Part shown: piece by piece, positions 1 to 64,000 of the stretch | Layout of the letters: each line of letters starts with the position of its first letter | How positions within the stretch are numbered: the first letter of the stretch is position 1 | Assembly (NCBI GenBank): GCA_028282325.1 | Contig: JANQID010000021.1 | Location: forward strand, 1-64,000 | Length of the DNA stretch: 64,000 nucleotides | DNA from: Chloroflexaceae bacterium | Lineage (GTDB): Bacteria > Chloroflexota > Chloroflexia > Chloroflexales > Chloroflexaceae | Direction of reading: 5' to 3' | Made by a program: the position numbers and the translations under genes | The notes under the pieces: model-generated | Database searches by the model: none | Seen by the model: only the letters and a program-made list of their open reading frames with translations | Told to the model about the DNA's origin: nothing

Positions 1-1347
1 GGCTTCGGCGTAAGCGACCATCTGCTCGGCGTCGATGCGCAACCGTTCCATACGTGACAGCGCCAGTACCAGCGCGCCCGCCGAAGGCGTGGTTCCACCC
101 GCCAGCCCGCTGCCCGCGCCGCGCGTGACAACCGCCACGCCGGTCTCCGCCGCCAGATGCAGGGTTGCGCTGACCTCGGCAGTGTTGGCCGGCAGCACAA
201 CCGCCAGCGGGACGCCCGGCGCCTGCGCGATCGAGGCGTCTTGATCGTAGCAGGCCAGATCCTCAGCGCGCGTGCGCACATACGTTGGGCCGACAACCTC
301 GCGTAGCCGTTCAAGCAGGCGCGAGTGATCCCCGCCGTTCGTTGCGACCAGCGGCGCCGTCCAGAGCCGCGCCGCGCCGCGTTCGCGCGCTTCGTGTCGC
401 CAGAGCGCCGTGACCAGCGGATTGTCACCGAACTCGGTTCCCAGGGAGCCGCCTAGCCGCCGCACCAGATCATAGAGCAGCGTGGCGACCTGGCGCGCCT
501 CGCCATCAGCGGAATCGGCTTCGACGCACACGTGCAAACCGCCAACGCCCACATCGCCCCAGATGGTCAACTCGCGACGATAGCGCCGGGCCAGCGCGTC
601 GGCGCGCTCGCTAAACTCGGGTATGGTCGCGCGCGGCAAATTCAGGTCGATGGTGAGCGCACCATCGTTGCGCCATTCGGCGGCTAGATCTTCCCATTCG
701 GCCCAGAGGCGTTCATCAGCGCCGATCTCCTGTAGTGTCACGCCCGTCTCGCGAGCGAGCGCCTCGATCTGAGTTGTCTGGCGTTCAATGACTATCGGGG
801 CAGCTTCAAGCTCAACCAGCAGCGCCGTTGCGTCTGCGGCGGGGCGCACAGCCAGCGCGCTGAGCGGCAAACCGCGTGCAAGCAGCGTCGCGCCCAGGCG
901 ACCGGCGGCGGGCAGATCGGTGCAGCGGCAGAGCAGCGCGCGGCGAGCGGGCGGCAGCGGGCGCAAATTCAGCGTGACATCGTGGATCGCGCCCGCCAAC
1001 AGGGGGATGCCGCCCGCGAAAGCGCCGCCCGCCAGCGCACGATTCAAGCCGTACCCCGTCGCGCGTTTGAGCGTCGGCCCGCCAACCGTCAACGGGAATT
1101 CCATGCCGGCGGGTGTGATGGTCGCGGCGCGCAAGTAGCGCGCAATTGCGCCATAGCGTAGGCGACGGCGACCGCCTGCGTTGTGACCGATCAGCGTCGC
1201 CAGCGACATATTGCGCACAAGCGGCGCGATGGGCAAACCCAACCCGTGCGCATGCAGGGTCGCATTCAGACGCTCAATCGTAACATCGGCAGCAGTGGTG
1301 ACAAGCAAGGCGTCCGGCTGTACGTCAATCTGCATATCGTGTACCAT
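1..1347 (-). CDS. Double-module FAD-linked oxidase, GlcE-like plus GlcD-like (partial, 3-prime end outside window)
   Basis: An open frame of 449 codons starts at ATG 1347 and runs off the left edge without a stop. Residues 1-130 resemble a worn FAD-binding PCMH domain, with a GGPTLKRATGYGLNRAL segment at about 89-105 as in glycolate oxidase GlcE/GlcD. Residues 135-320 look like an FAD-oxidase C-terminal domain. A second, better preserved FAD_binding_4 module begins near 345 (YDQDAS, then GAGSGLAGG at about 411-419). In the family such proteins oxidise 2-hydroxy acids such as glycolate or D-lactate with FAD. The start lies 7 bp after the stop of the upstream response regulator, so the genes are probably cotranscribed. 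The substrate is not known. Confidence 0.8.
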   Translation of the reverse strand, partial: MVHDMQIDVQPDALLVTTAADVTIERLNATLHAHGLGLPIAPLVRNMSLATLIGHNAGGRRRLRYGAIARYLRAATITPAGMEFPLTVGGPTLKRATGYGLNRALAGGAFAGGIPLLAGAIHDVTLNLRPLPPARRALLCRCTDLPAAGRLGATLLARGLPLSALAVRPAADATALLVELEAAPIVIERQTTQIEALARETGVTLQEIGADERLWAEWEDLAAEWRNDGALTIDLNLPRATIPEFSERADALARRYRRELTIWGDVGVGGLHVCVEADSADGEARQVATLLYDLVRRLGGSLGTEFGDNPLVTALWRHEARERGAARLWTAPLVATNGGDHSRLLERLREVVGPTYVRTRAEDLACYDQDASIAQAPGVPLAVVLPANTAEVSATLHLAAETGVAVVTRGAGSGLAGGTTPSAGALVLALSRMERLRIDAEQMVAYAEA

Positions 1348-1354
1348 AGAGTTA

Positions 1355-3358
1355 CTACACCGTTTCTATGAGATCCAGAAAAACTTCTACAACAGCAGGA
1401 TCAAAGTGTGTTCCAGCGCTGGTTTTAATATGCTGGCGCACCCGTTCCACCGGCCAACTGTGGCGATAGGGGCGATCCGAACGCAGCGCATCCCAGACAT
1501 CAACAACGCTGAAGATACGCGCCGCCAGCGGAATCTGCTCGCCTTTCAACCCGCGCGGATAGCCGCTTCCATCCCACTTCTCGTGGTGACAGTAGGGAAT
1601 ATCCAGCGCCGGGCGCAAAAATTCAATGGGTGAGAGCCATTCGTAGGCATAAACGGGATGCTTGCGCATAATCACCCACTCCTCGTCGGTCAACGGCCCT
1701 TGCTTTAACAAAATATAATCAGGAATGGCGATTTTGCCAATATCGTGCAACAGAGCGCCGCGGCGAATATGCACCAGATCCCGATCTTTCAATCCCATCG
1801 CCCCAGACAGGCGCAGGGTGAGTTCAGTGACGCGCTGGGTATGACCTTCCGTCTCTTTGTCGCGGAGGTCAAGCGCCCGCACCCAACCTTCAAGGGTCGC
1901 ATCATAGGCGACTTGCAGCGAGTCGTTGGCGCGTTGGAGGTTGCTGAACATCTCAGCATTATCAATTGCGATAGCCGCCTGACCAGCCAGCGTCGTGAGA
2001 AACTCTTCCCATTCGGCATCGACATTGAGTTTGGTGCGATGAAAAATATCGATCGCCCCCTTGATATGCCCTTTGGCGATAAGCGGTACACAATAATACG
2101 CGACAAACTGCTCGCCATATAACAAGCTCGATCGTTTGAAGTCGCTAACCTTTCGCATATCATCGATCCAAACCATGCGCCGTTCGAGAATTGCCTTGCC
2201 CGCATAACCCTCGCCGATGTGCAGATACGATTGCCCAATCGCGGTTGAGCGAAATCCGCGCCCGGCAGCGTATTTAAGCACCCGTGCATGTTGATCGAAG
2301 AGCAAGATCGCCGATGCGTCAACATTGAGCTGCGTCGTGATTTGATCAAGTATCACACTGAGCACAACGTGGATATCCAGACTAGCGCTGATCGCTACAT
2401 CAATCGCGTGCAACGCTTGGAGATGTTGAGTGCGCTGGTTGGCTTGTTCAAACAAGCGGGCGTTCGCCAACGCCGATGCGACATGATGCGACATACCTTG
2501 AAGCAACGCCAGGTCATCAGCGCTGAAGTCGCGTATGTATCCAATTGTTGTCACCGTTAGCAACCCGATAATCCGACCCTCACGAACCATATTCACCGAA
2601 GCCACCGTACGGATGTTGTTCCGCCGAAAGAACTCGGCTTGGGGCAAGGAAGGAAGCTGCTGAATGTCAGGCACTACAACGACCGAGTTATTGCCGGCGA
2701 TATCGTTGTCGTACGTAGCGCGGGGCAACAGCGGAAGATTCACACACTCTTCGTGGGGCAAGCCAAATGTTCCGGCTTGCACAAACGCATCGATCCGCGC
2801 ATCGTAGAGGCCGACTGTAGCCGTATCCGAGCCGAGCGCGCGCGCGGCTTCTTCGCACACAGTATCGATGGCTTTGCCCAGGTCAATCTGAACATTCAAG
2901 CGCTCGGCGATGCGCAGCAACGCCTCGGTGCGCTCCATTTGGCGTTGCATCGCCGCCACCGTCCGCCGGTGCTCGCAGCGCGTCTCGGCATCGCGCAACT
3001 CTCGGCTGATCGCTGGCCCCAGACGATGCAGGCTGTGCTTAAGCACCACGTCGTGCGCTCCCGTTTTCATAATCGCCACGGCGGTTTCCTCACCGATTGC
3101 GCCCGAAACAACGATAAACGGCAGATCGAGGTTGCAAGATTGAAACAAGGCCAGTGCGTCCGGAGCGCTGAAACGCGGCAGCGCATAATCGCTAATCACG
3201 ACATCCCACTCTTCTTCGTACAGTGCGGCGCGCATCTGCTCGGCATCCTCCACGCGACGATGGGCGACGGCGAAACCGCCCCGTTGCAATTCGCGCAGCA
3301 ACAACAAAGCGTCATCCTCGGAGTCTTCGACCAGTAAAACCCGAAGCGGCGTATTCAT
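1355..3358 (-). CDS. Response regulator with REC, two GAF and HD-GYP domains (probable c-di-GMP phosphodiesterase)
   Basis: This 667-residue protein starts with a receiver domain (residues 4-120, phospho-acceptor Asp in VVISDYALP near 57). Two GAF domains follow (about 145-305 and 310-465), then an HD-GYP domain (about 485-660) with LLHDIGKIAIPDY and HHEKWDGSGYPRG. HD-GYP enzymes hydrolyse cyclic di-GMP; the HD and GYP signatures are intact, so activity is plausible. ATG 3358 is preferred because AGGAAAG lies about 6-8 nt upstream; an in-frame ATG at 3373 has no such site. The sensor kinase immediately upstream ends at 3390 and is the obvious partner. The double GAF could bind a small ligand or nucleotide. 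Confidence 0.9.
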   Translation of the reverse strand: MNTPLRVLLVEDSEDDALLLLRELQRGGFAVAHRRVEDAEQMRAALYEEEWDVVISDYALPRFSAPDALALFQSCNLDLPFIVVSGAIGEETAVAIMKTGAHDVVLKHSLHRLGPAISRELRDAETRCEHRRTVAAMQRQMERTEALLRIAERLNVQIDLGKAIDTVCEEAARALGSDTATVGLYDARIDAFVQAGTFGLPHEECVNLPLLPRATYDNDIAGNNSVVVVPDIQQLPSLPQAEFFRRNNIRTVASVNMVREGRIIGLLTVTTIGYIRDFSADDLALLQGMSHHVASALANARLFEQANQRTQHLQALHAIDVAISASLDIHVVLSVILDQITTQLNVDASAILLFDQHARVLKYAAGRGFRSTAIGQSYLHIGEGYAGKAILERRMVWIDDMRKVSDFKRSSLLYGEQFVAYYCVPLIAKGHIKGAIDIFHRTKLNVDAEWEEFLTTLAGQAAIAIDNAEMFSNLQRANDSLQVAYDATLEGWVRALDLRDKETEGHTQRVTELTLRLSGAMGLKDRDLVHIRRGALLHDIGKIAIPDYILLKQGPLTDEEWVIMRKHPVYAYEWLSPIEFLRPALDIPYCHHEKWDGSGYPRGLKGEQIPLAARIFSVVDVWDALRSDRPYRHSWPVERVRQHIKTSAGTHFDPAVVEVFLDLIETV

Positions 3359-3389
3359 CTCGGCTTTCCTCATTGCCTACAGAATATTG

Positions 3390-5408
3390 CTATTGCATAT
3401 CGCCCGGCAGCGTAAAAAAGAATGCGGCCCCCCGATCAACAACGCCCTCTCCCCAGATAGTGCCGCCGTGCCGATGAATAATGCGTTGAACCGTGGCCAG
3501 ACCGATGCCGGTTCCGGCAAATTCGCTTTCGGAATGCAACCGCTGAAACGGCCCGAAAAGCTTGTGGGCGTAGGCCATATCAAATCCGGCGCCGTTATCT
3601 TGAACCACATAGATCTGTTGATCCTCTTTGAGCATAACGTTGAACGAAATCCACGCATCTTCACGCCGTCCGGTAAATTTCCAGGCATTGTGTAGGATAT
3701 TCCCCATTACAATGCGCAGCAACCGAGCGTCACCCTTGACCAAAACGGTATCGGCAATCTCGAAGGCAACGCTGCGTTCGGGCGCTGTTTGTTGCAGCTC
3801 CGCTGCAATAGTGCGAATCATAGCGCTCAGATCTACCGTTTCTATATGCATCTCGTCGCGTATCACGAGCGAGAGATCAAGCAAATCGTCGATCAACTGT
3901 CCCATACGTTGGCTGGCCCCGCGAATCCGTTGGATGTACATTTGGCCCTGCGCATCAAGGCGATCGTTATAATCCTCCGACAATGTCCGGCTAAACCCGT
4001 CAAGGCTTCGCAACGGCGCGCGCAAGTCGTGGGAGACCGAGTAGCTGAAGGCTTCGAGTTCCTGGTTGGCTGCTTCAAGCTGAGCGGTGCGCTCGCGGAC
4101 GCGCTGTTCGAGTTCTGTATTCAAACATCGAACTTCTTCTTCCACCTGTTTGCGCTCGGTGATGTCAACAGCAATATTGATCGAACCGATAATTTGATTA
4201 CGCTGATCGCGAAGAGGCTCCACGCGCACATCGTAATACCGACCTCTATTAAATCGCTCATATCGAGAAGGCTGGCCTTGAAAGGAGCGACGCAACGCAG
4301 CCATTTCTGGCGATTGCATATCGGATGTATCGAGTAACTCAGCCGGCGTCTTGCCGAGGATGGAATCCGATTCGAGGGTAAGCTGCACCGCGCCGCGCCC
4401 AACAACCGATGTCACGCGACAATCCATATCGGTCGTCCAGAGAATCGATGGCATCTGCGCAGCGATCAACTCCAACTGCGTCATGTTGGTGCGGAGCGCC
4501 TGTTCAGCGGCATTGCGCTGGAAATCTGTGCGATCAAGCAACCAGGCGAACAACCAGAACAATCCCAGACTCAAAGCGATCATCAATGTCAGGCCTAACC
4601 CGACGCCAAACAAGCCTGTCGCCTGATTCCAACGCTCAAGAGCGCTGACGAGCAGTGGCAAAATAAAGGCCAGCGGCACCAGGCGGCGAAAGACAAACCC
4701 GCCCAGACCATCGCTCAGCGCGATCGCCATCAGGCCCTGGCGCGGCATAGCACTCAATGTTCCAATTCCCAACACAAGAAAGAGCAAGATCGTATATAGC
4801 GACATCATGCTGTGATCGCGCAACGCATTCGCTGTATCAACCAGATAGACAATCAAAAAGCGCAGAGCATTAAGGATTATGATCAGCATCAAGAGTTGGG
4901 CGACAACGTGGCCCCAGAAACGAGGCGGTTGCAGTGCTAACGGCAGAGCAATGCTGAACAGAATGAAGCCCACAGCAGCGTCTTGAGACATCCGCCCCGG
5001 CAGAGCGGACTGCAAACGCGCCGTGCTATTGTCAAACAAGAGAGCATCAATTCCTAAATTCCAAGCGAAGCCATATTTGCTCAACGTAATTGCCCCCAGC
5101 ACACCTCCAACGCTTGCGCAAAGGCCGATGCCGAGCAATATCCAATCGAAACGCCGCCGGTCGGCTGTTTTATTGCGAACGCCACGCCGGGTAAACAACC
5201 AGAGCGCACTGCCGCAACCAATGAATGACAACGCCGTATTGGGTGTCATTTCAAGCAAACCTGGAGCGATGCGGAGAGCCTGGTCGATCTGCAACATCCA
5301 GCCAATCAGCGTCAGCATGCCAAAAATGCTGACTGTTATGCTGGCAATTAATGGTACGCTATTCAAAAAAGCCGCCGTTTTTGATACTTGCACACTATTT
5401 GACTTCAT
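3390..5408 (-). CDS. Membrane sensor histidine kinase (7-8 TM input, PAS, HisKA, HATPase)
   Basis: This is a 672-residue kinase. The first 300 residues hold seven or eight hydrophobic helices, like MASE-type membrane sensory domains. A PAS domain follows (about 315-430), then a coiled linker, a HisKA dimerisation domain with the phospho-acceptor His in SVSHDLRAPL, and a HATPase_c domain (N box HNAWKF, G boxes DNGAGF and GTGIGLA). It should autophosphorylate and pass phosphate to the HD-GYP regulator encoded 31 bp downstream. The signal is unknown; a multi-helix input with no large outer loop suggests sensing within or near the membrane. Confidence 0.92.
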   Translation of the reverse strand: MKSNSVQVSKTAAFLNSVPLIASITVSIFGMLTLIGWMLQIDQALRIAPGLLEMTPNTALSFIGCGSALWLFTRRGVRNKTADRRRFDWILLGIGLCASVGGVLGAITLSKYGFAWNLGIDALLFDNSTARLQSALPGRMSQDAAVGFILFSIALPLALQPPRFWGHVVAQLLMLIIILNALRFLIVYLVDTANALRDHSMMSLYTILLFLVLGIGTLSAMPRQGLMAIALSDGLGGFVFRRLVPLAFILPLLVSALERWNQATGLFGVGLGLTLMIALSLGLFWLFAWLLDRTDFQRNAAEQALRTNMTQLELIAAQMPSILWTTDMDCRVTSVVGRGAVQLTLESDSILGKTPAELLDTSDMQSPEMAALRRSFQGQPSRYERFNRGRYYDVRVEPLRDQRNQIIGSINIAVDITERKQVEEEVRCLNTELEQRVRERTAQLEAANQELEAFSYSVSHDLRAPLRSLDGFSRTLSEDYNDRLDAQGQMYIQRIRGASQRMGQLIDDLLDLSLVIRDEMHIETVDLSAMIRTIAAELQQTAPERSVAFEIADTVLVKGDARLLRIVMGNILHNAWKFTGRREDAWISFNVMLKEDQQIYVVQDNGAGFDMAYAHKLFGPFQRLHSESEFAGTGIGLATVQRIIHRHGGTIWGEGVVDRGAAFFFTLPGDMQ

Positions 5409-5897
5409 ATTCCGAGTATGCGGCGCATCAGTAGTAGGCTGCGCTGTCAGAAAATATAGAAAGGAAAATGTCTAGCGCTCGCTCGGAGACGTCGCGACGC
5501 AAATAATTCGTTAATCATTTGTGGCCAGAGTATATGAGGCTGGCTCTGCGCAACAGATCGTATACAATACCTTCATTGGCTTGCGTAGAGCATTCGTGGC
5601 TGATATGCACACCATTGGTTCAACATGGACCCAATGACGCAGAATACCATCGCTGTTACCAGCGCTGGTATTCGAGGTAACTCTTATTATAATCCTATGT
5701 GTCAATTCTGACATCTGATATACTAACATCATATGTTTGAGCCGTGCGACGTGTAAATTTGCCAGTCGCGGCGCGCCGGGCCGCGCGAAAACATCATGCC
5801 GCGCACCGAGATGTATCGATAAATTGCCGATGCATACACATCAGATCGGATTGTCATATCGCGCTTGCGATAGAGCAGGAACGTAAACAATTGCGCT
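5409..5897. other. Intergenic region between divergent genes, no gene recognised
   Basis: About 490 bp separate the divergent kinase and glycosyltransferase genes. Short open frames here lack a ribosome binding site and any recognisable protein pattern. The region should hold both promoters, but no convincing -35/-10 pair was found. AGCAGGAACG a little upstream of the ATG at 5898 may serve as a weak ribosome site. Confidence 0.5.
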
Positions 5898-7061
5898 ATG
5901 CATATCGGGCTGGACATACGCTATGTGAATGACCACTTCCCCGGCATCGGACGCTATGTCGCCGGTCTGGCAACCGCGTTGGCCGAGATTGACCACGGGC
6001 ACACGCTGGTTTTGTTGCACAACCCGATGTTACCCAACACTCGATACAATCTGGCGCCGCTGCGGCATCAACCTAATGTTGAAATAACAACAACCACAGC
6101 CCGCCCGTTCACGCTGGCCGAGCAGGTCGACATCCCTCGCCTGGCGCGACGCCTCAAGCTCGACCTGCTCCACTCGCCTTACTACATCAAGCCCTACTTC
6201 GGTCTGCCCTGCCCCTCAGTCGTGACGATCTACGATGTGATTGGGCGCCGCTTTCCCGGAGCATTGCCAAACACAAGGCGTTTTCTGTTCACGGTCACGA
6301 TGCATTTGGCCGTGCGCACGGCGACCCGGTTAATTACGATCTCGCAGAGCGCGCGTGACGATATTGCATACTTCTACGGCCTTCCCCGCGAGCGGATCGC
6401 CGTAACGCCGCTCGCCGCCGATCAACGCTTTCAACCACAAGCGCCGGAAAGCATCGCCGAGTTGCGTCGTCGTGCTGAACTGCCGTCCCGCTACGTTCTG
6501 TACTTCGGCTCGAACAAGCCGCACAAAAACCTGGAGCGCCTGATACGCGCCTGGGAGCGCTTCCGCGAAAACACACAACTCACCCGCCTGCGAACTGACC
6601 AGGATGCAGCATTGCAAAGCATTCTGGTCATCGCCGGGCACTATGATCCCCGCTATCCCGAAGCGCGGCAGATGACGTCTGAACAGAAATTGAGCAGCAG
6701 CGTACGCTTTCTACAGAACGTTGCCGAAAAAGATTTGCCCGCGCTCTACAGCGGCGCGGAAGCGTTTATATTCCCGTCGTATTACGAAGGGTTTGGATTA
6801 CCGCCGTTGGAAGCTATGGCATGTGGAACGCCGGTCATCTGCGCCTATGCCAGCAGCTTGCCCGAAGTCGTGGATGATGCGGCGCTGACGATTGATCCAT
6901 TCAACTTCATCGAAATAGCCGCAGCATTGCAGCAATTGCTGAGCAATCGCTCGCTGCGCGCACGGTTGCGCGAGCGGGGGCTGCGCCGAGCAAGCGCATT
7001 CTCATGGCGGCGCATGGCGCAGGAAACGCTTCAGGTGTATGAAGAGGCAGCGCGGCGATAG
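5898..7061 (+). CDS. Glycosyltransferase family 4 (GT-B fold)
   Basis: This 387-residue enzyme has the two Rossmann-like domains of GT4 transferases. The N-terminal acceptor domain opens with MHIGLDIRYV and a glycine-rich GIGRYV loop. The C-terminal donor-binding domain contains YFGSNKPHKNLERLI (about 195-210) and the EX7E motif in YYEGFGLPPLEAMACG (about 293-308). Family members transfer a sugar from a nucleotide donor with retention. It is the first sugar transferase of the polysaccharide region but is separated from the main operon by two minus-strand genes. The acceptor and sugar cannot be read from sequence. Confidence 0.9.
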   Translation: MHIGLDIRYVNDHFPGIGRYVAGLATALAEIDHGHTLVLLHNPMLPNTRYNLAPLRHQPNVEITTTTARPFTLAEQVDIPRLARRLKLDLLHSPYYIKPYFGLPCPSVVTIYDVIGRRFPGALPNTRRFLFTVTMHLAVRTATRLITISQSARDDIAYFYGLPRERIAVTPLAADQRFQPQAPESIAELRRRAELPSRYVLYFGSNKPHKNLERLIRAWERFRENTQLTRLRTDQDAALQSILVIAGHYDPRYPEARQMTSEQKLSSSVRFLQNVAEKDLPALYSGAEAFIFPSYYEGFGLPPLEAMACGTPVICAYASSLPEVVDDAALTIDPFNFIEIAAALQQLLSNRSLRARLRERGLRRASAFSWRRMAQETLQVYEEAARR

Positions 7062-7067
7062 TGGAGA

Positions 7068-7637
7068 TCAAGGAGAAGGAGCTGACAACAACGTACTGCT
7101 GGCCCAGCCAATCGTATCAATCGCTACTCGCTCCGGCGTACAATCCACGGCGATACCGGTGATCTGAATGCGATACCAGAGGTCTTCGCTAACGAGTTGT
7201 TCCTCAAGAAACATAACTTCATCACCTATGCAAATTTGCCCCATCACCGTTTCGGGCGCAATGCGCGGTTCGCTACGCAAATTCCCCGCTGCGATCACGC
7301 TGCCGGTTCCGATCGTCGGCTGGGCGGAGATCGCAGTCGCGGTGGCAGCCGCAACTTCAGCAAGCGCCGTCTCGGTGGCCAGCGGCGCTTCGACGCGCGC
7401 CGTGCGGGTGGCGAAGATGACACCCGCCGTAGTGGTCGCTTGGGCCTGTTGCGTTGCCTGAGCGGCGCGGTTTTGTGCAGCACTATACTGAACTGCGAAT
7501 ACAGCGCCGCCAACCAGCAAGACTAGCACAATACCAATGATCAATACATTCGCCAGCGCCTGCAACGGCCCGCCGCGCCGCCGCGCCCCTTTGCGGAAGT
7601 GGCGATTCCAATCCTTCGCATCAACTCGAGCCGGCAT
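7068..7637 (-). CDS. Membrane-anchored protein with C-terminal SH3-like domain
   Basis: This 189-residue protein has a basic N-terminus (RHFRKGARRRGG), one transmembrane helix (about 28-50) and an Ala/Thr/Gln-rich linker of about 55 residues. It ends in a bacterial SH3-like region (about 112-185, beginning GNLRSEPRIAP and ending before the C-terminus). The topology places the SH3 domain outside the cytoplasm, where such domains often bind peptidoglycan or surface polymers. GGGGAG 5 nt upstream supports the ATG at 7637. It ends 6 bp from the convergent glycosyltransferase. Function unknown; a wall-binding role is inference. Confidence 0.75.
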   Translation of the reverse strand: MPARVDAKDWNRHFRKGARRRGGPLQALANVLIIGIVLVLLVGGAVFAVQYSAAQNRAAQATQQAQATTTAGVIFATRTARVEAPLATETALAEVAAATATAISAQPTIGTGSVIAAGNLRSEPRIAPETVMGQICIGDEVMFLEEQLVSEDLWYRIQITGIAVDCTPERVAIDTIGWASSTLLSAPSP

Positions 7638-7723
7638 AGCAACTCCCCATCGTAGAGATCATATAGCAGGAGCATAGCTCCCGCACTCCACAGCGTTGAC
7701 CTACATTCGATCTCGTCTCTCCG

Positions 7724-8668
7724 TCAGTCGGCTTGTTGTTTATAGTTCGGCGCGGAAAGCGAATTGCCAAACTGAATGCGATTCGTCAGATCGTACCGTA
7801 AGACAGTTTGCTGCTCGCCGGTTGGCACGAAGCCAAACCAGCGATATAACCGTTGCGCCTGAAGATTGTAGGCCTGTGTATTCAGCGTGACAACGGCAGC
7901 ATAACTCTGTTGAGCAAACCTGACAACCTCGGCCAGAAGGCGCACGCCGATCCCCTTGTGACGATGGTTCGGCGCAACGGCGATCCGCACCAGATGCACC
8001 AGGCGACCGCCGAAATGGCTTGTAGCATAGGCATAGCCAACCGGCTGATCATAATTCTCGGCAATGATAAAAAACGAAACCTGCTTGATGGCCGGTTTCA
8101 GAATCATCGCATCCTTGGTCCATTGCGCTTCGAAACACTGTTGATCCAGCGCGATTATCTCAGCAAGATCATTCAGGACAGCCGGGCGAATCTGAGCTTC
8201 CTGGCCACCCCAGTCAGGAATAGCGAGATCGCGCTTTTCGTAGACGACAACTTCGGTATCTTCGCTATAGCCTTGCTGGCGTAACGCCGGCTGCAACCAC
8301 GCATCAGCGGCTTCATCGCCGGCATAGAAGAGTCGCTCAACGCCTCGCCACACAAGTTGACTATACAATGAAGGCAGTAATGTATTCAGGCTAGTGCCGA
8401 CATTCAGCCCTTCGGCAAGGGATAGCGCCCTCAGCCAGGCAGTGTTTTCGGCATATCTGCCAGCCAAAGCCACTGCCCAAAGCTCGACGCCGGACTCTAT
8501 CACAACGGCGTTTCTGGCTTTCAGCAGCATCGGAAGTTCATTCTCTATCATGCCATAGTAGCGATGCGCACCGTCGCGGAGGAGGCGGGCAACGCGACTG
8601 AGATCGGCTTCGGTTGATGGTCGCACGTTCGCCTGGTTCAGATCAGTTTCTCGCCGGAATAACCGCAT
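7724..8668 (-). CDS. GNAT family N-acetyltransferase, two-domain
   Basis: About 314 residues. The C-terminal half is a clear GNAT domain: IRPAVLNDLAEIIALDQQCF opens it, RIAVAPNHRHKGIGVRLLAE is the acetyl-CoA binding motif A, and LNTQAYNLQAQRLYRWFGF is motif B. The N-terminal half (VRPSTEADLSRVARLL onward) resembles a second, degraded GNAT fold with no acetyl-CoA motif. Family members acetylate amines on small molecules or protein N-termini. ATG 8668 is chosen because the next in-frame start, a TTG at 8704, also lacks a ribosome site; the start is uncertain. Confidence 0.85.
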   Translation of the reverse strand: MRLFRRETDLNQANVRPSTEADLSRVARLLRDGAHRYYGMIENELPMLLKARNAVVIESGVELWAVALAGRYAENTAWLRALSLAEGLNVGTSLNTLLPSLYSQLVWRGVERLFYAGDEAADAWLQPALRQQGYSEDTEVVVYEKRDLAIPDWGGQEAQIRPAVLNDLAEIIALDQQCFEAQWTKDAMILKPAIKQVSFFIIAENYDQPVGYAYATSHFGGRLVHLVRIAVAPNHRHKGIGVRLLAEVVRFAQQSYAAVVTLNTQAYNLQAQRLYRWFGFVPTGEQQTVLRYDLTNRIQFGNSLSAPNYKQQAD

Positions 8669-8904
8669 ACGTTCTGGTGGTGTGAATTCACTACATGCGC
8701 ACAAGCGCCAGAAGATAAAGATTACGCTTTCCTAATTATTGTATCCGAAACGTTGCTTATCGTACCATATTTTACCCGCTGTGCAGCATTTCAATCGCTT
8801 GCGTCTTCATTCCGCTGCGCGCTGACATCGCTGCTGGCGGCTGTACACGCCCAGATTACAGTTCTAGCAGTTGCGCAATCGGCAGCGATGCCGTTTATCC
8901 ATTC

Positions 8905-8915
8905 ACGCAATGCGT
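8905..8915. promoter_or_regulatory. Palindrome ACGCAATGCGT abutting a consensus promoter
   Basis: An 11-bp palindrome with a single central base. Its last T is the first T of the -35 hexamer at 8915. The same element occurs at 56487 (reverse complement) and 56680. The position fits an operator or activator site, but no binding protein is known. Confidence 0.5.
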
Positions 8916-8943
8916 TGACAGTCGCCTCTACCAAACGTATAAT
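8915..8943 (+). promoter_or_regulatory. Consensus sigma-70-type promoter of the polysaccharide operon
   Basis: TTGACA at 8915-8920 and TATAAT at 8938-8943 are both perfect, with a 17-bp spacer. Transcription should start near 8950, about 30 nt before the ATG at 8981, so this promoter probably drives the genes from 8981 to 17970. Confidence 0.8.
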
Positions 8944-8980
8944 GCGCCGTCGTTAATCACTCTGTCAAGGTCCGCAAGGC

Positions 8981-11035
8981 ATGGAACAGGTCGGGCAGGT
9001 TCATCGCGATCGGTCGCGCTGGCTGGCGCAAATGCAAAGCGTCGTGCTCTGGCTGATCGGCGTGATCATCGTTGCATTCAGTATTGGTCACGCGTTCCTC
9101 TGGGCTGGAGCTGAAATCATTGCCGCGCCGTTGACCGCGCTCGCGTTCGGTTTGCTGCTGGTGTTGCCCGGTCTGGCGCTGTTGCGCCTATTCTGGCCCG
9201 AATCGTTGGCGCTGGCAGAGCGTGTGGCACTGGCTATTGGCCTCAGTTGCGCGATGATACCCCTGCTCCTCTTACTCAGTTTGCCCTTTGGCATCCGCTG
9301 GAATGGATGGCTGGCATGGGGATGGCTGATCCTGGCTGCGGCGATATTAATCTGGCCGACCCGCAAGGCATCCGGCCCCGCGGCGACGACGCCCCCACAA
9401 CAACGATTACAACCTCCGCAAAATGAGGCGCTGCTGCTGACCCTGATCACCATCGCCGCACTGGTCATACAATTATATGCTGTTCGCGATTTGCCGACCG
9501 GCATGTGGGGCGATTCGTATCAGCATACGGTAATGGCCCAACTGATCGCGGAGCACGGCGGCATTTTTTCTTCGTGGCAACCCTATGCGCCTCTGGCGAC
9601 ATTCACCTATCACTTTGGATTCCACAGTACCGTCGCCTGGCTCAACTGGCTCAGCGATACACCAACCACACAGGGACTATTGATCGTCGGTCAGGTGCAG
9701 AGCGCGTTGGCGGCGCCGATGCTGTATCTATTCACACACCGACTCACGGGAAATGGACGCGCCGCGCTCTGGGCCGCAATCGTCGCCGCCTTCGTGAGCG
9801 CGATGCCGGCCTATTACGTGAATTGGGGCCGCTATACGCAACTGGCCGGGCAAACGATCCTCCCCGCAACCGGCGTGATCTGGATGGCGTTGATCGACGC
9901 AGCAACCGAACCCCGCGTCGCGCGCGGCAAGGTTGCACGACTGATCATGCTGGCAACGATCATTACAGCCGGACTGGCCCTTACTCACTACCGGGTCGCG
10001 GTGTTTGCCGCATGCTTCGTTGTCGCCTATGCGATCGCGGCCCTGGCAGCGCGGGTTCGTTCCTGGTCGGAGATGGTCTGGCTCGTCGGTGCGGGGGCAG
10101 CAACCGGCGGACTGACGTTGATCGTGATTGCACCGTGGCTGATACGCATGCGTGAGGGGGCGCTGTTGCGGATCGGACAGCAGTTCCTGGCAAACAATAT
10201 CGGCGCGGAAAACACCAACACGCTGCCGCCGTGGAGCGACATCCTTACCCTCTACACGAAGCCGTATCTGTTGATCCTGACACTCATCGGCGTGATTATG
10301 CTCACGCGCCGTCGTCAATGGCGCGGGCTGACGCTCCTGGGGTGGGCGCTTCTGGTCTGGCTGGCGGCAAATCCCTACCTGATCGGTATGAATGGCGCCG
10401 GCATTCTCACGAACTTTGCCGTGCTCATCGCCAGCTATCTCGTCGTCGCGCCGTTATGCGGCAGTGCTCTGGATGCAATAGCTACGCTGCTCGCCCGCAT
10501 CCCGCGCATCACGCCGATCATCCAGCGCGGCTACCCGCTGGCGGGGTTGCTGCTCGTCGTATGGGGATCCGGGTGGCAACAGCAGATTATCCAGCCGCAA
10601 TATCAGTTGTTCACAACCGCCGACGCCCAGGCGATGGACTGGATTCGCGCCGAGACGGAGCCCGACGCGCGGTTTTTTGTGAACAGCTTTCCTGCGTACA
10701 ATGACACGCTCTACGCCGGTTCCGACGGAGGATGGTGGCTTCCGTTCTTCACCCTGCGCCAGAGCAATCTGCCGCCGCTGACATATGGCAGCGAGGCCGG
10801 CGAACGCGCCGATTACTACCGATCGATCAATGCCGTCAACGCTGAAATTCTGGCCCATCCCGTTGATACGCCTGAGGCTGCGGCGGCCCTGCGCGCTGCG
10901 GCGTTCGACTATCTCTACGACGGCCCAACGGCTAATCCGGCGGATGAATACATCGTTCCCGAACGTCTGCGGTCATCGCCGCTCTACGAACTTGTCTATG
11001 ATCAGAGCAGCGTGACCATCTGGAGGGTGCGATAG
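8981..11035 (+). CDS. Large polytopic membrane protein, DUF6541-like (GT-C type)
   Basis: This 684-residue protein has about 13 hydrophobic helices and an extracytoplasmic C-terminal part (about 545-684). The first outer loop contains GMWGDSYQHTVMAQLI, which recalls the acidic catalytic loop of lipid-dependent GT-C transferases. PAYYVNWGRYTQLAG is shared almost exactly with the 21812-23890 product, so the two are paralogues. It is the first gene after the 8915 promoter and overlaps the next gene by one base (TAGTG). A role in adding or handling lipid-linked sugars is inferred from fold type and context only. Confidence 0.75.
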   Translation: MEQVGQVHRDRSRWLAQMQSVVLWLIGVIIVAFSIGHAFLWAGAEIIAAPLTALAFGLLLVLPGLALLRLFWPESLALAERVALAIGLSCAMIPLLLLLSLPFGIRWNGWLAWGWLILAAAILIWPTRKASGPAATTPPQQRLQPPQNEALLLTLITIAALVIQLYAVRDLPTGMWGDSYQHTVMAQLIAEHGGIFSSWQPYAPLATFTYHFGFHSTVAWLNWLSDTPTTQGLLIVGQVQSALAAPMLYLFTHRLTGNGRAALWAAIVAAFVSAMPAYYVNWGRYTQLAGQTILPATGVIWMALIDAATEPRVARGKVARLIMLATIITAGLALTHYRVAVFAACFVVAYAIAALAARVRSWSEMVWLVGAGAATGGLTLIVIAPWLIRMREGALLRIGQQFLANNIGAENTNTLPPWSDILTLYTKPYLLILTLIGVIMLTRRRQWRGLTLLGWALLVWLAANPYLIGMNGAGILTNFAVLIASYLVVAPLCGSALDAIATLLARIPRITPIIQRGYPLAGLLLVVWGSGWQQQIIQPQYQLFTTADAQAMDWIRAETEPDARFFVNSFPAYNDTLYAGSDGGWWLPFFTLRQSNLPPLTYGSEAGERADYYRSINAVNAEILAHPVDTPEAAAALRAAAFDYLYDGPTANPADEYIVPERLRSSPLYELVYDQSSVTIWRVR

Positions 11036-12192
11036 TGCGCATTTGCGTTGTGGGTCCAACCTATCCTTATCGTGGCGGCATCGCTCACTACACGACCTTG
11101 TTGGTGCGCCATTTGCGCGAGGCTGGCCATTGGACGCAGCTTTATTCTTTCACACGCCAATATCCAAGCTGGCTTTTCCCCGGCAAAACGGACAAAGATC
11201 CCAGCGCGAGTCCTTTGCGGATCGATTGCGAGTATGTGCTCGACCCGGTGAACCCGATCACCTGGTGGCAATTGTACCGCCGCGTGCGCGCCGACAAACC
11301 CGATGTGCTCTTGCTGCAATGGTGGGTGCCCTACTGGACGCCCAGCTTGACGATGATTTCGCACTGGATCAAGCGTCATACCGACATCCCAATCGTCTAC
11401 ATTTGCCACAATGTCGTGCCGCACGAAGGCGGCGGCATTCTCGATCGACGGTTCGCGCACACGGTGTTGCGGCGCGGCGACGCCTTTATCGTGCATAGCG
11501 ATCAGGATCGCTACCGGCTGCTGGCGCTGCTGCCCCAGGCGAAGGTTATCAAATCGCATCACCCGACCTACGCCGAACTGGCGACGCAGAGCGACGCCTT
11601 GTCGGCGGATGAGCTACGAAACACGCTAGGGCTGCCGGATGATCGTCCAACGCTCTTGTTCTTCGGTTTCGTGCGGCCCTACAAAGGGTTGGAATATCTT
11701 ATTCAGGCGTTGCCGCACGTGCTGCGCGAGCGCCCGGTACACCTGCTTGTGGTCGGCGAATTCTGGTCATCGCCAGATTTTTACGCCCGCTACGCTCGCG
11801 AGTTTGGTGTCGCCGAAGCGATAACTTTTGTCAACCGCTACGTGCCGAACGAGGAACTTCAGCCCTATTTCGACCTGGCCAGCGTGGTCGTGCTGCCCTA
11901 CATTTCGGCAACCCAGAGCGGCGTGGCCCAACTAGCGTTCGGCTTCGGCAAGCCAGTGATCACGACAAGGGTAGGCGGTTTGCACGAGGCGGTTCAGGAC
12001 GGAGTCAATGGCCTGATCGCGCCGCCCCAGGATGAGCAAGCGCTGGCCAAAGCGATCACACGCTTCTTTCGCCAGAATCTCGGAGCGCAGCTTGCCGCCA
12101 ATGTGCGTCAATCAATGGAGGCGCAGGCATTCTCATGGCGACGCCTGGTAGCGTGCGTCGAAGAAGCCGCCCGCGTTTCTCGTGACGACTGA
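11035..12192 (+). CDS. Glycosyltransferase family 4
   Basis: 385 residues, GT-B fold. It starts at GTG 11035 inside the previous stop codon, with GGAGGG just upstream, which shows translational coupling. The N-terminal domain begins MRICVVGPTYPYRGGIAHYT; the donor domain contains FFGFVRPYKGLEYLI. The usual first Glu of the EX7E motif is replaced by ISATQSGVAQLAFGFGKPV, a variant seen in some GT4 subfamilies. It should act on the cytoplasmic side during assembly of the repeat unit. Sugar specificity is unknown. Confidence 0.88.
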   Translation: MRICVVGPTYPYRGGIAHYTTLLVRHLREAGHWTQLYSFTRQYPSWLFPGKTDKDPSASPLRIDCEYVLDPVNPITWWQLYRRVRADKPDVLLLQWWVPYWTPSLTMISHWIKRHTDIPIVYICHNVVPHEGGGILDRRFAHTVLRRGDAFIVHSDQDRYRLLALLPQAKVIKSHHPTYAELATQSDALSADELRNTLGLPDDRPTLLFFGFVRPYKGLEYLIQALPHVLRERPVHLLVVGEFWSSPDFYARYAREFGVAEAITFVNRYVPNEELQPYFDLASVVVLPYISATQSGVAQLAFGFGKPVITTRVGGLHEAVQDGVNGLIAPPQDEQALAKAITRFFRQNLGAQLAANVRQSMEAQAFSWRRLVACVEEAARVSRDD

Positions 12193-12203
12193 GTGCGGAT
12201 GCT

Positions 12204-13394
12204 ATGCGTATCGTTTTGCTGATCATTATGGGTATCGAGCGACCGTCGGGACGCCGCTATTTCCAGATCGCCCGCGCGCTCGCACGCCAGGGTCATCACG
12301 TCCGTATCCTGGCGTTGCATCCCGATCTGGCCGCTTGCCCACACCGACGCTTTATCCAGGATGGCGTCGAGGTCTGGTATGTCGGCCAGATGCATGCGCG
12401 TAAGAACGCGAGCGTTCCGGGGCGTTTCGGCGCCGGTGAGTTGCTGCGGGTGTTGATCGAATCAACCCTGGGCATGCTCTGGGGAATCATATGCTCTCCG
12501 GCAGATGTATATCACCTGGGCAAGCCGCAGCCGGTAAATGGCCTGACGGCGCTGATCGGCGTGCGCTTGCTGCGCCGACAACGCTTCTATGTGGATTGCG
12601 ACGATGACGAAGTACACAGCAACCGGTTGACATCCGGCTGGCAACGGGCGGTGTTCGGATTCTGGCAATGGCTGTTGCCGCGCCTGGCTGCCGGGGTCAC
12701 GGTCAACACCCAGACGCTGGTTAAACGGATGCAACAGGCCCGCATCGCACCGGTCGCTTATGTACCCAACGGCGTCGATCTCGCCAGCTTTCAACCGCCG
12801 CCTGCACCCGTGCTTGTGGCGTTGCGCACAGCGTTGGGGCTTGAGGGTCGCCAGACGATCGCCTACGCGGGTACGCTGGCATTACACAACCACCCGGTCG
12901 ACCTGCTGCTCGACGCCTTCACCCAAATCGCGCCTCGTTTGCCCGCCGCCGTGCTGCTACTCATCGGCGGCGGCGAAGATCTGCCGCTTCTGCGTGAGCA
13001 GGCGCACGAGCGCGGGCTGCAAGATCGAGTATACTTTACGGGTCAGATCGACCACGCGAGCATGCGCGTCTTTCTGGCGCTCGCCGATGTCAGCGTCGAT
13101 CCGGTGCGTGATGATGCGGCAGCGCGGGCGCGTTCGCCGCTGAAGTTGTTTGAAAGTATGGCACTGGGCGTGCCGGTTGTCACCGGCGATGTCGGTGACC
13201 GGGCGGCATTGCTTGATGACGGACGCGCCGGAACGCTGGTTGCGCCGGGTGACGCGGCGGCGTTGGCGGAGGGGATCGCCGCGCTGCTGAGGGAACACAC
13301 CACTCGCAAAACGATGGCCGACGCAGGCCGGGCGTGGGGGGAACAATTCGACTGGCATCGGCTAGCTGACGCCTGGCACGCAGTGTACAAATAG
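12204..13394 (+). CDS. Glycosyltransferase family 4
   Basis: 396 residues. The acceptor domain opens with MRIVLLIIMGIERPSGRRYF; the donor-binding half contains VAYVPNGVDLASFQ, TIAYAGTLALHNHPVDLLL and SPLKLFESMALGVPVV with the second catalytic Glu. It starts 11 bp after the previous stop in the same operon. The HLGKPQPVNGLTAL segment resembles GT4 enzymes that use a polyprenol-linked acceptor, but that reading is weak. Confidence 0.88.
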   Translation: MRIVLLIIMGIERPSGRRYFQIARALARQGHHVRILALHPDLAACPHRRFIQDGVEVWYVGQMHARKNASVPGRFGAGELLRVLIESTLGMLWGIICSPADVYHLGKPQPVNGLTALIGVRLLRRQRFYVDCDDDEVHSNRLTSGWQRAVFGFWQWLLPRLAAGVTVNTQTLVKRMQQARIAPVAYVPNGVDLASFQPPPAPVLVALRTALGLEGRQTIAYAGTLALHNHPVDLLLDAFTQIAPRLPAAVLLLIGGGEDLPLLREQAHERGLQDRVYFTGQIDHASMRVFLALADVSVDPVRDDAAARARSPLKLFESMALGVPVVTGDVGDRAALLDDGRAGTLVAPGDAAALAEGIAALLREHTTRKTMADAGRAWGEQFDWHRLADAWHAVYK

Positions 13395-13453
13395 CCCGAT
13401 CGGCGGCGACCCTGCTGCAAAGCGCCTTACTGAAACCGAAAGCGCCATTGCAT

Positions 13454-14113
13454 ATGCATTTCGCCAGTTATTATCGCTGGAACGTATACCAACATCTGTT
13501 TGGAACGCCGCAATCGGTGGAAACCCTGCTTGATATAGGCTGTGATGACGGCGGGTTCGCCGACCAGCTCGATGCCGCTTACATTGTCGTGGTTGATCGG
13601 AATCGACAAGCGCTTCGGGGCGTGCGCAGGGGCCAGCCGGTATGCGCCGACGGTACGCATCTGCCATTTCGCAATACCGCGTTCGATTTTGTGATACTGA
13701 GCGATGTGATTGAGCATGTCGAGCAAGATCAGGCGCTGATCGAGCAAACCGCTCGCCAGGTCAACGTTGGCGGCACGCTCTGGATCAGCACGACGGCGGC
13801 GAATTTCAAACTCTTTCCGGCGATGATCACTCCACGCGCCGAACGCAGTTGGGGTCATGTGCGCAAAGGATACACGCCCGAACAGCTCGATCAGCAGATC
13901 GGCGCCGATTTTGAGTGCGCGATTATCACCTGGCCGGAAGTCATCTTTCGCCATCTCTACCTGATCATATGGATAATCGCAAAGATTGCGCCCGTTTGGG
14001 CCAGGTCTATTGCGATGCTCTGTTTTTGCATCGATCTCCATCTGCGCGATATGCAACAAACTCAGGGGCACCTCTATATTCAGGCAGTACGCCAGAGGAA
14101 CGCGCGCGAATGA
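13454..14113 (+). CDS. Class I SAM-dependent methyltransferase
   Basis: 219 residues. Motif I, LLDIGCDDGGFADQL (about 26-40), VVDRNRQAL, and the acidic FDFVILSDVIEHVEQD (about 76-91) are typical of Methyltransf_11/25-type enzymes. The ATG at 13454 is used; a TTG two codons earlier is also in frame. The gene ends in an ATGA overlap with the flippase gene, so it belongs to the operon. Methylation of a sugar or chain terminus is plausible from the neighbourhood. A hydrophobic stretch near the C-terminus (YLIIWIIAKIAPVWA) may associate with the membrane. Confidence 0.85.
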   Translation: MHFASYYRWNVYQHLFGTPQSVETLLDIGCDDGGFADQLDAAYIVVVDRNRQALRGVRRGQPVCADGTHLPFRNTAFDFVILSDVIEHVEQDQALIEQTARQVNVGGTLWISTTAANFKLFPAMITPRAERSWGHVRKGYTPEQLDQQIGADFECAIITWPEVIFRHLYLIIWIIAKIAPVWARSIAMLCFCIDLHLRDMQQTQGHLYIQAVRQRNARE

Positions 14114-15405
14114 CCTCTTCCTCTCCGCTCCCATCGACAGCTCCCACCCTTTCCTGGCTCCGCAAACACTCGCTCGGTCTGGTTATGAATGTGGGCGTCG
14201 CCCTCGGCGGCGTCATTCTCGCCCGCCTTCTTAATACCATCACCCAGATCGCGTTGGCGCGGTGGATGGGCGTGGCCGATTTCGGTCTATATACATCGCT
14301 TTATACGCTGCTCGGACCGATAGTGACTATCGCCAGCCTGGGGCTCGATATGTGGCTGCTGCGTCGCGGCGGCGACATTGCAACGCTTGATGATAACATT
14401 AGCCGTGTTTTCTCACTGCGTTTGATCGCAACCACGCTCCTGATGCTCGTTGGCGTCGCAGCTATGCTGCTGAGCAAACAGCCGGAGCTCACCTGGCCAC
14501 TTGTGGTCAACGCGGCAATAGGCTTGAGTTGCGAGTTGTGGCTTGTCACCGCGCATACTGCGTTGCGCGCACAGGTGCGCAACATCGCCGGCGCCACGCT
14601 TCAGGCCGGCGTCGCCGGGCTGACATTGGCCGTTATATGGCTTTTGTGGAACCAGAGCAACACCGTGCTCGCTGCCACAACGGGGCGTATGCTTGCCGGT
14701 CTCGTCGGTCTGGCCTGGCTCATATGGCTGCTGCGCAAAAGCTTGCACATAACCTGGCAGCCCGCGCGTTTGCTTACGATCATTCGCGAGGCGCGCGCAT
14801 TTCTCGCTTCCGACATTCTCGCCCTGATCACGCTCAAAGCCGACCTGACGCTCGTGGCGCTTTTGTTGGGAACAATAGCAGCGGGGACGTACGCCCCCGC
14901 GTTGCTAATCATTAACACAACGTTTCTGGTTCCCCAGGTTGTCTGGCAGGTGCTTTTGCCGATTATCGCCCGCCAGGAGCATGCCTCGCCCGCGCGGCGG
15001 CGGATCGTGGCCGCTGCGATTGGCGGCAGTCTTTTCTATGGCCTCGGCTGGGCCGTCACCTTCGCTTTCGGGGCCGAGTTCGTGATGAACCTGGTCTATA
15101 GCCAGCAATACAGCGACGCGATCCCATTGCTCCGCATTATGAGCATCATTCCGCTTCTGAAGAGCTTTAATTTCTGCTGGGCGATGTTGATGATAGCGTA
15201 TGACGCCCAGAGCCTGCGGAGCAAACTCCAGACGATCGGCGCGGCGGTTAACGTGTTGGGCAATATTATCTGCATCCCACTTTTTGGCCTTGCCGGCGCA
15301 TCATGGATCTATGTGGCCACCGAATCCACGCTACTGATTGCGTATAGCTGGGGACTCTGGTTCACTGTTCGATCGATCATACACACGCCACATCCACGCA
15401 CCTGA
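14110..15405 (+). CDS. Polysaccharide flippase (Wzx / MVF superfamily)
   Basis: 431 residues with about 12-14 hydrophobic helices. The region ARLLNTITQIALARWMGV near the N-terminus is the usual start of polysaccharide biosynthesis flippases, followed by DFGLYTSLYTLLGP. Translation from ATG 14110 overlaps the previous stop by four bases. The frame is open further upstream, but that part is out of phase with any ribosome site and lies inside the methyltransferase gene. Such proteins move lipid-linked sugar units across the membrane. No Wzy-type polymerase is obvious nearby unless the membrane protein at 8981 fills that place. Confidence 0.88.
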   Translation: MTSSSPLPSTAPTLSWLRKHSLGLVMNVGVALGGVILARLLNTITQIALARWMGVADFGLYTSLYTLLGPIVTIASLGLDMWLLRRGGDIATLDDNISRVFSLRLIATTLLMLVGVAAMLLSKQPELTWPLVVNAAIGLSCELWLVTAHTALRAQVRNIAGATLQAGVAGLTLAVIWLLWNQSNTVLAATTGRMLAGLVGLAWLIWLLRKSLHITWQPARLLTIIREARAFLASDILALITLKADLTLVALLLGTIAAGTYAPALLIINTTFLVPQVVWQVLLPIIARQEHASPARRRIVAAAIGGSLFYGLGWAVTFAFGAEFVMNLVYSQQYSDAIPLLRIMSIIPLLKSFNFCWAMLMIAYDAQSLRSKLQTIGAAVNVLGNIICIPLFGLAGASWIYVATESTLLIAYSWGLWFTVRSIIHTPHPRT

Positions 15406-15424
15406 TCTGGCGCGAGCTGCTCAT

Positions 15425-16714
15425 ATGAAGATCTTGCTACTCAACGTTCATTCTGCACTCAACCTCGGCGATGAAGCGATTATGTTCGAGACGATCCGCG
15501 CGTTGCGGTCGGCATTTCCTGATGCGACAATAACAATCGCCGCCAACGATCCGCAAAGCTGGCGTGCTTATCGCGAGGCGTGTGTGGTTGGATCATTCGC
15601 CAGTTGGGTGATTGATCGACGCAATAATGGCTGGCGCTGGCGCAAATCGGCAGTAATCGCGTACGCAATTGCGCTGGCGCTGGCGCTAGTCGGATATCGG
15701 CTGTTTGGCAAGCGACTTACGTTCGGCGCGCCGAAACAACGCCAACTACTCGCAGCGTATTACGAGGCCGATCTTGTGTTGAGCTGCGGCGGCGGCAATT
15801 TTTACGCCCATCATTCGCCCAGTATCGCGTTCCTCTGGACGGTGATCACGGTAGCGTTCGCGTTTGGTCTCGGCAAGCGCGTAGTGTTTTTGCCCCAATC
15901 GTTTGGCCCCGTCGCAGGCAGCCTCCAGCGCCGAGTATTGCGTATGCTGCTGCATCGCGCTACGCATGTGCTGGTGCGCGAGGAACAATCGCTTGCGTTC
16001 GTGCAAAGCCTGCATATCGCCGCACCGATCAGTCTGATCCCCGATCTCGCGCTGGGTCTGCCACTTCACATAGAACACTTTGAGAGCACGCTGATACAAA
16101 GCCGACCCGCGCCGCGGATTGGCATTACAGTGATGGACCGTTCGGCACAAACACCGACATTTGTCGCCCAAAAGCAGTATGAAACGGCTCTGGCCGAGAC
16201 GATCATCCATTTGGTTCAGCGTTACGACGCGAGCATATTTATTTTTGCCCAATGCTACGGTCCGACCACGGATCAAGATGATCGCCTTGCCGCCCAACGC
16301 CTCGCCAAACGCGTTCAACAATCCGTTCCCGAAATTCATCTGCTGCCGCCCTTCGCCGATGCCGCCGCCCTGAAAGCCGCCTATGCCCAGATGGATTGCG
16401 TCATTGCTACACGGATGCACGCGGCAGTTTTCGCGTTGAGCAGCAACGTGCCAACCGCGTTGATCGCATATCAGCCGAAATCCATAGGGCTTATGTCTAT
16501 GTTTGGACAAGAACGCTACTACTACTCTATCGAAACAGTCACCGGCGAAGAATTGCTCACAAGTGTTCAATCGATTTTGGCGCACCGAGATGCGCTGACC
16601 GATAAGATAAGAAGTCGCTTTGTCGCCATACAGTCACAACTTGCCAACTGGGTCGCCTATCTGGATGATCACCACAGCGCGCACCGTAAGCACAACGACG
16701 ATCCAACCAAATGA
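15425..16714 (+). CDS. Polysaccharide pyruvyl transferase family protein (CsaB-like)
   Basis: 429 residues starting MKILLLNVHSALNLGDEAIM, the hallmark opening of the PS_pyruv_trans family. Later blocks fit: VLSCGGGNFYAHHSP, VVFLPQSFGPV, and IATRMHAAVFALSSNVP near the C-terminus. Members transfer a ketal-linked pyruvate from phosphoenolpyruvate to a sugar, and some pyruvylate wall polymers to which S-layer proteins attach. The gene overlaps the following GT4 gene by four bases (ATGA). A pyruvylated surface polymer is therefore a reasonable inference. A short helix (about 78-98) may tether the enzyme to the membrane. Confidence 0.88.
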   Translation: MKILLLNVHSALNLGDEAIMFETIRALRSAFPDATITIAANDPQSWRAYREACVVGSFASWVIDRRNNGWRWRKSAVIAYAIALALALVGYRLFGKRLTFGAPKQRQLLAAYYEADLVLSCGGGNFYAHHSPSIAFLWTVITVAFAFGLGKRVVFLPQSFGPVAGSLQRRVLRMLLHRATHVLVREEQSLAFVQSLHIAAPISLIPDLALGLPLHIEHFESTLIQSRPAPRIGITVMDRSAQTPTFVAQKQYETALAETIIHLVQRYDASIFIFAQCYGPTTDQDDRLAAQRLAKRVQQSVPEIHLLPPFADAAALKAAYAQMDCVIATRMHAAVFALSSNVPTALIAYQPKSIGLMSMFGQERYYYSIETVTGEELLTSVQSILAHRDALTDKIRSRFVAIQSQLANWVAYLDDHHSAHRKHNDDPTK

Positions 16715-17970
16715 ATCGACCAAAGCTGCATCCGCCAGATAACACAACCGGCGCTATAATCGAAAACCATCGCACACCGCAGCCTATTCGCGCGCTGCAA
16801 CTCATCACCGGCCTGGCCATTGGCGCACAGGCCGGCGGCGCCGAACAATTCGCCGCCCAGCTCGCCTGCAACTTTGATCGCGCTGCGATTGAATCCACGG
16901 TGTGTTGTCTGTGGCGCTACGGCGCGGAACGTGAACGCATCTGGGAAGAGCGCCTGCGTGACGCAGGCATCGCCGTTCACTACCTGATGACGCCATCGGG
17001 GAATCTGGCATCTGACCTACTGGGAGGAACCCGCACGCTGTGGAGCATTGTGCAGAGATATCAACCGCACATCATCAACAGCCACTCAGAGCGAACGGAC
17101 TTCCTGAACCTCCTGGTTCGGATGCTCCATCCCTTGCATCCACACGCGGTGCGCACAATGCATACCGATCAGCAGTGGCAAGATCGTCCCTGGCTAGGCA
17201 AGCTGTTGATCGACGGCGTTTTTCCGCTAATGTTTCAGGCCGAGGTTGCGATCTCGGAAACGGTGCGGCACAGGCTCGATCGGCGTATCCTCGCACGGCT
17301 TCTACACCGACGATCGGTATTGTGCTATAACGGCATTGATGCAAAGCTGCTGGAAGAACGCCCAGAAGCCATCACCGCGCCTTATTCCGCTACAAAAACA
17401 GATCTACTGCCAGGAAACCCGCCACGCATCGGCATCGTCGCACGACTTACACAGCAAAAGAACCATGCCGATCTTATCGCGGCGATGCGAATCGTCTGCC
17501 AACATTATCCGGCTCATCTGCTGATCATTGGTTCAGGGCCACTGGAGCCAGTATTACGTCAACAAACTGACCAGCTCGAATTATCCGCAGCGGTACATTT
17601 CCTAGGAAATCGTGATGATGTATTCATACTTCTGCCGCAGCTTGATCTGCTGGTGTTGTCATCGCTCTGGGAGGGATTCCCAACGGTTTTGCTCGAGGCG
17701 ATGGCATTTGGAGTTCCGGTCGTCACGACCGATGTATCAGGCAGCCGCGAGCTAGTCATCAATTGGGAAACCGGACTCCTTGTGCAGCCACATGAACCAA
17801 CGCATCTGGCGCGCGCAATAACCACGCTGTTGGGCGATCCAGAGCAGGCGCGCAAGATGGCGAAAACAGCACGCCAACACATTGCAGCCTTTACCATCCA
17901 GAACACCGCCGTCCACTACACACGACTGTATCAAAACCTGGTCGGCAGAAGTCGCCTGCACAACAGATAA
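16711..17970 (+). CDS. Glycosyltransferase family 4
   Basis: 419 residues. A 30-residue polar extension precedes the acceptor domain (LQLITGLAIGAQAGGAEQFA). The donor domain contains RIGIVARLTQQKNHADLIAA and an EX7E motif in LWEGFPTVLLEAMAFGVPVV. It is the last gene of the polysaccharide operon and is followed within a few bases by a 15-bp inverted repeat. It resembles WbpH/ExpE-like GT4 enzymes, but that is a family-level resemblance only. Confidence 0.9.
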   Translation: MNRPKLHPPDNTTGAIIENHRTPQPIRALQLITGLAIGAQAGGAEQFAAQLACNFDRAAIESTVCCLWRYGAERERIWEERLRDAGIAVHYLMTPSGNLASDLLGGTRTLWSIVQRYQPHIINSHSERTDFLNLLVRMLHPLHPHAVRTMHTDQQWQDRPWLGKLLIDGVFPLMFQAEVAISETVRHRLDRRILARLLHRRSVLCYNGIDAKLLEERPEAITAPYSATKTDLLPGNPPRIGIVARLTQQKNHADLIAAMRIVCQHYPAHLLIIGSGPLEPVLRQQTDQLELSAAVHFLGNRDDVFILLPQLDLLVLSSLWEGFPTVLLEAMAFGVPVVTTDVSGSRELVINWETGLLVQPHEPTHLARAITTLLGDPEQARKMAKTARQHIAAFTIQNTAVHYTRLYQNLVGRSRLHNR

Positions 17971-18008
17971 AAATCGGACAGGGCGCGGGAGAACCCGCGC
18001 CCTGTCCG
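17970..18008 (-). terminator. Strong rho-independent terminator
   Basis: A perfect 15-bp stem (17975-17989 with 17994-18008) and an AGAA loop. On the minus strand the stem is followed by a run of five T, so it terminates the secreted-protein gene. On the plus strand there is no T run, but the hairpin may still protect or slow the operon transcript. Confidence 0.85.
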
Positions 18009-18040
18009 GTGAATTACGTCCGTCTTACCGTCAGCGTAAC

Positions 18041-19588
18041 TTAGGGCTTGACCATACCGTTGTAGTCCTCACCAGCGCCCGGGTTTTGCACACGGACAAT
18101 GGCGATGAATTTGGCGCTCGGGTTGCTGCTTGACGCTTCCAGCGTAACTGCGCCACCGAATGTGCCATCGTTATAGTAGCCGAATTGGTCATCCGAACCA
18201 AGCGCGTCGGCGCTCGATGCGCTTGAATTACCCTTGGAAAGCGCAGGAATGGTCAACTCCTCGGTAGCTACCAAGGTGCCATCCTTGTCATAGTACTTCG
18301 CATCCACCTTAATCTCGGAACTCTCCAGATTCTGGACCGCAATGTACGAGCGCTGCTTGCCGCCAAAATTACTGGCATTGTTAAAGTCGCTATCCTTGGC
18401 CCAGCGGACGAACGGCAACGCCAGACTGGACGAACCTTGCGGCTGTCCCAGGAACGCCGTGAAGACATCGGGGCCGACGCTTGGGCTAGGCGCGTTCTGC
18501 GAGCTCTGCGCCTTGCCAATGACCGCGATGTTAGCGCCAGGTGTAGAACCGCCGGAGGTTGTGGTGCTTTCAATCGTTGCCGAGCCGGTGAAACCGCTCA
18601 TGCTTGCGCCAGTGCTGGGTGAGCAGGTAACGATACTCTTCTTCTGACCAGGGCCGATCTCATACGGTCCATCGGTCGTCTTGACATTGCCGCTAGTGTC
18701 TTTGTACGTCACCTTGATGAACGTTGTATCGGTCAGGCTTGCGTTCTGCACTGCATAGAAGGTATCCAGACCAAACTTCTCACACACCGCCGTTGCCATA
18801 TAGATCGTCGTGTTCGTCTGGCTTAACGGGATGCCCTCAAAGTTCGCCGCGACGTTTTTGTTGACGTAATACTCGCTCGCAGCTGCGACAATGTTCGCAT
18901 CGGTGGAAGAGTTCTTGATCTTGGCAGTAATAATCGCTGAACCGTTGAATTGGGTCGTAGAACTCGGCAGACCCGTGTCAGCGGTATTCGACATATCGAT
19001 ATACTTCGACGACTGGGCCGGAATATCATGGGTTTTGGTGCTTGCCAGATTACCGTTATTATCGGCGTCGTAGAACTTGATCGTTACTGTAACTTCCGAG
19101 CTTTCCGTATTCTGGATCGAGAACACGGTCGTGCGGGCAAACTTGTTCAACAGCACGGTTGCGATCAGATACTGGCTCGAAGCATCGCTCGACTGAAAGC
19201 CGTTCGACAGCAAGCGCATCTTGACCGTCTCGCCCGTCGGCGGGGTCGGCACAAACTGCACCACCGTGGCGACCAGCGGCTGGCTTGCCGAAACGACGGC
19301 GGAACCGGTGAAGCCGCTGCTGATGCCACTCACGCTACCGATGAAGAACGACTTTGCCGCACCGGCAGCTAGGGTGCCGCCGGAAAGCGGGTCGAATGCG
19401 ATGGGCGAAGCACTGCCTTCAGAGTAGAAGTTGACGGTCACGCCCGTCGCAGCGCTTCCCACGTTTTGATACGTCACCGCAACCGCCCAGTCCAATGTTT
19501 TAGCGTTGGCGGCGCTCGCAACGTTCAAGCCGCTGAGAACGAGAGTTGCTAGCAACGCTAGCGCGACAACTTGCTTGATCAGACGCAT
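18041..19588 (-). CDS. Secreted protein with four imperfect beta-rich repeats
   Basis: 515 residues. A signal peptide (basic MRLIK, hydrophobic core, ASAANA cleavage region near 26) shows export. The mature part has four related units at about 35-115, 150-245, 272-365 and 412-500. Each starts with a strand ending in VQN, IQN or YQN, continues with V.(I/V).(F/Y)Y and an acidic turn, and closes with a GF.GSA or similar strand. This suggests tandem Ig-like sandwiches. There is no LPXTG or membrane anchor. AGGAGATCTTGT before ATG 19588 fixes the start. Its place beside a pyruvylated polysaccharide cluster and its own strong terminator suggest an abundant surface or matrix protein, but no family was recognised. 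Confidence 0.8.
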   Translation of the reverse strand: MRLIKQVVALALLATLVLSGLNVASAANAKTLDWAVAVTYQNVGSAATGVTVNFYSEGSASPIAFDPLSGGTLAAGAAKSFFIGSVSGISSGFTGSAVVSASQPLVATVVQFVPTPPTGETVKMRLLSNGFQSSDASSQYLIATVLLNKFARTTVFSIQNTESSEVTVTIKFYDADNNGNLASTKTHDIPAQSSKYIDMSNTADTGLPSSTTQFNGSAIITAKIKNSSTDANIVAAASEYYVNKNVAANFEGIPLSQTNTTIYMATAVCEKFGLDTFYAVQNASLTDTTFIKVTYKDTSGNVKTTDGPYEIGPGQKKSIVTCSPSTGASMSGFTGSATIESTTTSGGSTPGANIAVIGKAQSSQNAPSPSVGPDVFTAFLGQPQGSSSLALPFVRWAKDSDFNNASNFGGKQRSYIAVQNLESSEIKVDAKYYDKDGTLVATEELTIPALSKGNSSASSADALGSDDQFGYYNDGTFGGAVTLEASSSNPSAKFIAIVRVQNPGAGEDYNGMVKP

Positions 19589-19830
19589 ACAAGATCTCCT
19601 TTTACTAACCAAAGCGAACTTTACATACCGCAGTTCAGTATAACTTCAACCTGAACGCTACGACAATAAACCACAAGGGTTATCATCACGCTTTTGCGCT
19701 CTACTGTACGGGTTAATCCGGCTTGTCAAGCGTAGTATTGCGATAGTTTTCAAATGCGCTTATCATTCAGGCATCTATAAATTTAATTTGAACAAACCAT
19801 ACAGATGCCAAACATGTTGAGGAGGATGGT

Positions 19831-20286
19831 ATGCGTACAAACTGGCGAGTATTCCTGGGAGCGCTGATAGTAGTTTTTCTGACGGCTTGCAGCGCCTCTC
19901 CAACGTTCAATCAACCTCTAACGCCAATTGCTCCGATGGTCGACTATCCGCTTGTTGAAGCGGACAAAACCACAGTTGTAGGACTCGTACGATCTCAAAA
20001 TACGAATCAGCCGATGACTAATACGACCATCCGTCTGGCCAAGATCTTCCGTGAACAGGGCGAGACCATCTTTGTCCTCGATGGCGCAGACAGTCCCGGT
20101 GCAATCACCAACGATCAAGGAATTTATGTGTTCGCGAACATTCCTGTGGAAGAGTATGTGATGGTTGTTGGCGATGTGTTTGGACAGCACGTCATTATTC
20201 CTGACGAATCAGGGAAGGTGCGCATCTGGCAGACACAGGCGGGCGAGGTTGTCGACATGGGAGAGGTCGTTGCAGACTTACCGTAG
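19831..20286 (+). CDS. Lipoprotein with carboxypeptidase-regulatory-like domain
   Basis: 151 residues. The N-terminus has a lipobox (FLTAC, Cys about 20), so the protein should be lipid-anchored on the outer face of the membrane. Residues 48-150 (VVGLVRSQNTNQPMTNTTI, TNDQGIYVFANIPVEEYVM) match the prealbumin-like CarboxypepD_reg sandwich common in surface proteins. TTGAGGAGG upstream supports the start. It converges with the LuxR-Kelch gene 50 bp downstream. Function unknown. Confidence 0.8.
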   Translation: MRTNWRVFLGALIVVFLTACSASPTFNQPLTPIAPMVDYPLVEADKTTVVGLVRSQNTNQPMTNTTIRLAKIFREQGETIFVLDGADSPGAITNDQGIYVFANIPVEEYVMVVGDVFGQHVIIPDESGKVRIWQTQAGEVVDMGEVVADLP

Positions 20287-20336
20287 AGAAGGGATAAAAA
20301 GCGCTAATACTTCAGGGTTATTGCGAAGGAAAAGGG

Positions 20337-21767
20337 TTATTTGCCCCGTGTAATACCGGGAAGATAGGTATTAAACAGCGCCTTATATTCACTCAGAGAT
20401 CCGGATGGATCGGCGTCTTGAGTGCCAAACACAAATACGCTGGCGCCAAGGGCGGCGGCTCGGCTGGAGACCGAAACCGCCATCATCGGCTCCGGATCCG
20501 ACCAAGCGTCAGTCGATGGCACATACACAGCAACAGTTCGTCGCTCAGGATCGAAAACAAATACCGAGTTGACTAACCCGACGACTGCGGGCGACGTGAT
20601 TGGCTGAGGATATGGCACGGCGCTTTCCCAACGTCCACCACTTTCGACAGTCGGATCATAGCGTTCGTTGGCTTGCACAGGACCATCCTTGTTCTCGCCG
20701 CCAATGACGAAGATTCGGCCTTCAACCACGCCAGCCCCCGCGTCACGGCGCGGGGTCGGCAATGGTTGGCCGCTCTGCCAGCGCCGGTCTTCGGGATCAT
20801 AGATGAAGACATCGTCGCAGTACCCGCTATCACCCCATCCACCAAACAGATAAAGCAAGCCCTCGAAAGCCGCCAGAGCATACCGGCTACGCGGCTCAGG
20901 AAGTGACGGAAGCTTTTCCCATTGCTTGGTACGAGGATCATACGCCTCAAACACATCCGTCGCATTGCCAGCGCTATCCTCGCCTCCTGGCACATATATG
21001 CGTCCACGCACGATCACGGATTGAACATAACTGACGGCTGTCGGCTTGTCATTAAGCTGAACCCACAGATCATTGTTGGGGTCATAGCGCTCCACAATCG
21101 AGGAAGCTCCATTGACATCAGCACCGCCAATGACGTAGATCTTGCCTTCGGCTGCATACGCCGCGACTGCAAAATCGGCGCGCGGTTGCAGCATCGGCGC
21201 ACGTACCTGCCATCGACTCTGGTCTACCGCCGGCAGCGGCGATGACACCGAGGGCGGCGCCGTCTCGCCGTGCTGTCCGGCACTATAGACAAACACAGAT
21301 ACGACAATAGCAGCAATGATGGCCAGCGCTGCTATGACCACCAATCCAAGGCGACGAGGAGAGAAAAAGGGTGTGTTCCTCTGTCGTTCCTCAACAGTAG
21401 TTTCTGCAACATTCTCAATATCGGCTCTTGTATCGCCTAGAGGGGTTAGATATTCTGGAGCTGTAACTTCATTTGCGGTTTCTTCCACCGCTTGAGTCGT
21501 TAGCGAAGCGGAAGATTCAGCAATCGGCTCCAGCGACTGTGCCAATTCCGGATGGTCGTCGATGCTTACCAATCCCTGGCGAATCGCATACACAGTAGCC
21601 TCGGTACGCGAAGCCACACCAATCTTGCCAAAAATATTGCGCAAATGGACTTTGACGGTATTCACGCTGATGTTCAATTGATGGGCAATTTGCTGATTCG
21701 TCGCGCCGGTGGCTACGAGGCAGAGAATTTCCTTCTCACGCTCACTAATTTGCGAATCAACCGTCAT
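20337..21767 (-). CDS. Membrane-bound LuxR-type regulator with extracytoplasmic Kelch propeller
   Basis: 476 residues in an unusual order. A LuxR/GerE helix-turn-helix lies at the N-terminus (about 7-65: SEREKEILCLVATGATNQQI, then VNTVKVHLRNIF). A Pro/Glu-rich linker follows, then one transmembrane helix (about 140-161), then five or six Kelch-type repeats (about 185-470; typical unit KIYVIGGADVNGASSIVERY). The layout parallels ToxR/CadC one-component membrane regulators: DNA binding inside, sensor outside. A six-blade propeller could bind sugars or protein ligands; the nearby polysaccharide genes make that a guess worth testing. There is no receiver domain. The last blades are less regular. 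Confidence 0.85.
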   Translation of the reverse strand: MTVDSQISEREKEILCLVATGATNQQIAHQLNISVNTVKVHLRNIFGKIGVASRTEATVYAIRQGLVSIDDHPELAQSLEPIAESSASLTTQAVEETANEVTAPEYLTPLGDTRADIENVAETTVEERQRNTPFFSPRRLGLVVIAALAIIAAIVVSVFVYSAGQHGETAPPSVSSPLPAVDQSRWQVRAPMLQPRADFAVAAYAAEGKIYVIGGADVNGASSIVERYDPNNDLWVQLNDKPTAVSYVQSVIVRGRIYVPGGEDSAGNATDVFEAYDPRTKQWEKLPSLPEPRSRYALAAFEGLLYLFGGWGDSGYCDDVFIYDPEDRRWQSGQPLPTPRRDAGAGVVEGRIFVIGGENKDGPVQANERYDPTVESGGRWESAVPYPQPITSPAVVGLVNSVFVFDPERRTVAVYVPSTDAWSDPEPMMAVSVSSRAAALGASVFVFGTQDADPSGSLSEYKALFNTYLPGITRGK

Positions 21768-21811
21768 ATCAAGCTCCGCTGCGCTGGCTGGGTTTAATCA
21801 ATCGGATCATA

Positions 21812-23890
21812 TCACGGCTGTTGCTGAACAGCAAGAATGGCAACTCCATCATGCTGATACACGAGAGCAAAGTCTTCTCGACTGGCCACAACGTCTCGAC
21901 TCAACGATCCCGACTGTGAACCGAGATAAACGTGGGTAATACGCTCACGTTCAATGATCTGCTCAATCTGGAAAAGATCGGCGGTATGGTTCACGAGCGT
22001 GCTGGTGAGCAATCGCATGTCGCGTACATACTCCGACTCCCCATAGGTGAAGAGCACCGGCGGAACGCTGGCCCAGCGTCCGGCGAGTGGCAGCAGCCAC
22101 CAGCCGCCGTCGGCGCCGCGGTCGGCGGTGGGCAGCCAGGGCGCAGCGCCGACCAGGAAACGCGCATCGGGCGGCGTATTCGCCGCCGCCCATTCTATCG
22201 CCGCAACGTCTCCTTCCGTAGCCAAAACCGTCATGGGGTTGATCACGTCACGCATCATCCAGGCGCCCCAAAGCGCCGCCCCGGCCAGCGCAGCGAAACC
22301 AACACCGCGCACCGGAACGCGCCAATCGAAACGCCGCCGCGCCTCCTCCCCCGCGGATGGCGGAACGCGCGGCGGCAAGCGACGATCAAGCCAATCAAGC
22401 GCAAACGCGCTCCCACCACCAATAAGCGCACTAATCGGCAGGAACAGGCTGATGACCATCGCATCATTGGTAATCAACCAGAAATAGGGAGCCGTCATCA
22501 GGAGCGGATTCAGCAACGCCAGGCCAAGCCCCAAAAACAGCACCGCAAATCGTCGCTGCTGCAAGCTCCAGACCGCCAGCGGAAAACCTATCGCCGGCGC
22601 AATATAGGTCGCCAGCCAGGGATTCGCCAACCCAACCAGCATCCCTGTCCAACCGATCAGCTCCAGCGTGACGCGCGAGCGCCGGGCGAGCCCCCAGAAT
22701 GCCGCCACCAGCGCCAGCACGACCAGCCATCGATTATGTCCCGCCCAGAGCAGCCCGACGCTGAGGGCGTTGTAGTCGCCGCCGCCGACAAGCTTTTGGG
22801 GTTGTTCCACGATCGGCAGAAGTAACCGCAGCAGCAACAATCGCAGCCACGGCGCAATCAGCGCCAACGTCAGCGCCGCGAGCAAGCTAGCTCGAACGAG
22901 ACGCATCCGAACAGCCGACCATGGTTGAGATATTGCCCAGACCGCCGCACTGACGACCAGCCAGGTGCAACTGAAGATCAAAACACGAATATGAACCAGA
23001 CTCAGTCCGGCGATGATGATGCTGACAGATGCCAGACCGGCCCACGTAGGCGCACGCAGCCAGGCATGCCAGAGTATAGCTAATGCCGGCAGCAGCAATA
23101 GACCGGTTAGTTGAGTGTACCGTCCCCAGCTTACATAGTATGCTGGCATAATCGAGAGCAGACCAACAACAATGCCCGCAACAATGCCCGCGGTAGGGCG
23201 ACGCCAGAGATAGCTCGCCAGTGCTGCACCGGTCAGCGCGTGCAATGCATTCAACACCTGACCTTGCCAGAGCATCGCCTGCGGCAGAGACAAACCGGAG
23301 AGTTGCATCACCGCAGCGGTGAAGACATGGTATCCCCAATGGTAGGGCAAATCATCAATCGGCATATAGGGACGCAACGAAAGCGGCGCCTGGCCGGTTT
23401 CGGCAGCCACCCGAATGAGCAGAGCATGATGCACAGAGTCAACCCAGGCCGGCAGCGCGAGATCATGGATCTGATAGAAGCGCGTCCACAGCGTGAGGGC
23501 GAAAACCACCAGCAGAACCAGCCATATGCGAAGCGTCCCGCGCTGTGGATGCCCAGCTTCGGCAGATCTGCGCCAGAGACTCCCAAAAACTCCCGCCCCG
23601 CACACAAACGCGCCGCCGGTCAGAACGGGCGTCGTGAGCGACAATCCAAATGCTGTACACCACTCATACAGGAGAGCGATAAGGCTGATGCTCAATCCCA
23701 ACCAGATCGCCAGTCGTACAAATGCGCCGCGCGGCATTGTCAGAGGCAGTATGCGCGTAAACAGATACCCCGGCCCGAATAGCCCCAGTGCCAGTACAAC
23801 AACGAAGCGCCCGATAGAACCGGCAAACCAGGCCCCAATCACACCCGCAAGCACAGCAATGAGTAATCGGCGATGCAGCGACAATGTCAT
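21812..23890 (-). CDS. Large polytopic membrane protein, DUF6541-like (paralogue of the 8981 product)
   Basis: 692 residues with about 13 helices and an outer C-terminal domain. PAYYVSWGRYTQLTGLLLLP and ALPAWVDSVHHALLIRVAAE correspond to the segments of the 8981 gene product. ATG 23890 is preferred because the first hydrophobic helix starts a few residues later; an upstream in-frame start at 23959 would add a Cys-rich stretch that overlaps the promoter of the next gene. It is probably a lipid-linked sugar transferase or polymerase, by fold analogy only. Confidence 0.75.
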   Translation of the reverse strand: MTLSLHRRLLIAVLAGVIGAWFAGSIGRFVVVLALGLFGPGYLFTRILPLTMPRGAFVRLAIWLGLSISLIALLYEWCTAFGLSLTTPVLTGGAFVCGAGVFGSLWRRSAEAGHPQRGTLRIWLVLLVVFALTLWTRFYQIHDLALPAWVDSVHHALLIRVAAETGQAPLSLRPYMPIDDLPYHWGYHVFTAAVMQLSGLSLPQAMLWQGQVLNALHALTGAALASYLWRRPTAGIVAGIVVGLLSIMPAYYVSWGRYTQLTGLLLLPALAILWHAWLRAPTWAGLASVSIIIAGLSLVHIRVLIFSCTWLVVSAAVWAISQPWSAVRMRLVRASLLAALTLALIAPWLRLLLLRLLLPIVEQPQKLVGGGDYNALSVGLLWAGHNRWLVVLALVAAFWGLARRSRVTLELIGWTGMLVGLANPWLATYIAPAIGFPLAVWSLQQRRFAVLFLGLGLALLNPLLMTAPYFWLITNDAMVISLFLPISALIGGGSAFALDWLDRRLPPRVPPSAGEEARRRFDWRVPVRGVGFAALAGAALWGAWMMRDVINPMTVLATEGDVAAIEWAAANTPPDARFLVGAAPWLPTADRGADGGWWLLPLAGRWASVPPVLFTYGESEYVRDMRLLTSTLVNHTADLFQIEQIIERERITHVYLGSQSGSLSRDVVASREDFALVYQHDGVAILAVQQQP

Positions 23891-23962
23891 GGGGCCAGTA
23901 TACCGCCGGTCAGCACATTCAGCCAGGAGCGCCGCAAAACACGCAAAATATATGTGCAAAAA

Positions 23963-23983
23963 CTTTGCAAAGCATGGTATAAT
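23963..23983 (+). promoter_or_regulatory. Promoter with palindrome for the PPOX gene
   Basis: TATAAT at 23978-23983 is preceded by a perfect 10-bp palindrome CTTTGCAAAG at 23963-23972, which covers the spacer. A clear -35 is not visible, so the palindrome may bind an activator or repressor. Confidence 0.4.
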
Positions 23984-24085
23984 GCTTGCAATGGTTCAGC
24001 AAACCTTTTATGTGATCTAAAATACTGACGAGTGTCCATCATATTTCGTAGAAACAGCATTATATCTATGGAGGAAATACAACGT

Positions 24086-24472
24086 ATGCAGCCCAATGCC
24101 ACTGAAATCTTTGCCGGTCTTCACAAGCAGCAGTACGCGAACTTGATCACCTTCCGCAAAAGCGGGCAGGAAGTGAGTACGCTGGTGTGGTTTGCATTGA
24201 AGGACAGCAAAGTCTACGTGATGACCACGATGGAATCGGGCAAAGTCAAGCGGATTCGCAATAATGGTCGAGTGATGATTGCCCCAGCAAATCAATCGGG
24301 CAAGCCGCTTGGTCCGGCTGTCGAAGCCGTTGCGCGTATTCTGCCCCCGGAGGAAGAAGCTACTGCGAAGATAGCTCTTGACAAGAAGTACGGCATTTTC
24401 AAGGCATTTTTCGACTTCTTTATGACTCTGGGCGGCGCCAACCGCGCCTGGATCGAAATCAGCGCGGCTTGA
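24086..24472 (+). CDS. PPOX class (pyridoxamine oxidase-like, probably F420-dependent) protein
   Basis: 128 residues in a split-barrel flavin/F420-binding fold. The pattern YANLITFRKSGQEVSTLVWF, then VYVMTTMESGKVKRIRNNGRV, is typical of PPOX-class F420-dependent oxidoreductases such as Rv1155-type proteins. GGAGGAAATACAACGT precedes ATG 24086; the ATG at 24068 overlaps that ribosome site and is unlikely. The substrate is unknown. A bidirectional terminator follows 60 bp later. Confidence 0.8.
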   Translation: MQPNATEIFAGLHKQQYANLITFRKSGQEVSTLVWFALKDSKVYVMTTMESGKVKRIRNNGRVMIAPANQSGKPLGPAVEAVARILPPEEEATAKIALDKKYGIFKAFFDFFMTLGGANRAWIEISAA

Positions 24473-24534
24473 TGTCATCCGGACATTAACTAGATCAACG
24501 TCCGCATGCTTTGTTCAAGTATGGAGCGAATAGC

Positions 24535-24576
24535 AAAAGCGGCGACCAACCAGTAAATCGGTTGGTCGCCGCTTTT
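24535..24576. terminator. Bidirectional rho-independent terminator
   Basis: A perfect 17-bp inverted repeat (24535-24551 with 24560-24576) and an 8-nt loop. It has AAAA before and TTTT after, so it can end both the PPOX gene and the convergent membrane-protein gene. Confidence 0.85.
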
Positions 24577-24658
24577 CACATTCTGTCGATTAGTCGTCGT
24601 TTTTCTTGTATGAATGCGTAGCGGTCGCCATTATCACCTGCACATTCTTGTGGCCGCT

Positions 24659-25111
24659 TCAGCGCCCCACTGCACGACGCAACCCATCCATTGCGTTCCG
24701 GGCAGTCTGCACATACATCGTGTAGACCGAAGCGCGACCAAACGCCAGCGGCGTTGCAACACCGATCAGGAGGATTGCCGGAATCCACATAAAAGCGCTC
24801 AGGATTTGGGAGAGCCAGGCGAAAATGAGCGCGCCGCCGACCAGGCTATTCAACAACGCCGTGTTGCTCCGTTGCGCGTATGGCTGACCGATCAACTCAC
24901 GGACATTCGCCAATAACAGTAAGACGCCGGCGAACATGCCAAAATGCATCACCAGACCCGTATTCAGGAAGCGCACCACAAAATAGATCGCCAGAATAAC
25001 GACGACTGCCACGGCGATGTAAAGGTACATTGACCGGATGCGAAATCCGAAAACACTGGAATAGTTACTATCGCCGTTATAGCCACCGCCATTGTAGCCG
25101 CCATTATACAT
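24659..25111 (-). CDS. Small polytopic membrane protein of unknown function
   Basis: 150 residues. A Tyr/Asn/Gly-rich start (MYNGGYNGGGYNGD) is followed by about four hydrophobic helices (about 28-48, 53-72, 88-106, 107-125). AAAGGACGATATT before ATG 25111 is a good ribosome site. No family was recognised. Monocistronic, ending at the shared terminator. Confidence 0.65.
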   Translation of the reverse strand: MYNGGYNGGGYNGDSNYSSVFGFRIRSMYLYIAVAVVVILAIYFVVRFLNTGLVMHFGMFAGVLLLLANVRELIGQPYAQRSNTALLNSLVGGALIFAWLSQILSAFMWIPAILLIGVATPLAFGRASVYTMYVQTARNAMDGLRRAVGR

Positions 25112-25280
25112 AATATCGTCCTTTCATCCCCGACGGAGATTTCCCCGCGTTGTTTTATTCATATTCCGCTGCTGTTAAGACGCGAGTCAATCAAGCAATG
25201 TTGCAAACGCCAGCGAAACATCGTTGAAGAAACTACCATGATCAAGCCAGAGGCAGACAAGCGCCGTTTGTAAACGCGGG

Positions 25281-25571
25281 TTATTCTTCAAATACGGCTT
25301 TGACTTGAAACATGCCATCACGTTGAGCAGGGGCATTTTTCAGCGCCTCCTCACGCGACAGATTTGGTCGCACCTCATCGGCGCGCATTACTGTAGATAA
25401 TCCCGTCACGTGAGCCATTGGCGGCGCCCCTTCAATGTCAACTTCCTGAAGCCGCTGGATATAGTCGAGAATGTCCGATAGTTGCTCACGCATATGCTCA
25501 AGCTCTTCAGACGATAAGCGCAGACGAGCCAGACGAGCGACGTGTTCGGCTTCCGATCGTGTCAGAGACAT
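25281..25571 (-). CDS. gatC: Aspartyl/glutamyl-tRNA amidotransferase subunit C
   Basis: 96 residues, the usual length for GatC. MSLTRSEAEHVARLARLRLS and the later LSDILDYIQRLQEVD are the family pattern. GatC stabilises the GatAB complex that converts Glu-tRNA(Gln) (and Asp-tRNA(Asn)) to Gln-tRNA or Asn-tRNA. gatA and gatB are not in this window. A tRNA-Gln gene lies about 11 kb away. It follows an unknown gene by 7 bp and probably shares its transcript. Confidence 0.93.
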   Translation of the reverse strand: MSLTRSEAEHVARLARLRLSSEELEHMREQLSDILDYIQRLQEVDIEGAPPMAHVTGLSTVMRADEVRPNLSREEALKNAPAQRDGMFQVKAVFEE

Positions 25572-25578
25572 AGCTATA

Positions 25579-26139
25579 TCACTCCGTAGTTAAAACCGGT
25601 TCAAGCAACCGTAAGTTTGTGCCGCCGCCCAGCAAATGTGCAATTTGTCGAGCGAGCGCTACCAATTCCTCATCTCTATGGCCACGCCGGTCTAATTCAT
25701 CAGACCAACTAATCCACACTTCATCGCGACCATGATCATGCAAACAATATGCAACGTTGAAGATGCCATTATCGTACTCATCACTCAACACGCCTGCGCT
25801 ATCGATGCGATCAAAATAGACCTGTTTGAACCCTTCGTCAAATGACTTTAACAAGAGTTCTACTTTCCAGAACGCATGGCTTTGGAAGAGATCAATGCGT
25901 GCTTCAATGTTTGATCTGCGTTGCGGCATTGTGAGTCTTCGGGAAGCCGGATCGATAAAGCTGTCATTGCATTCTGCTGGCGAAGCGGAGGCAGGTTCAG
26001 TCGATTCGACAGATTCGGCAGCTTCAGCCGAATCGGCAGGTTCAGCAAGCTCAGCAGACTCGGCAGGCTCTAGATCCATAGACTCCGTTGCCGACTTATG
26101 GAATTCCAATTCAGCAGCTATATGCTCGTGTTCAACCAT
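25579..26139 (-). CDS. Hypothetical protein with an Ala/Glu/Ser repeat tract
   Basis: 186 residues. Residues about 17-60 form a low-complexity acidic tract of AES, AEP and DSA triplets, probably disordered. The remainder (about 75-186) is a compact soluble domain with FWKVELLLKSFDEGF and VWISWSDELDRRGH. AGGAGGCGGATT before ATG 26139 is a strong ribosome site; an in-frame start at 26193 would extend past it. Not recognised. It lies between the phosphatidyltransferase and gatC, in the same direction and probably the same operon. Confidence 0.65.
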   Translation of the reverse strand: MVEHEHIAAELEFHKSATESMDLEPAESAELAEPADSAEAAESVESTEPASASPAECNDSFIDPASRRLTMPQRRSNIEARIDLFQSHAFWKVELLLKSFDEGFKQVYFDRIDSAGVLSDEYDNGIFNVAYCLHDHGRDEVWISWSDELDRRGHRDEELVALARQIAHLLGGGTNLRLLEPVLTTE

Positions 26140-26220
26140 AATCCGCCTCCTGTTGCATACCTCGCTACTCGCACAGTATATGCGCTGAACCAAAACCTTG
26201 GATGGTAGCGCGAATGCAGA

Positions 26221-26853
26221 TTATGCCGCTCCCGATCCTTTCCGCAGACCACGCCGTCCAGGACCAATAATCATACGTCGGGTGTACGCCAGGCGTTGCA
26301 CTGCGGTGATGTGGGAAACAACGCCAATGGTGATCACCGTCCACTCAATCAATGCAACCTCGCGCAAAAACATCTGGCCTGCCATTCCAAGGATCAACAA
26401 GCCCAGCTTTTCTTGTCGCCCTGCAAAACCAACATTGCACGAGAGCAGCTTTGTTGATTCGGCTCTGGCGCGCACATAGCTGGCCATCACCATACCAAAC
26501 AATGTAAACAGAACCCACTCAGCGGCGACGACTCCGCTGAGCATAATCCCTCCCAACACGAAGAACTCTGCATAGCGATCAGAAACGTGGTCGAGAACCG
26601 TGCCATAGGCGTTTGCTGTTCCGCCGGCGCGCGCCGTTGCACCATCCAGCATATCGGCAAATCCCATCAGCAATATCCATGCTATACCCCATGCATAGAG
26701 TTGCTGAGACAAAGCATATCCAGCAATAGCGCTGAAGCCCAAACTGGCATAGGTCAGCATGTCAGGAGAAAGCCCTAGTTTGAGGCAAATGCGGCCCAGA
26801 GGCAAAGAGGATTGTTCATATATCTCTCGAAAACGAGCCAGGAAGGGCAACAT
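26221..26853 (-). CDS. CDP-alcohol phosphatidyltransferase
   Basis: 210 residues with about five or six helices. The complete family motif D-x2-D-G-x2-A-R-x8-G-x3-D-x3-D is present in DMLDGATARAGG, then YGTVLDHVSDR (about 64-91). Enzymes of this family displace CMP from CDP-diacylglycerol or a related CDP-alcohol to make phospholipids such as phosphatidylglycerol phosphate or phosphatidylinositol phosphate. The alcohol cannot be told from these motifs. It is first in a probable three-gene set ending with gatC. Confidence 0.88.
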   Translation of the reverse strand: MLPFLARFREIYEQSSLPLGRICLKLGLSPDMLTYASLGFSAIAGYALSQQLYAWGIAWILLMGFADMLDGATARAGGTANAYGTVLDHVSDRYAEFFVLGGIMLSGVVAAEWVLFTLFGMVMASYVRARAESTKLLSCNVGFAGRQEKLGLLILGMAGQMFLREVALIEWTVITIGVVSHITAVQRLAYTRRMIIGPGRRGLRKGSGAA

Positions 26854-26887
26854 CGAGACATTCTCCCGCGAGACGGGAAAGCCCCGT

Positions 26888-27799
26888 CTAGCCTACACGC
26901 TGCCGCAGCAGCGTATTCGTTCGGCGCATAACCTCTTCTATCGACATCGGCGCATCAGGTCCCGTATGCTCGATCCAGATCGATGCTGTAGCTGAACCAG
27001 TGCAGCCGGCGGCGTAGAGATTATGCGTATCCTGAAGATATGCATAAATAAACCCGGCCATATAGGTATCGCCCGCACCGGTCGGATCGCGCGCATCAGT
27101 CGGATAAGCCGGAATAACATACTGGCTCTGGCCATCGTCGATGATTGACCCGGATTCAGCCAGAGTAACAATCGCAATGGCGCAACCGAACGAGCGCAAC
27201 TCACGTACGGTGGCACTGGCATCCTCGCGCGGGTTGATGCCGGTGATCACACGCGCCTCAACTTCATTAGCTTTGATGACCGTACAGAGGGGGGCAATGC
27301 GTGCAAATTCCGGATGTTTCTCGTGTTCAATGCGACCGCCGGGTGTGAGACGACGCAGTAACCCCTGAGGATCTAGAAACAGAGGTGCATTGCTCATCGC
27401 ATATATACGCTCAATCAGTTCCGTAGAAGTTTCTTGCAGAATCGGCCCAATAATTATTGCATCAGCCTCGGCGCATATCGCAGGCACGGAACGAATTGGA
27501 CCGGCATCACCCAACACATCAAGCGTACGATCGCCGCGCTGATCATATACCAGGCGAAACCCGCCGGTTGCTGCCGATATATGCATCGTATGGTTCATAC
27601 CATAACGTTCTGCGTCGGCGACAAACTGTTCATAGTAGTCGCGGCCAACATTGCCTATCAGCATCGTGTGATGATGAAAGCCCGACAAAACCAGGCAGCC
27701 GTTTGTCGAACAACCTGAGAGAACCCGGCCATGCGTAGAAATCGCTGGCGTGATAATTTCATCGTATACCGGGTTGCCAAACGCAATAATCGTTGACAT
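26888..27799 (-). CDS. PfkB family carbohydrate/nucleoside kinase
   Basis: 303 residues, ribokinase fold. The anion-hole signature DPTGAGDTYMAGF (about 233-245) holds the catalytic Asp. The start, MSTIIAFGNPVYDEI, matches the first strand of the fold. It phosphorylates a sugar or nucleoside using ATP; inositol, ribose or adenosine are all possible. It lies between parB and the phosphatidyltransferase, both minus strand. Confidence 0.85.
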   Translation of the reverse strand: MSTIIAFGNPVYDEIITPAISTHGRVLSGCSTNGCLVLSGFHHHTMLIGNVGRDYYEQFVADAERYGMNHTMHISAATGGFRLVYDQRGDRTLDVLGDAGPIRSVPAICAEADAIIIGPILQETSTELIERIYAMSNAPLFLDPQGLLRRLTPGGRIEHEKHPEFARIAPLCTVIKANEVEARVITGINPREDASATVRELRSFGCAIAIVTLAESGSIIDDGQSQYVIPAYPTDARDPTGAGDTYMAGFIYAYLQDTHNLYAAGCTGSATASIWIEHTGPDAPMSIEEVMRRTNTLLRQRVG

Positions 27800-27841
27800 A
27801 CGCAGACAGATAACAAATAGGCGAACACGCGAACTTTGCTC

Positions 27842-28963
27842 TTAGCGAGTCCCCCCAACAACAAGATCGTAGAAACTGCTTAGTTGATCATCATCGTACA
27901 ATGTAATGGTCACTTTGATAGCATTATTGTGCCGAATGACCACTACAGGCGTTCCCAGCGTCTCCTCAAACTGCCGTTGGATCGCCTCATCTTCGGGCGA
28001 TGTGCGAGCTGCCGGTTTACGCGCTTCATCGTGGGTTTTCGCATGATCGCGCGATGCAGATAAGGATGGCGCTACAGATTGATTGCGCCCGCGAATGTGA
28101 TCCAGCGCCTGATCACATTCAAGACCATCGGCAATCAGATCACAAAGACGCTCCGTTTCGGAATCGCCAAACCCCTCTGCGAGTGTAACATCCAGCGCAT
28201 TGCCTTGTTGCGCAGCATCTTCCAGACGCAGCAACGCCTGAGCCTGGGCAGCAGTGACGGCGCCCATCAGTAATGCTTGCTGTAAAGATGAAGCAGCCAG
28301 CGTATTCAGCACAAGATCGACCAGGCGTTCAGATTCACGCACGCTCAAGTCACGCCGCAAAATCAAAGCGAGTGCAGACGCTTGCTGATCGGGCTGCTCC
28401 AGTCGTAACAGCGCCCGACCATGGCCAGCGCTGATCGACTCATCCAACAGCGCCTGTTGTGCATCGGATATCAGTCTGATTAACCGACGCGCATTAACGA
28501 TCGCCACACGACTCTTGCCCACACGTTGCGCAATCTGCTCATCGGTCAAGTGAAATTCATCCTTTAGCGTCTGATATGCACGCCCTTCTTCGAGGGAATT
28601 CAAATCAGCCCGCTGAACATTTTCTACCAGGGCAAGTTCCAGGAGCTGTTGAGGCGTCGCTTCTTTCAGAATAACAGGAACGCTTTCTAACCCGGCTCGG
28701 CGAGCGGCTCGCCAGCGGCGCTCGCCAGCAATGAGCTCGTAGCCGCCTTCAGGAAGCTCCGCTACGATCAGGGGTTGTATCAGACCATGCTCACGTATCG
28801 ATGCCGTCAACTCTTCGAGCTCTTGTTCATCGAAGCGCGTACGCGGTTGCTTACGATTCTCACGAATCGCACCCACATCAATATCACGCACCATTGTCGA
28901 TTCCGACGAGCCGCCGGGTATCAGCGCATCCAATCCACTGCCAAGGCCGCGCTTCCGGTTCAT
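27842..28963 (-). CDS. parB: Chromosome partitioning protein ParB
   Basis: 373 residues, somewhat longer than most chromosomal ParB. The start MNRKRGLGSGLDALIPGG is the common leader, and ENRKQPRTRFDEQELEELT begins the ParB/Srx CTPase domain. The C-motif-like GERRWRAARRAGL and the helix-turn-helix LTDEQIAQRVGKSRVAIVN (parS binding) follow. A variable linker of about 100 residues leads to a C-terminal dimerisation domain with the sequence VTITLYDDDQLSSFYDLVV. It should clamp around DNA at parS and recruit SMC. It overlaps parA by four bases. Confidence 0.95.
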   Translation of the reverse strand: MNRKRGLGSGLDALIPGGSSESTMVRDIDVGAIRENRKQPRTRFDEQELEELTASIREHGLIQPLIVAELPEGGYELIAGERRWRAARRAGLESVPVILKEATPQQLLELALVENVQRADLNSLEEGRAYQTLKDEFHLTDEQIAQRVGKSRVAIVNARRLIRLISDAQQALLDESISAGHGRALLRLEQPDQQASALALILRRDLSVRESERLVDLVLNTLAASSLQQALLMGAVTAAQAQALLRLEDAAQQGNALDVTLAEGFGDSETERLCDLIADGLECDQALDHIRGRNQSVAPSLSASRDHAKTHDEARKPAARTSPEDEAIQRQFEETLGTPVVVIRHNNAIKVTITLYDDDQLSSFYDLVVGGTR

Positions 28964-29757
28964 CGCATTGCTTCCTCACGGCGAATCAACTCTTCGGTAA
29001 AAATAGCGTAGGCCTGCGAACCGCGATTATGAAGATCATACTCGGTTATCAGCATGCCGTGACTGGGCGCTTCGCTCAGACGAATGCTGCGCGGTATCAG
29101 GGTGCGAAAGATCAAACGCGGGAAATGGCGTTGAACTTCCTCAACAACCTGTTGAGCCAGATTTGTTCGCCCATCGAACATTGTTATTAATACTCCAAGT
29201 ATATACAACTTTTGGTTCAAATGCTCACGCACGCGATCAATAGTCCATTTTAACTGCGCCAGACCTTCAAGCGCCAGATATTCGCTCTGAAGCGGAATCA
29301 GCACGCCCCGGGCGGCGCATAATGCGTTGATAGTAAGAATGCCCAGTGATGGAGGGCAATCGAGCAAGATCCAATCGTATTGCTCGCGCAACTCGGCAAA
29401 ACTATCGCTCAAACGCCATTCACGCCGCTCGACATTAATCAATTCCACAGCCGCGCCTGCAAGATCTTGATCTGCGGGAATCAGATCAAACCCTTCCCGG
29501 CCTGTCTTCGTCACAATCTTCTCCAACTCAACCCGGCCAAACAACAGATCGTATGTCGTCGCTTCGAGACCCCGCTTGGCGATGCCGAGGCTGGTTGTCG
29601 CGTTTCCCTGAGGATCGCAATCGATCAAAAGCACTTTCGAGCCGCGCCGAGCAAGTTCGCCACAGACATTTACCGCTGTTGTAGTTTTGCCGACGCCGCC
29701 TTTTTGATTTGCTACCGCCAATATGTGAGCGCTTGTATCAGATTCTGCCTGTTTCAC
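28960..29757 (-). CDS. parA: Chromosome partitioning ATPase ParA (Soj)
   Basis: 265 residues. The deviant Walker A motif AVANQKGGVGKTTTAVN (about 14-30), the WILLDCPPSLGILT motif (about 117-130) and IPLQSEYLALEGLAQL identify a chromosomal ParA. It binds DNA non-specifically in its ATP form and segregates origins with ParB. The start is GTG 29757, with ATAGGTG as ribosome site. The GTG lies inside the preserved half of a parS-like sequence, so ParB binding could touch translation-start DNA. Confidence 0.95.
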   Translation of the reverse strand: MKQAESDTSAHILAVANQKGGVGKTTTAVNVCGELARRGSKVLLIDCDPQGNATTSLGIAKRGLEATTYDLLFGRVELEKIVTKTGREGFDLIPADQDLAGAAVELINVERREWRLSDSFAELREQYDWILLDCPPSLGILTINALCAARGVLIPLQSEYLALEGLAQLKWTIDRVREHLNQKLYILGVLITMFDGRTNLAQQVVEEVQRHFPRLIFRTLIPRSIRLSEAPSHGMLITEYDLHNRGSQAYAIFTEELIRREEAMR

Positions 29758-29766
29758 GTTTTACAC
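29750..29766. promoter_or_regulatory. parS-like sequence, copy 1 (overlaps parA start)
   Basis: TGTTTCACGTTTTACAC. The left ten bases equal the universal parS consensus TGTTTCACGTGAAACA; the right half differs at three positions. It covers the parA GTG codon. Confidence 0.5.
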
Positions 29767-29862
29767 CTATATCAATCCATCATCTGTAAGACTTACAAAT
29801 TGTCGCGTATTTGCCCAGATATGCACGGCAAAGAAACAGATCCTGAAGTGACGTGAATGTAC

Positions 29863-29879
29863 TGTTTCACGTTTTACAC
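29863..29879. promoter_or_regulatory. parS-like sequence, copy 2
   Basis: An exact second copy of the 17-base sequence (18 bases with the preceding C), in the same orientation, 113 bp upstream of parA relative to copy 1. Exact duplication of this half-degenerate form suggests it is functional here. Confidence 0.5.
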
Positions 29880-30022
29880 TACAACAGAAGCTATACACTT
29901 AAGAATCACACTCAGCAGAAGCGAGGAAGGTTCAGACAAGCATTCACAAAAAGAGCAGTGGTATTGTAACACGCTCCACGTATGACGCCAACCACAATAT
30001 AGAATGAGCGTGTATGAACAAG

Positions 30023-31552
30023 CTACGGAAGAATGTTTATTGGATTCACGGCCAGGCCATTAACCAGAATCGTAAAATGCAGATGTACGCCTGTCGAGTA
30101 TCCGCCGCCGCTCGAATCATAGGTGCTGCCCATATAGCCTATAACCCGACCCGCCTCAACCATTTCACCTCTGGACACGACCGGATCATCAATTAAGTGG
30201 CCATAGATGGTTTCGACAGAACCGCTATGCGCAATTTTCACACAATAGCCATAGCCGCTGCACCATCCAGATTCATAGACGCGGCCAGAGCGTGCTGCGA
30301 CAATGGGCGTCCACGCACGATTGGCAATATCGATGCCATTGTGAAAGCTGCCCCAACGCGGTCCAAAACCGGATGTTATACGACCGTACGTCGGCCACAC
30401 CCACACTGGCGGCGGCGGTGGAAAATCGTTGGTTTCGGGAAGTTGTGAAATCATATCTTGAGACGCCGTCAACAGATCCGCACGAATCCAGCCCGAAGTC
30501 CCGGCAATATCAACTTTGAGCCAATGTTCATGACGAGCCAACAAGTGCGCGCGCCGCCCGGCGTCAAATTGAGCCACCTTAGCATACACTTGACCCGGTC
30601 CTTCGCGCATATTTGTTTGTCCTTCACGTATCACACCGGCGAGTTCAGGACTACGTGCTGCCCAACCTTCCACACCGCCATAGAGACTCAACAACGAATT
30701 CGGCAGTGCAGGAGATACGCCCGGTAAAAACAACTCTTGACCAGGATCTAGGACTGTATCATAATCGACGCGATTCGGTTCGAAAAAAATGATCGCCTCA
30801 ACATTGATTCCAAAATCAGATGCAATACTCGCCAGTGTATCCTCTTTCTGAACTTGATACGGTATACCCTCCAGCTGTGGGATTCTCAGCAACTGACCGG
30901 CCATTAGCACATCACCATTCTGCAAACCGTTGGCCCAGACGATTGCAGCCAGCGACGCGTCATAGCGCTCGGCTAATGCGCCAAGCGTCTCACCATCAGC
31001 CAGATAGTGTACAAGAAACATTTCCGAGATCGGAGCAGGTTCTACTGACCTAGGAAACAGCATATCCAAGCGTAAAGCGCCATCTGGCGACGCATCAATC
31101 GGCGCGACAGCAACCGCCGCATCATCGACAAACGATGATCGAGTTTTCGGCACGATCGTATCGTATGGCAAGGTCAATGAATAATCAATGACTATGATTG
31201 TCGCGGCAACTACGACAATCAGGCTATGCATGCAAAATCGTTGCACCAGATGCATACGGAGGATATGCGGCGCAGAAGAGACGAATTCCTCAACAAGAGA
31301 CCTCAGATGAACGTCAAAACGCCATCTGGCTGCTACATCATCAGCGTATGCCGGATCTATGGCAACCGGGGCGTCCGAGGGGGAATTGACAATACGGTGA
31401 AATAAATCACGAGCTTTTGCGGAACGCTGCCGATACAAACGTCCGCGAACAGATCGCCGAGAACGCCTTGAGGATATCTTCGTCGCATACTGTAGCCTAG
31501 GTCGCGTGCTATGCGACGCATAGAGATCGTAATCTGAAGCGTGTTGCAACAC
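30023..31552 (-). CDS. Membrane-anchored M23 peptidase with two LysM and one SH3 domain
   Basis: 509 residues. A basic cytoplasmic region of about 105 residues is followed by one transmembrane helix (107-128). Outside lie LysM 1 (about 180-226), LysM 2 (about 231-278), an SH3-like domain (about 305-362) and an M23 peptidase domain (about 390-509). The zinc ligands are present: H404 and D408 in HNGID, and H492 in HLHF; the catalytic YGHL His is at about 452. Such enzymes cut peptide cross-links in peptidoglycan; LysM binds glycan. The start is a GTG with no clear ribosome site, so the N-terminal boundary is unsure. It lies between parA and the candidate origin. Confidence 0.85.
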   Translation of the reverse strand: MLQHASDYDLYASHSTRPRLQYATKISSRRSRRSVRGRLYRQRSAKARDLFHRIVNSPSDAPVAIDPAYADDVAARWRFDVHLRSLVEEFVSSAPHILRMHLVQRFCMHSLIVVVAATIIVIDYSLTLPYDTIVPKTRSSFVDDAAVAVAPIDASPDGALRLDMLFPRSVEPAPISEMFLVHYLADGETLGALAERYDASLAAIVWANGLQNGDVLMAGQLLRIPQLEGIPYQVQKEDTLASIASDFGINVEAIIFFEPNRVDYDTVLDPGQELFLPGVSPALPNSLLSLYGGVEGWAARSPELAGVIREGQTNMREGPGQVYAKVAQFDAGRRAHLLARHEHWLKVDIAGTSGWIRADLLTASQDMISQLPETNDFPPPPPVWVWPTYGRITSGFGPRWGSFHNGIDIANRAWTPIVAARSGRVYESGWCSGYGYCVKIAHSGSVETIYGHLIDDPVVSRGEMVEAGRVIGYMGSTYDSSGGGYSTGVHLHFTILVNGLAVNPINILP

Positions 31553-31783
31553 TACTTTAGATGAAAATCAACAGACGCGAAATCACTCTCGCGGAGCATA
31601 CTATGAGGCCCATCGTTTGTCAAGAAATATTCATCAATGCACACGGCACACGCTTCTTAATATGCAGCGCCGGCGCAACATCCTCGCATCCGGAGACTAA
31701 AACCGTCATCCGATGCATGATGCGTTGTACTGCAAGCGCGAAAAAGCTAAGATTTGGCAGTCATATCAACACATCATGGCATC

Positions 31784-31813
31784 TTGACGTATCCTTCTGT
31801 ATCATGCTAAGAT
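31784..31813 (+). promoter_or_regulatory. Promoter of the DUF151 gene
   Basis: TTGACG at 31784-31789 and TAAGAT at 31808-31813 with an 18-bp spacer, plus TGC just before the -10 (extended -10 type). The 333-bp gap 31553-31885 shows no gene otherwise. Confidence 0.6.
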
Positions 31814-31885
31814 GAAGGAGAGCTAAAGTACATGGTTCCCAATAGTTCGTAGAGTTGCCATTTTCGCTCCACGAAAGGCCGGCCA

Positions 31886-32437
31886 ATGATACCTGTAACT
31901 GTTGACAGCATTCGCGTAAGTCTTCTCACACAGCATCGCGTCGTCGTGCTTCGAGAGACCGACAGCAAACGCTACTTGCCTATCTGGATCGGACCTTTTG
32001 AAGCTGATGCGATTGCAATGGCAATACAGGGACATGAGCCACAGCGACCGCTAACCCATGATCTGCTCAAAACCACAATCGGTGATATGGGCGGAAACGT
32101 TATGCATATACTGGTCAGTGACATCAAGGATAATACGTTCTTCGCCCGAATCGTTATTGACCAGCACGGACGGACGCTAGAAATTGATGCACGTCCCAGC
32201 GATGCAATTGCGCTCGCCGTACGAACTGAAGTGCCGATATACGTCGAAAGCCACGTTCTGGATCAAGCCGGCGTACTCTTCGATGAGGAAGAGGAGCAGC
32301 CGCAGGAAACTGCGAGTACAGAGCCTGAAGCTGCTTCTGACACCGAAACGACAGATGACTCGTTGTCAGTGTTCCGCAACTTTATTAACACCCTTGACCT
32401 TGACAATCCAGAAAAGGGCGGTACTGAACAATCCTGA
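31886..32437 (+). CDS. Bifunctional nuclease family protein (DUF151)
   Basis: 183 residues. Residues 1-130 form the conserved BFN/DUF151 domain: MIPVTVDSIRVSLLTQHRVV, YLPIWIGPFEADAIAMAIQG, then RPSDAIALAVRTEVPIYV. A Glu/Thr-rich acidic tail follows. The name comes from plant homologues with nuclease activity; the role in bacteria is not settled. It sits just upstream of the candidate replication origin and ends before a terminator. Confidence 0.88.
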   Translation: MIPVTVDSIRVSLLTQHRVVVLRETDSKRYLPIWIGPFEADAIAMAIQGHEPQRPLTHDLLKTTIGDMGGNVMHILVSDIKDNTFFARIVIDQHGRTLEIDARPSDAIALAVRTEVPIYVESHVLDQAGVLFDEEEEQPQETASTEPEAASDTETTDDSLSVFRNFINTLDLDNPEKGGTEQS

Positions 32438-32476
32438 GGCAGAACCGTATATTTCATAAGAATCGTATCTGAGCAG

Positions 32477-32500
32477 AGCCGCCAGGTTTGGCGGCTTTTT
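32477..32500 (+). terminator. Rho-independent terminator after the DUF151 gene
   Basis: AGCCGCC (32477-32483) pairs with GGCGGCT (32490-32496) around a 6-nt loop, followed by a T run. It insulates the DnaA-box region from transcription. Confidence 0.8.
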
Positions 32501-32569
32501 GCGTCTGCGCAGGCTTCAGCGTAAGCAACGGTAGCGTAGCGGTATTTCCGGTGAAGTAATCTACACTAT

Positions 32570-32790
32570 ACAGGTACTGTGGATAACTAACCAAGTTATG
32601 TGGATAATTACAAGTAATTGTGGATAAGTTGGCAAAAAAGTTGGGGAAGAGCTATGAATAAAAGTTGGACTCTTTAGCGCAAACTGGTACACTGTTAAGA
32701 GTGGGGATTGATCTCCACAAAGCATTCGCTTGAGTTCGAGAGGTCTAGAAGCTAATATTTGGCACTCGTCCACACTATCCACAGCACTAG
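32570..32790. other. oriC: Candidate replication origin (DnaA-box cluster)
   Basis: Three perfect DnaA boxes TGTGGATAA lie on the plus strand at 32578-32586, 32599-32607 and 32619-32627, spaced 21 and 20 bp. Reverse-strand near-matches occur at 32775-32783 (TGTGGATAG) and 32711-32719. Between them is AT-rich DNA (about 32628-32690). The segment has no gene, is bounded by a terminator on the left, and lies 3 kb from parAB. dnaA is not in the window, so this identification rests on the boxes and on parAB. Confidence 0.75.
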
Positions 32791-32864
32791 TGTGACAACG
32801 ATCTACATCGATCCAACAATTCAACATGGGGATCATCAACATATACTGCACGAGAGGTTATCCC

Positions 32865-33674
32865 ATGCTTAGCCCAATTGATAAACTCGATTTCACATCC
32901 ACGCCACCTCCGCCAGCATTAACATCTACGCGTCAGGAGATGGTGCGTACGCTTATAGGCGACTCACTGCAACCCGGTATCTATGGTCTATTGCAGCACA
33001 CCGGCAAAGTGCTCGATCTAGATGAAAATGATCGCGTGCTCTTTCTGTCGGCAGATCCTGCCGCAGGGGCGCTTGCCTTGGCCCGCGAATTTGTCTGCAA
33101 TGTTTATGCGTTAGCTCCATCGCCGGAAGCGGTTGAACGGGGACGACGTCGTATTGATGGCTCAGATGAAGCAGAACGTGTGACGATTGTATATGGCTGT
33201 ATCGAGCAGTTGGATCTTCCGGATGAATCATTTGATGCTGTGATCTCCGAGGGAATATTCGCCTCCAGTACGAATAGGCTGGCGGCTGTTGATGGTATGT
33301 ATAAGGTGTTGCGATCTCAGGGTCGTCTGGCAATTACTGAGCCTACGGCGTACTTTGACCTCGCGCCGGAAGAATTGCGCCCGCTTTTCCGCTGGATATC
33401 GCTGCTGGAACAGGCGCGCCCCGCCGCAGTTTACCGCAGCTTGCTCGGTGAGCGTGGTTTCACGGCGTTTGTCACCGAAGACCGACGTCAAGATTTGCAA
33501 CGTGCGGTGGAGGCGACTCGCCAGAAGTTGATACTGTCCAATCTCAGCAACACTACATATACTCCCAATGATAACGATGATCTGGAAGTGAGTGTGCGCC
33601 TTGCTCGCCAGATTCTTGATCTCATCACGAATGGCGTTGCGAGCTATGTGCTTATCAGCGCGGAGAAACCGTAA
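32865..33674 (+). CDS. Class I SAM-dependent methyltransferase
   Basis: 269 residues. RVLFLSADPAAGALALA is an altered motif I (fewer Gly than usual), followed by VYALAPSPEAVERGRRRI, LDLPDESFDAVISEGIF and LRSQGRLAITEP, in the order of Methyltransf_11/25 enzymes such as ArsM/UbiE-like proteins. GAGAGG precedes ATG 32865; an ATG at 32826 lacks a ribosome site. The weak motif I means the enzyme may bind SAM poorly or use another ligand. It starts just right of the candidate origin. Substrate unknown. Confidence 0.78.
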   Translation: MLSPIDKLDFTSTPPPPALTSTRQEMVRTLIGDSLQPGIYGLLQHTGKVLDLDENDRVLFLSADPAAGALALAREFVCNVYALAPSPEAVERGRRRIDGSDEAERVTIVYGCIEQLDLPDESFDAVISEGIFASSTNRLAAVDGMYKVLRSQGRLAITEPTAYFDLAPEELRPLFRWISLLEQARPAAVYRSLLGERGFTAFVTEDRRQDLQRAVEATRQKLILSNLSNTTYTPNDNDDLEVSVRLARQILDLITNGVASYVLISAEKP

Positions 33675-33742
33675 TTGAATTGGCCGCCCTGACCATGACG
33701 ATGCGAGTTGTGTGGTTGAAAAGGATATAATAAGCGCGCCAC

Positions 33743-33771
33743 TTGTCGATTTGGGGACAGTTGGTTATAAT
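33743..33771 (+). promoter_or_regulatory. Promoter of the SRP RNA
   Basis: TTGTCG at 33743-33748, a 17-bp spacer and TATAAT at 33766-33771. The predicted start is near 33778, at the first base of the RNA stem. Confidence 0.75.
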
Positions 33772-33777
33772 AACAAG

Positions 33778-33870
33778 TGGCACCGAGGAACGGCAGATAC
33801 TTGCTGAAACCCGCCAGGGCTGAAAAGCAGCAACGGTAGGTGAGTTCCTCTGGGTGTTCTAAGGTGCCTA
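33778..33870 (+). ncRNA. ffs: Signal recognition particle RNA, small bacterial type (4.5S)
   Basis: The apical part reads CCGCCAGG, then a GCT-GAAA-AGC hairpin, then AGCAACGGTAGG, which is the conserved Ffh-binding domain with a GNRA tetraloop. The ends pair: GGCACC (33779-33784) with GGTGCC (33863-33868), and GAGGAAC with GTTCCTC inside. At about 93 nt it is of the short type without an Alu domain. It guides ribosomes translating membrane proteins to FtsY together with Ffh. Confidence 0.88.
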
Positions 33871-33888
33871 TACCAAGACTATGTTACA

Positions 33889-33917
33889 GTGCGGAAGTCA
33901 GACTTCCGCACTTTTTT
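33889..33917 (+). terminator. Rho-independent terminator of the SRP RNA
   Basis: A perfect 10-bp stem (33889-33898 with 33902-33911), a CAG loop and six T. It separates the RNA gene from the convergent cdd. Confidence 0.88.
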
Positions 33918-33926
33918 GTACGCTTT

Positions 33927-34334
33927 TCAGGAATTGCTAAGGTGAGCTGCGCCGAAGCTGTGGGGTAGGAGATCTTGAGGGGTGCAGAATTGTTGATCTC
34001 CGCGCAGGTTGAGCAAGATAACTGTACAACGAGGGGCGAGCTCGGCGATAACCTGGCGACAAACGCCGCATGGCCTGGCGACATCGTCAGTGTCCGTCAC
34101 GACTGCAAGTGCGGCGATATCATGTTCGCCAACTGCGTATGCACTAAACAAAGCAACTCGTTCAGCGCATACAGTCGCCGGATAAGCTGCGTTTTCGATG
34201 TTACAGCCAGGGAATAATGTCCCTGAGCCAGTTAATGCGGCTGCTCCAACCGCGAAGTGTGAATAGGGTGTGTAGGCCTGGCGGCGAGCTGCCAGGGCGG
34301 CTGCAATCAAGTCCGCGTAGTCAGGTTGATCCAC
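33927..34334 (-). CDS. cdd: Cytidine deaminase
   Basis: 135 residues, the size of the tetrameric bacterial type. The zinc site is complete: Cys and the proton-shuttling Glu in ATVCAERVALF (about 51-61) and the Cys pair in PCGVCRQVIAELA. YTPYSHFAVGAAAL is the substrate loop. It converts cytidine and deoxycytidine to uridine forms in pyrimidine salvage. Its start overlaps the end of the CorC-like gene by 14 bp, so the two are probably cotranscribed. Confidence 0.93.
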   Translation of the reverse strand: MDQPDYADLIAAALAARRQAYTPYSHFAVGAAALTGSGTLFPGCNIENAAYPATVCAERVALFSAYAVGEHDIAALAVVTDTDDVARPCGVCRQVIAELAPRCTVILLNLRGDQQFCTPQDLLPHSFGAAHLSNS

Positions 34335-35643
34335 TGGTCTCCTCTTCCGCTTTTTCCGATTCTATCGCTTCAACTTCTTCCAACTCGAGCAGGGGCTGAT
34401 AAACAATCCGTAGCTTGTGAGCGCGGAGTCCTTTGACCGAAAGCACCGTGATAATGGCTTGATCTACCTCGACTTCGTCATCGACTTTGGGAACACGCCC
34501 AAGTTTTTCGTATACTAGCCCGCCGATCCGGTCAGATTCGCTTGACGTCAATGAGAGATCGGCGTAGTCGTTGATGTCATCGATGGGAACGCGTGCATCA
34601 ACCGTGATCTCATAATCGGTCACGGCTTGAATGGACGGTTCTTCTTTGTCGTATTCATCCTGGATTTCGCCGACAATTTGCTCGATCAAATCTTCAATGG
34701 TCGCCAGACCTGCCGTTCCTCCGTATTCATCCACAATGATGGCTATATGAACTTTGCGTTGCTGGAGATCGGCGAGCAATGCGTCAACTTTCATCGTTTC
34801 TGGAACGAAGTGCGGTTTGCGCATCATATCTCTGATCAGAATATCGCGTGTACCATTGCGGAATGTAGCGAGCAAGTCTTTGGCGTAAAGAATGCCGGCA
34901 ATGTTATCAATCGTTTCACTGTAGACCGGGATGCGCGAATGCCCGCAAGCAATAACCGTATCCAAAGCTTTTTCGAGCGAATCTTCGGCATCGAGAGCGA
35001 TGATGTCAACGCGCGGCACCATAATTTCGCGCACTAGCGTATCGCCAAACGAGAAAATCCCCTCGATCATCTCCCGTTCGTCATGCTCAATTAATCCTTC
35101 TTCTTCGCCGACATTAACCAGCAAGCGCAACTCTTCCTCGGTGACCAGGGGGGTTTTGGAAATATCCTTGCCGCTCATCAATCGCGATAAGGGGAGTGTG
35201 ATAAGACTGATGAGTGATACGAGTGGCCAGAGTAGGCGCGATATTGTGTGGAGCGGGCCGGACAATGCGAGCGCTGTAGCGTCGGGGTTGCGAATAGCAA
35301 GCGCTTTTGGCAGAGCTTCGCTAACGATCAAGATTGCCAGCAAGAGCAGGGCAAGACTGCCGATCTGCATCCAGGGCGCTAGTGGTTGTGCCAGGCGAAG
35401 TGTGAATGCTGTGGCGGCAATAGTAACGCTGGCGTTCAGTAGTAAGATTGTCACCTTGAAGTGATAGGGATCGTCGATTAATCGAGATAAAAAGCGAGTG
35501 CGTTTTGCATCCTCAGAGAGCAACGTATTGAGTCGATGACGACTAATAGCCGTAAACGCAGCGTCGACTGCCGACGTAAATGCCAGGATAATCAAACACA
35601 ATCCCAGGCCAAGACCAATAATACTAGGGTCGGGGTCATCCAA
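34321..35643 (-). CDS. CNNM/CorC-HlyC family membrane protein (DUF21, CBS pair, transporter-associated domain)
   Basis: About 440 residues. Four helices form the DUF21 membrane domain (about 5-185). Two CBS domains follow (about 200-325: REIMVPRVDIIALD, then IAIIVDEYGGTAGLATIEDL), and a C-terminal CorC_HlyC domain (about 340-425). The family is linked to Mg2+/Co2+ efflux and divalent-ion homeostasis; the hemolysin label is historical. TTG 35643 is chosen because GGAAGGAG lies 8 nt upstream; an earlier TTG at 35673 has no site. It is followed by cdd. Confidence 0.88.
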   Translation of the reverse strand: MDDPDPSIIGLGLGLCLIILAFTSAVDAAFTAISRHRLNTLLSEDAKRTRFLSRLIDDPYHFKVTILLLNASVTIAATAFTLRLAQPLAPWMQIGSLALLLLAILIVSEALPKALAIRNPDATALALSGPLHTISRLLWPLVSLISLITLPLSRLMSGKDISKTPLVTEEELRLLVNVGEEEGLIEHDEREMIEGIFSFGDTLVREIMVPRVDIIALDAEDSLEKALDTVIACGHSRIPVYSETIDNIAGILYAKDLLATFRNGTRDILIRDMMRKPHFVPETMKVDALLADLQQRKVHIAIIVDEYGGTAGLATIEDLIEQIVGEIQDEYDKEEPSIQAVTDYEITVDARVPIDDINDYADLSLTSSESDRIGGLVYEKLGRVPKVDDEVEVDQAIITVLSVKGLRAHKLRIVYQPLLELEEVEAIESEKAEEETSGST

Positions 35644-35733
35644 GAGTTGAACTCCTTCCGCGTCGAGAATCAAGTCAGCCGAGCCAGAAGTTTCTGGCTC
35701 GCGCTTTGGGGACTCGCTTTTGTTCCTGGTTCG

Positions 35734-36672
35734 TCAAGAAAATAAGACGCTGAGCGACAGATCTTTGTGGATTCGAATGATCGCCTCGGCGAATAATGAT
35801 GCAACGCTAATAACTCGCACGCGCGAGTTGTCATCGACGCTTGGCAGAGGAATGGTGTTAGTAATGATGGTCTGTGTGATATTGGATCGGTTTACAATAT
35901 TAAATGCGTCTGATGCGAAAACGCCGTGTGTGGCGCAAGCATACACAGCGCGTGCTCCACGCTCGATCAGTGCGTTGCTGGCTTCAACCAGCGTACTGCC
36001 AGTCGAAATCATATCGTCCGCAATAATCGCCGTCTTGCCCTCGATTTCTCCCACCATTTCGACAACTTCCGATGTATCGGGCTCTGGCCGCTGTTTGGCG
36101 ATAATTGCCAGACCAGCGCCAATACGCTCTCGGAAATGGTTTGCTCGTCTAACGCCGCCGGCGTCGGGCGAAATGACTACAGGATCGGGGATATTCAAGC
36201 TACGAATGTAATCAGCCAGCAACGGTGTGGCCTGAAGGTGATCGACCGGAATATCGAAGAATCCTTCAATTGCCGGTGAATGGAGATCCATTGTCAACAC
36301 ACGATCAGCGCCAGCGGTGCAAATCAGATTGGCGACAAGCTTGGCCGAGATTGGCTCGCGTCCGGTCGTTTTCTTTTCTTGTTTGGCGTAACCATAATAG
36401 GGCATAACGGCTGTCACCCGCGCTGCTGAAGCGCGCCGCAGCGCGTCAATGATAAATAGCAGCTCCATCAGATGATGGTCGACAGGGTTGCACGTGGGCT
36501 GAATGACAAAGACATCACAGCCGCGAACATTGTCTTCGAGCTTGATGCGCGTCTCCTCGTTTTTGAATGTTCCGACGAGGGCGCGCCCCAGGTTCATATT
36601 GAGGCAGTTGGCGATCTCTGTTGCCAGCGAACGGTTTGCATTACCGCTAAAGATCAGCAGGCGTCCATCCAT
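35734..36672 (-). CDS. prs: Ribose-phosphate pyrophosphokinase
   Basis: 312 residues, the normal length. Diagnostic segments are YYGYAKQEKKTTGREPISAK (flexible loop), the LTMDLHS metal site, VISPDAGGVRRA, and the PRPP-binding loop AIIADDMISTGSTL (about 218-231). It makes PRPP from ribose 5-phosphate and ATP for nucleotide, His and Trp synthesis. The next gene (CorC-like) begins 90 bp on. TAGGTAAG is a fair ribosome site. Confidence 0.95.
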   Translation of the reverse strand: MDGRLLIFSGNANRSLATEIANCLNMNLGRALVGTFKNEETRIKLEDNVRGCDVFVIQPTCNPVDHHLMELLFIIDALRRASAARVTAVMPYYGYAKQEKKTTGREPISAKLVANLICTAGADRVLTMDLHSPAIEGFFDIPVDHLQATPLLADYIRSLNIPDPVVISPDAGGVRRANHFRERIGAGLAIIAKQRPEPDTSEVVEMVGEIEGKTAIIADDMISTGSTLVEASNALIERGARAVYACATHGVFASDAFNIVNRSNITQTIITNTIPLPSVDDNSRVRVISVASLFAEAIIRIHKDLSLSVLFS

Positions 36673-36853
36673 AGTTTCTTACCTACAATTCATACAGTAC
36701 ATTCAGTGTTACGCCCATAAAAAAACAGCGAAGCAATGCTTCACTGCAATCTTATACTCCGGTGCTTACATACCGGCCTGCCGTGCGACTGTCTTTCGCT
36801 GGCTGCCGTTCTCTCATCACTGCAGCCTTGCTTGCCTGAAACCCCGTGCAGTA

Positions 36854-36927
36854 TGGCTGCCGGGCCAGGATTCGAACCTGGACAGACGGATCCAAAGTCC
36901 GTAGTGCTACCATTACACAACCCGGCA
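36854..36927 (-). tRNA. tRNA-Gln (anticodon UUG)
   Basis: A full cloverleaf: acceptor TGCCGGG/CCCGGCA, anticodon stem ACGGA/TCCGT around loop CTTTGGA, and T arm CCAGG-TTCGAAT-CCTGG. Discriminator G and an encoded CCA are present (36854-36856). A promoter is visible upstream. Confidence 0.93.
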
Positions 36928-36946
36928 ACTAACGATTACGGTATGG

Positions 36947-36976
36947 ATTATACCATAGCCTTCAGCGCCCTCGCAA
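36947..36976 (-). promoter_or_regulatory. Promoter of tRNA-Gln
   Basis: Read on the minus strand: TTGCGA (36976-36971), an 18-bp spacer and TATAAT (36952-36947), about 20 bp before the mature tRNA. Confidence 0.6.
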
Positions 36977-37066
36977 TATGATGTCAGTGGTGCAGGTTTA
37001 TGGCTGCAACGTTTCTGGGCACGAAAGTGAGACATTATGCACGATGTTGCATTGAGAAGCAATCTC

Positions 37067-37096
37067 TTGACAGTGATTCTTAGATCATGCTATGGT
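37067..37096 (+). promoter_or_regulatory. Promoter of the sugar ABC operon
   Basis: TTGACA at 37067-37072, an 18-bp spacer, and TATGGT at 37091-37096 preceded by TGC (extended -10). A leader of about 96 nt would precede the ATG. Confidence 0.65.
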
Positions 37097-37198
37097 AAAT
37101 GTTACGCCGAATTCGATTCCTAACTCTGGAAAGCTATGATAGCGTTTTGAAATGATGGATATTTGTAAGGATTGGCCATATTTAAGGAGGAGCCAACC

Positions 37199-38548
37199 AT
37201 GACAGCTTCGCGGATTGCGACGCTGCTCGCTTTTGTGCTTATGCTCAGTGTGATCGTGTCAGGTTGCGGCAGCGCGCCGACAGCATCGCCCGATGCAGAA
37301 CCTGATCCAACGCAGGCCGAATCGTCCGAAGCAGAAGATACTCTAACGGCCCCCTCTGAACAGGCAAAGGGTCAAATTGTTATTTGGGCAAAGCATGACT
37401 TGTCTGAGACTGATGATGGATCGCCCGGGTTGTTCTTTAAGCAGCGCATTGATGCGTTTGAAGCGGCTACTGGCATTGAGGTCGTGTATGAGCAAATTGC
37501 ATGGGATCAGTTGGCGACCAAGCTGGCCCTGGCGGTGCAGTCGGGCGGAGATGTGCCCGATATCGTCGAGGTAGGCAGCCAGCATATCCCTTCGCTGCTT
37601 AGCGCCGGCGCGTTGATGCAGCTTGACGAATTACTGGCGAATGAGGCCTGGGTCGCCGATTTGAATAGTAATGATCAGGTGGCCTGTACGCGCGAAGGCA
37701 AACGTTGTTGCGTCGCCAATCTGGTGCGCAGTTCGCTGACGTACTATCGCGCGGACGAGTTCCCCAACGGCTTCCCGGCGACGAGTGATGAGTTGTTGGC
37801 TGCGGGTGAGGCGCTTAAGGCAGAAGATGCTTTTGTGACAAGCTTTTTCGCCGGCAAGAGTTACGGTGCGATTGAATTAAATTGGGGCCAGTTCATCTAT
37901 TCAAATGGCGGTCGGATCTTTGATGATGAAGGAAAGCCGGTATGGGCGAACGGTACTACCGTGCAGGTTCTTGAGTTTGGGCGCGAGCTTCTGGCAAACG
38001 GCTATATTCCCGAAGATATTATCACCGGCGATTTTGCTACCGCCGAGGCTCCGTGGATCGACGGGAACAGCGCCTCATTCCGCGGCGGCACCTGGTCTTT
38101 CCAATTTGTGCCCGGTCTGAGCGAGGATTTTGCCGGCGGTCAGGTTATGGTTGCCGGCGGCATCGGTTTTAACGGTAATTCACCTACGGTTTTCCTGAAC
38201 AGCGAGAACTGGATTGTCCCGGTTGGTGCGAACAATCCTGCCGGCGCCGTGGTGTGGATCAGCCAGTTTATGCAGCCGGAGATTCTGTCTGAGTGGAGTC
38301 AGGTGCAATTTGGCATTCCAACTCTCGGTGCGGCAGTTGCACAGGGCGGCTTCGACGATGCGTTCTATGCCAGCGTCTCGCAAATCATCGCTGAACAGGG
38401 CAAGTTTATCGAACAAAGCCCCTACTATGAGGCGAGTCTCGATGCGTTGGCTGCGGCTATTCAGGAGATTATGCTCGATCCGAATCTCGACAGTATGCCC
38501 CGTTTGCAGCAGGCGCAGGACGAGATATTGAATAAGTATTGGAATTAG
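37199..38548 (+). CDS. ABC transporter substrate-binding lipoprotein, family 1 (sugar type)
   Basis: 449 residues. The signal ends in a lipobox (VIVSGC, Cys about 25) and an acidic linker (about 30-58). The binding protein follows: IVIWAKHDLSETDDG, then LFFKQRIDAFEAATGIEVV, which are typical of MalE/UgpB-like proteins. AAGGAGG before ATG 37199 fixes the start. Residues CTREGKRCCVANL form an unusual cysteine cluster near 160-172. It should capture a sugar or oligosaccharide outside the membrane for the two permeases downstream. The ligand is unknown. Confidence 0.9.
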   Translation: MTASRIATLLAFVLMLSVIVSGCGSAPTASPDAEPDPTQAESSEAEDTLTAPSEQAKGQIVIWAKHDLSETDDGSPGLFFKQRIDAFEAATGIEVVYEQIAWDQLATKLALAVQSGGDVPDIVEVGSQHIPSLLSAGALMQLDELLANEAWVADLNSNDQVACTREGKRCCVANLVRSSLTYYRADEFPNGFPATSDELLAAGEALKAEDAFVTSFFAGKSYGAIELNWGQFIYSNGGRIFDDEGKPVWANGTTVQVLEFGRELLANGYIPEDIITGDFATAEAPWIDGNSASFRGGTWSFQFVPGLSEDFAGGQVMVAGGIGFNGNSPTVFLNSENWIVPVGANNPAGAVVWISQFMQPEILSEWSQVQFGIPTLGAAVAQGGFDDAFYASVSQIIAEQGKFIEQSPYYEASLDALAAAIQEIMLDPNLDSMPRLQQAQDEILNKYWN

Positions 38549-38576
38549 CCATCCGCGCCTGGGGGGTGCGTAGTGA

Positions 38577-38607
38577 AATGGGGAGAGCGCTGCTCTCCCC
38601 ATTATTA
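38577..38607 (+). terminator. Intra-operon stem-loop (weak terminator or attenuator)
   Basis: AATGGGGAGAGC (38577-38588) pairs perfectly with GCTCTCCCCATT (38592-38603) around GCT, followed by ATTATT. It lacks a proper T run, so it probably lowers permease expression relative to the binding protein or stabilises the upstream mRNA. Confidence 0.65.
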
Positions 38608-38621
38608 TTCAGATAGGCTTT

Positions 38622-39485
38622 ATGTCCATGCAATTCAAGCGTTTTTATCCATATCTGCTGATAACTCCCGCCCTTGTCCTTATCAGCCTGGTAAGTCTGT
38701 ATCCGACGCTTTATAGCTTTGTGATGAGTTTACATCGCTATCGCCGCGGCGAGGCGTCTTTCGTCGGATTGCGCAATTTCGAGGTGATACTGGGCAGCGG
38801 CGAATTCTGGTCGAGCCTTCAGCGAACGTTTGCCTTTGGTGCCTTCTTCGTAGCTCTGACGCTTGTTCTGGCATTTGCATTTGCCGCGGCATTCAATCGC
38901 GGACTGCATTTTGGCGGCGTCTATATGACGATCATCTTTATCCCCTGGATGTTGTCTGAGATTGTCTCCGGCGTGATGTTTCGATGGTTATTTCTCCCCG
39001 GCTACGGGTTGGCGCAGCAAGTCATTGGCCCGCTTCTCGGCGACATCAAGTTCCTGGCCGATCCCTCCGGCGCGATGGGCGTCGTGGTTGGGGCGACGGT
39101 GTGGCGGATGCTGGCCTTCGCGATGTTGCTGCTGCTGGCGGGTTTGCAGACCATCCCGCGTGACATCTATCAAGCGGCTGTTATCGATGGATCGTCGAAC
39201 TGGCAGAGTTTCTGGCATATTACCTTGCCGCTTGTGCGTCCGACGGTTATGGTTACGCTGCTGTTTCTGACGATACAGGCGGTGAATACAACCGGCATGT
39301 TTTTGGCCATCACCGAAGGTGGTCCGGGGCGTTCGACAGAAGTGTTGAGCCTGCATATGTATAAACAGGCGATTGAATTTTTCGATTTTGGCTATGGCGC
39401 GGCATTAGCTGTCGTGATGTTTGCGCTGAATGCGCTGCTTGCCGCGATCTATGTTCGTACGCTGCGATCGCAGTCGGTATGGTAG
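38622..39485 (+). CDS. Sugar ABC transporter permease (MalF-like)
   Basis: 287 residues with six helices. The cytoplasmic EAA loop that docks the ATPase reads QAAVIDGSSNWQSFWHITLP (about 188-207). It forms the membrane channel with the next gene product. The ATG at 38622 has TAGG upstream; a second ATG lies two codons later. It follows the binding-protein gene after the hairpin. Confidence 0.92.
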   Translation: MSMQFKRFYPYLLITPALVLISLVSLYPTLYSFVMSLHRYRRGEASFVGLRNFEVILGSGEFWSSLQRTFAFGAFFVALTLVLAFAFAAAFNRGLHFGGVYMTIIFIPWMLSEIVSGVMFRWLFLPGYGLAQQVIGPLLGDIKFLADPSGAMGVVVGATVWRMLAFAMLLLLAGLQTIPRDIYQAAVIDGSSNWQSFWHITLPLVRPTVMVTLLFLTIQAVNTTGMFLAITEGGPGRSTEVLSLHMYKQAIEFFDFGYGAALAVVMFALNALLAAIYVRTLRSQSVW

Positions 39486-39497
39486 AAGAAAACGATT

Positions 39498-40391
39498 ATG
39501 AGCTTCACCCAACCGATTGAGACATCGATTCCACGCCGGGCGCCCAGAGAAGCCGATCATTCGCGACCGCCGCGAAAGTTCAAGTTGCCGCTGCTCCATA
39601 TTGCGCTGATTGCATTTAGCCTGGCGGTGTTGTTTCCCATATTCTATGCCGTGCTGACTTCGTTGCGCCCCGATCGGATGGGGCTCTCCAAGGCGTTTGC
39701 CCTGGATACGTGGTATGTTGGCCACTATACGCGATTGCTCTCCGATGGGCGTTTCCTCCGCTATATTCTCAATACCACGATTGATAGCATCGGCGGGGCG
39801 CTGGTCACGGTGGTTGTATCGGCGATGGCCGGCTATGCGTTCGCGCGGTTTCGGTTTTATGGGCGCAATGTGTTGCTGGCATTTATTCTAGCGATGATGT
39901 TGTTGCCTGGCCTGACCAATTTGATCCCGCTGTATAAGCTTGCCAGCGATTTCAACCTGCGTGATACCTATGCGGCGATGATTTTGGTATACGGAGCCTA
40001 TGGCATTCCGTTTGGCGTCTGGGTGATGAAAGGCTTTTTCGAGAGCATTCCGCGTGAATTGGAGGAAGCCGCAGCGGTTGATGGGGCTGCGCCGCTGCAA
40101 ATTCTCTGGCGATTGGTTGTTCCAATATCGCTGCCGGGTTTGACTGCCGTCTTTCTGATCAATTTTGTCTACAATTGGAATGACTTCCTGACGGCGCTGG
40201 TTTTGCTGTCCAGTACGTCGATGAAAACGGCGACGGTTGGCCTGTTCGATTTTCAAAATGCGCTGGCAGGGAATCAGAACGAATTGTTGGCGGCGGCCTG
40301 CGTGATCATTATGATACCGGGCGTTGTGCTGTTTTTGCTGACTCGAAAGGCGCTTCTGGAGGGTATGGTCGAGGGTTCGGTGAAGGGCTAG
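39498..40391 (+). CDS. Sugar ABC transporter permease (MalG-like)
   Basis: 297 residues with six helices and a polar start of about 30 residues. The EAA loop reads EAAAVDGAAPLQILWRLVVP (about 192-211). It pairs with the MalF-like permease. No ATP-binding subunit follows, so a shared MsmK/UgpC-type ATPase elsewhere is expected. Confidence 0.92.
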   Translation: MSFTQPIETSIPRRAPREADHSRPPRKFKLPLLHIALIAFSLAVLFPIFYAVLTSLRPDRMGLSKAFALDTWYVGHYTRLLSDGRFLRYILNTTIDSIGGALVTVVVSAMAGYAFARFRFYGRNVLLAFILAMMLLPGLTNLIPLYKLASDFNLRDTYAAMILVYGAYGIPFGVWVMKGFFESIPRELEEAAAVDGAAPLQILWRLVVPISLPGLTAVFLINFVYNWNDFLTALVLLSSTSMKTATVGLFDFQNALAGNQNELLAAACVIIMIPGVVLFLLTRKALLEGMVEGSVKG

Positions 40392-40467
40392 CGCCGGTTC
40401 ATCGAGTATAATGCGCGGGTTCGCTATTCTGGCTCGCTCTGCTCATGGACGATGCGTGAAAGGTGCT

Positions 40468-43011
40468 ATGCTCTGCTCTTCGGTTCGTCTGTTTCGCGTC
40501 GGCGGGCTCCTTCTGGCGCTGACCCTGGGTGCGCTGGCATCCGTCTATCTGGTTTCGCTCGGCGTACATGCCGGGCTGTTATTGTCTTTCCCCTATCCGC
40601 TTGACTATGGCGAAGGCCCGCTGCTGGCGCAGATTAGCGTTCTATGCACGGGTGAACCGATCTGGCAGCTCTATAGCGATCCGTCGGCGCCGCCATACAT
40701 CGTGGTGAACTACCCGCCGGTCTACCTCCTTCTGGTGACTGCGCTGAGTTGGGTTATCGGAAGCGTGCTGCTGGCCGGTCGTTTGGTCTCGTTGATCTCT
40801 GCGCTGGGAATATTCGCCGCCCTGGCGTTGTTGATCTCCGGCGGATCAAAGTTCACGCGGCGCGTGAGTCTGACGGCCTGGGCTTCGGCGTTGCTGTTCC
40901 TCACCATTCCTGTCGTGCGTGAATGGGCGACGTTGCTGCGCGTAGATATGCTCGGCGTCTGTTTGGGATTGTGGGCGCTGTTGGCGTTGCGGCGGGCAGT
41001 TACTGATTCGCTGGCATCCGAACGCTTCCGGCGCTGGGCCTTGCTGGCAGCGTTGCTTTTTCTCCTCTCGCTCTATACCAAGCCTTCGTTGGTTGCTGCG
41101 CCTGCCGCCGGCTTCGCGTGGCTTGTCTGGATCTGGCTACACTCTGCTGCCGACTCCGGGCGGCGCACGGTGATACGGTCGGTTGCGCTGTGGACTTTCA
41201 GTGGGTTGTTGGTCGGTGGTGTAGGCGTCTTTGGCGGATTGCAGCAGGCGAGCGAAGGTTGGTTCGCCCTGCACGTTGTCACCGCAAACGCCAATCGGTG
41301 GGATGCCGATTTAGCGTGGGGGTTTTGGCAACAGCAGATTCGGCTGCGCTGGCCGCTGGCCGCAGCCGCCGGGTTGGGCTGGTTGTTGGCGGCGTGGTCG
41401 CAGCGCCGATCGGAGCAATCCGCAGCTCGCCTGAACGACCAGCAGTTCGCCCTTCCGGTGTTCTACTCACTGTTCGGCATTGTCGTGGCTGTGGGGGTGG
41501 GCAAAGTTGGCGCATACGCAAATTACTTTCTGGAACTCTACGCCGGTTTAGTCTGGATGATCGGATCTGCGGCAGTCGTTCTGGTTGGTCAGTTGCACGA
41601 CTATAGCAAAGCCGTGTTGGTCGGACGTTGGGGCTTGGCGGTTCTGCTGCTGGCCAGTCTGCTCTACTATCCGCCTCTCTGGAGTGCGACCCTGCTGCGG
41701 CCCGCCGGGTTGATCGAGCCGAGTCCGCCGCGATTGGCGCTCGGTCGCTATGGCGTGTGGAACGATCTGTGGCGCGAGGCCGAAGTCCTGGCTGCGCAGG
41801 GGCGCGTTCAGGCAGCGCTGATCGGCGAAGTGCGCGACGCAGGATCGCCGATATTCACCGATATGCCCGGAGTAGCCGCCGAAGCCGACGTGACGTCGCG
41901 TATGCAGGCCTTCGAGCACCGCCAGCTGTTTGACCAGGGTGAGTGGGATCAACGCCTGCTATTGCGCGAATTGGCGAATGGCGAATTGCCGCTGGCGGTG
42001 CTCGACTACCTGGGCAACTGGCTCACTCCTGCGATGATTGAGATCATCCAGCGGCGCTACGCGCACGACGGCTCATTCGGCACATTCGATCTCTTCCGTC
42101 CTGTCGATCCCGGCCCGTGCACCGCCACCGATCTGGATGTTCCTCTCTCGGAACAGGCGGTCTTGAGTCTGACTGGCGTGTGTTTGACACCGCCCACAGG
42201 AGCGAATCCGGGTGAAGCCTACGACAGCGGCGAGCTGCTCGGTGTGACGCTGGAGTGGCAAGTCACAGGAATCATCACAGCTCCGCTGGATGTCGTGATC
42301 CGCGTGGCTGATGATTCGGGGCGCGCGTTGTTGGAATTTGAGCGCCCGCTGCTCTATGGCGTTTTTTCTCCTGCTGACTGGCCAGAGGCGACGCCGATCC
42401 AACATATGCACCCTATCCAACTCCCCGCCGAATTGCCGCCGCGTGCCTACACCTTGACACTGACCTTACGCCAGGCTGGCCGCGATCTCGCCCCGCCTCA
42501 CAACATAACACGCTTCACGGCGCAACCGCGAGGCGGGCGCTGGTTCGGCGAGACGAACTATTTTGTTCCCGCGCCGTTTATGCAAGCCTGGGCTGAATTG
42601 GGCGGTATTGAACGTGCAGGGTATCCTCTGACGCCGGCGGTTCCGTTTGAGTGGGGCGTGCTGCAATGCTTCGAGCGAATCTGCCTCGAAATGCGCGATG
42701 GCGATGTGGTTCAACGACCCTTGGGCGAGCGACTCTATCTGGCCGAGACGCTGCGCAGCAATGTATGTTTCGCCGGCGAATCTCCCGCCGATGATCGGCA
42801 ACTCTGCGATCAGTTTCTTCCGTTATGGCTGCTTTATGGTCCAACGAGCCTCGGTCAGGGCATTAGCGGTGAAATTGAACGCGGAGGCCTGGCGGTGCAA
42901 TGGACGCGCTACGCTCGTCTAGAACGATCGACACAGGGCGATCTGGGACTGGGGCGTCTGGGAGACGATAGCCTGCGTCTGCCGCCGGGCGTGCGCTATC
43001 GCTGGCCATAA
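40468..43011 (+). CDS. GT39-like membrane glycosyltransferase with large C-terminal outer domain
   Basis: 847 residues. The first 430 or so have about ten helices with the GT-C/RgtA-like loop PLDYGEGPLLAQISVLC and VVNYPPVYLLLV. The last 400 form an outer region: a stretch from 430 to 530 rich in charged turns, a beta-rich part, and a module at about 695-760 (FMQAWAELGGIERAGYPLTP, then QCFERICLEM, then PLGERLYL). That module also occurs, from memory, in other Chloroflexota surface proteins. ATG 40468 follows GAAAGG. Transfer of a sugar from a lipid carrier outside the membrane is likely; acceptor unknown. Confidence 0.8.
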   Translation: MLCSSVRLFRVGGLLLALTLGALASVYLVSLGVHAGLLLSFPYPLDYGEGPLLAQISVLCTGEPIWQLYSDPSAPPYIVVNYPPVYLLLVTALSWVIGSVLLAGRLVSLISALGIFAALALLISGGSKFTRRVSLTAWASALLFLTIPVVREWATLLRVDMLGVCLGLWALLALRRAVTDSLASERFRRWALLAALLFLLSLYTKPSLVAAPAAGFAWLVWIWLHSAADSGRRTVIRSVALWTFSGLLVGGVGVFGGLQQASEGWFALHVVTANANRWDADLAWGFWQQQIRLRWPLAAAAGLGWLLAAWSQRRSEQSAARLNDQQFALPVFYSLFGIVVAVGVGKVGAYANYFLELYAGLVWMIGSAAVVLVGQLHDYSKAVLVGRWGLAVLLLASLLYYPPLWSATLLRPAGLIEPSPPRLALGRYGVWNDLWREAEVLAAQGRVQAALIGEVRDAGSPIFTDMPGVAAEADVTSRMQAFEHRQLFDQGEWDQRLLLRELANGELPLAVLDYLGNWLTPAMIEIIQRRYAHDGSFGTFDLFRPVDPGPCTATDLDVPLSEQAVLSLTGVCLTPPTGANPGEAYDSGELLGVTLEWQVTGIITAPLDVVIRVADDSGRALLEFERPLLYGVFSPADWPEATPIQHMHPIQLPAELPPRAYTLTLTLRQAGRDLAPPHNITRFTAQPRGGRWFGETNYFVPAPFMQAWAELGGIERAGYPLTPAVPFEWGVLQCFERICLEMRDGDVVQRPLGERLYLAETLRSNVCFAGESPADDRQLCDQFLPLWLLYGPTSLGQGISGEIERGGLAVQWTRYARLERSTQGDLGLGRLGDDSLRLPPGVRYRWP

Positions 43012-43099
43012 TAACGGCCTGATCAGATTGCGCGGAACAAGGGCGTGATGAATTCATTTGTGCTATACTACATCCAAATCCGGCGAGGCAAATTTGGAG

Positions 43100-43912
43100 A
43101 TGGCTTTTGTGAATGATGCAACACTCTCCCTGGTGTTACCGGTGCGCGATGCTGCGGCAACGCTCCAGGCTGTGGTTATGGAGTGCCTGGCTGTCGCACC
43201 GTGCTACTTCACCGATTGCGAGATAATAATTGTTGATGATGGCAGTCGTGATGCGACGCCGACGATAATGAATAATCTGGCGGCAATGCATGATCCGGTG
43301 ATGGTCATCCATCACGAGCATGCGCATGGTTTTGGGCGCGCGCTACGCGATGGATGGAGCGCCGCTCGTGGCGATTACGTCCTCTTTCTTGATGTCGGCG
43401 GCGCGGTGGCACCGGGAGAGATGGCGCGCCTCTTGCCCTATCTTGAATCATTCGATGTCGTTATGGGCTCTCGCATGCACGCCGACAAGAGCCTGGAAAC
43501 ACGGTTGATAAACTTCATCTTCGATCTCGATATCCGCGATGTGGGATGCCATTTCGGCTTGCTGCGGACCAATGCGCTGGACTGTCTCCAGATCGAAGCG
43601 TCGAGTGCGCTGATATTGGCCGAGTTGTATGCGAAAGCTAAACGGCAAGGTGTCACCCTCGTGCAAGTTGGCGTTCAATCCGATGTGTCACGAACGACCA
43701 ATGCGTCGCATGCTTTCACGATCTACTCTTCTCCTGGCGCATTATGGGATGGGTTCAACTTATGGTTGCGGCGGCGTCAATCGCCGGATCTCGAAACTCG
43801 CGCTGACCGGCGGCGACCACGTTGGCGGCAACTTGCTGCGGCGGGGGCGGGTACGGTGGCGATTGCCGGCGGCGTATGGTTATTGCGGCGCCGTTCGTTG
43901 CCCAGATCGTAA
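43100..43912 (+). CDS. Glycosyltransferase family 2 with C-terminal membrane helix
   Basis: About 270 residues. The GT-A fold opens with LSLVLPVRDAAATLQAVV, IIIVDDGSRDATPTI and VLFLDVGGAVAPGEMARLL. The metal-binding DXD is replaced by LDVGG, which is unusual. One transmembrane helix lies at about 243-260 with a basic tail. Start options are ATG 43100 or, with GGAG at better spacing, GTG 43109. It resembles polyprenyl-phosphate mannose/glucose synthases. Confidence 0.82.
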   Translation: MAFVNDATLSLVLPVRDAAATLQAVVMECLAVAPCYFTDCEIIIVDDGSRDATPTIMNNLAAMHDPVMVIHHEHAHGFGRALRDGWSAARGDYVLFLDVGGAVAPGEMARLLPYLESFDVVMGSRMHADKSLETRLINFIFDLDIRDVGCHFGLLRTNALDCLQIEASSALILAELYAKAKRQGVTLVQVGVQSDVSRTTNASHAFTIYSSPGALWDGFNLWLRRRQSPDLETRADRRRPRWRQLAAAGAGTVAIAGGVWLLRRRSLPRS

Positions 43913-44015
43913 AATTCAAGCGAAACTTTGCCAGCATCACAGGCGTATTACCCGTGAACGCGATCATGTCCTAAGATTCAGGTCGGTCTTTCATATCATT
44001 ATCAAGGAGGATAGT

Positions 44016-44471
44016 ATGAGTGAGCCAAACGACGATAAGCAACAGGATCAGCAGTACAATCTGGGCGACGAACTGCGCGAACTGGGGCAGCAGATCGAAA
44101 ACGCCGTTCGCAATGCGTTCGAGAGCGAAGGGGCCAAAACCGTACAGCGTGATATTTCTTCCGGACTGCAAGAAATTGGCAAGCAAATGCAATCTGCGAT
44201 TGACACGATCCGCGATGATCCGCGCGTTCAGCAACTGGCTGAACGTGGCCAGCAGGCGCTGAACCAGGCCGCCGATAATCCAACGATGCAGGATTTTCAG
44301 GAGGCGTTGGCTCGCGGTGTGTCTCAACTCAACGAACAGTTGGCGAGCTTTATGGCTCAGGTTCAAGAGCGCAGCGCTTCCGAGCAGTCGTCGGCGCAAA
44401 ATGTACCGATTGACCATGATGATGATGCTCCGGCCACCGGCGAGACGAAGCGCCTCGATCCCGAAGAATAA
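44016..44471 (+). CDS. Small acidic helical protein of unknown function
   Basis: 151 residues, highly charged, with no hydrophobic segment and predicted to be mostly amphipathic helices (about 15-125), such as LGDELRELGQQIENAVRNAF. The tail is acidic with four consecutive Asp (PIDHDDDAPATGE). AAGGAGG before ATG 44016 is a strong ribosome site. The pattern is like coiled-coil or apolipoprotein-type proteins found in many actinobacteria and Chloroflexota. Function unknown. Confidence 0.75.
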   Translation: MSEPNDDKQQDQQYNLGDELRELGQQIENAVRNAFESEGAKTVQRDISSGLQEIGKQMQSAIDTIRDDPRVQQLAERGQQALNQAADNPTMQDFQEALARGVSQLNEQLASFMAQVQERSASEQSSAQNVPIDHDDDAPATGETKRLDPEE

Positions 44472-44486
44472 CGCAAACAGGAAATG

Positions 44487-44518
44487 GCTGCGCGAGTAAA
44501 ATGCTTTGCTCGCGCAGC
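44487..44518. terminator. Stem-loop between small acidic protein and SRAP gene
   Basis: GCTGCGCGAG (44487-44496) pairs with CTCGCGCAGC (44509-44518) around a 12-nt loop. There is no T run on the plus strand, so true termination is uncertain. Confidence 0.5.
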
Positions 44519-44539
44519 GTGATGTCTAGGGCGGTTGTC

Positions 44540-45205
44540 ATGTGTGGACGTTTTAGCCTGAGCGTGACAGGCGAACAGGTTGCCGAACAGTTTGAATTGA
44601 GTATAATCCCTGCGTTGAAGCCCCGCTATAACATTGCGCCGACTCAGAATGCCGCGGTGGTGCGCCAGGGAGCGTCCGGGCGTGAACTGGCGATGGTGTG
44701 TTGGGGGTTGATCCCTTCATGGGCGAAGGATCCGTCAATTGGCGCGCGGATGATTAACGCGCGGGCGGAGAGCATCGCCGAAAAGCCGTCGTTTCGCGCG
44801 GCCTTCAAGCAACGGCGCTGCCTGGTGATTGCTGATGGCTTCTTTGAGTGGAAACGTGATGAAGCTGGCAAGCAACCTTTCTTCTTCGCTCTGCGCGATG
44901 GCGAGCCGTTTGCGTTCGCTGGTCTCTGGGAGACCTGGCGCCAGCCCGATGGCACGCCCCTCGAAACGTGTACGATCATTACCACCGAAGCGAATGAGAT
45001 GCTGCGTCCTATCCACGACCGGATGCCAGCTATCTTGCAATCCGCCGATTACGCGCTCTGGCTCGACGCGGAACTCCGCGATCCTAACCCTCTGAAAATG
45101 CTCCTGCAATCCCGCCCCATCGATGATTTGGTCGCGTATCCGGTGAGCAAGCATGTCAACCGGGTGACAAACGATGATCCTCAATGCATTGCGCCGCTGA
45201 ATTGA
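44540..45205 (+). CDS. SOS response-associated peptidase (SRAP/HMCES family, YedK-like)
   Basis: 221 residues. The start MCGRFSLS puts the catalytic Cys at position 2, which is exposed after Met removal. INARAESIAEKPSFR, CLVIADGFFEWKR and IHDRMPAIL are the family blocks. These proteins form a stable cross-link with abasic sites in single-stranded DNA and protect them during replication. ATG 44540 is required by the Cys2 rule even though an upstream frame is open. Confidence 0.93.
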   Translation: MCGRFSLSVTGEQVAEQFELSIIPALKPRYNIAPTQNAAVVRQGASGRELAMVCWGLIPSWAKDPSIGARMINARAESIAEKPSFRAAFKQRRCLVIADGFFEWKRDEAGKQPFFFALRDGEPFAFAGLWETWRQPDGTPLETCTIITTEANEMLRPIHDRMPAILQSADYALWLDAELRDPNPLKMLLQSRPIDDLVAYPVSKHVNRVTNDDPQCIAPLN

Positions 45206-45235
45206 ACGGCGGCATCTGATAGAGCACGCTCGCTG

Positions 45236-46831
45236 CTACTCGTCGCTTCGTATAAGATAGGTCGTGTAGTCATCCTCGTAGCGCACCTCCCAGTCCGGAT
45301 CGGCGCGAACTACTTCGAGCAGATCTGCTTGCACTGCGTTATCGAGCAGCAATCCGTCAATCTGGTATTTATCAAATAACTCTGGCACATCGATCCCATT
45401 GTTGAGCAAGATGTATTCTTGCCATTGTTCGTAGGGATATACCTCGATACGTGTATCCACAAATACCGGTTGATCGGGCGCCGCCCAGATCAGGTAGCTG
45501 CCGTAGCCCATTTCGTTAAAGAGATGCTGGGGCCGCCGGGGATCGTTTTGCATATGTTCGACAGCGGCGATCGGTGTGCCGGGGGCGAGCAGCGAGCCGA
45601 GCTCCGGCGGCAGATCGAGTATGGGCTTGACCCAGGGCAATGCTAGAAGTATTAGCAGAGTGATAAAGCCGATCAATGTTGCATTCAGTTTTGGAGCGCC
45701 GCTAAACCTGGGACGTTCGCCGGAGCGCGATTCAACCCGTGATGCCGTTTGCACGACAAGCAAGGGCGTGGCGGCCATGCCAAACCAGACGATATTGCGC
45801 ACCGCACCGAACGCCAGCCAGAGCAATGCTCCGGCGATGAGCATGTCGATCGGGTCAGGACGATGCCGCGCGTAGGCGAGTGTAGCGAAGGCGAACATCA
45901 AGAACAGCACGAAGATAACGCCGCTGATGTCACGCGTTGTGGGCGGGGCCCACTCCGTGACAAGCGTTGTCACCGCCGAAGAGTTCAGCAGGTCGCGTAC
46001 ATAGAGCAGCACTTCAAAGCCGCGTGGGTTGATCAATAGCGCTGCCGCCGTCAATCCGCCCCATACGAGCAACTGACGTAACGGCGGTCGATAGGTTGGT
46101 TCCGGTCGCTGCATACTATCTTCGGGCTTTCCGACCGGACGGTGCGCCCACGCCGCTTCTGCACGACGGTTCTCGATGAAACGCCGTACGGCCTCGCCGA
46201 TGAATGTTAGCGTTATCAACGCGCCGCCCAGCACGAACGAACCGTGTAGGTTCACCCATATCATCATCAGTAAAGGCAGCAGCCAGAGCGTGTGCTTCAC
46301 ACCCGGCGTTTTCGGGGTCTGGAGAGTCGCGTCACCGCCTTTCTCGCGCAGACTGCCTCCTTTACGCCAGTCGGTCAAGATGACCAGAAAAGCGACAAAG
46401 AGCGGAAAGGCGTAACTTTGAGGGCGAACGAGCCAGTTGTCGAACGACAGCGGCATTATGGCGAGTAACAACAATCCGACACTCAGTCGGATCGATCCGC
46501 TGCGACGGATGCACAACTGTAGCAGCAATCCATAAGCCAGCGCTAGCACCAATGCTTGCACAACTATGAGCAGTGGTGCGCCGCCGAGGCTGTGAAACGC
46601 ATACATCAATACCTGCGCCAGCCAACTCTGGTTATAAAACGTCGTACCGGATTGGGTGAACGAAAAGATGTCGGTTGTGGGTATGACGCCGGTTTGCACG
46701 ATGATGCGACCGGTAGCCATATGCCACCAGAAGTCATTCGGCGGAATGGGCGTAAGCAAAGGTCGCAGGGCGATAAAGGCTACTCCGGCAAACAACCATA
46801 CGTGATCAAGAGTTGGAAAACGTCGGCTCAT
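45236..46831 (-). CDS. GT-C-type membrane protein, tandem paralogue B
   Basis: 531 residues with about ten to eleven helices. PPNDFWWHMATGRIIVQTGV (about 30-49) holds the acidic residue of the first outer loop. The C-terminal outer domain carries NEMGYGSYLIWAAPDQPVFV and IEVYPYEQWQEYI. Both blocks recur in the neighbouring gene. ATG 46831 lies 4 bp after the stop of that neighbour; an upstream in-frame start inside it is not needed. Probably a mannosyltransferase-like or lipid-linked sugar transferase; the substrate is unknown. Confidence 0.8.
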   Translation of the reverse strand: MSRRFPTLDHVWLFAGVAFIALRPLLTPIPPNDFWWHMATGRIIVQTGVIPTTDIFSFTQSGTTFYNQSWLAQVLMYAFHSLGGAPLLIVVQALVLALAYGLLLQLCIRRSGSIRLSVGLLLLAIMPLSFDNWLVRPQSYAFPLFVAFLVILTDWRKGGSLREKGGDATLQTPKTPGVKHTLWLLPLLMMIWVNLHGSFVLGGALITLTFIGEAVRRFIENRRAEAAWAHRPVGKPEDSMQRPEPTYRPPLRQLLVWGGLTAAALLINPRGFEVLLYVRDLLNSSAVTTLVTEWAPPTTRDISGVIFVLFLMFAFATLAYARHRPDPIDMLIAGALLWLAFGAVRNIVWFGMAATPLLVVQTASRVESRSGERPRFSGAPKLNATLIGFITLLILLALPWVKPILDLPPELGSLLAPGTPIAAVEHMQNDPRRPQHLFNEMGYGSYLIWAAPDQPVFVDTRIEVYPYEQWQEYILLNNGIDVPELFDKYQIDGLLLDNAVQADLLEVVRADPDWEVRYEDDYTTYLIRSDE

Positions 46832-46835
46832 AGCA

Positions 46836-48392
46836 TCACCGTCGCCATACTTCGCTGGATCCTTCTGCGAAGGTACGTTGCCAACCGGGTGTTTCAGCCA
46901 TCGTCTCCACAAGCTGCGACTGGTGAACACGGTCGAGCATTACACAGGCGATGCTATACTTGTCAAGCAGTTGTTCGACATCAACGCCTCGCGTGATGCT
47001 TACGTAATCTTCCCAGAGCGCAAAAGGGTAAAGCTCGACGCGCGGGTCGATGAAAACCTGGACTTCGGTCGAAAGCGCCCATATCATATACGACCCATAG
47101 CCCATTTCATTGAACAGATTGCCGGCGCAAGGCTCGGCGCGAAGGTGTTCGGTCGCTGCGGCTGGAGTATCGGCGCTCGCCAGTTCCGGCGCTCCGGGCA
47201 AGTCTGTGAAGAGATCTTTGTATGGCTGTGGCAACGGCAGCGCAGGTTTAAACCACGGCTGCACCGCAACGACCATGAATACAAGCAGAGCGGCGACAAT
47301 CCAATTACCTATGGATCCGCTGCGTTCACGGCGGGATGCCGATGGAGTTGCGTCGGCGTTCGAGGATTGGAAAGCCGGACGCACTTTGCCCAGGCTCTGT
47401 GCGACGATTGGCATTGCGGCCATGCCAAACCAGACCACGTAGCGAACGCCGACGAACGCCTGCCATGCTAACCCGCATACGAGCAATACATCGGTGATCG
47501 ATGGGCGTCGGCGGGCGAAGGCGAAAGCTGTAATCAATGCCAGTACGCCTGCATAGAAGAACGCGCCCGCCAGATTGCGCGGCGTGGGAGATTGCCATTC
47601 GATAATCAAGCTCTGGCTTGGCGAGTCGCTCAGCAGATCAAGCACATAGCTGAAAACGCCAACACCAAGCGGATTGATCATCACTGCGGCAACCATGCCA
47701 ACAACAGCGAGATACAGCAGCCGGAGACGCGCCCAATTCAAAGCGTACGGCTGGCGTAGCAACCGTCGTAATGTCTCGCCGGCTGCGAAAGCCCCGCCGA
47801 CGAGTATACCCATCATAAAGGCGCCGTGAACATTGACCCAGAAGATCATCAGCAACGGCAGGACGATCAGCCAGCGCGGCGCTAAACGATTTTCGGCGTA
47901 GCGGCCTAGAATGATGAGCGTGACAACAAAGGGAATCCATGACCAGTTCTGGGTGCGAGTGGTCATACTGTTTATCGTCATCGCCGCAGCGAGCAGCGTT
48001 ACCCCTGCCGCCAGACGCCACGATCCGCTCCGCCGTTGCGCTTCGACAGCAACGAGTGTAAATGCGCCCAACCCCAATATGTTACGGATAAATACGACCA
48101 GCGGCATATTGCCCAATTGATAGATGGCATAGAATAGCCATTCACCTAGCCAGCTTTGATAGACAAAAGGGGCGTCGGCGGGCAAAGTCCATGCGAAACG
48201 ATTGGTCGTTGGGATGCCGCTCGTCGATATGATCTCGCCAGCTTTCAAATGCCACCAGAAATCATTGGGAGATGTGGGCCACAGACTAATAAAAATGCCT
48301 GTGATGCTCAACGCCAGCAGCGCCCAGAGGTGTTCCAGGCGAATTGGCGGCAGTGCGTACGGCCTGGCTTGTTTGCGGAGATGGAAGGCCAT
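46836..48392 (-). CDS. GT-C-type membrane protein, tandem paralogue A
   Basis: 518 residues. It shares SPNDFWWHLKAGEI, FVYQSWLGEWLFYAIYQLG and NEMGYGSYMIWALSTEVQVF with the following gene, so the pair arose by duplication. The C-terminal outer domain is similar up to the end. AAGGAT before ATG 48392 is a fair ribosome site. Divergent from the GT2 gene at 48503; the 110 bp between hold both promoters. Confidence 0.8.
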   Translation of the reverse strand: MAFHLRKQARPYALPPIRLEHLWALLALSITGIFISLWPTSPNDFWWHLKAGEIISTSGIPTTNRFAWTLPADAPFVYQSWLGEWLFYAIYQLGNMPLVVFIRNILGLGAFTLVAVEAQRRSGSWRLAAGVTLLAAAMTINSMTTRTQNWSWIPFVVTLIILGRYAENRLAPRWLIVLPLLMIFWVNVHGAFMMGILVGGAFAAGETLRRLLRQPYALNWARLRLLYLAVVGMVAAVMINPLGVGVFSYVLDLLSDSPSQSLIIEWQSPTPRNLAGAFFYAGVLALITAFAFARRRPSITDVLLVCGLAWQAFVGVRYVVWFGMAAMPIVAQSLGKVRPAFQSSNADATPSASRRERSGSIGNWIVAALLVFMVVAVQPWFKPALPLPQPYKDLFTDLPGAPELASADTPAAATEHLRAEPCAGNLFNEMGYGSYMIWALSTEVQVFIDPRVELYPFALWEDYVSITRGVDVEQLLDKYSIACVMLDRVHQSQLVETMAETPGWQRTFAEGSSEVWRR

Positions 48393-48460
48393 AAACAAAT
48401 CCTTATTTCGCAATGGCCAAACAGGACTATGGTTGCGTGGTTGCTGGTAGCAGCAAGCAG

Positions 48461-48466
48461 TATAAT
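48461..48466 (+). promoter_or_regulatory. Promoter -10 element for the GT2 gene
   Basis: TATAAT at 48461-48466, about 37 bp before ATG 48503. No convincing -35 at 16-18 bp was seen. Confidence 0.35.
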
Positions 48467-48502
48467 ACCATAGTAAAAGGATCCTATACTGGAGAGCAGC
48501 AT

Positions 48503-49264
48503 ATGATCGACACAAACATTGCACCGCCAACTATGACCTTTTCATTGCCTCGACCAGCGATCGCCGATTGTACTATCGTCATTCCTACCTACAATGAATG
48601 CGAAAATATCGCTGATCTCCTGGCGCACATCTTAAAATATTCCCGCTTCCGCGTGCTAGTTGTTGACGACAACTCGCCGGATGGCACTGGCCATCTTGTT
48701 GCTGAAATGGCTTACAATGAGCCGCGCCTGGGACTCATTGCACGCCCGGGCAAGCAAGGTTTGGGTAGCGCATATATTGCCGGTTTTCGTCGCGCTCTGG
48801 CCGAAGGGGCGCAATTTATCTTCGAAATGGACGCTGACTTCTCGCACGACCCGGAATATCTGCCTTCGCTGCTTCAGGCTGCCGAAAGCGCTTATGATCT
48901 GGTTATTGGGTCGCGCTATGTTCCCGGAGGCGGTACGACTGACTGGGGGCTGGTGCGCCGAATGATCAGCCGGGGCGGAAACCTCTACGCGAGCGTCATT
49001 CTCAGATTGCCCGTGTCTGACAGCACGGGAGGCTTCCGCTGTTATCGTCGTCAGGTTTTAGAGGCGCTGGATCTCGATTTGGTTCGTTCCAACGGCTACT
49101 CATTCCAGATCGAGATGGCCTACCGTGTGTGGCAAGCCGGCTTTCGCATCGGCGAAGTGCCGATAATCTTTCCCGATCGACGCGTCGGCAGATCGAAGAT
49201 GTCTCGCCGTATTGTCACAGAGGCGCTGATCAATGTCTGGCGATTGCGGCTTGGTTTGATGTGA
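48503..49264 (+). CDS. Polyprenol monophosphomannose synthase (GT2)
   Basis: 253 residues. The GT-A domain begins CTIVIPTYNECENIADLLAH. VLVVDDNSPDGTGHLV, FEMDADFSHDPEYL (the DAD metal site) and GSRYVPGGGTTDWG are strongly typical of dolichol/polyprenol-phosphate mannosyltransferase Dpm1/Ppm1. The enzyme makes polyprenyl-phosphate mannose from GDP-mannose on the cytoplasmic face. GGAGAGCAGCAT precedes ATG 48503. This product is the natural donor for GT-C enzymes such as the divergent tandem pair next door. There is no C-terminal GtrA-type helix. Confidence 0.9.
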   Translation: MIDTNIAPPTMTFSLPRPAIADCTIVIPTYNECENIADLLAHILKYSRFRVLVVDDNSPDGTGHLVAEMAYNEPRLGLIARPGKQGLGSAYIAGFRRALAEGAQFIFEMDADFSHDPEYLPSLLQAAESAYDLVIGSRYVPGGGTTDWGLVRRMISRGGNLYASVILRLPVSDSTGGFRCYRRQVLEALDLDLVRSNGYSFQIEMAYRVWQAGFRIGEVPIIFPDRRVGRSKMSRRIVTEALINVWRLRLGLM

Positions 49265-49310
49265 TGTAGTATAAGCTGTTTTTGATAAACGGGCAGACAT
49301 TTTCGGCGAG

Positions 49311-49340
49311 TTGACATCTTTGCACCAATGTTTTTATAAT
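49311..49340 (+). promoter_or_regulatory. Consensus promoter of the DegS-like kinase gene
   Basis: TTGACA at 49311-49316 and TATAAT at 49335-49340, both perfect, with an 18-bp spacer. It leaves a leader of about 170 nt before GTG 49517. Confidence 0.75.
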
Positions 49341-49516
49341 ATTGAGCCATCGCATATGTTACAGTTCAAAGCGCTATTCTTAAAAGTAAATATTTCGTAA
49401 AAGAGAATATCGTCTTATCGAAATAGTGTAAATTCATCAATAGCGCTTCATCAAAGACTAGAGTTTTTTGTTTTTGGAAACTTTTTTGGTGACAATGACC
49501 GGTTAAGGAGGCTGCT

Positions 49517-50578
49517 GTGCCAGGCGACGAAGTTCGATCAAGTTTAGAAACTACCATCGAAAGCTATCGCGAGGAGCAAGAACGAAACCGCCGTGAATTA
49601 AGCGAGGTTGATGTTCTAGTGCGCCAGGGTTCGGCGGAAGTTGAGAAGCTGTCCCAGCGCGAGCTCTCGGTGTCGAACCGTGTGCGTGATCTCGAAGTTA
49701 ATCTCGAAAAGTATAACAAGGACGAGATTAAAAACTTTTACACCGCAGCCCAAGAAGTTCAGATGCGACTCCAAATGATGCGCGCCCAGCTCGAACAGTT
49801 GCAACTGCGCCAGACAACCCTCCGTAACCGGCAAGAGCAGCTTGCAGAATTCATAACCTTGCTTGATGAAGCAAGTCATGGTTATAGTGATCCAAACGTC
49901 GAGCGATCGAAATCGACGGATGTCAAAGAGATGATCCCGAATATTATTCAGGCTCAGGAAAAAGAGCGCCTGCGCATCTCTTTACAAATGCATGACGGCC
50001 CGGCTCAGTCGATGAGCAACCTTGTTCTTCGTGCTGAGATCTGTCAACGATTATTAGAGCGCGATGTCGATCAAGCGCGGGCGGAACTTACCGGTCTCAA
50101 AACAGCGATCAATAGTACCTTGCAGGATACGCGCCGCTTTATCTTTGAGTTGCGCCCGATGATCCTCGATGATTTAGGTCTGGTGCCTACGCTACGGCGC
50201 TTTATTGTCGAGTTTGGCGAGAAAAATGATCTTGAGATAAACCTTATGGTGCAGAATCTTGAGATGCGGCTGCCTAGCTACTTTGAGGTTACCATCTTTC
50301 GTTTTATCCAAACTGCGTTGGGCAATGTTGCGCAGCATGCAAACGCTAATCAAGTTCGCATCCTTCTTGATGTTTCAAACAATACCATGCATATTGTCAT
50401 TGAAGATGATGGAAGTGGATTCCACGTTAGTGAAGTGCTATCTGATACAAGCGGAAGACGCAATATGGGTATTGCCAGTATGCGTCAACAAATAGAGATG
50501 ATCTTGCGCGGCGAATTTGGTATCGAAAGCGCTATTGGTCGTGGGACGCGCGTTGCTGCAACAATTCCTTTGCCATAG
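49517..50578 (+). CDS. DegS-like cytoplasmic histidine kinase (HisKA_3)
   Basis: 353 residues. Residues 1-140 form a long coiled coil of the DegS sensor type. The HisKA_3 domain follows, with the phospho-acceptor His in LQMHDGPAQSM. A HATPase_c domain (about 255-353; DDGSGF and GIASMRQQIEMI) closes it. No membrane helix, so it should sense an internal signal. It starts at GTG 49517 with AAGGAGG upstream. No response regulator gene is adjacent; the next genes are a pilin and an amidase/M23 protein. Confidence 0.92.
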   Translation: MPGDEVRSSLETTIESYREEQERNRRELSEVDVLVRQGSAEVEKLSQRELSVSNRVRDLEVNLEKYNKDEIKNFYTAAQEVQMRLQMMRAQLEQLQLRQTTLRNRQEQLAEFITLLDEASHGYSDPNVERSKSTDVKEMIPNIIQAQEKERLRISLQMHDGPAQSMSNLVLRAEICQRLLERDVDQARAELTGLKTAINSTLQDTRRFIFELRPMILDDLGLVPTLRRFIVEFGEKNDLEINLMVQNLEMRLPSYFEVTIFRFIQTALGNVAQHANANQVRILLDVSNNTMHIVIEDDGSGFHVSEVLSDTSGRRNMGIASMRQQIEMILRGEFGIESAIGRGTRVAATIPLP

Positions 50579-50594
50579 CCAAATGGGGGGTTGT

Positions 50595-50636
50595 GGCTCA
50601 TAGCAGAGTACCCTGAAAGCGTTGGGACTATGGGCC
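50595..50636 (+). promoter_or_regulatory. Structured leader upstream of the Flp pilin
   Basis: GGCTCATAG (50595-50603) pairs with CTATGGGCC (50628-50636), with one G-U pair, and CCC/GGG may pair inside. It lies in the kinase-pilin gap. No T run follows, so it may be an mRNA leader or processing site. It fits no riboswitch class that I recognise. Confidence 0.35.
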
Positions 50637-50721
50637 TATTGAGTTATGTGTTATCCGACTTTATACTTCCAAATGCAGGAACAACCGCCTGCGAAGTTGT
50701 AAACTAGAGGAGGTGAACACA

Positions 50722-50880
50722 ATGCTGCGAAGTTTCTTTGCGAAGGAAGAAGGCCAAGGCCTCGTGGAGTACGCGCTTATTCTGGTGCTTATTGCTATTG
50801 TTGTTATCGGTATCTTGACGCTGCTCGGCGGTAAGGTCAGCGAAGTCTTCAGCACCATCAACAGTGGTTTGGGCAGCTAA
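50722..50880 (+). CDS. Flp/Fap-type pilin
   Basis: 52 residues, too short for most gene callers. The sequence has a basic leader, then EEGQGLVEYALILVLIAIVV: the G/Q prepilin cleavage region, the Glu-Tyr pair (E/Y) of Flp pilins, a 20-residue hydrophobic helix, and a short polar tail. Flp pilins are processed by a TadV-type peptidase and assembled by the Tad apparatus, none of which is in the window. TAGAGGAGGTGAACACA precedes ATG 50722. It has its own terminator. Confidence 0.9.
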   Translation: MLRSFFAKEEGQGLVEYALILVLIAIVVIGILTLLGGKVSEVFSTINSGLGS

Positions 50881-50958
50881 ATCACCTGCGAGACACTGAA
50901 GTTCGTTACAGTCCGATCTCTTCACGCCGTCGTCATATACTGTAACTGGACGGAATTG

Positions 50959-50999
50959 AACATAAGCCTGCCAAGTTAGCTTGGCAGGCTTATGTTTTT
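50959..50999 (+). terminator. Rho-independent terminator of the pilin gene
   Basis: A perfect 17-bp stem (50959-50975 with 50980-50996), a TTAG loop and a T run. It isolates the pilin transcript from the next gene. Confidence 0.85.
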
Positions 51000-51042
51000 G
51001 CCGTTTTTCTGGCAGATTGACTCACGCTCGTTTATTCGCCTA

Positions 51043-51072
51043 TTGACGCTCCAATATTTGCCATGCTACGAT
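51043..51072 (+). promoter_or_regulatory. Promoter of the amidase/M23 gene
   Basis: TTGACG at 51043-51048, an 18-bp spacer and TACGAT at 51067-51072 with TGC just before it (extended -10). Confidence 0.6.
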
Positions 51073-51108
51073 TTATCGAAATGGGTATTGGCGACAAAGG
51101 AGCGCGTT

Positions 51109-53214
51109 ATGAATGATATTTTTCCGATTACCCGTCTCGATACTGCCTCATCGACCAACTCCACCCGTCAAGGTTCTGCTATCTCGCTTATTGTTTTGCA
51201 TAGCGATCCGCGCACGACTACACAGGCGATTGCTTTTTACACCGCGCCGGATGCTGCTGTTACCCCACATTACTATATAGATGCAGCCGGTCAAGTAATG
51301 CAACTGGTTGACGAAGATCGTGCGGCTCATCATAGCGGTCTCGCTACCTGGGATAAACGACGACGCAACATCGACCGAATCAGTATCGGTATTGTTGTGG
51401 AACATACGCCGGGTATGATTTATACCTCCGAATCACTTTCTGCACTGTATCATCTGATTGAGCAGTTGTGTGTGCGTCATTCTCTTACGCCTGATGCACT
51501 TGTGTTTTGGGAAGCGATTGACCAGGGTCAGGAAGGGCGATACGGTCTGCTTACGCCGATAACATTGCCACCTGTCCCGACGGCAGTGGATTTCGGCGCT
51601 GTCGTCGAGTTTGACACGGCGGTTTCGTTTGGCGTCGGCGCGCCTGTTGAAGTTGAAGATGAAGTACCGTGTTGCCCTCCAGAACCGCCCGCGCCTACGC
51701 CGCTGCCAGGTGCGCCTGTGCTTGGCGGAGGGCTGAGTTTTGCACCTGAAAGCAGCGCTGATTCTCAGGCCAGTAATCGTCTGTGGGAGTTTCTAACCCA
51801 GGAGACGTATCGGCATCGTGGCGGCGGTTTTCAGAGTAATTGGGCTTTTCATCGCTTTGCGCCCAAGCATGATTTAGGCGCGCCGCTCGCGTCCGTTTCT
51901 GGCAAAGCCAGTGAAATATCGTTTAATCGCAAGATGTATGGCTTCCAAGTCTTTGGGCGTGATACTATCTTTAATGAGATACCTCAGTGGACGGCTATCC
52001 AGAGTCTCAATGCTTTACTCAACAGCAAGATTCCTTCCAGCGGGCTGGAGAGATTATTGCTCGAAGCAACGTATGTTGCGACCGGGCAGGTATTGCACGA
52101 CGACTGGAAGTTTCATCAGATCGCGGTCGCCGAGCAATTGGGGCCGCCGTTGAGCGGGAGTTACACTGTCACCCTTGATGGTCAGAAAACGAACCTCCAG
52201 GTCTTTGCCGGCGATACGCTCTACTGTTTCCCGCCACAGTGGGGGGATGTGCGCAAACTCAGCGATGCAGATGCAGGAGCGCTGCGTGATGCATTGTGGG
52301 CGGAGGCATACAAAGTGTCTGCCAGTGCGTATGATCCCGGTTCGGCATTTCATCAGCAGGCCGTTGAGTTTGCACTAGGAACGCCGTTGACCGGCGTTTA
52401 TCAGGTGGATTTTGAAGGGAACACGTTTACTATGCAGGTGTTCGCCGATGATACACTGTATGCTGGAGCGGACAATATCATTCAACGATTGAGCGCTCTT
52501 CCGAAGCCGGACATTATTGCTAACTTTAAGACGGCTGATACGAAGTCGGCGGCGGCGACGCAACCTGTCATTCAACCCTCGTCTGGCAGCCAGGATGATG
52601 CAACGAGTGACAAACAACCGACATTTTCAATTCTGCCAATTGCTGGCCAGCCGCGGATCTCACAGTTTTACGGATATACCAAATATTCCAAACGACGCAC
52701 CGATATCTATAAAGCGACGCAAGCGCGTCATTCGGGCCTGGATTTTGCCGTACCTGACGGAACGCCGTTGCTCTCTGTCGGCTATGGCCTGGTATTGTGC
52801 GCGGGCCAGGGATGCCCGTTTGGGGCGAATCGTCCCGGCTCAATCGTGGTGCGCTATGGCAGCGTCTATGCCGTCTATGGTCATGCGCGGTCGGCGCGCG
52901 TACGCAAAGGCCAGCTTGTCAAGCCGGGCGATGTGTTGGGAGAATCGGGGACATTTGTCGGGCCGCATTTGCATTTTGAGTTGCGTCCGGTTCCACAGCG
53001 GATGTTGGGAAATCACGATCCCAGTCAGTCTCCCATGAATCCCGGCGCAGCGCTTAATCCGATTAATTTCTTTACCTCGGATCTGATGTCATATTTTGAG
53101 CAGCAGTATGGTCGTTTGCGAGGAACTGACGGCGAGTTCTGCGTCGGGTCGCTGCACGATCAACCTGACACAACGTTTGGTGCAGCGCTTGATACCCGTC
53201 CATGCACCAACTAA
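51109..53214 (+). CDS. Fusion of N-acetylmuramoyl-L-alanine amidase fold, triple repeat and M23 peptidase
   Basis: 701 residues. Residues 20-140 have the amidase_2/PGRP fold (SLIVLHSD with H31, TPHYYID, VVEH with H99). The usual last motif with His and Cys/Asp is absent: LVFWEAIDQGQEGRYG stands in its place, so zinc binding may be lost. A Pro-rich linker (185-205) leads to three units (about 222-308, 313-395 and 396-464) with FH..A, LG.PL and QVF..DT(I/L). The M23 domain (about 515-640) has HSGLD (H541, D545) and HLHFEL, and looks active. AAAGGAG supports ATG 51109. There is no signal peptide, so how it reaches the wall is unclear. Confidence 0.85.
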   Translation: MNDIFPITRLDTASSTNSTRQGSAISLIVLHSDPRTTTQAIAFYTAPDAAVTPHYYIDAAGQVMQLVDEDRAAHHSGLATWDKRRRNIDRISIGIVVEHTPGMIYTSESLSALYHLIEQLCVRHSLTPDALVFWEAIDQGQEGRYGLLTPITLPPVPTAVDFGAVVEFDTAVSFGVGAPVEVEDEVPCCPPEPPAPTPLPGAPVLGGGLSFAPESSADSQASNRLWEFLTQETYRHRGGGFQSNWAFHRFAPKHDLGAPLASVSGKASEISFNRKMYGFQVFGRDTIFNEIPQWTAIQSLNALLNSKIPSSGLERLLLEATYVATGQVLHDDWKFHQIAVAEQLGPPLSGSYTVTLDGQKTNLQVFAGDTLYCFPPQWGDVRKLSDADAGALRDALWAEAYKVSASAYDPGSAFHQQAVEFALGTPLTGVYQVDFEGNTFTMQVFADDTLYAGADNIIQRLSALPKPDIIANFKTADTKSAAATQPVIQPSSGSQDDATSDKQPTFSILPIAGQPRISQFYGYTKYSKRRTDIYKATQARHSGLDFAVPDGTPLLSVGYGLVLCAGQGCPFGANRPGSIVVRYGSVYAVYGHARSARVRKGQLVKPGDVLGESGTFVGPHLHFELRPVPQRMLGNHDPSQSPMNPGAALNPINFFTSDLMSYFEQQYGRLRGTDGEFCVGSLHDQPDTTFGAALDTRPCTN

Positions 53215-53245
53215 CGCTCATTATTGTTGATGCGCGGAGGGCGTG

Positions 53246-54847
53246 ATGTCGGGGCGTCGCTTCGACGGAGGCGTTCTCCGCGTAACTGTATTTGATAGGG
53301 TCTATTTAGAGTTTGGTGTTCATAGTATGAGTTCATCTGAGGAGCAGATAAATTTTATCCGTGTGCTGCGTGTTTTACGCTGGCCTCTGGCTGGAATTGT
53401 AGGCCTGGTGTTTGCGCTCGGCCAAGTTGTCGAAAGCACCTTGCTGAAAGTTCAAGGTAATTCTTCCATTGTTCTGGTTAAGGATCAGATTGATCCATTT
53501 TTATGGGGAGTGATGGCCAGCGTAGCGGTGTGGATAGTCTTGAGTTGGGCGGCGCGCCAGGAGCAACGCTATCACTATGCTGAACAACGTTTACTCACAG
53601 ATCTGAAACGCAGTAACGCAAATCTCGAACTGCTCAATGAGATTGTACAACGTATTGCAAGTAGCGCCACGCTTGACGAGGTACTCGACTACACAATCAG
53701 TCTGCCGGGCAGATTGATTGGATCGCAAGCCGCAGTGCTGATGCTGATCGATGAGCACGGCGATCCTTTGCCTGCTCGAAGTGTTGGTTTCAAAGCGGAA
53801 ACGCTCTCTGAGGCGCGTCGATCTTTCGCAATCAACGCCTATGCTAATGACGAAGGTCCGGTTGTGTTTACTCCAGATTACGCCAGTGAAACGAAGTATG
53901 TCGCATGTGTGGTGTCGCCAATTATCGAGGCGGGATCGGTTGCGGGCGGCAATGGCGATAACGAGTTTCTTGCAGCGACGCTACTGGGTTGGTTTGAGGC
54001 CTATTTCGAAGCGAATCCAGTCCAACGTGGATATCGACCGAACAGCTTGCAATGGTCGGACGATAATCACTCAGTGACGCTTGCTGAAGATACAAAGCGA
54101 CTGCTCCGAAGCGTGTCCAGCGAATTGGCGGAGGCATTGATCGGCGCCAGGCGACGTGCGCGCGAGCTTGCCAGCGTTGCTGCACTGGAGCGTGCGATCA
54201 TTGAAGAACGTACCCGCATTGCGCGCGATCTGCACGACGGCGTGGCCCAGAGTCTTGCGTTTATGCGCATGCGGTTGGATCTTTGGGAGGACTGGTTGGA
54301 ACAAGATCCTGAGCGGTTGCAGCAGGAGTTTGCTCATTTCAAAACCAACTTGCGCACACAGATCGAGGAGTTGCGGCGAGCTATTTTTTCATTGCGCCCG
54401 GTGGAGTTGAGTCAGCTTGGTTTCGAGGGGTCGCTGCGTCGCTTTGTCACCGATTTTGCTGATCAACAACATTGGGATTTGGTTCTTGAATTGAATGTGC
54501 CGTATGATCTTCCCCGTGTGCTTGAATTGGCGTCATTCCGCATTGTTCAAGAAGCATTGAATAATGCAGCCAAACATGCGCATGCGCGAAGAGTCGAGGT
54601 CAAATTAAGTTTGGCTGATGGTGGTCTGCAAATCGTCATTCGTGATGATGGCGTTGGTTTTGATCCCGGTGAGATACGTGAACAGCCGAACAAACATTTT
54701 GGATTGCTCCAGATGCGTGAAAGACTTTCTGCATTGGATGGTCATCTTACCTTGATTTCACGCCCAAATGAGGGCGCCGAGCTTCGAGCGTGGATGCCAA
54801 TTGTTTATGCCGAGCAAGCTCTGAATCAGGATATGATGAGCTCGTAA
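53246..54847 (+). CDS. Membrane histidine kinase, NarL/DegS type, with GAF-like domain
   Basis: 533 residues. Two helices (about 43-63 and 87-107) are followed by a coiled segment and a GAF-like domain (about 135-290). The HisKA_3 domain has the acceptor His in ARDLHDGVAQSLAF, and the HATPase_c has IVQEALNNAAKHAHA and DGVGFDPGE. GGAGG before 53246 favours this start, but ATG 53327 also fits because the helices lie after it. No response regulator gene is adjacent. It follows the amidase/M23 gene by 30 bp. Confidence 0.88.
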   Translation: MSGRRFDGGVLRVTVFDRVYLEFGVHSMSSSEEQINFIRVLRVLRWPLAGIVGLVFALGQVVESTLLKVQGNSSIVLVKDQIDPFLWGVMASVAVWIVLSWAARQEQRYHYAEQRLLTDLKRSNANLELLNEIVQRIASSATLDEVLDYTISLPGRLIGSQAAVLMLIDEHGDPLPARSVGFKAETLSEARRSFAINAYANDEGPVVFTPDYASETKYVACVVSPIIEAGSVAGGNGDNEFLAATLLGWFEAYFEANPVQRGYRPNSLQWSDDNHSVTLAEDTKRLLRSVSSELAEALIGARRRARELASVAALERAIIEERTRIARDLHDGVAQSLAFMRMRLDLWEDWLEQDPERLQQEFAHFKTNLRTQIEELRRAIFSLRPVELSQLGFEGSLRRFVTDFADQQHWDLVLELNVPYDLPRVLELASFRIVQEALNNAAKHAHARRVEVKLSLADGGLQIVIRDDGVGFDPGEIREQPNKHFGLLQMRERLSALDGHLTLISRPNEGAELRAWMPIVYAEQALNQDMMSS

Positions 54848-54908
54848 TTTGTGTGTATATGTTCCGATTTCTGTGCCTGGATCAACCGAGAGATCTACCT
54901 ATCGGCTT

Positions 54909-55595
54909 TTAAGGCGAATCTGTCGTTTCGGAAGCGGGCGTTTCCTTGCTGCTGTCAGGCGGCGTATCGGGCATAATGAGCAGAGGCTCAACGGGCGTTA
55001 CGAGCCGATCGACAATTGCGCCGAGACGCTGGAACTGCGGTCCAAGCTCGGTCTCGGCCAGCGGGATGTTCACCGGCACATCGAGAACTACCGGCACGGA
55101 GGTGCTTAACGGAACGCTCATATCGAGCGCAATCGGCAGTTGGAGTCCGGCTGGCAATTGTATGCCTACTGTCGCGTTGAGATTGCCTCCGCCGCTTGGG
55201 AAGAGAATGCCTGCCGGAACGTTCAAATTCACCGGATCGGTCAGGGTGACGACGGTTGATTGGTTGATGGGTACATCAATCTCAATTGGCAAACGTGTAT
55301 CGAGCGGCACGGTGTAGATGATGGTCGCCCCCTCAAGCTTGTCGACGACATCTCGCAGTTCAGCAACGTTATCGCCTGCAAAAGTTTGCAGGTTGCCGGT
55401 CATCGAGTTAACTTGATTGCGTTGCGTAATAACGATGCCGACCAACACACCAACAACGATAAACAACAGCAAGTTGAGCAGAAACGATGTCCAGATCATC
55501 GCCTTGTACAATGGTGCGATGCGTGCATAGCGTTTGCCCCGACGTTGGGATGTTGCGATCGTCTCGTCGGTGACCGGATCTGCCTGATTCGTCAT
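54909..55595 (-). CDS. Membrane protein with Pro/Val-rich outer repeats
   Basis: 228 residues. One transmembrane helix (about 37-58) follows a basic cytoplasmic part. The outer region has a helical segment (about 60-88) and then short strands of the form LPIEIDVPIN and VPVVLDVPVNIPL that repeat four or five times. It ends in a Pro/Thr/Ser-rich tail (about 208-228). Function unknown; the strand pattern suggests a beta-rich extracellular or bitopic assembly. It is convergent with the kinase and 210 bp from ruvA. Confidence 0.7.
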   Translation of the reverse strand: MTNQADPVTDETIATSQRRGKRYARIAPLYKAMIWTSFLLNLLLFIVVGVLVGIVITQRNQVNSMTGNLQTFAGDNVAELRDVVDKLEGATIIYTVPLDTRLPIEIDVPINQSTVVTLTDPVNLNVPAGILFPSGGGNLNATVGIQLPAGLQLPIALDMSVPLSTSVPVVLDVPVNIPLAETELGPQFQRLGAIVDRLVTPVEPLLIMPDTPPDSSKETPASETTDSP

Positions 55596-55804
55596 TGAGC
55601 GCCTCCCTGTCCACGAGCGTAAATGATAATCTCTGGAGTGCTAGATGTGTCGATGGCTTCTTTGCCAAACATTGTGTCCTGCGATTAGTATCGTATTGCT
55701 TTACACATCTTTCTTCACGTTATCATACCATAGCCGGTGATAATATGAAAAGCGGGACTTTTGGGTTGGGGATAGAAATTGATAAACGGGAATGGCGCTA
55801 TACC

Positions 55805-56401
55805 TTATGCGCCGCCAAAGTAGCGGAGCGCCAGCCGCAAGCGATCTTCGAGGTTGACGGGTGCATCGCTTGGCAAAGCGGCGATAGCGGCGCCAGCCTC
55901 GGCGCTGCTATACCCCAGATTGACCAGCAGTTCGGCCAGCTCGTTGTTAAGCGCCAGCGCTGCCGGCGGCATATCTGCGGGAATTCCGACTACCCCTGAA
56001 AGTTTCAGTTTGTCTTTCAATTCAAGGATCAAACGTTCAGCGGTCTTCTTGCCGATGCCAGGCGTGCGTGCCAGGCGTGCGGAGTCGCCGTGAGCAACTG
56101 CGAGCTGCAATTCGTCGAGTGTGATCGCGGAGAGCAGGTTGATCGCAACGCGTGGACCAACCCCCGATACGCTCAACAAGGTCTCGAAGGTTGTGCGTTG
56201 CTCTAGGTCGGCAAATCCGTACAGAGTGAGTGCGTCTTCGCGCACAATGAGCAGTGTGTAGACAAAGACTATATCGCCAATGGCCCCCAGATTGGCGAGA
56301 ACCGGACGCGGCGCATAAACTTGCAAACCAACGCCGCCAGTTTCAATAACAATGTGATCGCTGCCGATATGTTGGAGAATACCGCGTAACGAAGCGATCA
56401 T
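55805..56401 (-). CDS. ruvA: Holliday junction DNA helicase subunit RuvA
   Basis: 198 residues, the normal size. [20 protein letters not shown] is the domain I start; two helix-hairpin-helix motifs ([18 protein letters not shown] and [20 protein letters not shown]) bind DNA. A C-terminal domain (about 145-198) contacts RuvB. It tetramerises on Holliday junctions and works with RuvB and RuvC; those are not in the window. Confidence 0.97.
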
Positions 56402-56486
56402 AGGCGTACTCTGTGAACGGATTTGAATATGCTTACCGGCGATTATACCACGTGATTATCAAAGCTTGCGGGTAATATTCGCAATA

Positions 56487-56497
56487 ACGCATTGCGT
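56487..56497. promoter_or_regulatory. Palindrome ACGCATTGCGT next to a promoter
   Basis: Reverse complement of the palindrome at 8905 and 56680. It ends 4 bp before the -35 hexamer at 56502. Site-plus-promoter layout resembles the polysaccharide promoter. Confidence 0.5.
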
Positions 56498-56501
56498 CAT
56501 C

Positions 56502-56531
56502 TTGACATATCTTAGATCTTTTTGTTATAAT
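56502..56531 (+). promoter_or_regulatory. Near-perfect consensus promoter
   Basis: TTGACA at 56502-56507 and TATAAT at 56526-56531 with an 18-bp spacer. The 356-bp gap between ruvA and the CocE gene also holds a 22-codon frame and another palindrome. Confidence 0.75.
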
Positions 56532-56537
56532 ACCGTT

Positions 56538-56606
56538 ATGACGCAGCGTGTAATAAATTCAATCTCGTTACAAACTACTCCACCTGTTTCGACGCTGTCG
56601 CTCTAA
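56538..56606 (+). CDS. Possible leaderless 22-codon ORF
   Basis: ATG 56538 lies 7 nt after the -10 element, so transcription would start at or beside it and no ribosome site is needed. The frame ends TAA 56604-56606 with no recognisable domain. It could be a leader peptide or chance. Nothing else supports translation. Confidence 0.25.
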   Translation: MTQRVINSISLQTTPPVSTLSL

Positions 56607-56679
56607 AGTTCCCGCGTAGTTCTAAGTTAATCACGATGCTTCAAAGGTTGAAAGTCGTCAATGGTGACCATATTTTATT

Positions 56680-56690
56680 ACGCAATGCGT
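56680..56690. promoter_or_regulatory. Palindrome ACGCAATGCGT, third copy
   Basis: Identical to the 8905 site and followed, like the 56487 site, by CAT. It lies 67 bp before the CocE gene. Confidence 0.45.
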
Positions 56691-56757
56691 CATGCACCGG
56701 GTGAAATCGCATCTTCAGCGGGATTTTCTGGCAAATACCGGTCAATAAGGGGTGCGT

Positions 56758-58554
56758 ATGAAATTGGCTAACCGCGGCGTGCTCGCCTTCCTGGGTCTGG
56801 GAGTAGCCGGTCTCGGTCTCTGTCAATTGCATCGACAACTCCGAGCGCTGTCGTTTCAGGCGCCGCCTCCACAATATCAAGTTGTCGTTGAATGTCACCT
56901 GCGTATTCCAATGCCAGATGGCGCTACGTTGATGGCCGACCGTTATTCTCCGCAAGCGAACGGCGAGTTCCCGACTATTCTGATCCGCACTCCTTATGGG
57001 CGACCTCCAGAACTGGGCCTCTTCAATTTGATTGCGCGGTTTTCGGGTCTTGCTGACGATAGTACCTATCGATTATTTGCTGAACGCGGCTATCACGTTG
57101 TTGTTCAGAGCGTTCGCGGTCGCTTTTTATCAGACGGCGAGTTTGATCCGTTTGTCAATGAAGCACACGACGGAACCGCCACAATCGATTGGATTTCTCG
57201 CCAGGAATGGTTCAATGGGACGCTTGGCTTGTGGGGGCCGAGTTATCTAGGATATGTCCAGTGGGCTGTTGCGGCTGCGGCGCCGGCATATCTCAAAGCA
57301 ATACTCCCGATGATGACAAGCGCCCGTATGTCGCGGGCGATTTTTCCCGACGACGCGTACTCGATGGATACGGCGGTTCGCTGGACATATCTTGTCAACG
57401 CGATGCAGGGTCCGAGTAAGCGGTTTGATCTGATTGCGTTGATGCGGACTGCGCCGTTTCGGCAAGTTCGGGCCTTGCGACGAGCGTTTGCCCACACGCC
57501 GACGGGTGAAGTTGATCGCGTAATTCTTGGCAAACCCGTGTCTTTCTATCGCATATGGATGGAGAATGCTAACCTGAGCAGTCCGTATTGGAGATCCATC
57601 GACAAGCATAAACAGCTTTCAGCTATCACTGCACCGGTTCATCTTATCGCCGGTTGGTATGATATCTTTTTGCGCGATCAACTGATTGACTACACCACGC
57701 TGCTAGCATCGGGGCGCAAACCCTATTTAACTATTGGACCGCAAACGCATTCCGCTATGTCGGTGATCGAGCAAGGCGTGCGTGAAGGATTGTCCTGGTT
57801 CGATGCGCATTTAAAAGGCCAGCAGGAACGTGTGCGGCAGCGCCCGGTGCGAGTATATGTGATGGGCGCCCATGAGTGGCACGAGATGGACTTCTGGCCG
57901 CCGTTGGCGCGAACGACGCGCTACTATTTGCATGCGCATAGCCAGCTTGCCACGGTTGTGCCGTCGGAACGCTCATCTGTTGATCAGTTCACATTCGATC
58001 CGTTAGATCCGACGCCGGTTGTGGGCGGCCCGATGCTTAACGAGGGGAATGGGCCGCGCGATCATCGCGGACTGGAGATGCGTCCTGATGTGTTGACCTA
58101 CACTACTCCTCCGCTTACCGATGATGTTGATGTGATCGGGCCGGTGCGCCTGGAGCTTTACACGCGCTCATCCCTCCCGCATACGGACTTTATCGGGCGG
58201 TTGTGCAACGTGTACCCCGATGGGCGGTCGATAAATGTGTGCGACGGACTCTTTCGGGTGCTGCCGGGCAAAGGTGAACGCCAGCCCGATGGCAGCTTGC
58301 GCATTGATATTGATATGTGGGCGACCGCGCAGCGCTTTCGTCGCGGCCATTGCATCCGCCTCCAGGTCGTAAGCGGAGCGCACCCGCGGTGGGAGCGCAA
58401 TCTCGGCAGCGGTGAGCCAATCGGCAAAGGCGTCAATATGCTTCGGGCTGAGCAGTTGATATATCGCGATGCGGCCCACCCATCGGCGCTTGTGCTGCCC
58501 ATCATCAACCCGTCCGATTCAAGCTTAAGTTCACGCCGCGCCTTTGTAGGCTAA
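56758..58554 (+). CDS. CocE/NonD family alpha/beta hydrolase (X-Pro dipeptidase-like)
   Basis: 598 residues. A hydrophobic N-terminus (VLAFLGLGVAGLGLCQL) may be a signal or anchor. The alpha/beta hydrolase domain has GTATIDWISRQEWFNGTLGL, then the nucleophile elbow GPSYLGY, the Asp in AGWYDIFLRD and the His in GPQTHSAM. A PepX-C jelly-roll domain follows (about 375-590). AAGGGG precedes ATG 56758. The family includes cocaine esterase and glutaryl acylases; the substrate is unknown. Confidence 0.88.
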   Translation: MKLANRGVLAFLGLGVAGLGLCQLHRQLRALSFQAPPPQYQVVVECHLRIPMPDGATLMADRYSPQANGEFPTILIRTPYGRPPELGLFNLIARFSGLADDSTYRLFAERGYHVVVQSVRGRFLSDGEFDPFVNEAHDGTATIDWISRQEWFNGTLGLWGPSYLGYVQWAVAAAAPAYLKAILPMMTSARMSRAIFPDDAYSMDTAVRWTYLVNAMQGPSKRFDLIALMRTAPFRQVRALRRAFAHTPTGEVDRVILGKPVSFYRIWMENANLSSPYWRSIDKHKQLSAITAPVHLIAGWYDIFLRDQLIDYTTLLASGRKPYLTIGPQTHSAMSVIEQGVREGLSWFDAHLKGQQERVRQRPVRVYVMGAHEWHEMDFWPPLARTTRYYLHAHSQLATVVPSERSSVDQFTFDPLDPTPVVGGPMLNEGNGPRDHRGLEMRPDVLTYTTPPLTDDVDVIGPVRLELYTRSSLPHTDFIGRLCNVYPDGRSINVCDGLFRVLPGKGERQPDGSLRIDIDMWATAQRFRRGHCIRLQVVSGAHPRWERNLGSGEPIGKGVNMLRAEQLIYRDAAHPSALVLPIINPSDSSLSSRRAFVG

Positions 58555-58581
58555 GAGCCGGCCTGAGGAGGGGCAGAAAGC

Positions 58582-58680
58582 AGACTGGGCCAGTCTTCCA
58601 GAAAAACGTTTGCAGAGGTCTTCGACGGAAATTGCGCTCAGACGTTCAATGGTATGCCGGTTTTGAGACTGGCCCAGTCT
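58582..58680. promoter_or_regulatory. Pair of palindromes upstream of acyl-CoA dehydrogenase
   Basis: AGACTGGGCCAGTCT at 58582-58596 and AGACTGGCCCAGTCT at 58666-58680. Each is a 15-bp palindrome with one central base, and each is the reverse complement of the other. The spacing is 84 bp, exactly 8 turns of B-DNA. TTTT follows the second copy. Together they look like two operators that could be bridged by a dimeric regulator. Confidence 0.55.
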
Positions 58681-58816
58681 TTTCAGACAGTTTCTAAAAG
58701 GCTACGTTGCTTGTATCAAGAGTTTCATATCTCGGCGGAAAACCGCCATATTTCCTGAGCGCGATGACGCGCACGATTAGTCGGCTTACAACAAAGACTT
58801 TAGGAGGAAGACCACA

Positions 58817-59989
58817 ATGATCGATTATGAGCACACCGAGGACATCAAGCTCTTGCGTCAAACCATTCGCGACTTTGCAGAGAAAGAAATTCGCCCGATT
58901 GCTCGTCAAATTGACGAGGAAGAGCGGGTGCCTTTTGAAACGCTGAAAAAAGCTGGCGAGATGGGTTTAATGGGTTTGCCGTTTCCTGAGGAATATGGCG
59001 GCGCCGGGGTTGGTATTCTGGGATATTGCATTTTGATGGAAGAGATCAACCGGATTTGCGCCAGCACCGCCACGATCATCGGCGCGCATTCGCAGCTCTG
59101 TGCGATGACGATGCATCTTGGCGGCACGTTGGCTCAGAAAGATAAGTACCTGCGCGCGTTGTGCGAGGGACGCATGATCGGTGCCTGGGCGTTGACCGAG
59201 CCAAACGCGGGAAGCGATGCAGCGCATATCCAGACCACAGCGGAACTGCGCGGCGATGAGTGGGTGCTCAACGGCCAGAAGATGTGGATCAGCAACGGCA
59301 ACTTTGCCGATGTGTTGGTGGTCTTTGCGGCCAATGATCGTTCGTTGGGGCCAAAGGGCGGCGTTTCGGCATTTATCGTCGAGAAGACATTTCCCGGATT
59401 CAAGGTTGGCAAAGTTGAGGACAAGATGGGGTTGCGCGCCTCGCACACCGCCAGCCTCTACTTTGAGGACTGTCGCGTGCCCAAAGAAAATGTGATCGGC
59501 CAGGTCGGCTACGGCTTCTGGGTGGCGAAGAAGACGCTGGACATCGGTCGGGCTGCGTTAGGGGCGGGCGCGCTGGGATCGGCCAAAGAAGCCTTTGAAA
59601 TGAGCCGGAAGTATTCTGTTGAGCGGCAGCAATTTGGGCATCCCATCGCCGACTTTCAGGCTATCCAGTTCAAGCTGGCCGAGATGGCGATGAAAATCTA
59701 TGCAATGGAGCAGATGGTCTATGATACTGCGAAAAAGGTGGACGCAGGCCAGCCAGCCACGCTGGAGAGCAGCATTGTGAAGCTCTATTGTACGGATGCG
59801 GCCAGCCAAATTATCGATGAGGCGATCCAGATACATGGTGGCATGGGCTTCAGCCGCGAGTTGCCGCTGGAACGTATGTATCGCGATGCGCGCGTCACGC
59901 GTATTTTCGAGGGCACCAACGAAGTTCAAAAATATGTCATTGCCCACGAACTGCTGCGACAGATCGGCTATCACACGCGGCTGTATTAA
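58817..59989 (+). CDS. Acyl-CoA dehydrogenase
   Basis: 390 residues, standard three-domain length. N-terminal helices are followed by the beta domain (AWALTEPNAGSDAAHIQTTA), a helical C-terminal domain with HGGMGFSRELPLERMYRDAR, and the catalytic Glu in FEGTNEVQKYV. It oxidises acyl-CoA to enoyl-CoA with FAD, passing electrons to ETF. The chain-length or substrate type (fatty acid, branched-chain, benzoyl-succinyl-like) cannot be told. AGGAGG supports ATG 58817. The paired palindromes upstream may control it. Confidence 0.94.
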   Translation: MIDYEHTEDIKLLRQTIRDFAEKEIRPIARQIDEEERVPFETLKKAGEMGLMGLPFPEEYGGAGVGILGYCILMEEINRICASTATIIGAHSQLCAMTMHLGGTLAQKDKYLRALCEGRMIGAWALTEPNAGSDAAHIQTTAELRGDEWVLNGQKMWISNGNFADVLVVFAANDRSLGPKGGVSAFIVEKTFPGFKVGKVEDKMGLRASHTASLYFEDCRVPKENVIGQVGYGFWVAKKTLDIGRAALGAGALGSAKEAFEMSRKYSVERQQFGHPIADFQAIQFKLAEMAMKIYAMEQMVYDTAKKVDAGQPATLESSIVKLYCTDAASQIIDEAIQIHGGMGFSRELPLERMYRDARVTRIFEGTNEVQKYVIAHELLRQIGYHTRLY

Positions 59990-60025
59990 TTGCAGCGTCG
60001 GCAGTAACCAGCGTTAGATTTCAGG

Positions 60026-60068
60026 GAACGGGCAGCATAGTCGCTATGCCACCCGTTCTTATTTTTAT
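60026..60068 (+). terminator. Rho-independent terminator of the acyl-CoA dehydrogenase gene
   Basis: A stem GAACGGG..GCATAG with CTATGC..CCCGTTC, a TCG loop and a 2-nt internal mismatch, followed by TTATTTTTAT. Confidence 0.8.
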
Positions 60069-60274
60069 CTCCTCAATGCAGCAAATCTGTTCTTCCTGGC
60101 GCAACGCTCGTACCCCTGCGTTGCATCTCGATAGGCTACATAAGCGCATATCGTACGCTTTCAATGTGTATGCTATAATCGGACTGGACTGTTGATAAGA
60201 GTGCATCAACGCACCGCAATGCCTTCCTGAATCACACATTGCCGAAGACCCCATTGCGGCAGAGGAGGAGAACG

Positions 60275-61702
60275 GTGGCTGCCGGCAAAATTCCGATTGG
60301 GCGGCTGATTGGTATATTTCGCCCTATCCAACGCTGGCTTGAACAGCATCAGGGGGCGCGGCACTGGCTTAACGTATTGCGCCTGGGGCTCTTCCAATTC
60401 GGGATGGGACTTTCCCTGGCGCCGATCACTGGCACGCTCAACCGCGTATTGATTGACGAAATGACCATCCCCGCTGTAGCGGTAGGATTTCTCGTTGCAA
60501 TCCACTATTTTGTTTCTCCAGCTCGCGCAATTATTGGTTTTCAGTCTGATCAAGATCGTGCTGCTGGACGCTGGCGCACGCCGTACATTATGGTGGGCGG
60601 CATCTTAACCTACGGTGGTCTTGCAACAGCGCCGTTTTCCTTGATCTTGCTCAGCGGCGAGGGAGTTCTGTCATTTTGGATGGCGATGATTATCTGTACG
60701 CTGATCTTCCTGGCGTATGGGGTGGGCGTCAATATTGTTGAGACGATTTTTCTCGCGTTGGTCAGTGATATCACGTTGCCGCGCGAGCGAGGACGCGTGC
60801 TGGCCATACTGTGGATTATGCTGGTGTTGGGCACAATTGTCAGCTCTATCATTATGGGCCAGTTGCTAATCGACTACAGTCATTACCGGCTCATCCAGGT
60901 GATGCAAGGCTCGGCGGTAGTCTTTGTGGTGATGGCGTATATTGCGCTCTTTAACCAGGAACGCTTGCGCCCCGACGGTCAAATTGAAGGCTACAACGGA
61001 GAGATTCGCGTGCGCCAGACCCTGGGGCAATCGTTGCGAATCCTGGTAAGCCAGAAGCCCGTACTGAATCTCTTCATCGTGTTGTTTATTGCGACATTGG
61101 CATTTGCCACGCACGATGTGTTGTTGGAGCCTTACGGCGGCCAGGTATTGCAGATGAGTATCAGTGCAACGACACAACTTACGGCGCTTTGGGGCGTGGC
61201 GATGTTGATATCGATTGCCTTATCGGGATGGCTTTTGTGGAAGGGAAGATCGTCGGTTTTGCTGATTACGGCGGGCGTCGCGGTTGGCGCCGCAGGGTTT
61301 CTCATCATCAGTCTTTCCAGCAATGCGGCGCTGGTCAATGTCTTTCGCCTGGGAGTCGGGTTGATCGGCCTGGGGCGCGGCTTGTTTATCGTAGGCAGCG
61401 TGGCGTTGATCATGTCATTATCGGATATGAGTCATGCCGGGTTGTTCCTGGGGCTATGGGGAATGATGCAAGCGATAGCCCAGGGCTTTGGCACGATTGG
61501 CGGCGGCCTTGCCCGCGACATTGCCCAGGGCATTTCCGGTAGCGTCGCATCCGGCTATACGTTTGTCTATCTTTCCTCGCTGGCGATGCTGGGGCTGACG
61601 CTCATCGTATTGACAGCTCTCCGCCTCGGACGACAGATCCGCAACGTGCGCTCACCGTGGGAGGGCTTGCAAGATGTTCCCGCCGATCAGATTGCATTCT
61701 GA
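60275..61702 (+). CDS. PucC-family (BCD) MFS protein, probable bacteriochlorophyll carrier
   Basis: 475 residues with about 12 helices. FQFGMGLSLAPITGTLNRVL, ALVSDITLPRERGRVLAILW and HDVLLEPYGGQVLQMSI match PucC/LhaA/Bch2-type proteins that assemble light-harvesting complexes. GTG 60275 has AGAGGAGGAG upstream; a longer frame from 60239 lacks such a site. The V4R gene begins 89 bp downstream on the same strand. A role in photosynthetic membrane assembly is inferred from the family. Confidence 0.88.
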   Translation: MAAGKIPIGRLIGIFRPIQRWLEQHQGARHWLNVLRLGLFQFGMGLSLAPITGTLNRVLIDEMTIPAVAVGFLVAIHYFVSPARAIIGFQSDQDRAAGRWRTPYIMVGGILTYGGLATAPFSLILLSGEGVLSFWMAMIICTLIFLAYGVGVNIVETIFLALVSDITLPRERGRVLAILWIMLVLGTIVSSIIMGQLLIDYSHYRLIQVMQGSAVVFVVMAYIALFNQERLRPDGQIEGYNGEIRVRQTLGQSLRILVSQKPVLNLFIVLFIATLAFATHDVLLEPYGGQVLQMSISATTQLTALWGVAMLISIALSGWLLWKGRSSVLLITAGVAVGAAGFLIISLSSNAALVNVFRLGVGLIGLGRGLFIVGSVALIMSLSDMSHAGLFLGLWGMMQAIAQGFGTIGGGLARDIAQGISGSVASGYTFVYLSSLAMLGLTLIVLTALRLGRQIRNVRSPWEGLQDVPADQIAF

Positions 61703-61791
61703 CGATGGGAATACTATGATGATGCGCTTGCTCATGGTGACAACATCGGCTGTTGCCGCCCAAATCAGACAAGATAGGAGAGGTGTCTGTT

Positions 61792-62466
61792 ATGCAGATC
61801 AAGGACGCACCTGAACACGACCCTGTCGCTGATTTGCACCTTGTTGACGCCTATATGCGCTGGGCGCTGCTGGCCTCGGAAGAGGTTGTCGGCAAGAACG
61901 GGCTGAGCGTTCTCTTGCGTCAGGCCGGTCTGGAGCGTCTCATCGATAATTATCCTCCTGAACAACTCAAGATAAGCGCCGATATAACTTTTGGCGACTA
62001 TGCGAGCTTGAATGTTGCGTTGCATAGCTTTTTTGGACGCGCCGGACGAAGTATGGCTCTGCGCATCGGGCGACAGACGGCGCGCTATGCTATTGAACGT
62101 CAAGGCCCATTGTTTGGTACGGCTGCATTGCTGGCGGCGAAAGTTCTGCCGCTGGCAACCCAGATCAAAATGGGAATCTCGGCGATGCAACTTGGCCTGC
62201 GCAAGTTGAGTCAATCAGTGGGCGAAGACCGGCGGCTGAGCATCGAAGATCGCGGCGATGTTTTTGCTTACATCGATGCCGATTGCTCGATGAGCGCGGG
62301 CAAACGGGCCAACGAGCCACTCGGCTGGATCCAGACCGGCGTTCTGCAAGAGGCTTTGAGTTGGCAGACCGGCAGGGATCTCGATGTTGAGCAAGTCGCT
62401 TGTCGTTCAATGGGCGCGCCCGCCAGCGTCTGGGAAATTCGTAAAACGCCCAGGACGACTGAATAG
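61792..62466 (+). CDS. V4R (4-vinyl reductase-like) domain protein
   Basis: 224 residues. The C-terminal part is a V4R domain: DCSMSAGKRANEPLGWIQTG, LLQEALSW-like VLQEALSW, and VEQVACRSMGAPASVWEI. The third of the usual Cys residues is missing (GAPAS). V4R domains bind hydrocarbon ligands; BchJ, a member, helps chlorophyll precursor reduction. The N-terminal half (ITFGDYASLNVALHSFFG) is the remaining fold. AGGAGAGG precedes ATG 61792. Next to PucC it is probably linked to pigment or membrane assembly. Confidence 0.75.
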   Translation: MQIKDAPEHDPVADLHLVDAYMRWALLASEEVVGKNGLSVLLRQAGLERLIDNYPPEQLKISADITFGDYASLNVALHSFFGRAGRSMALRIGRQTARYAIERQGPLFGTAALLAAKVLPLATQIKMGISAMQLGLRKLSQSVGEDRRLSIEDRGDVFAYIDADCSMSAGKRANEPLGWIQTGVLQEALSWQTGRDLDVEQVACRSMGAPASVWEIRKTPRTTE

Positions 62467-62537
62467 CAATTGTTTCGTGATCCATCGATGCGAGATGCAT
62501 ACATCCTGGCATAAGCGCAGCGCCAAAGGAGAAACGT

Positions 62538-63491
62538 ATGGCCGACCTGACTCCCGATCAAATATATGATCTCCTGAATCGCCCCGGCCCGTTATGGCTG
62601 GTGGGGATCAATCTGAGCGGCGCGAACTTAAGCGGTGCGAACTTAAGCGGCGCCAATCTGAGCGAGTCCGATTTCAGCAGCTCTCGCCTCAGCGAAGCAA
62701 ATCTGTATCGCGCCGACATAAGTGTCAGCAACTTGTCCGGCGCAAATTTGAGTTGGGCCAACTTGCGCGAGGTGAATCTGAGTTGGAGCAATCTCCACGC
62801 CGCCGATCTGGGAGATGCCGATTTGCGCAAAGGGAATCTCAGTTGGGCCAACCTGGAAGAATCTAATCTCAGTTGGGCCAATCTGCGCGGCGCGAACCTT
62901 AGCAGCGCAGATTTCAGCGGCGCAAATATGTACGGCGTGAATATCAGCATGACCAACCTGAGCGGCGTCGATTTGCGTGATGCAACGATGACGTCTGCGA
63001 ATTTAAGCGAGGCGCAACTGCGCGAAACGCACCTTGTCAACTTGAGCGGTGCGAAATTGAGCGGTGCGAATCTGAATAAAACCAGCTTGAGCGGCGCGAA
63101 TTTCAGCAAAGCCCTATTGAATGGGGCCAGCCTGCGAATGGCGCATCTGAGCGAAGTGAATTTCAGCGAGGCTGATCTGAGCGGTGCGATTTTCGGCGAG
63201 ACAAATCTGAGTCGCGCGGATCTGCGCGACTCCAACCTCACCGGTGCGGATTTGACCGGAGTCTATGCGTGTGATGCTTGTTTCGACGGCGCGGTGTTAG
63301 AGCGCGCCAATCTGGCGGGAGCGAATCTCTGCGGCGCCAGCCTGCGCGGTGCCAACCTCGGCGGCGCTAATCTAACCGGCGCCCATTTGCACGAGGCCGA
63401 TCTGCGAGAATCGAACCTGAGCGGCGCAATTCTCGATGACGCCAATCTGACCGATGCAAAGATGCCAGACGATGAAGAGGCATCTGGCTGA
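62538..63491 (+). CDS. Pentapeptide repeat protein
   Basis: 317 residues with about 50 A(D/N)LSx or related pentapeptides from residue 22 to the end. The consensus is (A/S)NLSG, with many Ser at the third position and Trp in several (LSWANL). A right-handed quadrilateral beta-helix is expected. An N-terminal helix (MADLTPDQIYDLLN) may cap it. Functions in the family range from DNA-mimic gyrase inhibitors to thylakoid and surface proteins. It follows the V4R gene by 71 bp with AAAGGAG at its start. Confidence 0.93.
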   Translation: MADLTPDQIYDLLNRPGPLWLVGINLSGANLSGANLSGANLSESDFSSSRLSEANLYRADISVSNLSGANLSWANLREVNLSWSNLHAADLGDADLRKGNLSWANLEESNLSWANLRGANLSSADFSGANMYGVNISMTNLSGVDLRDATMTSANLSEAQLRETHLVNLSGAKLSGANLNKTSLSGANFSKALLNGASLRMAHLSEVNFSEADLSGAIFGETNLSRADLRDSNLTGADLTGVYACDACFDGAVLERANLAGANLCGASLRGANLGGANLTGAHLHEADLRESNLSGAILDDANLTDAKMPDDEEASG

Positions 63492-63524
63492 TGCCGGATC
63501 TTGTAACGATTTCTTCGTACTGGT

Positions 63525-64000
63525 TTATGCTGCCGCGCGAGCAATGTCGAGGGCGAGCATTTCGTGCAAAAACTGACCGGTGAACGATTGTTCAATCTTC
63601 GCGATGTCTTCGGGCGTTCCCTCGGCCACAACTACGCCGCCGCCGTCGCCGCCCTCAGGTCCCAGGTCGATCAACCAGTCGGCGGTTTTTATGACGTCGA
63701 GGTTGTGTTCGATCACAACCACCGTGTTTCCGGCATCTACCAGCCGATGCAACACGCGCAGCAAATTCTGGATGTCCGCAAAGTGGAGTCCCGTTGTCGG
63801 CTCGTCGAGGATGTAGAGCGTGCGTCCGGTGGCGACGCGCGCCAGTTCCTTCGCCAGCTTCACGCGTTGAGCTTCGCCGCCGCTCAGTGTGGTGGCCGGT
63901 TGTCCAAGCTTGATGTAATCCAGACCCACATCGTGCAGGGTTTGCAGAATGCGGCGAACGCGGGGCACATTGTCAAAGAATTCAAGCGCTGTCTGCACGT
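63525..64000 (-). CDS. uvrA: Excinuclease ABC subunit A, C-terminal part (partial)
   Basis: The last 158 residues of UvrA, running off the right edge. [20 protein letters not shown] is the second ABC signature and [17 protein letters not shown] holds Walker B. The [20 protein letters not shown] switch region follows. UvrA recognises DNA damage with UvrB in nucleotide excision repair. Confidence 0.96.

Follow-up and report, generated by a model that had tools for sequence, protein, structure and literature searches.

Genes and promoters of the locus

The window, which is the whole 64,000-nucleotide stretch of the Chloroflexaceae contig analysed here, contains only three perfect promoters of the form TTGACA-N15..19-TATAAT. 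The promoter at 8915-8943 on the forward strand possesses a spacer of 17 bp and precedes genes assigned by Pfam to the DUF6541 and glycosyltransferase families. Some 180 bp separate the promoter at 49311-49340 (TTGACA-N18-TATAAT) from a downstream gene for a DegS-like histidine kinase at 49517; the palindrome found at the other two promoters is absent here. The third promoter, TTGACA-N18-TATAAT at 56502-56531 on the forward strand, precedes an operon encoding a hydrolase and an acyl-CoA dehydrogenase, and its TTGACA box is invariant in ten aligned relatives.

The hydrolase gene (56758-58554, forward strand; a GTG start at 56752 is also possible) encodes a CocE-like protein of the S15/CocE_NonD type (PF02129, PF08530, TIGR00976). 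Its sequence matches cocaine esterase structures over the full length (1e-80), and the alignment contains conserved S, D and H residues. The N-terminus is hydrophobic, and this segment is conserved. A function as X-Pro peptidase was considered less likely, as the closest solved relatives are cocaine esterases. The acyl-CoA dehydrogenase gene (58817-59989, forward strand, assigned by Pfam) is the second gene of a conserved pair; in relatives, the dehydrogenase encoded after the hydrolase shares 72-78% identity with its product.

Between both genes we also found an element of 99 bp (58582-58680) with inverted 15-bp ends, AGACTGGGCCAGTCT ... AGACTGGCCCAGTCT, each of them palindromic itself. A genome-wide count gave 45 occurrences of this end sequence and none for the control, several pairs being 84 bp apart; the interiors are similar in some copies, as in a MITE-like dispersed element. 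Downstream of the operon, 60239-61702 contains genes for a PUCC family protein (a bacteriochlorophyll-related transporter) and for a protein with a V4R domain, consistent with the genome of a phototrophic member of the Chloroflexaceae.

The 11-bp palindrome and its copy at 8905

Re-reading the sequence placed three exact copies of the palindrome ACGCAWTGCGT, and the promoters beside them, where the original prediction had reported them: at 8905-8915 on the forward strand, at 56487-56497 (ACGCATTGCGT) and at 56680-56690. Three copies in 64 kb indeed exceed the roughly 0.03 expected, and the promoter at 56502 starts 4 bp past the second copy. The copy at 8905 was said to abut a perfect TTGACA-N17-TATAAT promoter; the promoter is perfect, and the palindrome overlaps it by one base.

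Genome-wide enrichment, a check suggested in the original prediction, was barely visible: the genome (4.6 Mb, 140 contigs) contains five exact copies and the reversed control one, with 104 against 79 when one mismatch is allowed. Two out of the five exact copies lie within coding sequence, in genes named by eye as alaS and ilvC. Because of these coding copies and the one-mismatch counts, the 11-mer alone is no regulon marker, and a regulon defined by it was rejected.

Conservation before orthologues, likewise suggested as a check, was not found for the copy at 8905. In 29 upstream regions of loci related to the gene after 8905 (34-58% identical) no operator was detected, the best site scoring below 4 with the weight matrix described below, compared with about 15-26 for real sites. 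The 8905 copy itself scores 5.6 bits and ranks ninth in the window, and chance alone should yield about eight scores of this size. In this copy the conserved arms of the longer site (C at -6, G at +7) are missing, and its score is near those of the in-gene copies in alaS and ilvC (3.0 and 3.4). With its low score and the absence of conservation, 8905 was rejected as an operator and as a member of the regulon; it is most likely a coincidence. Thus, a neat and rare 11-mer on a perfect promoter can nonetheless be a chance match.

Candidate operators of the hydrolase operon

At 56.5 kb, three sites fit a palindrome of 17 bp, ATRACGCRNYGYGTYAT, and bracket the promoter of the hydrolase/acyl-CoA dehydrogenase operon. 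Candidate operator 1, ATAACGCATTGCGTCAT (56484-56500), is located upstream of the -35 box and is kept before orthologues; with 23.7 bits it is the highest-scoring site of the window. Candidate operator 2, ATGACGCAGCGTGTAAT (56538-56554; 23.1 bits), covers the presumed start site and is the best-conserved element of the promoter. It had been overlooked in the original prediction because its right half reads GTGT, not GCGT. Candidate operator 3, ATTACGCAATGCGTCAT (56677-56693; 22.1 bits), lies in the leader, at a position that is not conserved in most relatives. Sites 1 and 3 contain the exact core YGCRNYGCR; the right half of site 2 deviates from it, with GTG in place of GCG. The next-best place in the window reaches 9.7 bits.

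These scores come from a weight matrix trained on relatives only, leaving out the sites of the window; because the matrix relies on sites picked by pattern, it seems somewhat too stringent for site 2 at the outer positions. The set of first sites, chosen mainly by the core, has the same outer bases.

Conservation of the site pair in relatives

Upstream of the 56758 orthologue in Chloroflexaceae relatives, two palindromes flank a promoter resembling TTGACA...TATAMT, with site 1 preceding the -35 box and site 2, which reads ATRACGCRSYGTGTWA, located at the start. One or both sites were found in Chloroflexus islandicus (L220), Oscillochloris (L207, L211, L215, L231), Ca. Chloroploca (L226, L227, L230, L232) and Ca. 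Viridilinea (L224, L233). The pair is kept across many genera, whereas the surrounding sequence diverges. Most hydrolase homologues in outgroups, among them Anaerolineae and Archangium, are without the sites. In relatives without the hydrolase gene, the operator stands immediately before the acyl-CoA dehydrogenase gene.

The spacing between sites 1 and 2 varies from 32 to 58 bp, so DNA looping at a fixed distance is unsupported. An operator serving the divergent ruvA gene of the same region is less likely, as a different gene is found upstream in several relatives and the operators remain next to the hydrolase or acyl-CoA dehydrogenase gene. Three hydrolase leaders (L009, L011, L012) also contain a short open reading frame of about 20 codons; its stop codon and the ATG that comes next overlap as TGATG. 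As read by eye, these frames share an M-x-G-L-L start, and translational coupling is possible.

Other sites in the genome and in relatives

A pattern search with the degenerate 17-mer gave seven matches in the own genome and none for the reversed control. Besides the three sites at 56.5 kb, they comprise one before a phasin-phaR gene pair (contig C33), two before fadB-fadA (C81) and one near rsfS (C39:110598). The site-2 pattern gave about 70 matches in 61 genomes, against four in the control. The genes that follow, named partly by eye (phasin was checked), include phasin and then phaR, the hydrolase/acyl-CoA dehydrogenase operon, acyl-CoA dehydrogenase alone (genus g5), thiolase, and aldehyde dehydrogenase (genus g9). 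At the promoters for phasin and aldehyde dehydrogenase, the spacer between the -35 and -10 boxes is taken up by the site.

The operator before the phasin gene is common to the own genome and many relatives, and in 21 relative genomes a site lies within 2 kb of phaR. The operator precedes phaR in different ways: via the phasin-phaR pair in family f1, and directly in family f4, presumably Roseiflexus, where it is found 28 bp before phaR itself and no phasin gene precedes. The f4 sites were outside the training set. The matches in family f3, probably Herpetosiphon, precede another phasin-like gene and glutamate synthase. In three f3 genomes (L138, L140, L141) the PhaR-type site lies about 340 bp before the glutamate synthase gene; this family possesses PhaR and no PhaC_N match, possibly a reuse of PhaR without synthesis of polyhydroxyalkanoate (PHA).

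PhaR as the candidate regulator

The product of the gene beside the phasin gene on contig C33 belongs to the PHB_acc_N family (PF07879, 1.5e-24) and clears the Pfam cut-off by a wide margin, although it remains below the NCBIfam equivalog cut-off for PhaR (TIGR01848, 74 against 109 bits). A sequence search for relatives of known structure found none for PhaR. The genome is predicted to make PHA, as judged from a synthase gene (PhaC_N match on contig C51) with PhaE-, PhaB- and PhaA-like neighbours. Among 158 genomes of the class, 41 possess both the site and PF07879, seven the site only, 18 the family only and 92 neither, a co-occurrence that is inflated by relatedness. The 18 PhaR genomes without an exact site-2 match include some with variants; no site variants were seen in two PhaR genomes of family f5.

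The binding protein had been left unknown in the original prediction, and PhaR is now a strong candidate, given this co-occurrence, the sites adjacent to phaR and the shared core. Judging by where the sites lie and how PhaR is known to act, we infer that the palindromes at 56.5 kb are PhaR operators and that PhaR represses the operon until PHA granules titrate it away, a reading to which we assign a probability of about 0.83. PhaR, a repressor that senses PHA granules and is encoded elsewhere in the genome in the phasin-phaR pair, would bind beside the -35 box (site 1) and over the start (site 2), and would block RNA polymerase at the consensus promoter; site 3, within the leader, may strengthen this block. 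Once PHA granules form, PhaR would be drawn onto them and the promoter freed, so that the CocE-like hydrolase and the acyl-CoA dehydrogenase would be made together with phasin, PhaR and FadBA.

Other explanations were weighed against PhaR control. The sites may be real operators bound by another regulator, e.g. a fatty-acid regulator of the TetR or GntR type with control over the phasin-phaR pair as well; several targets are fatty-acid oxidation genes, and binding of PhaR is here predicted from sequence. We consider this unlikely, as the site precedes phaR in differing gene contexts and tracks PF07879, its core equals that of known PhaR sites, and a non-exhaustive search revealed no other regulator gene beside the sites. 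The palindromes could also all be chance matches, as the scarce enrichment of the 11-mer might suggest; nevertheless, the enrichment of the 17-mer (7 against 0) and the conservation across many genera refute a chance origin of the 56.5 kb sites and leave this explanation a negligible probability.

The shared regulon of the original prediction holds for the element at 56.5 kb, which is conserved before orthologues and common to phasin-phaR and fadBA, but its link to 8905 does not. Control of both distant promoters by one regulator acting on the 11-bp palindrome, with the polysaccharide genes after 8981 in the same regulon, is very improbable: the 8905 copy does overlap a perfect promoter with its complete YGCRNYGCR core, and PhaR of Sinorhizobium meliloti also affects exopolysaccharide genes (PMC12542648), yet the missing arms, the chance-level score and resemblance to the alaS and ilvC copies, and the lack of a counterpart before the 29 related genes argue against it.

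With PhaR controlling the operon, an uncharacterised esterase and genes of fatty-acid oxidation would be linked to PHA storage in green non-sulfur phototrophs. The mode of regulation and the hydrophobic N-terminus of the hydrolase prompt the guess that this protein acts on PHA or its oligomers. It is conceivable, albeit rather doubtful, that the hydrolase, with its conserved N-terminal segment and catalytic triad, represents an undescribed granule-associated PHA (oligomer) hydrolase and that PhaR in Chloroflexota couples the granule state, beyond phasins, to beta-oxidation through the hydrolase, acyl-CoA dehydrogenase, FadBA and thiolase genes.

Comparison with known systems

The element at 56.5 kb is a real, conserved operator module whose regulator is of a known kind; for this phylum, partial coverage of the literature revealed no paper on a PhaR regulon. 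The analysis predicts such a regulon at a great distance from the proteobacteria in which PhaR was studied, and supplies its operator sequence. Since Chloroflexus strains possess the same module, the prediction is directly testable.

Ralstonia eutropha PhaR binds the site YTKNTGCRNYGCANMAR, and phaP1 carries two sites, one just ahead of the -35 box and the other around the start (PMC12849132), as found here. Both systems share a palindrome with one central base and the core TGCRNYGCA, and the sequestration of PhaR by granules in R. eutropha (PMC12849132) is also proposed for the present operon. However, the outer half-sites here are ACGC/GYGT, with T and A at -7/+7, whereas proteobacterial PhaR sites have TTGC, and the promoter drives a hydrolase and an acyl-CoA dehydrogenase instead of a phasin. 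In Bradyrhizobium diazoefficiens, the footprinted sites TGCRNYGCASMA lie at and around the -35 box of phasin promoters, and polyhydroxybutyrate (PHB) nearly abolishes DNA binding by PhaR in vitro (PMC6201568); the outer half-site differs from that found here, and the regulon is broader and more degenerate (PMC6201568).

PhaR (AniA) of S. meliloti recognises the same core, YGCRNYGCR, and its targets comprise phasins and degradative genes (PMC12542648). At SMa1961 a single site is located between the -10 box and the start (PMC12542648), as at the promoters of the lone acyl-CoA dehydrogenase genes described here. Nonetheless, the S. meliloti regulon is larger, including the exopolysaccharide genes, and belongs to another phylum with other arms (PMC12542648). 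The hydrolase resembles cocaine esterase (CocE) and the CocE/NonD hydrolases in its full-length match and conserved residues, and differs from them in the conserved hydrophobic N-terminal segment and in its predicted regulation by a PHA-type operator.
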